From a virus: 20,888 nucleotides of DNA. The first letter of the stretch is position 1, and each line of letters begins with the position of its first letter. The position numbers and the translations under genes are program-made. The stretch is taken from the IMG/VR virus record IMGVR_UViG_3300033144_001296, positions 1-20,888 of that record; one strand, given 5' to 3'. Below are positions 1 to 20,888 of the stretch, piece by piece. The notes beneath the pieces were generated by a model. It was not told the DNA's origin. It worked only from the letters and a program-made list of their open reading frames with translations, and did no database searches.

Positions 1-35
1 CATTTAAAAAACATTTAGATTATCCTAATAATCAG

Positions 36-179
36 TTACTTACTCTTGTTCTTCCTACCTTTATAGAATTTATAATCATCATATACTATAATTGATAGTA
101 TTAATAGGAGAGTTCCAACAACTATAATGTCATTATCTACAGGAGTGAGTAGTGATTGTATTTTGTTTAATGGACTCAT
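36..179 (-). CDS. Small single-pass membrane protein (47 aa)
   Basis: This is an uninterrupted frame from an ATG (177-179 on the plus strand) to a TAA (36-38), encoding 47 residues. Residues about 18-33 are strongly hydrophobic (DIIVVGTLLLILSIIVYDD). They are preceded by a mostly polar N-terminus and followed by a very basic tail ending in KGRKNKSK. By the positive-inside rule, the C-terminus should be cytoplasmic. I do not recognise the family. It lies downstream of, and on the same strand as, the 92-aa gene, but a terminator separates them, so it either has its own promoter or depends on read-through. No Bacteroidota-type -7/-33 promoter is visible before it. Phage proteins of this shape can be membrane-acting early proteins or lysis accessories; nothing here decides between those. 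Confidence 0.55.
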   Translation of the reverse strand: MSPLNKIQSLLTPVDNDIIVVGTLLLILSIIVYDDYKFYKGRKNKSK

Positions 180-236
180 AAGACGTAAGTATTAAAAGGT
201 ATATAATATGGTTGTTAACTTATATAGGACAGACGT

Positions 237-268
237 AAAAAAGAAAAAACTATAGCTTATGCTATAGT
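237..268 (-). terminator. Intrinsic terminator of the 92-aa minus-strand gene
   Basis: Read on the minus strand, a perfect 8-bp stem (ACTATAGC / GCTATAGT, plus-strand 249-256 and 261-268, loop TTAT) is followed by a T-rich run (TTTTTTCTTTTTT) covering 237-248. The stem overlaps the stop codon of the gene that ends at 257. This is a textbook Rho-independent terminator acting leftward. Confidence 0.8.
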
Positions 269-535
269 CATTTTCTTAATTTGGTCGTTGGTAGGCGACC
301 AATAGTCTCCTTTCTGTACCACGTTAGTGGTAAAGGATACTGTAAGCTGGTTAACAGCTCCTTTGGCTTTGCCATACTTACTTTCTACTTGCTCTGATAG
401 GAAGGCTTGTCCTTCATCTGAAAGTTCAGTGAAACGGATGAAACCAACGGTTGCATCTTTTTCTTCTGAATTTTTCAATATCAACAAATACTCACCTTTG
501 TGAGGAATTAAAACGGAGTTTTTAAACTTTTTCAT
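257..535 (-). CDS. Hypothetical phage protein (92 aa)
   Basis: The product is 92 residues, starts with a basic segment (MKKFKNS) and appears soluble. I see no signal peptide, membrane segment or cysteine cluster, and I do not recognise the family. Segments such as GEYLLILKNSEEKD and QLTVSFTTNVVQKGDYW suggest a mixed alpha/beta fold. The gene points left, away from the virion genes, and its own terminator overlaps the stop codon. Upstream is the long divergent intergenic region, and no TAnnTTTG element is found there on this strand, so its promoter class differs from that of the plus-strand genes. Opposite orientation to the structural genes fits an early or regulatory module, but that is inference. 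Confidence 0.7.
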   Translation of the reverse strand: MKKFKNSVLIPHKGEYLLILKNSEEKDATVGFIRFTELSDEGQAFLSEQVESKYGKAKGAVNQLTVSFTTNVVQKGDYWSPTNDQIKKMTIA

Positions 536-615
536 AAGCTTTATAATTAATTTTTTAATTTAAATATTACCCCAAGGGGGTATTTACTAACTCTTTTTTT
601 AGGAGGGGTGCTTTT

Positions 616-699
616 ATGAGATATTCCCCACAGCCAGAAATACTGATGATTTTAAAATTTTTTTTTTGGGAAATTTTTTTTTTTTGGAATTTTTTTTAA
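616..699 (+). CDS. Possible 27-aa hydrophobic micro-ORF behind a Shine-Dalgarno sequence
   Basis: An ATG at 616 lies nine bases after AGGAGG (601-606), the clearest canonical Shine-Dalgarno spacing in this window. It opens 27 codons ending in TAA. The peptide starts with a polar MRYSPQPE and becomes almost entirely Phe, Ile and Trp (FFFWEIFFFWNFF), because the frame crosses three T-tracts. It could be a tiny membrane peptide, or simply a chance reading of T-rich DNA. No promoter of the plus-strand class precedes it: P1 is downstream. Confidence 0.2.
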   Translation: MRYSPQPEILMILKFFFWEIFFFWNFF

Positions 700-746
700 G
701 AAAATGGCTATTATAAATACTTTTTTTAAAAATAATCCTTAAAAAG

Positions 747-778
747 TTTGGTAGTGTCGTTTTTTATATATATATTTG
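747..778 (+). promoter_or_regulatory. Bacteroidota-type promoter P1
   Basis: The -33 element TTTG (747-750) and the -7 element TATATTTG (771-778) are separated by exactly 20 bases. Both match the Bacteroidota primary-sigma consensus TTTG / TAnnTTTG. Transcription would begin near 784 and run through about 200 bases of leader before the gene at 986. The context TTTGG after the -33 position and TA after the -7 position recurs in the other promoters here. Confidence 0.8.
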
Positions 779-985
779 TATTGTTAAGTTAAACTAAACT
801 TCAATACCCTAATAAAGTTGGATGATTGTTGGATCAGGTAATTTCTCTTTTAAGAGATGTAAACAAAAGAAACTGTGAAAGGTTAAGGTCAGTTTCTCTA
901 CCACGATAATAACTCTGGTAGTCGTTTTAGGTGAAGATCAATAATTCAAAAACTAGGGGGAGGAAGGAATTAATATATTTGTAAT

Positions 986-1246
986 ATGGAACACGTAATA
1001 GAGACTACTATTCATGATATAGATCAAAGGATAACCTTTGGTAAGTATAAAGGTAGAACATTGTACACAGCTCTTGTAAATGAGCCTGAGTATATTATAG
1101 CGATGAATGAAGCTAGGATATTAAAGGTAAATCCTTCTTTGATTAAGGTGGCTAATAATTTTATTAGGGGAAGGTTAACGGAAGATATGTATTTAGATAT
1201 TTTGTATCATTTAAATAAAAACTGGGATAATGACAGACGATATTAA
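986..1246 (+). CDS. Small protein with ExoX C-terminal-like (FGKYKG) domain
   Basis: The 86-aa product has the signature ITFGKYKGRTLYTAL (about residues 16-30) followed by PEYIIAMNEARI. This pattern, FGKYKG then a conserved Tyr-Ile helix, is that of the ExoX-like C-terminal/DUF3820 domain, often found as a stand-alone small protein or fused to DnaQ-like exonucleases. No exonuclease domain is present, so catalysis is not expected; nucleic-acid binding or a partner role is a guess. It is the first gene after P1. The only nearby purine-rich stretch (956-967) is about 19 bases upstream of the ATG, too far for a normal Shine-Dalgarno. No in-frame ATG occurs again until residue 40, so this start is kept. 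Confidence 0.7.
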   Translation: MEHVIETTIHDIDQRITFGKYKGRTLYTALVNEPEYIIAMNEARILKVNPSLIKVANNFIRGRLTEDMYLDILYHLNKNWDNDRRY

Positions 1247-1295
1247 GGATTATTTTTTAGTATTTGGAGAATTTCCAAAAATAAATGGTAAATAA

Positions 1296-1327
1296 TTTGG
1301 TAGTTTAGAAATTAGTTTGTATATTTG
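1296..1327 (+). promoter_or_regulatory. Bacteroidota-type promoter P2
   Basis: TTTG (1296-1299, followed by G) and TATATTTG (1320-1327, followed by TA) are separated by 20 bases, the same geometry as the other three promoters. The predicted start is near 1333. The first downstream element is a structured RNA with its own terminator rather than a coding sequence. Confidence 0.82.
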
Positions 1328-1332
1328 TATTA

Positions 1333-1445
1333 ATGATTAATTGAATTGTTATTACCATAACCGAGCTCTTAGAAGGAGTAGACGAGCCCCGTAAGGCTTG
1401 CAGAATAAATAAGAGAGACCCCCCCGACAGTCTCTCTTTTTTTTT
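1333..1445 (+). ncRNA. Structured small RNA or attenuator leader
   Basis: The segment between promoter P2 and a strong terminator has no usable reading frame but three foldable elements. Stem 1 pairs CTCTT (1366-1370) with AGGAG (1374-1378). Stem 2 pairs CGAGCC (1383-1388) with GGCTTG (1395-1400). The terminator stem is 1411-1419 with 1430-1438. CTCTTA (1366-1371) is also perfectly complementary to TAAGAG (1410-1415), so pairing these would break both stem 1 and the terminator, the logic of an attenuator. It may be a free sRNA of about 110 nt, a cis-acting leader for the genes from 1449 on, or both. No known RNA family was recognised; it is not tRNA-like. The exact 5' end is predicted from the promoter. 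Confidence 0.6.
1411..1445 (+). terminator. Intrinsic terminator after the small RNA
   Basis: A 9-bp perfect stem AAGAGAGAC / GTCTCTCTT (1411-1419 and 1430-1438) encloses a C-rich loop. It is followed by nine consecutive T bases (1437-1445). The next start codon is only three bases further on, so genes from 1449 depend on read-through, regulated antitermination or P1 transcripts. Confidence 0.88.
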
Positions 1446-1448
1446 GAT

Positions 1449-1622
1449 ATGAGAAAACCAAAATATAAAGTAGGAGATGTTCTTGAGTTAGTATATACTA
1501 GTGATAGAGTTATAGTAACGGATATTGTGCCTGATTTAAAGGGTTACGATGATTATGTAATAATAGATGATGATGGGTTTATTGTCAGGATTGCAGATAT
1601 AAAGAAAAAAGTTAAAGTATGA
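1449..1622 (+). CDS. Hypothetical SH3-like small protein (57 aa)
   Basis: The ATG at 1449 sits three bases after the T-run of the preceding terminator and opens 57 codons ending in a TGA that overlaps the next ATG (ATGA). The product is acidic in the middle and basic at the end: KYKVGDVLELVYTSD, then VIVTDIVPDLKGYDDY and a C-terminal KKKVKV. The K-V-G-D-V-L-E start followed by short alternating beta segments resembles small SH3/KOW-like barrels, but this is a shape argument only. The ATGA overlap ties it translationally to the gene at 1619. Function unknown. Confidence 0.65.
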   Translation: MRKPKYKVGDVLELVYTSDRVIVTDIVPDLKGYDDYVIIDDDGFIVRIADIKKKVKV

Positions 1623-1837
1623 AAAATAAACAATGGAGGGAGAAAGACTGGATGGAGATAGCCAAGCGATCAGGATTGGCTCTTAACCACCTAAGAGCAG
1701 TAGAGTTTCTTAAAGACGCTATGTTTTATAGTAAAGGAGATATTATTACGCTGTCTAAGTTAAGAGAATACTTTACTGAGAGTGCTATTAGGAAGCTCAT
1801 GGGAGAAGGATATGTAGAATTTAAAGATAAACTATGA
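1619..1837 (+). CDS. Hypothetical protein (72 aa), possible small helical DNA-binding protein
   Basis: The 72-residue product overlaps the previous gene by four bases (ATGA) and the next gene in the same way, so the three are translationally coupled. It is basic at the N-terminus (MKNKQWREKDW). The stretch from about residue 43 to the end (ITLSKLREYFTESAIRKLMG then a short beta-like YVEFKD) looks like helix-turn-helix plus wing. That would suit a small regulator, but no family is recognised and the assignment is tentative. Confidence 0.65.
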   Translation: MKNKQWREKDWMEIAKRSGLALNHLRAVEFLKDAMFYSKGDIITLSKLREYFTESAIRKLMGEGYVEFKDKL

Positions 1838-2061
1838 ATATAACACAAGAAGCAGAAGAATGGGAAGCTGCCCGTAATAAGGAAGACAAGGGAGAAGAGC
1901 AAAAGAAATCCTGGAGAGAGAAAGTAGATGAAGAAACTTTTAGCACACAGGAAGAAGTAGAAAACTATCTAAAGACTAATTTTACAGATATGGATTATAA
2001 TACATATTTAAGCCATTTAAGTGGTCTATGTTTTATATTTGGAATTAAACCTAATAAATAA
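1834..2061 (+). CDS. Hypothetical acidic protein (75 aa)
   Basis: The start overlaps the previous stop (ATGA). The 75-residue product has a highly charged first half rich in Glu and Lys, probably helical or disordered, and a more ordered second half with FSTQEEVENYL and DYNTYLSHLSGLCFIFGI. It has no membrane segment and no recognised motif. It is the last gene before the strong terminator at 2120-2153 and closes the small operon that begins at 1449. Confidence 0.65.
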   Translation: MNITQEAEEWEAARNKEDKGEEQKKSWREKVDEETFSTQEEVENYLKTNFTDMDYNTYLSHLSGLCFIFGIKPNK

Positions 2062-2075
2062 GGGAGTACCTAACT

Positions 2076-2097
2076 CTTATAAGTTTTTTCTTATAAG
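2076..2097 (+). repeat. Paired CTTATAAG palindromes
   Basis: The 8-base palindrome CTTATAAG occurs twice (2076-2083 and 2090-2097), separated by six T bases. The copies can pair with each other to form a hairpin, or each could act as a palindromic protein site. They sit just after the stop of the upstream operon and before the terminator at 2120. A second short hairpin AAGG-AAAA-CCTT (2107-2118) follows. Confidence 0.5.
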
Positions 2098-2119
2098 TTA
2101 TACCTTAAGGAAAACCTTC

Positions 2120-2153
2120 AACCCTAATTAAATATAGTAATTAGGGTTTTTTT
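2120..2153 (+). terminator. Strong intrinsic terminator closing the small operon
   Basis: A perfect 10-bp stem AACCCTAATT / AATTAGGGTT (2120-2129 and 2139-2148) with a 9-base loop runs into seven T bases (2147-2153). It insulates the upstream small genes from the virion operon, which has its own promoter 30 bases later. Confidence 0.9.
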
Positions 2154-2183
2154 ACGTCTAATAAAAAAAATTAATACAAAAGA

Positions 2184-2215
2184 TTTGGAATTTTAATATA
2201 TTATATATATATTTG
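2184..2215 (+). promoter_or_regulatory. Bacteroidota-type promoter P3 of the virion operon
   Basis: TTTG (2184-2187, followed by G) and TATATTTG (2208-2215, followed by TA) are separated by 20 bases. The predicted start near 2221 leaves only about 12 bases of leader before the ATG at 2234. It follows a strong terminator directly and is the only clear promoter for genes from 2234 to about 10037. Confidence 0.85.
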
Positions 2216-2233
2216 TAACAAATAACAGTGAAG

Positions 2234-2623
2234 ATGGAGAAAGTAGTACCAGTTAACACTTCTAAGGAGAAGTTTTTTAGACAATATGTAGAGTTACTAA
2301 ACCCTATATTAAAATTAAGAGGTAAAGAGTTAGATGTACTATCTATGTTGTTATATTGTAACAATGAAAAACAATATATACAGGAGCATGATAGATGGGT
2401 TAATATCTTTAGCTATGATAATAAGTGGAAGATGAGACAAGACTTAGGGCTGTCAGATGCTTCATTTGCTAATAATTTATCTTCTCTACGTAAGAAGGGA
2501 GTTATTACAGAGAATAAAGTTGCTGAAGGCTTGTTAATATATCCAGGGGAAAATAAAAAGTTCTCATTAAGTTTTAAATTTAATATACATGAAGAACAGG
2601 GAGCTACGGAAGTTAATTCATAA
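2234..2623 (+). CDS. Putative winged helix-turn-helix DNA-binding protein (129 aa)
   Basis: This is the first gene after promoter P3. Although a GTG at 2228 is in frame, the ATG at 2234 (MEKVVPVNTSKEKF) is preferred. Residues about 30-42 (KELDVLSMLLYCN) form a first helix. The stretch about 66-92 (RQDLGLSDASFANNLSSLRK, then GVITEN) has the Gly/Ser turn and following basic helix of a helix-turn-helix, and a beta wing follows (LLIYPGENKKFSLSFKF). This layout resembles phage winged-helix proteins used in replication initiation or transcription control. Its place at the head of the late operon suggests a regulator, perhaps acting on nearby promoters; that role is inferred. Confidence 0.7.
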   Translation: MEKVVPVNTSKEKFFRQYVELLNPILKLRGKELDVLSMLLYCNNEKQYIQEHDRWVNIFSYDNKWKMRQDLGLSDASFANNLSSLRKKGVITENKVAEGLLIYPGENKKFSLSFKFNIHEEQGATEVNS

Positions 2624-2837
2624 TATTTCTCTAGAAACAATGTTACCAGAAGATATAGTAGAAGATATTATAAAGTCACAGTTTGATTTTATAAGAGGCA
2701 CTATAAAGTCTGGAGATATGACAGATCCAGATAGTTTTAAGAATATTAATATAAAGTATTTAGGGAAGCTGTTTGTAAAGAAGTCCAGGATAGAGATAGT
2801 AAATGCTAAAATAAATGGAGCTAAAGCAGCTGAGTGA
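2589..2837 (+). CDS. HU/IHF-like DNA-binding protein (82 aa)
   Basis: This 82-residue protein starts inside the previous gene (35-base overlap). The layout fits the HU/IHF family: two N-terminal helices (about residues 8-40, including LPEDIVEDIIKSQFDFI), a Lys-Ser-Gly turn, and a strand pair NINIKYLGKLFVKKSR at about 52-67. The family consensus there is a beta hairpin leading to GxFxvr. HU and IHF bend DNA. Crass-like phages are known to carry IHF-like genes, which supports the assignment. The long DNA-embracing arm seems short or absent, so it could be a half-size relative. A role in packaging, nucleoid organisation or promoter control is inference. Confidence 0.55.
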   Translation: MKNRELRKLIHNISLETMLPEDIVEDIIKSQFDFIRGTIKSGDMTDPDSFKNINIKYLGKLFVKKSRIEIVNAKINGAKAAE

Positions 2838-3099
2838 TATATATAAACAAAAAGAAGTAGATGGAGAGATTCACGAGTACCTTTTTAAGAAGAATGTTGT
2901 TACTAGAAGGTATTTAGACTCAGCTAGAGACATTGCAAGCATAGAAGAGCTTATAAGTAAGTCTGGTAACCCATATAAAAGCAGGTGTTCAGTAACACTA
3001 ACTACAGGAGAGCAGATAATAGTTAAACATACATACGAAGAATTAAAACAATATAAACAAAAAATAAAAATTACAGGATTTTATGGCACAAGGAGTTAA
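2815..3099 (+). CDS. Hypothetical protein (94 aa)
   Basis: The start lies 23 bases inside the preceding gene, indicating translational coupling. The product has a helical first half (LSDIYKQKEVDGEIHEYLF) and a basic beta-rich second half (KSRCSVTLTTGEQIIVKHTYEEL). The segment TLTTGEQIIVKHTYEEL resembles the short beta-beta-helix of small FlbD-like or LOV-less phage proteins, but I cannot name a family. It has no membrane segment, and the next gene again overlaps its end. Confidence 0.65.
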   Translation: MELKQLSDIYKQKEVDGEIHEYLFKKNVVTRRYLDSARDIASIEELISKSGNPYKSRCSVTLTTGEQIIVKHTYEELKQYKQKIKITGFYGTRS

Positions 3100-3442
3100 C
3101 AATCAAAAGTCAAATGTTCTTATAGATGATAAGACGGGGTTAAGGTATAAAGAGTTAGATATACCTGATTTATCTGCAGTTACAGAGGATACAGAAACTT
3201 TAGATCAATTACCTACTAAAAAGGTAAAGTTGTATGATACATTAGCTGCTCATAGATTAGATACAGAGACACACGAAGAATACAGGATTAGAAGAAGAGT
3301 TAACAGCAATGCCATAAAAAAATACTTAAAGGGTAATATGTTCTGGAACTCTCTTTATATGGGAACTCTAGAGAATGAGAAATTAAAACAAAGATTAGAA
3401 AAGTTACAAAATCAAAAAAAATTACAGGAAAATGGCAAATAA
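3083..3442 (+). CDS. Hypothetical protein with C-terminal coiled coil (119 aa)
   Basis: The 119-residue product overlaps both neighbours (17 and 11 bases). The first half is polar, with many Thr and Asp (DIPDLSAVTEDTETLDQLP). Residues about 58-75 are very basic (ETHEEYRIRRRVNSNAIKK). The end, from about residue 95, is a Lys/Gln/Glu/Leu heptad-like helix (NEKLKQRLEKLQNQKK), likely a coiled coil. Proteins of this type next to terminase genes are often packaging or assembly helpers, but there is no specific evidence here. Confidence 0.65.
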   Translation: MAQGVNNQKSNVLIDDKTGLRYKELDIPDLSAVTEDTETLDQLPTKKVKLYDTLAAHRLDTETHEEYRIRRRVNSNAIKKYLKGNMFWNSLYMGTLENEKLKQRLEKLQNQKKLQENGK

Positions 3443-3803
3443 ATTAAATTTTACCCCATATCAGAATGGGATGTTAGTTAAGTTAGAGATTAAAGAAGTT
3501 ACAGACGCAGGGATTATATTACCTGAGTCTCATAAAGAGCAGATGGACTATACATATGAGGTAGTAGCAATTGGCCCTGAGTGTAGACAAGTAAAGGTAG
3601 GAGACTGGGTTTTACTTAATGCTAATGGAGAAAAATTAAATATAGAAGGAGAAGACTATGGGTTTATTAAAGAACACCAGATATTTGGTGTATTTGCAGA
3701 AAGGCCACAAGCTACTACTGCTCCTAAGAGATCTAATAGTAATCTTAAGTTAAATAAGACTACTAAGAATGTAGAAGAATTTAATAAAAAACACGGGCTA
3801 TAA
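3432..3803 (+). CDS. groES: Phage-encoded GroES-type co-chaperonin (Cpn10)
   Basis: The 123-residue product aligns by eye with GroES: the start NGMLVKLEIKEVTDAGIILP, then a Tyr-Glu-Val-Val-Ala-Ile-Gly-Pro strand, then KVGDWVLLNANG, and finally YGFIKEHQIFGVF. The GroEL-contacting tripeptide of the mobile loop (usually I-V-L after Gly) is present as I-I-L at residues 28-30. GroES forms a heptameric lid on GroEL. Phage lids such as T4 gp31 enlarge the folding chamber for capsid protein. A Ser/Asn/Lys-rich tail of about 30 residues after position 93 is not part of standard GroES. The gene sits among packaging genes (11-base overlap upstream, TAATG overlap downstream), so it is expressed with the virion proteins it may help to fold. 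Confidence 0.85.
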   Translation: MANKLNFTPYQNGMLVKLEIKEVTDAGIILPESHKEQMDYTYEVVAIGPECRQVKVGDWVLLNANGEKLNIEGEDYGFIKEHQIFGVFAERPQATTAPKRSNSNLKLNKTTKNVEEFNKKHGL

Positions 3804-4057
3804 TGGGAAAGAGAGAAGTAGAGGTAGAAGGTTACGTATGTAACAATAGAATGTGTGGACAACGAGGGAATGCTTTTTATTTTAAGTATTTCCCTAAATT
3901 AGAGAAAGAATGCCCTAGATGTGGGTCAGAGAGAACAGAGCTAGTAGTTTCTACTAAGGAAGAGGTAAATGACGGTACTAAGATGGCTACTCCTATGTTA
4001 GGTAACAGCAGTATGAAAGGGAAAGCGTATTATCAAAGTAGATCAGATAAAAGATAA
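3803..4057 (+). CDS. Zinc-ribbon protein (84 aa)
   Basis: The ATG shares a base with the groES stop codon (TAATG). Four cysteines in the pattern C-x4-C-x18-C-x2-C (residues 13, 18, 37, 40) with the knuckle ECPRCGS match a zinc ribbon. The remaining C-terminal half is Ser/Thr/Lys-rich, appears disordered, and ends in a basic tail. Zinc ribbons mediate nucleic-acid or protein contact. In this context it might be a packaging or assembly cofactor, but no specific partner can be named. Confidence 0.7.
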   Translation: MGKREVEVEGYVCNNRMCGQRGNAFYFKYFPKLEKECPRCGSERTELVVSTKEEVNDGTKMATPMLGNSSMKGKAYYQSRSDKR

Positions 4058-4060
4058 GAT

Positions 4061-4291
4061 ATGAAGGTTATATTAGTACACGTAAACGTAATAGACGGAG
4101 AAATGGAGGATATGGGGATAGATTCTAAATCTACCTCCCCATTATACTTTAGAGAAGATAGGTTAGACGGCTTTTTAGAGTTTAAAGATTATATAATGTT
4201 TTATGTAAATGGACAAGAGCACGTAACTAACTATTCAGAGGAGACAAGGGAAGTATTTAAAAATGCTTTATTACAAAGAGAAGTAGAATAA
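4061..4291 (+). CDS. Hypothetical protein (76 aa)
   Basis: The gene is separated by three bases from the zinc-ribbon gene and overlaps the next start by one base (TAATG). The protein begins with a beta-like MKVILVHVNVIDGE. It contains LEFKDYIMFYVNGQEHVTNYSEE, probably a second beta unit, and ends in a short helix. It is acidic and soluble, with no recognised family. The tight packing on both sides argues that it is a genuine gene of the operon. Confidence 0.65.
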   Translation: MKVILVHVNVIDGEMEDMGIDSKSTSPLYFREDRLDGFLEFKDYIMFYVNGQEHVTNYSEETREVFKNALLQREVE

Positions 4292-4842
4292 TGGATTTAT
4301 TTGAATTAAAAGATTATAGATTAGTATTTTCTCCACAAGCATTAGCTGTAGGAGCATTTAAAGATCTATGGGATAGAGATAAGTCAAAAGATAAAAAGAG
4401 AGCTAATGCAGAGCTCTCTTTTATTTATTTTTACTGTGATTTTAAATCTGACTTTGGTAATATACTAGATGATGAGGAGAGAATGCAGCAGATAATAATT
4501 AATTTATCTGATTTAAAAGATGGCTGGAAGATTGATAAAACAGTACAAACAGCTATAGACTTTTATAAAGAAAGACAAGAAACAGTATCTACTAAACTTT
4601 TAGATGATGCTAGATATGCTGTAAAAGAGTTATCTTCCTTCTTACGTAAGGTAGATTTAGAGTTATTAGACGACAAAGGTAAGCCTATATATGACGCTAA
4701 GAAGATAGCAGATACTATATCTAACCTAAGTAAAGTAGTAGACTCTTTAGCGGCATTAGAAGATAGAGTTAAGAAAGAACAAGACGCTGGTGCTTCTATG
4801 AGAGGCGGTAGAACTAAGGGTATGTTTGAAGATGGGCTATAG
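4291..4842 (+). CDS. Conserved phage protein, candidate small terminase subunit
   Basis: The 183-residue, mostly helical product has a globular first part (residues about 5-90, with LVFSPQALAVGAFKDLWDRD and a hydrophobic AELSFIYFYCDF). A long central helical region follows (about 95-165, FYKERQETVSTKLLDDARYAVKE... and IADTISNLSKVVDSL). The tail is Gly/Arg-rich (SMRGGRTKGMFEDGL). Size, helical content, central oligomerisation-like helices and placement just upstream of the large terminase are what one expects of a small terminase. No clear N-terminal helix-turn-helix is visible, so this is a positional hypothesis. Confidence 0.45.
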   Translation: MDLFELKDYRLVFSPQALAVGAFKDLWDRDKSKDKKRANAELSFIYFYCDFKSDFGNILDDEERMQQIIINLSDLKDGWKIDKTVQTAIDFYKERQETVSTKLLDDARYAVKELSSFLRKVDLELLDDKGKPIYDAKKIADTISNLSKVVDSLAALEDRVKKEQDAGASMRGGRTKGMFEDGL

Positions 4843-4978
4843 AACAGAAAAATTAGTAATAGTAATACTAATGGTATTAGTAGGCTTTGCTTTAGGAGTT
4901 GGAGCTGTTTGTAGTTTTCCTGATTCATTTAAAATAAAATTATGCAACGAGAAGATAATTATTATACGCCAGAGATAG
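4832..4978 (+). CDS. Small single-pass membrane protein (48 aa)
   Basis: An ATG inside the end of the preceding gene (11-base overlap) opens 48 codons, ending inside the following gene (37-base overlap). After a short basic start (MGYRTEK), residues 8-27 form a clear membrane helix (LVIVILMVLVGFALGVGAVC). A short tail with a second hydrophobic patch (KIIIIRQR) follows. The gene fills what would otherwise be a 99-base gap in a tightly packed operon. A holin- or spanin-like role is possible for such a protein, but no lipobox or paired lysis gene is visible. Confidence 0.6.
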   Translation: MGYRTEKLVIVILMVLVGFALGVGAVCSFPDSFKIKLCNEKIIIIRQR

Positions 4979-5139
4979 AAGAGCTTTCCCAAGGTATGGA
5001 ATATACTATGCCTGTACTTAAAGAAGATAAAAGTACTGGTAATTTATATATTAGTAGTTTTATAAAACATACATTTAAATTTGAAGATTTACTAGATCAT
5101 TTTGACGTAGAAAGAGAATCTTCTGGAATAGTAAAATGA
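4942..5139 (+). CDS. Hypothetical protein (65 aa)
   Basis: A small acidic, soluble protein that begins with many Glu and Tyr (MQREDNYYTPEIEEL). A beta-like stretch GNLYISSFIKHTFKF leads into a short helix EDLLDHFDVERE. I do not recognise it. It overlaps the small membrane-protein gene upstream, and its stop overlaps the ATG of the next, frameshifted, reading frame (ATGA). Confidence 0.6.
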   Translation: MQREDNYYTPEIEELSQGMEYTMPVLKEDKSTGNLYISSFIKHTFKFEDLLDHFDVERESSGIVK

Positions 5140-5350
5140 CAAAAGAGTTTTTGTTAATAAAAATGGTATAGTTATTAATACTGGATGGGGCAGCCCTGTT
5201 ATAAAAGATAAATTTACTACAGTAATATCTCATCAAATATATGATGCTTCTAAATTAAACGTAGTACATGAAAATCATTTATTTAATGGTATAATTAAAA
5301 ATAAGACAGAACTTAAAAAGATTCTAGTGTCATTAGGAATTTATGAATAG
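5136..5350 (+). pseudogene. Small gene (71 aa) with an apparent one-base frameshift
   Basis: The ATG at 5136 gives only MTKEFLLIKMV before a stop. From 5144 the -1 frame is open for 68 codons up to TAG at 5348-5350, overlapping the start of the terminase gene, but it has no ATG of its own. Joining the first three codons to that frame, as if one more A stood in the AAAA run at 5141-5144, gives a protein-like 71-aa sequence: MTKRVFVNKNGIVINTG and later SHQIYDASKLNVVHENH. This may be a base-calling indel, a real mutation, a non-ATG start, or ribosomal slippage at the A run. It fills the otherwise empty 200 bases before terminase with the usual overlaps on both sides. Function unknown. Confidence 0.55.
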
Positions 5351-7604
5351 TTATAATAAATATCAAACACAAGTAACAGAAGAACTTTTATCTAAACTAG
5401 ATAGAGATACTAAAGGAGAGTTAGTAGAACTTATGGATCAGATACAGCTGATCAAGAATATGGCTTCTACTGATAGAAAGTATGCTAAAGATCTAGAAAG
5501 AGATGCTAGAGGTAGAGTTATTGTTGATATAACTAATCCACATATACTAGAAGATACAGATTATTTTAGACAACCTGCTCTTCACTATCAAGAACATGGC
5601 TGTTATACTAAATTATACCCTAATCCACACCCTAATTCTGAGTATTCATTATTCTGGAAAGAAGAAGCTAGAAGATGTAGGGAAGGATATGTAAGAGAGG
5701 CAGATGGAGAATGGATACCTGGGTATTATTACTATTATTTAAATTATTCTCCTATCCTGCTAGTAAAGAGAGTAGACGAAGATTTACAGAAAGAAGGAGC
5801 TAAATCTAGAGCAGAAAGATCTAGAGATTTCCCAGCATTTTGGGATGGAGATTACTTGTATTACCATTATATAGAGCAAGGAGAGGCAACTGGTACTTAC
5901 GGTAATGTATTAAAAACAAGGGGTAGAGGATTCTCATTTAAAGGGGGATCTATGGATGGTAGAAATGCTCATCTATTTCCAGAGAGTAAATCATACTCTA
6001 TGGCTTCTGAGAAAGAATATTTAACTAAGGATGGTATTATTACTAAGGCTTGGGATAACCTTGACTGGGTAGGAGATACTACTCCTTTCCCTAGTTCTAG
6101 AATCATAGATAGGGAAATGCATAAGCAAATAGGCTATATAGATGCAGAAACTAAATTAAAGAAAGGACTTAAATCTGAGATAATAGGAGTATCCCTAAAA
6201 GATAACCCAGATAAAGCAAGGGGTAAGAGGGGTAAGCTAATCAAATGGGAAGAGTCTGGTGTATTCCCTGGATTACGTAAAGCTTGGGGTGTAGCTAGGA
6301 TGTCATTAGAGGATGGGCGTAATGTCTTTGGATATATGATAGCTTTTGGTACTGGTGGTACAGAAGGAGCTGCTTTTGAGGCTGCTGAAGAGTTTTTCTA
6401 TAATCCTGAAGGGTATAACATACTAGCATTGCCTAACGTGTATGACAAAGTATCTGGTAGAGGTATGTGTTCATTTTTCTTTCCTGAATATATGAACAGA
6501 GCTAACTGCTATGATAAAAACGGAAATTCTGATGTAATCAAAGCTTTAGTAGAAATATTAGAAGATAGATTAAAAGTAAAGAGAGGTACATCTGATCCTA
6601 CTGCTCTTATACAAGAGAAAGCAGATAGACCTATCACTCCTCAAGAGGCAGTAATGAGAAGAGAGGGATCTATCTTTCCTATAGGAGATCTAAAAGATTA
6701 TTTATCAGATATAATGCCTAACTTAGAGAAGTTTGTATCTCCACACTGGACAGGAAGATTAGTAGTAGATTCTACTACAGGAGATATAGAGTGGAAGATG
6801 GATGAATCTGTACATCCTATTAGAGATTTCCCTATAAAGGATAATGCTAATAAAGCTGGATGTCTTGAGATATTTGAGATGCCTTATAAAGATAGTACAG
6901 GTAAAGTACCTCATGGATTATATATTGCAGGAATTGACCCTATTGATGATGATCATTCAGGAACTAGTTCTTTGTACTCTATGTTTATTATGAACACTTT
7001 AACAGGCAGGATAGTAGCTGAATACACAGGTAGAACATTTTCTGCTAATGATGTATATGAGCTTACACGTAGAGCTTTAATATTTTTTAATGCTCAAGCT
7101 AATTATGAGAATGACAAAAAAGGACTATATGCATACTTTAAAAACAATAATTGTCTACACTTATTAGCAGATACGCCTGAGATAATTAGAGATATGAATA
7201 TAGGAACTATATCTCGTATAGGTAATAAATCTAAAGGATGTAACTCTTCTAAACAGCTAAATGCCTGGGCTAGAAGGCTTCAAGCTCAGTGGATGGTAGA
7301 ACAAGCTTATGTAAATGAAGATATAGAAGACGATAATAACCTTATGAACTTACATAGAATAAGATCTATAGGTTATATCAAAGAAGCAATACAATATAAC
7401 CCTGATGGAAACTTTGATAGAGTCTCTGCTATGGGTATGTTAATGATACTAAAAGAAGATAGAGCTAGAATTAATGTTTCTATAGATGAATCAGATGTAG
7501 ATGAATTCTCTGGATCTAGCTTTTGGGATCGTAGTTACAAGGCTAAGAATAATGATTTTAGCTATAATGGAATGGAAAAGTTTAAAAATTTTAATATAAA
7601 ATAG
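5343..7604 (+). CDS. terL: Terminase large subunit (ATPase and nuclease)
   Basis: This is the DNA-packaging motor: its N-terminal ATPase drives DNA into the prohead through the portal, and its C-terminal RNase H-like nuclease cuts the concatemer. The 753-residue length fits crAss-like large terminases. A glycine-rich phosphate-loop region KTRGRGFSFKGGS is at about 191-203, divergent from a classic Walker A. A Walker B-like strand KLIKWEES is at 298-305, and a coupling-motif-like AFGTGGT is at 334-340. In the nuclease, GIDPIDDDHSG (530-540) supplies the first acidic site, AEYTGR (559-564) follows, and NFDRVSAMG (690-698) supplies the last acidic residue (Asp692). The start overlaps the end of the frameshifted small gene. 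Portal follows after 54 bases. Confidence 0.85.
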   Translation: MNSYNKYQTQVTEELLSKLDRDTKGELVELMDQIQLIKNMASTDRKYAKDLERDARGRVIVDITNPHILEDTDYFRQPALHYQEHGCYTKLYPNPHPNSEYSLFWKEEARRCREGYVREADGEWIPGYYYYYLNYSPILLVKRVDEDLQKEGAKSRAERSRDFPAFWDGDYLYYHYIEQGEATGTYGNVLKTRGRGFSFKGGSMDGRNAHLFPESKSYSMASEKEYLTKDGIITKAWDNLDWVGDTTPFPSSRIIDREMHKQIGYIDAETKLKKGLKSEIIGVSLKDNPDKARGKRGKLIKWEESGVFPGLRKAWGVARMSLEDGRNVFGYMIAFGTGGTEGAAFEAAEEFFYNPEGYNILALPNVYDKVSGRGMCSFFFPEYMNRANCYDKNGNSDVIKALVEILEDRLKVKRGTSDPTALIQEKADRPITPQEAVMRREGSIFPIGDLKDYLSDIMPNLEKFVSPHWTGRLVVDSTTGDIEWKMDESVHPIRDFPIKDNANKAGCLEIFEMPYKDSTGKVPHGLYIAGIDPIDDDHSGTSSLYSMFIMNTLTGRIVAEYTGRTFSANDVYELTRRALIFFNAQANYENDKKGLYAYFKNNNCLHLLADTPEIIRDMNIGTISRIGNKSKGCNSSKQLNAWARRLQAQWMVEQAYVNEDIEDDNNLMNLHRIRSIGYIKEAIQYNPDGNFDRVSAMGMLMILKEDRARINVSIDESDVDEFSGSSFWDRSYKAKNNDFSYNGMEKFKNFNIK

Positions 7605-7658
7605 TTGTTAATATCATTATTAATTACTATTATTGTAAGTTATACAAGAAAAAAATAA

Positions 7659-10037
7659 ATGGCACAAAAAGGTTATACACAATTCCCAAGACAGAAACTT
7701 CCTAAATCTAAAAAAGATAAAAAATGGGGGATATCTTGTATAGAGGCTGGAGAGTCTTTAGGTATATATAGAAATTCTTCTATTAGGAATTCTTATAGAA
7801 ATAAGTTAACTAATTATAATCTAGCTAATGATATATTAGATCCAGAGGATATAGAAAGAACTTGTAATCCAATGGGACTAAAAGGGGGAACATTTCCTGC
7901 TAAAATGCAGAACTACCCTATAGCTAACCCTAAGATGGATCTGCTAATAGGAGAAGAAAGAAAAAGAAGATTTGATTGGCATGCTAGAGTTAAGAATGAT
8001 GATGCCATTACACAAATAGAAAGAGATAAGAAAAAAGAGTTAATAACTCTTATAGAAGATTCTTTAAAAGATGATGCCTTAACAGAGGATGAATTAAAAA
8101 GAAAGTTAGAGTCATTAGAAAAATATCATAATTGCGGGTGGCAAGATATAAAAGAAAGACAAGCTTCTCAGATATTAAATCACTTATACAGAGAGTTAGA
8201 CTTACACGATAAGTTTTCTAGAGGATTTGAGGATATGCTTATATCTTCTGAGGATATGTATTGTGCGGATATAATAGCAGGAGAGCCTGTTTTACGTAGA
8301 TGTAATCCATTAAATATACATACAGTTAGATCTGGAGAGTCTCCTTACTTAGAAGATGCAGATATAGTTATAGAAGATGGATATCACTCACCTGGTGCAG
8401 TCATAGATATGTATCATGATGTTCTATCAGAAAAAGAAATTAGAAGAATAGATGAAGGTCTTAACTTATCTTCTACAGATGGATTTGTATCTATAGGAGA
8501 AAGAGAACAGTCTATTGTTATAGATGGTCTTATGGACTCTGATGGTAGAGGTAGGCTATATGGAGATGACTATGACACTGAAGGAAATATAAGAGTAGTA
8601 CGTGTAGTATGGAAATCTCTTAAAAAAGTATATAAGCTTAAGTATCTAGATGAAGATGGCGATGAGCAGGAAGAAATAGTTTCTGAAGATTATAAGAGAC
8701 AACCTGGAGATGATTTAACTACTCTATGGGTAGGAGAATGGTGGGAAGGTACTAAGATAGGTGGAGATATCTATGTTAAAATACAACCAAGACCCATACA
8801 GTTTAGAAGTATGACTAATCCTTCTAAATGTGCATCAGGATATGTAGGAGTTTCTTATAATATAAATAATTCTAAAGCTAAATCTTTATTAGATAGAATG
8901 AAGCCCTATCAATATCTGTATAATGTATTTATGTACAGAACAGAGTTAGCGTTTGCTAAATCTAAAGGTAAAATAGCTAAGTTAAATGTATCCAAGGTTC
9001 CAGATGGCTGGGATGTAGATAAGTGGATGTATTATGCTGAAGTTATGGGTTGGGCAGTAGAAGATCCTTTTAAAGAAGCTAAAAAAGGTGCTGCTACAGG
9101 TAAGTTAGCAGGTACTATGAATGAAAGTGCTCCTGTTATAGATATGGAGATGGGTAACTATATCCAGCAACATATTATGATGTTAGGATTTATAGAACAA
9201 CAGTTAGGAGAGATAGCTGGTGTATCTAAACAACGTCAAGGGCAGGTAGAAAATAGAGAATCTGTAGGAGGAGTAGAAAGAGCTGTAACTCAATCTTCAC
9301 ATATAACAGAAAAGTTATTTCAGGTACACGCAGAGGTTAAATTAAAAGCATTAAATGTTTTATTAGAAACTGCTAAGTATGCTTGGAAAGGAACTAAGAA
9401 GAAAGTAAGATATGTGTTAGATGATTTAACTACTGAACTATTAGAGTTAGATGGAGAAGAGTTTAACTCTGCAGAATATGGATTATTTGTAAGCCACTCA
9501 GCATCTGATACTCAATTAATGGATTCTATCAAATCTTTAGCTCAAGCAGGTATACAGAATGATAAAGTAAACTTCTCTCAGTTAATGGATATTTATATGA
9601 GTCCTTCTTTAGCTGATATGAGAAAGAAACTTGAAAGAGCAGAAGAAGATAAAATACAAAGAGATCAAAAAGCTCAACAGCAAGCACAAGAAATGCAAAC
9701 TCAATCTCTTCAGGCAGCTGCAGAAGAGGCAGAGAAAGCTAGACAGTTTGAGTTAGCTAAAATAGATAAAGAGTATGATAGAAAAGCTCAACTAGAATAT
9801 ATAAAACTAGAAGGTAAATTTAATGAAAAAGGAGTAGACCTAGATAAAGACGGTATACCTGATGATTTAGAATTACAAAGAGTACAATCTCAAGAGAGAC
9901 TTAAGAAAGAGGAACTAGCTGTTAAAGAGCGTATTGAGGAAAAGAAACTTAAGCATGCAGCCTCAGAAGGTGATAAAGAAAGAGCTAACAAGCTAAAAAT
10001 AGCTAAATCTAAACCTAAACCTAATACAAGCAAATAA
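7659..10037 (+). CDS. Portal protein
   Basis: The 792-residue protein lies directly after terminase, the standard place for the dodecameric portal ring through which DNA enters and leaves the head. The conserved-looking N-terminal region (about 40-110) contains NYPIANPKMDLLIGEERKRR, typical of large Bacteroidota/crAss-like portals. A long middle part with LYNVFMYRTELAFAKSKGKI, and QLGEIAGVSKQRQGQVENRES at about 520-540, fits the portal clip/stem family pattern. The C-terminus from about 660 is a long Gln/Glu/Lys/Ala helix (barrel-like). It is interrupted by an Asp-rich loop DLDKDGIPDDLEL (727-739) that looks like a calcium-binding loop. The A-rich leader AAGAAAAAAATAA before the ATG replaces a Shine-Dalgarno. 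Confidence 0.8.
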   Translation: MAQKGYTQFPRQKLPKSKKDKKWGISCIEAGESLGIYRNSSIRNSYRNKLTNYNLANDILDPEDIERTCNPMGLKGGTFPAKMQNYPIANPKMDLLIGEERKRRFDWHARVKNDDAITQIERDKKKELITLIEDSLKDDALTEDELKRKLESLEKYHNCGWQDIKERQASQILNHLYRELDLHDKFSRGFEDMLISSEDMYCADIIAGEPVLRRCNPLNIHTVRSGESPYLEDADIVIEDGYHSPGAVIDMYHDVLSEKEIRRIDEGLNLSSTDGFVSIGEREQSIVIDGLMDSDGRGRLYGDDYDTEGNIRVVRVVWKSLKKVYKLKYLDEDGDEQEEIVSEDYKRQPGDDLTTLWVGEWWEGTKIGGDIYVKIQPRPIQFRSMTNPSKCASGYVGVSYNINNSKAKSLLDRMKPYQYLYNVFMYRTELAFAKSKGKIAKLNVSKVPDGWDVDKWMYYAEVMGWAVEDPFKEAKKGAATGKLAGTMNESAPVIDMEMGNYIQQHIMMLGFIEQQLGEIAGVSKQRQGQVENRESVGGVERAVTQSSHITEKLFQVHAEVKLKALNVLLETAKYAWKGTKKKVRYVLDDLTTELLELDGEEFNSAEYGLFVSHSASDTQLMDSIKSLAQAGIQNDKVNFSQLMDIYMSPSLADMRKKLERAEEDKIQRDQKAQQQAQEMQTQSLQAAAEEAEKARQFELAKIDKEYDRKAQLEYIKLEGKFNEKGVDLDKDGIPDDLELQRVQSQERLKKEELAVKERIEEKKLKHAASEGDKERANKLKIAKSKPKPNTSK

Positions 10038-10086
10038 ATAAAAGCTATAGTCAGTTAATTTTTTATATTAAAAACTATAATAATCT

Positions 10087-10118
10087 TTTGGAAACTAAAA
10101 TATTAATATATAATTTTG
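10087..10118 (+). promoter_or_regulatory. Bacteroidota-type internal promoter P4 before the scaffold and capsid genes
   Basis: TTTG (10087-10090, followed by G) and TAATTTTG (10111-10118, followed by TA) are again separated by 20 bases. The predicted start near 10124 leaves about 15 bases before the ATG at 10139. It lies in a 101-base intergenic gap, one of the larger gaps in the virion operon, and would boost genes needed in hundreds of copies. Confidence 0.8.
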
Positions 10119-10138
10119 TAAACTATAAATAAAAGCAA

Positions 10139-11362
10139 ATGGACAATTTATTCAATGTAAACCTTAACTCAATGTCAGATGAATCATTTGATATAGACGC
10201 TTCTGGAGAAGTTGTGGGAGAAGGTACTACAGAAACTAATGCTGGAGAGGGAGAGACTTCAGCTGAAGCTACCGCAGGAGAAACTGCTGCAGAGGCTCAA
10301 ACATCTACTGATGACTTATTTGATATTGATGAAAATGGGTTTACTGCAGATGAAAGAAAACAAAAAGATGAAAAAGAAGACTCAGAAGAGTCTAATAATA
10401 TTGCAGATGCAAATGTAACGGGAGATGCTAGTAGCGAAGCTACATCAACAAACAGCCCTGACGGTGAAGGAGAATCTTCTCCTGTAATTCCATTTGCCTC
10501 TCTTCTTCACCAAGAGGGTGTCTTACCTAACCTTAACTTAGATGAATTTAGTTCTTCTGAAGATAAGACTAAGGCACTTATAGAAGCTGTTAAAAAAGAG
10601 ATAGCAACCGCTAATGATAACTTTGTAAGTTCTTTTCCTAAAGAGCTAGTTGACTTAGCTGAAGCTGTTAAAAACGGAGTACCTTTAGAATCTTTAAAAG
10701 ATCATAAGGTAAAAGAATTAAACTATGCTAGTATAAATGAGGCTTCATTAGATGAGAATATATCTCTTCAAAAGAGACTAGTTAAAGAAAGTCTAATGAA
10801 TAAGGGATTTAAAGAAGCTAAGGCTGATAGATTAGTTGAAACATATGAAGATATGGATTCACTATTAGATGAAGCTAAGGATTCTTTAGAAGGGCTTAAA
10901 GAGTATCATAAGAAAGCACAAGAAGAAGCTGTAGCTAATCAAAAAGCACAGCAAAAACAAATGGAGGAAAACAACGCTCAGTTAATTAATAATATCAAAA
11001 GTACTATAGACACTACTGAAGAAATTATACCTGGGATTAAGTTGAATAAATCCACTAGAGAAAAGACATTCAATGCTATGACTCAAATAGTAGATAATGA
11101 TGAGAATGGAGCACCTGTTAACTATATTATGTCTTTAAGAGCAAAAGATCCTCTTAAGTTTGATATGAAGTTAGCATATGTAGCTCAACTTACAAATGGG
11201 TTCTCTGATTGGTCAAAGATAACTAAAACGTCTAAGACTAATGCTACTAAGGATTTTGAGAAAGCTTTAACATCTAATACTTCCCATAAAGCAGGTAGAC
11301 ATGCTCAACCTAAAGGGGGAGAGGTTGATCCACTAGAAGGATTAAAAGGATTATTTAAATAA
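10139..11362 (+). CDS. Putative scaffolding protein
   Basis: The 407-residue protein lies between portal and capsid, the usual place for scaffold. The first ~115 residues are low-complexity and very acidic (Glu, Ala, Thr, Ser, Gly), with a repeated motif FDIDASG (17-23) and FDIDENG (61-67). From about 120 the sequence is helical and charged. A strong coiled-coil-like stretch at about 240-290 includes KEYHKKAQEEAVANQKAQQK. A basic C-terminal segment follows (HKAGRHAQPKGG), ending EGLKGLFK. Acidic disordered N-terminus, helical core and basic C-terminal capsid-binding tail are the classic architecture of phage scaffolds, but sequence identity to a known one was not tested. It is the first gene after promoter P4. 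Confidence 0.65.
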   Translation: MDNLFNVNLNSMSDESFDIDASGEVVGEGTTETNAGEGETSAEATAGETAAEAQTSTDDLFDIDENGFTADERKQKDEKEDSEESNNIADANVTGDASSEATSTNSPDGEGESSPVIPFASLLHQEGVLPNLNLDEFSSSEDKTKALIEAVKKEIATANDNFVSSFPKELVDLAEAVKNGVPLESLKDHKVKELNYASINEASLDENISLQKRLVKESLMNKGFKEAKADRLVETYEDMDSLLDEAKDSLEGLKEYHKKAQEEAVANQKAQQKQMEENNAQLINNIKSTIDTTEEIIPGIKLNKSTREKTFNAMTQIVDNDENGAPVNYIMSLRAKDPLKFDMKLAYVAQLTNGFSDWSKITKTSKTNATKDFEKALTSNTSHKAGRHAQPKGGEVDPLEGLKGLFK

Positions 11363-11388
11363 ACGTAAACTATATAAATTAATAAAAA

Positions 11389-12900
11389 ATGCCAAAATTA
11401 AGTCAATTTCAAATGACAGAAGCACAAAGCTGGACTGGTCTTACGACTAAGAACCATATGGGTGCTATCTATCAACAAGAACCACAAATGGCATCAAAGT
11501 TAATGACTAGGATTCATCAAACTAACTTCGGTCAAGATTTAGACTCTTACCTAGACCAGTTTGACCCATTATATCTAGACACTGACAATGATTTTGAGTG
11601 GGAGCTAATTGGTAGTGCTAAGAAAAATGTTCCATTAGTAGAAGCTAGAATAGCTGGTACTCCTGTAACAGGAATAGATAAACCAGGTGCAAACTTTACT
11701 GAGTTTGAGCTTGTATTCCCAGAACAATGGTTCTCTGATGAGAATATCATTGTAGGTGAGAAAAATGAATTATACTCTATGCAAGTAATTGCTGACCCAA
11801 CTCCAGAAGGAACTCAAAACTGGGTATATAGAGTTAAGTTAATAACTGGTGATCCAGACTTGTTTGTTCCTCTTGAGGAATTAGAAGGTGGAAAAAGATT
11901 CTCTAAGGATTGGTCTCTAGTTGAGCAAACTCTTTCTAAAAAGGGTGGATTGATCAACTTCAACTCTCCATTTAAAATGAGAAACTCTTTCTCAATGATC
12001 CGTATGCAACATACTACTCCTGGTAATATGATTGACAGACCATTTGCCACTAAGTGGAGAGGTACTGACGGACAAGCGTACACTACATGGACTCAATATG
12101 AGGATTACATGTTTGATTACCAATTTAGAATGGAGAAAAACAGAATGTTGATGTTTGCTCATTCTAATAAAGCTGCTGACGGAACTTACAAAAACTATGG
12201 TAAGTCTGGTCACATCAAGAAACAAGGTGCAGGTATCCGTCAACAAATGGAAGCTTCTAACTCTTCTTTCTACAATGATTTTTCTATTGATTACTTGATT
12301 AACATTCTTTTAGATTTATCTGAAGGTAAGTTACCAGGAGATCAGAGAGAGTTTGTACTAAGAACTGGTGAAAGAGGTGCTGTACAATTTCATAAAGCAA
12401 TTGAGGACAATATTCAGTTATTTACTCCTTTACAAGATTACACTAGAATGTATCAAACTTCTGGTAACATCAAAGGAACAGGTGCTGCTAGAAATGGTTC
12501 TGATATTAAAATGCCTTATGGATACGGTGGACAATTTATCGAGTATATGGGGCCAAACGGAGTTAAAGTTAACTTGGTAGTGGATTCTCTATACGATGAT
12601 AAAGAAAGAAACAAGATCTATCACCCAGACGGTGGAGTTGCTGAGTCTTACAGATATGATATCTTAGATGTTGGTACCAATGATGGAGAGCCAAACATAA
12701 GAAAAGTATATGTGAAAGGTCAAGAAGACATTATGGGCTATGAGCCAGGTCTACGTCACCCATTCTCTAGAAATGGTGAAAGACACATAATGGCTAATTC
12801 TACTGATGGATATACTATGCATAGAGCTGCTGTATGTGGTGCTATGGTGAAAGATCCATCTAGAACTGCTCAGATTATACCATCAATCTTAGCTTGCTAA
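11389..12900 (+). CDS. Major capsid protein (HK97-fold type)
   Basis: The 503-residue protein follows the scaffold-like gene and is close in size to crAss-like major capsid proteins (about 490-500 residues). The N-terminal region, beginning MPKLSQFQMTEAQSW, contains LMTRIHQTNFGQDLDSYLDQF. The middle contains FEWELIGSAKKNVPLVEARI and a loop-rich domain. The C-terminus has GYEPGLRHPFSRNGERHIMA and TMHRAAVCGAMVKDPSRTA. Codons here use C-ending forms such as AAC and TTC more often than neighbouring small genes, as expected for a very highly expressed gene. No Shine-Dalgarno is present: the leader is AATTAATAAAAA. HK97 fold is family knowledge, not visible directly. Confidence 0.8.
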   Translation: MPKLSQFQMTEAQSWTGLTTKNHMGAIYQQEPQMASKLMTRIHQTNFGQDLDSYLDQFDPLYLDTDNDFEWELIGSAKKNVPLVEARIAGTPVTGIDKPGANFTEFELVFPEQWFSDENIIVGEKNELYSMQVIADPTPEGTQNWVYRVKLITGDPDLFVPLEELEGGKRFSKDWSLVEQTLSKKGGLINFNSPFKMRNSFSMIRMQHTTPGNMIDRPFATKWRGTDGQAYTTWTQYEDYMFDYQFRMEKNRMLMFAHSNKAADGTYKNYGKSGHIKKQGAGIRQQMEASNSSFYNDFSIDYLINILLDLSEGKLPGDQREFVLRTGERGAVQFHKAIEDNIQLFTPLQDYTRMYQTSGNIKGTGAARNGSDIKMPYGYGGQFIEYMGPNGVKVNLVVDSLYDDKERNKIYHPDGGVAESYRYDILDVGTNDGEPNIRKVYVKGQEDIMGYEPGLRHPFSRNGERHIMANSTDGYTMHRAAVCGAMVKDPSRTAQIIPSILAC

Positions 12901-12927
12901 TAAACGATTAATTTAAATAAAAAGAAA

Positions 12928-13803
12928 ATGGAAACACTAGAAAAAACAGCATTTACTCTACCTAAAGGTAAAGTACAAGTTGTGCCTGTAAGGAGAAAAG
13001 GCGGTTGGGTAGATCCTAATCATGAGGCCTCTTTCTTATTTAAAACATCAAAAATAACAATCGTAGTACCCCAAGATAGAAAAACGGGTAGATTGGTAAA
13101 TCCCTTAACTGAAGAGGAGAAGGCTTTCTTTGAAAACAAGAAGGCCTCTGGCCTCTCTTTCAATGAAGGAGATTTATCTATACATAAAGAGAAGAAAGAA
13201 AACTTTTGGTTGAAATTTAGATTTGATCTAGATAAAAATGTTAAAGAGTTGAATCTTTCAGATCCTATGGATTATATTACCTATAAAGTTCTTAAAGCTA
13301 ACACAGCACTAATAGCACCTTCTATTGAAGAAAAATTTGGTAAAGGTAGTTATAAGTTTGCGTTAACAACGGCTGGCTATGAGGAAAAAGCAAAAGCTAA
13401 GGTAGCATACAATAAACGAGAAGCGTATAAGTTATTTGATAAGTTGTCTGAAAGTGCAACTAGTATGACAAATTTCTTAAACGTATATTACTCTGACAAA
13501 CCAGGTAATTTAAGAATTCCACGTAATGCTACTAGAGACTTTTTAGAAGCAGAGATAGAAAAGATTATTGAAAAAGACATCGCAGGTTTTAATACTACTA
13601 CTAAAGATGAGCACTTTGACGATAAACTATTGATATTTAATGCTCTAAATGCAAGAGCTATACAAAGAGACGGAATTGCTTATACATTACCAGGAGGTAG
13701 AGTTATAGGAAATTCAATGAACGAAGTAATTGGTTTTATCTTAGATGACGCTAATAACGAAGAAGTTCTTAAAATACAAGCAAGAATAGAAAATTCTAAT
13801 TAA
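12928..13803 (+). CDS. Conserved virion-operon protein of unknown function (291 aa)
   Basis: The 291-residue protein lies 27 bases after the capsid gene, with an A-rich leader (AAATAAAAAGAAA) and a TAATG overlap with the next gene. It starts with a beta-rich segment (KVQVVPVRRKGGWVDPN, SKITIVVPQDRKTGRL). Its middle is charged and helical (EEKAKAKVAYNKREAYKLFDKL) and its end is acidic and helical (EVLKIQARIENSN). Length and position match a conserved unknown found after the capsid gene in crAss-like genomes, probably a head-associated or assembly protein. I cannot name a specific fold. The lack of low-complexity or fibre-like repeats argues against a surface fibre. Confidence 0.6.
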   Translation: METLEKTAFTLPKGKVQVVPVRRKGGWVDPNHEASFLFKTSKITIVVPQDRKTGRLVNPLTEEEKAFFENKKASGLSFNEGDLSIHKEKKENFWLKFRFDLDKNVKELNLSDPMDYITYKVLKANTALIAPSIEEKFGKGSYKFALTTAGYEEKAKAKVAYNKREAYKLFDKLSESATSMTNFLNVYYSDKPGNLRIPRNATRDFLEAEIEKIIEKDIAGFNTTTKDEHFDDKLLIFNALNARAIQRDGIAYTLPGGRVIGNSMNEVIGFILDDANNEEVLKIQARIENSN

Positions 13804-14507
13804 TGACAGCACCAGAGTTTAAAGAAGCATTTTTAATCTTATATGATAAATTAACAAACCTAGCTGCCCCAGGGTATACGGATGATGAGATTAGTTTTCT
13901 TTTAACTAAGGCTGAAGAACAATTAGTAAAAACTGCTTATAACTTCAAAGGCAACAAATATAATGATGGCTTTGAGGAAACAGAAAAAAGAAGAAAGGAT
14001 TTATCAGAGCTAACTAGGAATGCAACCCTAGATAGTTCTGCTATTTCTTCTGATCAAGATGGTGTATCTCTTAATGGGGTGTTCTACAACTTACCAGATG
14101 ATCTATTATATACAATCAGAGAAGAAGCTACTATAAGCTCTTCAGATGCTTGTATAAACGGTAATAGAATAAGTGTTAAGCCCGTAACCCATGATGAGTA
14201 TACAGCAACTATAAATAATCCATTTAAGAAGCCAAATGAAGGTTTGGTTTGGAGATTGGATTTTAGTACAGATACTAACTCTAATAGAAGACATGAACTA
14301 GTACTAGGAGATAATTATACAATAGATTTATATCATGTAAGATATATAAAAAGACCAAGAGGTATAGATCTAGCTACTAATTTAACTTCAGAACTAGATG
14401 AAAGTGTTCATCAAGAAATAGTTGATAGAGCTGTAAGAATAGCTACTGCAGTTACAGACCCACAGCAATATCAAATAAAGATTAATGAACAACAACAATC
14501 AGAGTAA
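13803..14507 (+). CDS. Head-tail connector / ring protein
   Basis: The 234-residue protein overlaps the previous stop by one base. Its N-terminus is helical (EFKEAFLILYDKLTNL, DDEISFLLTKAEEQLVKTAY). A central beta-rich part (NGVFYNLPDDLLYTIREEATI and later YTIDLYHVRYIKRPRGI) follows. A C-terminal helix LDESVHQEIVDRAVRIATAV closes it. This pattern, helical N-terminus, beta sandwich and a closing helix with H-x-E-I-V-x-R-A, is that of connector or ring proteins that sit below the portal in crAss-like and other podoviruses. The Gln-rich end may be flexible. The 76 bases that follow contain a short hairpin but no promoter of the class seen elsewhere. Confidence 0.7.
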   Translation: MTAPEFKEAFLILYDKLTNLAAPGYTDDEISFLLTKAEEQLVKTAYNFKGNKYNDGFEETEKRRKDLSELTRNATLDSSAISSDQDGVSLNGVFYNLPDDLLYTIREEATISSSDACINGNRISVKPVTHDEYTATINNPFKKPNEGLVWRLDFSTDTNSNRRHELVLGDNYTIDLYHVRYIKRPRGIDLATNLTSELDESVHQEIVDRAVRIATAVTDPQQYQIKINEQQQSE

Positions 14508-14583
14508 TCTGAGCTATTTTTAATAGCGTGTATAAGCAAAAATAAATTAAATAAACATATTGTTAAACTAAAAACATTCTAAA

Positions 14584-15786
14584 ATGAGTGCAAGACAACA
14601 AACAAACGTTCAATATTTAGCATTAGGTGATGCTGCAGCTTTATCTGCTGGAGGAATTGATACTCTTAATGAAGGAGAGATCGGTGTATTTACTCCACAA
14701 GGAGTAAGAATTACTGGAGCTAACGCAGCTGGTATTGAAAAATTTATAGTAGTTACTGATAGAGGAACTGAGCCAAACTTAGTATCTGATGTAATTGAGA
14801 CTGCTAAAATAAAAACTGCAGTTTCTAAGGACACAGTTGCTGCTGTAGAACAAAAAGATGTAATAGGTTTTAATGGTACTTCTGGTGCTATTGAAGAAAT
14901 TAATGACAACCTTTATATGGTTGCTATGTATATCCAAGAATATTTAACTTCTAATACTGATGGTAGATACATTAAACATTTCCAATATAAGTCTGACCTA
15001 GATACTACTCAAGATGAGGTAGCTATAGGACTTGTAGGAAGTGCTGTACGTAACTTCTCCAGAGAAGCTGAAGATTATATGGATTTTAAAGCTTTATGTA
15101 GTGATGCTGGTGCTGCTACAACTGTAGAATTTAGCGTAGCTAAAGGTAGTAACACTGCTGTATTTGCTGCTGCTCCTACTGTAGCTATCGGAGATTTTAT
15201 CAGATTTGGTACTGCTCTTACAGATAACGTATATGAAGTTAAGAAAGTTGTTGGTAACAACGTAACTTTAGATAGATGTGTAACTGACGCTACTCAGACA
15301 TTTGCTGTAGGTGCTGCTCAAGAAATTGCTGCTGCTGCTGGAGCTGCTGCTGATTGGGGAATTGTTGCTGAAGGTAAGCCATTGTCTTTCAGAATTGGAA
15401 AAGAGTTCTACAAGAAAGTAAGATGGGAATATACTTTAACTGATTTTGGATCTACTAACTCTCAAAGAGAAGCTGTAGCTAACGATGGAGTTGGAGTTTA
15501 TGAGCAAATTGCAGAAGCAGAATGGTTCTTACAAGGTCATGAAGGAGAATACTTCAGAATGGGTGAGCCAGCTATCTATGACGCTCGTAGAGACGTTAAG
15601 AAAACTTCTTACAACCAAATTGATTTATTATTCTCTAATGATGAAGTTGTAGGATTTCAGCCAAATGTTTCACCTAAGCACTTAAGTATTGCTGTTCCTA
15701 TTGCTGGAGCTGACTATGCTACTGATGCTACTGATGGTGTTGCTGCTGTGTTATCTTTGATTACTGGAGCTACTTTATCTCTATAA
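14584..15786 (+). CDS. Abundant-looking virion protein (400 aa), auxiliary capsid or tail candidate
   Basis: The 400-residue product is rich in Ala, Gly and Val, with few low-complexity runs except an Ala-rich loop EIAAAAGAAADWG. Notable stretches are IEKFIVVTDRGTEPN (about 51-65), NLYMVAMYIQEYLTSNTDGRYIKHF, and EWFLQGHEGEYFRMGEPAIYDARRD cut short here. GCT, AAC and GTA codons dominate, as in the capsid gene, suggesting high expression. The gene carries a strong terminator right after its stop. These features suit a high-copy protein: an auxiliary capsid or decoration protein, or a major tail component. The exact role is not decided by sequence. Confidence 0.6.
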   Translation: MSARQQTNVQYLALGDAAALSAGGIDTLNEGEIGVFTPQGVRITGANAAGIEKFIVVTDRGTEPNLVSDVIETAKIKTAVSKDTVAAVEQKDVIGFNGTSGAIEEINDNLYMVAMYIQEYLTSNTDGRYIKHFQYKSDLDTTQDEVAIGLVGSAVRNFSREAEDYMDFKALCSDAGAATTVEFSVAKGSNTAVFAAAPTVAIGDFIRFGTALTDNVYEVKKVVGNNVTLDRCVTDATQTFAVGAAQEIAAAAGAAADWGIVAEGKPLSFRIGKEFYKKVRWEYTLTDFGSTNSQREAVANDGVGVYEQIAEAEWFLQGHEGEYFRMGEPAIYDARRDVKKTSYNQIDLLFSNDEVVGFQPNVSPKHLSIAVPIAGADYATDATDGVAAVLSLITGATLSL

Positions 15787-15800
15787 TAATTAAACACTTT

Positions 15801-15848
15801 AGACTAGGTAGGTAATCCCCTGCCTAGTCTTTTTTTTAAATTTTTTTT
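15801..15848 (+). terminator. Strong terminator abutting the next start codon
   Basis: A 12-bp stem with one G-T pair (AGACTAGGTAGG with CCTGCCTAGTCT, 15801-15812 and 15819-15830) encloses the loop TAATCC. It is followed by eight T bases, AAA and eight more T bases ending at 15848. The ATG of the next gene begins at the very next base, so downstream fibre genes are probably expressed by partial read-through. Confidence 0.88.
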
Positions 15849-16442
15849 ATGCTTACACCAAATCTTGACTTAAAATTAGTCTGTAAAGACGGAGAACTGC
15901 AGTTAGCAATATTAGATTGCACAGGTAGTTATGATGACCCGTTAAACCTAGGAGGCTTTGGTACTCCAAACACAGAAACATCTGAAGTATTAACAACTAC
16001 TTTGCAGATAATGTTTCCATCAGGAGATGTTTATGTATTAGACACTTCTGCAGACTTACCTAATTTAGAAGGGGAAACTCTTTATTACACTTATGAGCAG
16101 ATTACTGGAGGCACAGGAGAATTTGTAGATGGACAATATTCTTTTTTATATACTCTAGAAGCAGATGAACTTTCAGGACTTCAAACATATACTTTTGAGT
16201 ATTTAGGATTATTTTTCCCAAATGCTGAATGCTGGGTAGATAATCAACTAATAAATTTAGATTTAGATAGTTGTGCTTATTTTGATAAAAAATATACACA
16301 TATAAAAGAAGTACTATTTGTATCTACATTAATAGATGCTCTAGGAGTACACTCTTGTTTAGGAGAAGCAGATAAATTTGACAATACCTTAAACACCCTT
16401 AATATATATAAAGATAATAATTTTGACTGTAAAACTTGCTAG
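15849..16442 (+). CDS. Cysteine-containing tail-module protein (197 aa)
   Basis: The start codon directly follows the terminator T-run. The 197-residue product begins LDLKLVCKDGELQLAILD and continues into CTGSYDDPLNLGGFGTPN, a D-x-T-G-x-Y ... G-x-G-x-P-N pattern I associate with tail-module proteins of Bacteroidota phages. Beta-rich segments alternate through the middle (SGDVYVLDTSADLP, QTYTFEYLGLFF). A helical C-terminal part (IKEVLFVSTLIDALGVHSC) ends in FDCKTC. At least seven cysteines are present, many near the C-terminus, perhaps for metal or subunit contacts. Function not established; likely a tail or baseplate-associated protein. Confidence 0.6.
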   Translation: MLTPNLDLKLVCKDGELQLAILDCTGSYDDPLNLGGFGTPNTETSEVLTTTLQIMFPSGDVYVLDTSADLPNLEGETLYYTYEQITGGTGEFVDGQYSFLYTLEADELSGLQTYTFEYLGLFFPNAECWVDNQLINLDLDSCAYFDKKYTHIKEVLFVSTLIDALGVHSCLGEADKFDNTLNTLNIYKDNNFDCKTC

Positions 16443-16444
16443 AT

Positions 16445-17254
16445 ATGAGTTGCTGTAATAACGATAAAACATTAATTTTAAAACAAACAATCAACAACGA
16501 TGTAACTAACGTAGATGGTGTTTGGTTAAACGGATCAGGAGCTCCTCTTGACGCATTAGGAATAGATACTAACTATTATATAGATACTGATACAAATGAT
16601 ATCTATTATAAAGATGCTGGTACTTGGGGAACTGCTATAGGAAATATAAAAGGGGATGATGGACAAGGTATAGATCACGTATCCTTAACTTCTGGAACTA
16701 GTGCACCTGGTACTACAGATACTTATACTGTATGGGGAGATGTAGCTGAAACTATTAACTTAGGAACATTTGATGTATACAATGGAAATGATTTTACTCC
16801 TACAGCTCCTTTATGGACTAGTGTAGATACTTCCTCTTTTGTAACTGTAGCCAACACAGGAATTCTAACAGATTTTTTAAGTCAAGTAATAACTTCAAGC
16901 GTTGATTTTATACAAGTAGGAAATGTATTTACTTTTAGATTTAAAATATTTCACTCTTTTCAAGTAGTAAGTGGACAATTTACAGAAGATAGTTATTATT
17001 CTTTAGACTTAGGTGCTATTTATGGCACTGTTACAGGTCTTTTAACAACTTCTTACTTAGACTTAGCTAAAGCTAAACTTTCTAACAATACAACTGGAGA
17101 TATATTAAATATAGACCATGGAGAAGTAAGTGTAGGTACAGGCGATAAAATAGATATATCTGTAAGAGATTTTACAGGTTCTACAGTAACTCCTGGGCCA
17201 ACATACCACGTAAATCTTTCAGGTACTTTTATATTACCAGTAACTCCTATATAA
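16445..17254 (+). CDS. Tail fibre or tail-spike-like protein (269 aa)
   Basis: The ATG at 16445 (MSCCNNDKT) is preferred over a TTG nine bases upstream. The segment at about 33-63 (APLDALGIDTNYYIDTDTN then DIYYKDAGTWG) and KGDDGQGIDHVSLTSGT (69-85) leading to DTYTVWGDVAETINLG are widespread modular motifs of phage tail-fibre and collagen-like adhesin proteins. The rest is beta-rich with many Thr and Ser, ending in a compact GTFILPVTPI. It likely forms a trimeric fibre or a fibre-attachment piece. It is part of the tail-fibre block and is separated from the next gene by nine bases. Confidence 0.7.
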   Translation: MSCCNNDKTLILKQTINNDVTNVDGVWLNGSGAPLDALGIDTNYYIDTDTNDIYYKDAGTWGTAIGNIKGDDGQGIDHVSLTSGTSAPGTTDTYTVWGDVAETINLGTFDVYNGNDFTPTAPLWTSVDTSSFVTVANTGILTDFLSQVITSSVDFIQVGNVFTFRFKIFHSFQVVSGQFTEDSYYSLDLGAIYGTVTGLLTTSYLDLAKAKLSNNTTGDILNIDHGEVSVGTGDKIDISVRDFTGSTVTPGPTYHVNLSGTFILPVTPI

Positions 17255-17263
17255 TATAAGAAT

Positions 17264-17491
17264 ATGAGTCTAGAAGAGTGCATACAAGTTGCTAATAAAA
17301 AATTCTCTGATCTTACTGATAAGATTGTCTTAAAAATGAAGATTGGAGAATATTGTGAAAAAGAAATACTAGATTTAGAAGTTCTTAATAAATGGAGAGA
17401 GATATTAGAAAAACAAACATGTGCTAATGCTGATTGTGGATTAGATGAAGAAGCACAAGAATTACTTTGCAAAAAAATAAATTTATTTTAA
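17264..17491 (+). CDS. Small cysteine-containing helical protein (75 aa)
   Basis: The 75-residue product is mainly helical: LEECIQVANKKFSDL, then EILDLEVLNKWREILEK. Cysteines occur at residues 6, 31, 53, 58 and 69, the last three in a cluster, CANADCGLDEEAQELLC. I do not recognise the family. It sits between two fibre genes, nine bases after one and one base before the next, so it is probably a tail-assembly partner or chaperone for a fibre; that is inferred from position. Confidence 0.6.
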   Translation: MSLEECIQVANKKFSDLTDKIVLKMKIGEYCEKEILDLEVLNKWREILEKQTCANADCGLDEEAQELLCKKINLF

Positions 17492-17492
17492 A

Positions 17493-18641
17493 ATGGCTGC
17501 TCCTAATATAATTAGAAATATAAACGCTTTAAAGGAAGTTTTAACGGCTTCTGGAGATGATACATTAATAATAGGTAAAAAACGTGGGAGATCAGCTGTA
17601 AATGCCTATGAGCCTCGTTTAATCTTACTAGAAACTCTTACACAATATTTAGCATCTGATCCTGATCTTCTTGATAGTATATCTGAATATATATTAGGGT
17701 TACTAGAAGGAGAGAACTTAGGTACAGGTGTAGAAGTATTTAAAGAGGTAGTAGATGGTTCTTTTAAGTTTCATACTTTAGTAGAAGGAACTGGCATTAC
17801 TCTTACCTTAAATGAGACTACTGGAGAAATAACAATAGACTCTACTGGAGGTGGAGGTGGAGGTACTTTTACTAACTTAGATCCAACTCCTGTTGCTGTA
17901 GGGGGATATCCTGCAGGTACTACATTTGATAATGTAGATTATCCTACATTTGCTCAAGGATTGATGTATCCTTATCAAGAACCTGCTTTAACTTTATCTT
18001 CTAGTTTATTTAAGACATATGAAACTGGGGAATTTGTCCCTAGTGGTATACAAAGTATAAATTATACTGTAAGTAATTCTGCTAATATAAAAGCACAACC
18101 ACCTAATGTAGGTGTACCTTCAACTTCTATAGTAGGAGCTACTTTCCCTGTAGATCCTATTGAGTTATTACCTGCAGGATCTTTTGATATAGATATTCCT
18201 TTAGGAACTTCATTAAGTAGTCCAGGTACAAAGAATATTAGCTTACAAGGTACTAACAGTAATGACGATACATTTAGTAAAACAGGTACATTAACCTTTA
18301 GAGATAAAAGATATTGGGGTACAGCTGCTTTCTTTGGCAACCCTTCTAATGCTGCTATTATAGCTGCTGATGGTGCTGGTGTAGGTGCTGGTAATGAGTT
18401 TTCTACTACAAGAGTCCAATCAAGAAATGGTATTGATGGAGGAGGTAGATATTTATTTTTCTCTTGGCCAACTTCTTTTGGAACTCCTACATTTGTTGTA
18501 AATGGGTTACCTAATACAGCTTGGACTAAAGTAGGAGATGCTTTTACTTTTTTTAACAGTAATGCTAATCCAGTAACTTATGATACTTGGATGTCCAACA
18601 CACAACAAAATTCACCAATAGCAACCTTTCAAATAACATAA
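17493..18641 (+). CDS. Tail fibre protein with glycine hinge (382 aa)
   Basis: The N-terminus is helical (residues 1-75), likely for docking, with a basic KKRGRS segment at 29-34. A fibre segment VEVFKEVVDGSFKFHTLVEG with GITLTLNETTGEITIDS (about 80-117) is typical of phage fibres. A six-Gly hinge follows at 119-124. The remaining 250 residues are beta-rich with Thr, Ser, Pro and Gly. The C-terminal part reads GGRYLFFSWPTSFG, then TFVVNGLPNTAWTKVGDAF, and ends PIATFQIT, likely a receptor-facing tip. The start lies one base after the previous stop. Host-receptor binding is inference from the fibre-like architecture. Confidence 0.7.
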   Translation: MAAPNIIRNINALKEVLTASGDDTLIIGKKRGRSAVNAYEPRLILLETLTQYLASDPDLLDSISEYILGLLEGENLGTGVEVFKEVVDGSFKFHTLVEGTGITLTLNETTGEITIDSTGGGGGGTFTNLDPTPVAVGGYPAGTTFDNVDYPTFAQGLMYPYQEPALTLSSSLFKTYETGEFVPSGIQSINYTVSNSANIKAQPPNVGVPSTSIVGATFPVDPIELLPAGSFDIDIPLGTSLSSPGTKNISLQGTNSNDDTFSKTGTLTFRDKRYWGTAAFFGNPSNAAIIAADGAGVGAGNEFSTTRVQSRNGIDGGGRYLFFSWPTSFGTPTFVVNGLPNTAWTKVGDAFTFFNSNANPVTYDTWMSNTQQNSPIATFQIT

Positions 18642-18642
18642 T

Positions 18643-19287
18643 ATGGCTCAAAACACAGGTACATTAGTAACAGCTGCAATTAGACCTAATGATAGTCTAG
18701 ACCTTATAGCATCTGCTTTTGCAAATGAAGTAAAGGGAGGAAATCATGGCTATGCTACATTAGCTGAAAGAGACTCTATTATAGAGCAGAGACGTGAGTG
18801 GGGTATGTTTTGTACAGTATATGATGATGGTGCTAATAATGGCACTTATATACTTACTAAAGATGAAAGCTCTGGTACAATTACAGATAATGGCAACTGG
18901 ATAGTGTTTGTAGGTAATGACGGTGTTTTAGAACCACCTGCTATTATATTACCTCCTTCTACTCCTGTAGTAACAGGTAATAAAGAAGTATTAGACGCTA
19001 TAGTAGCAACTGTAAATGGCAGTGAAGCTATTGCTACAGGAATAACAATAGTTCCTAATGATGATGTATATCCAACTGTTGAAATTAACAATGATGAATT
19101 AACTGTAGGAGATGGTGTAACTACTTTACAATGTTACTTTGCTGATCCTGCTACTCCTACTCAAGCTAGGGGATTTTCTCCAACATCTCCAAATGGTAAG
19201 ATAGCATTAGGAGATAAATTATATGTTAATCCAAGTTTAATAGGATATACTTTAGATACTGAAGATACTATAACTATAAAATTTTAA
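18643..19287 (+). CDS. Tail-module protein sharing a C-terminal domain with the next fibre (214 aa)
   Basis: The 214-residue product begins with a polar MAQNTGTLVTAAIRPNDS and a segment GNHGYATLAERDSI at about 34-47. This leads to WGMFCTVYDDGANNGTYIL, an attachment-type motif found in phage fibre N-termini. The C-terminal 69 residues (146-214) include LTVGDGVTTLQCYFADP and IGYTLDTEDTITIKF. They resemble the end of the following gene, with VGDGV, YFA-acidic-P and GY-x-LD in the same order. It is therefore a short fibre or fibre-tip protein with a shared exchangeable knob. The gap after the stop is an AT-only stretch. Confidence 0.65.
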   Translation: MAQNTGTLVTAAIRPNDSLDLIASAFANEVKGGNHGYATLAERDSIIEQRREWGMFCTVYDDGANNGTYILTKDESSGTITDNGNWIVFVGNDGVLEPPAIILPPSTPVVTGNKEVLDAIVATVNGSEAIATGITIVPNDDVYPTVEINNDELTVGDGVTTLQCYFADPATPTQARGFSPTSPNGKIALGDKLYVNPSLIGYTLDTEDTITIKF

Positions 19288-19317
19288 TAATAAATAAATA
19301 ATTAAATAATTAAATAA
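19284..19317 (+). repeat. AT-only intergenic stretch with short tandem repeats
   Basis: The junction between the two fibre genes is made almost only of A and T, with repeated AATAATTA/AATAAT units leading to the ATG at 19317. It may serve as an unstructured translation leader. No terminator or promoter is visible in it. Confidence 0.45.
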
Positions 19318-20453
19318 TGGGAAAACAAACTAGAGTTAAACAAATAAGGTTTGACGATGTATTAAACTTTGCTGTACAGTCACAGATTACTAATATGGCA
19401 CCAGCAACTGCAGGAACAGATGCAGTTAACAAAAACCAATTAGATGCTGTAGCAACACTGATTAATAACTTAGAATGGCTTAATTCAGCTTTAGATTACA
19501 TTACTGATAATACTGCTCTACCTCCAACAGAAGTTACTGGAGATAGATATGTATTATCTCATGATGGAGGTGCTCCTAACGCTGCTTGGGATGGTGCTTC
19601 TGCTGGAGATGTAGTTGAGTTTAATGGGACTACTTGGGATGCAACTACTCCTACTGTAGGTACATTTATAGCTGTTGATGATGAGCTAGACAGACTTTAC
19701 TGCTGGGGTGGTTCTTCTTGGACTCCTAAACAGTTTGAGAATACTACTGCTTCTACTGGTCTTACTAAAGTATTAAATGACATACAGTTAGATAGTTCTG
19801 CTGCTGGTGATGGTCTTAACTTTTCTACAGGAACTCTTTCAGTAGATCCTACTGATGGTACAATTGTAGTTGATGGTACTGGTGTATCTGTTGGAACTAT
19901 TACTTCTGCTAAGGTTTCTGATTTTACTGAGGCTGCTCAAGATGCTGTAGGTACTATATTAACAGATTCTGCTACTATTGATTTTACTTATGATGATGGA
20001 GCTAATACTATTACTGCTATTGTAATTGCAGATAGTATTGATGAAACTCATCTTAAAGGTCTAAATGATGGTGGTGCTGGTACTGCTGGACAAGTTGTTG
20101 TTTCTGATGGTGCTGGAGGATTTACATATGCTACTGATTCATCTTCTACAGATGCTAGAGTAGCTGCTGCTTCTGCTGTAACCTCTGGAGAAAACTCATT
20201 GTCTTATACTACTCCTTTTACTGCTCAAGCTCCTAGAGCTGCTTCTATACCACAAGTATTTGTTAATGGTGAATTTATTAAAGTTGGAGATGGTGTAGCT
20301 ACTGATTTTGCTTATTTTGCAGAACCAGGTGCTCCTACTACTGCACTAGCTTTAAATGCTCTTACAACTACTTGTAACCTTTATTGGAATAGCACTACTG
20401 CTGGGTATATCCTAGATGCTAATGATGAAGTTGCAATACACTATAACTACTAA
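19317..20453 (+). CDS. Mosaic tail fibre protein (378 aa)
   Basis: The N-terminus MGKQTRVKQIRFDDVL is a short basic docking-like motif shared in part with the next gene. Residues about 53-140 (EWLNSALDYITDNTALPP, TEVTGDRYVL, AAWDGASAGDVVEFNG and SSWTPKQF) match the DUF2793-like module common in phage fibres. Then come fibre repeats with TSAKVSDFTEAAQDAVG (about 200-216) and SATIDFTYDDGANTITAIV. Residues 314-378 share a C-terminal domain with the previous gene (VGDGVATDFAYFAEP, GYILDANDEVAI). GCT is the dominant Ala codon and the whole gene is beta-rich. It is followed by a short hairpin before the last gene. Confidence 0.75.
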   Translation: MGKQTRVKQIRFDDVLNFAVQSQITNMAPATAGTDAVNKNQLDAVATLINNLEWLNSALDYITDNTALPPTEVTGDRYVLSHDGGAPNAAWDGASAGDVVEFNGTTWDATTPTVGTFIAVDDELDRLYCWGGSSWTPKQFENTTASTGLTKVLNDIQLDSSAAGDGLNFSTGTLSVDPTDGTIVVDGTGVSVGTITSAKVSDFTEAAQDAVGTILTDSATIDFTYDDGANTITAIVIADSIDETHLKGLNDGGAGTAGQVVVSDGAGGFTYATDSSSTDARVAAASAVTSGENSLSYTTPFTAQAPRAASIPQVFVNGEFIKVGDGVATDFAYFAEPGAPTTALALNALTTTCNLYWNSTTAGYILDANDEVAIHYNY

Positions 20454-20471
20454 TAAGTAGCAAAATTAATT

Positions 20472-20497
20472 AGGGAGGTAACCAATCCTCCCTTTAA
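20472..20497 (+). terminator. Weak terminator-like hairpin between fibre genes
   Basis: A 7-bp stem AGGGAGG / CCTCCCT (20472-20478 and 20487-20493) with loop TAACCAAT is followed by only TTAAT. The lack of a long T-run makes it a weak terminator or an RNA-processing or stabilising hairpin. It lies 26 bases before the next start. Confidence 0.4.
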
Positions 20498-20518
20498 TAT
20501 TGAAAATAACATTTACTA

Positions 20519-20888
20519 ATGAGCAATAAAACTAGAATAAAACAATTAAAATCAGAAAATCCAGGAGGATTAATTTTACAAGGGACAAACGTACTAGAAT
20601 CATTAATAGGTGTTGATGGCCAAACATTAGTAAATGTAGGAGGTACTTGGACTGCAGGTAGCTTTAATAATATTTATAATAATGATGGTACTATAGGTGC
20701 GGGTAGGGTAGCAACTATAACCGACCTTTTAACTTTTGATAGTGGAGATATTAGGCTTAACGGTAAATTAGGCATTAATAGTGCAATACTAGCAGACTAC
20801 ACAGCAGTAATAGGGGGAGCTACAAGGCTTCAAGAAAGATTAGATCTAGGTACTGGAAATTTACCAGCAGATGCGAAAGGTACACTTA
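20519..20888 (+). CDS. Tail fibre-like protein, truncated by the window end
   Basis: The ATG at 20519 opens a frame that runs off the window with at least 123 codons. Its N-terminus MSNKTRIKQLKSENPGG resembles MGKQTRVKQIRFDDVL of the preceding fibre gene, sharing K-x-T-R-hydrophobic-K-Q. The remainder (GKLGINSAILADYTAVIGG) has Gly, Asn, Thr and Ala content typical of phage fibre proteins. Its length and C-terminus are unknown. Its place suggests that the fibre module continues beyond the window. Confidence 0.6.
   Translation, partial: MSNKTRIKQLKSENPGGLILQGTNVLESLIGVDGQTLVNVGGTWTAGSFNNIYNNDGTIGAGRVATITDLLTFDSGDIRLNGKLGINSAILADYTAVIGGATRLQERLDLGTGNLPADAKGTL

Follow-up and report, generated by a model that had tools for sequence, protein, structure and literature searches.

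The stretch between positions 1332 and 1445 of the window, the 20,888-base viral contig analysed here, is with moderate confidence a stand-alone gene for a small RNA in a crAss-like phage; its predicted transcript has ~110 nt. This reading is based on promoter and terminator motifs that exceed chance expectation, on the lack of a meaningful open reading frame, and on analogous units that occupy the same slot in related contigs.

Genetic context of the candidate RNA gene

The window represents part of a crAss-like phage genome, perhaps of ~100 kb: its terminase and its major head protein have matches in PHROG families 6681 and 11589, and the annotated phages hit by the terminase belong to the Crassvirales (cr111_1 and crAss001 among them). 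The genes for the terminase, the portal and the head are all to the right of the candidate RNA. The features considered here, all on the + strand, are as follows:

747–778, + strand: promoter P1 of the upstream RNA (match to the TTTGG pattern)
785–985, + strand: member of a conserved structured RNA family, with its core at 796–850 (blastn, patterns and covariance model)
1296–1327, + strand: promoter P2, of the Bacteroidota sigma-ABfr type, TTTGG-N19-TATATTTG (pattern match)
1332–1445, + strand: predicted small RNA of ~110–114 nt (ends placed a few nt past the -7 element and at the T run)
1348–1361, + strand: 5′ hairpin of 5 bp (predicted fold)
1365–1379, + strand: stem 1, 6 bp including two G-U pairs, -3.3 kcal/mol, containing CTCTTA at 1366–1371 (predicted fold)
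1383–1400, + strand: stem 2, 6 bp, -7.1 kcal/mol (predicted fold)
1411–1445, + strand: intrinsic terminator, with a 9-bp stem (1411–1419/1430–1438), C7 in the loop and a T run (scan and fold)
1449–1622, 1619–1837 and 1834–2061, + strand: three overlapping ORFan genes (ORF list)
2120–2148, + strand: second terminator, closing the three-gene unit 1449–2061 (terminator scan)
2184–2215, + strand: promoter P3 of the late operon (match to the TTTGG pattern)
2234–2623, + strand: first late gene (the "MEK" gene), opening the late operon, with a homologue in cr111_1

The cr111_1 homologue of the gene at 2234–2623 is annotated as "VpsT-like putative transcriptional regulator," and this gene served as the landmark for comparing the slot between phages. 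The three genes at 1449–2061 overlap by ATGA, and the first ATG lies 4 nt past the T run of the terminator. Their products had no homologue in the searches made, including that of the 1449 product against viral contigs and phage records, so this operon was of no help as an anchor for finding relatives. Further upstream, the small protein encoded at 986–1246 matched an ExoX-like C-terminal domain below threshold, at 23.8 bits for a cut-off of 26.5.

Promoter, terminator and predicted fold

An earlier note on this DNA, made from the letters alone, described a phage small RNA or attenuator of ~110 nt with its own promoter, a strong terminator, three stems and no coding frame. A scan with the pattern TTTGGN{17,20}TANNTTTG, i.e., TTTGG-N17..20-TAnnTTTG, retrieved four sites in the window, all of them intergenic and on the + strand, against 0.13 expected, and none of 100 shuffles reached four; the motif at 1296–1327 (P2) is one of these sites, in agreement with the proposed promoter. 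P2 fits the sigma-ABfr consensus given in PMC7366714, in which TTTG lies at -33 and TAnnTTTG at -7, and the middle and late genes of crAss001 are thought to be transcribed by the host RNA polymerase (PMC8375218). Likewise, the strong terminator is present as described, with the 9-bp stem followed by the T run to 1445 and a predicted stability of about -11 kcal/mol. From 1328 to 1448 the + strand also has no ATG frame of at least eight codons: the longest, from the ATG at 1333, has three codons, and a TTG at 1341 opens a frame of 17 residues. The stretch thus carries three marks of a stand-alone small RNA, namely a promoter of its own, an intrinsic terminator at its 3′ end and the lack of a coding frame.

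The structural part of that description held only partially. All three hairpins are present in the predicted fold, and the complete RNA is more stable than its shuffles (z -2.9, reached by 1/200); however, the segment 1333–1410, without the terminator, folds no better than chance (z -1.3, 19/200 shuffles), so the excess in stability of the whole RNA is due to the terminator.

The RNA has no Rfam 15 match at gathering score, which is consistent with the earlier failure to recognize a known family. Blastn found no homologue beyond the promoter in ~100 loci, the DNA at 950–2250 showed no similarity in phage records, searches with exact patterns retrieved nothing from IMG/VR or GTDB genomes, and the units in the same slot of relatives include no detectable homologue; near-identical records may be missing from the collections searched. 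Duplexes predicted with the start regions of the genes in the window were no better than shuffles (best z -1.8 of 26), nor was pairing with the upstream RNA. A type III toxin-antitoxin RNA, which comprises a promoter, a repeat RNA, a leaky terminator and a toxin gene, was also considered and rejected: there are no direct repeats in 1300–1450, and the proteins encoded downstream of the terminator have no PADLOC match.

Analogous units in related phages

We collected ~100 loci by searches with the terminase and the landmark gene. In four contigs whose landmark protein is 58–59% identical to that of the window (and identical between L002 and L004), a promoter is followed by an RNA of ~80 nt and a strong terminator, and then by the late promoter and the landmark gene. 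These units, on the same strand as the landmark gene, are:

L002, 1267–1346: short RNA unit before the late promoter
L004, 4897–4975: short RNA unit before the late promoter
L005, 2378–2458: short RNA unit before the late promoter
L006, 3111–3194: short RNA unit before the late promoter, its own promoter recognized by eye, outside the pattern

Since the L002 and L004 units are nearly identical, the four represent three independent examples. All of them contain a 10-bp 5′ hairpin in which pairing is kept through changes from U-A to C-G and from A-U to G-U, and their predicted folds are much more stable than those of shuffles (z -7.0, -3.9, and -3.6); additionally, the units from L002, L004, and L006 share the conserved linker AATTTGCC.ACACTCA. 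They resemble the window in that a promoter, an RNA with a 5′ hairpin and a terminator are found upstream of the same late gene and on the same strand, but they differ from the window RNA in length (~80 vs. 114 nt) and in sequence, and R2, a covariance model built from the four RNAs, failed to recognize it (6.7 bits, E 8.3, with filters off) and found no further convincing members. By their position and architecture, the window RNA and these units would be analogous occupants of one slot.

In two distant crAss-like contigs, a promoter, ~100 nt and a terminator also directly precede the landmark gene (L081, 1508–1605; L083, 235–320); the L081 unit contains a four-codon frame, ATGGAGAATTATTAA (MENY). 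Conversely, the close relatives L007, L009, L018, and L072 have no such unit beside the landmark gene, with L007 and L009 ending nearby. A count over all the loci gave 15 promoter-terminator units for 218 promoter-like sites, with several seemingly lying within genes, and such units are consequently uncommon, but not unique. L046 (1835–1987) and L077 (1609–1780) have promoter-to-terminator stretches of 150–170 nt without clear genes and with a common motif, GAGTGTCC; these are possible further RNAs. A small peptide that seemed conserved by eye in the relatives (MIDNNLPTL... in L004, MVDDNLPTL... in L006) was discarded, because it overlaps the terminator and is missing in L005, where the longest ATG frame has six codons, and in the window, where it has three.

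In the four related contigs the next promoter follows the terminator with nothing in between, so that the unit there cannot be attenuating an intervening operon. The occurrence in the same slot of units without intervening genes makes a stand-alone small RNA more likely than an attenuator, and such an RNA is the simplest common reading of the window and of the units from its relatives.

The proposed termination switch and other interpretations

The earlier note also proposed that CTCTTA (1366–1371) pairs either within stem 1 or with TAAGAG (1410–1415) in the terminator arm, in two mutually exclusive states that would switch termination on or off for the operon at 1449–2061. The two motifs are indeed complementary, but shuffling of the upstream part with its dinucleotides preserved produced a match of at least six Watson-Crick pairs to the terminator arm in 16% of the shuffles, and in 56% when G-U pairs were allowed, i.e., at chance level. 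Nor do the two states balance: the complete RNA has -25.8 kcal/mol in its terminator state against -15.6 for the forced alternative, ~10 kcal/mol apart, and the alternative pairing reaches a sizeable probability (~0.57) only as long as the 3′ arm of the terminator has not been made. Likewise, we found no conserved regulated genes behind the terminator, as there are none in the relatives with the unit and the three from the window are ORFans. The pairing at chance level, the one-sided energy, the lack of a homologue and the absence of an operon behind the terminators from the relatives leave the switch unsupported; in these models it would be possible in principle, with no positive evidence for one. 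The reading put forward in the earlier note, a small RNA or an attenuator, is thus supported in its first part, which agrees with the anatomy, the absence from Rfam and the analogous units from four related contigs, and unsupported as regards the termination switch.

We consider most probable, with the confidence stated above, that the RNA is a stand-alone product. The host RNA polymerase would start at P2 and stop at the intrinsic terminator at 1411–1445, yielding an RNA of ~110 nt with two or three hairpins that would most likely act in trans, through base pairing or protein binding. There is no other promoter of the TTTGG type before the genes at 1449–2061, so that some read-through is likely, and these genes probably rely on it; they would be fed by incomplete termination of the P2 or the P1 transcript, at a level set by the strength of the terminator and not by a dedicated switch. 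The gene order and the absence of another promoter are also what would be expected from an unregulated leader, in which P2 drives the genes at 1449–2061, a leaky terminator throttles their expression and the short RNA is a by-product. The chance-level stability of the stems upstream of the terminator agrees with this possibility; nevertheless, the relatives retain the promoter-RNA-terminator unit without such genes, and with compensating changes in the 5′ hairpin, and we place this interpretation second, as an unlikely one.

A true transcription attenuator acting in cis, in which the 1366–1371/1410–1415 pairing opens the terminator under some signal, comes third and is less likely still. The start of the genes 4 nt past the T run, with no other promoter of this type, and the transient pairing before the 3′ arm of the terminator is made would suit it, whereas the frequency of the pairing among shuffles, the preference of the complete RNA for the terminator, the lack of an ATG leader peptide longer than three codons, the failure to find homologues and the analogous units without genes before the next promoter all argue against it. 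Finally, the terminator might mainly end the P1 transcript (785–1246) and insulate the late region, with P2 being accidental or driving something else. The scans gave no other terminator between P1 and 1411, but the P2 motif well exceeds chance expectation and related phages repeat the combination of promoter and terminator, making this last explanation very improbable.

A conserved RNA family at positions 785–985

The 785–985 RNA, ~500 letters upstream of the candidate small RNA and in the same slot, is the more robust RNA of the two and a stronger lead, because covariation already shows that it functions as an RNA. With blastn it was identified in L026, at 82% over 77 nt, and in L088, and two pattern scans found the family in 10 and 31 viral contigs. 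It occurs in the window and in L026, L066, L088, L101–L105, L108, L110, and L119–L142, and has at least 26 distinct members; all those seen here are from viral contigs, most of them crAss-like. A crAss-like terminase was found in 15 of the 20 family contigs tested and the head protein in 12 of the 20, the others being possibly fragments.

The core of the family is ACTTCANTNNCCTAATAAA..TGGANGANTGTTGGANCAGG. Its columns 9 and 32, left open in both search patterns, form a pair that is A-U in 14 sequences, G-C in nine and C-G in two, and is not broken in any of the 25; none of 500 shuffles reached its covariation score. A further member, L066, was found by the covariance model (27 bits, E 0.001), and its CAGCC...GGCUG pairing, seen by eye, adds a change from U-A to C-G. 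Eight members share four or five hairpins with compensating changes, and the last hairpin has a G-rich loop (GGGAGAGGA-like). In three members (L140, L141, and L101) the RNA lies close to phage tRNA genes (tRNA-Thr, tRNA-Phe, and tRNA-Gln).

One strict pattern gave no match to the family in GTDB species genomes; however, many members have GGAACAGG instead of GGATCAGG, and the GGAACAGG variants are outside the reach of this pattern, so that absence from cells is not established. The covariance model found no match in five complete Asinivirinae phage records. We also considered that the 785–985 RNA might act in antitermination, allowing transcripts from P1 to continue beyond 1411, and rejected it: in L135 and L066 the family RNA directly precedes the late promoter and the landmark gene, and only the late promoter follows it. 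Neither the window nor 15 further loci gave an Rfam 15 match for the family, which is thus absent from that public library of RNA families.

Significance and comparison with known systems

crAss-like phages are among the most abundant human gut viruses, and their small RNAs are essentially undescribed in the open-access literature that we searched. If the 1332–1445 transcript exists, it would offer an easy entry point into the small RNAs of these phages. More speculatively, and with considerable doubt, the stretch preceding the late operon could be a dedicated slot for stand-alone phage RNAs, in which the 785–985 family and the fast-evolving 1332–1445 RNA would jointly take over host or late phage expression.

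The candidate resembles terminator/antiterminator attenuators in having, in the window, a terminator between a promoter and genes, but it differs from them in lacking a supported antiterminator, a known ligand domain or a leader peptide. In Bacteroides thetaiotaomicron, Northern blots confirmed 9 of 11 small-RNA candidates tested, eight of these nine combining a start site with an intrinsic terminator (PMC7366714). Although the window RNA is phage-borne, predicted from sequence and without a demonstrated sequence relation to the intergenic small RNAs from Bacteroides (e.g., GibS, of 145 nt; PMC7366714), it shares with them the promoter type, the intrinsic terminator, a similar length and an intergenic location.
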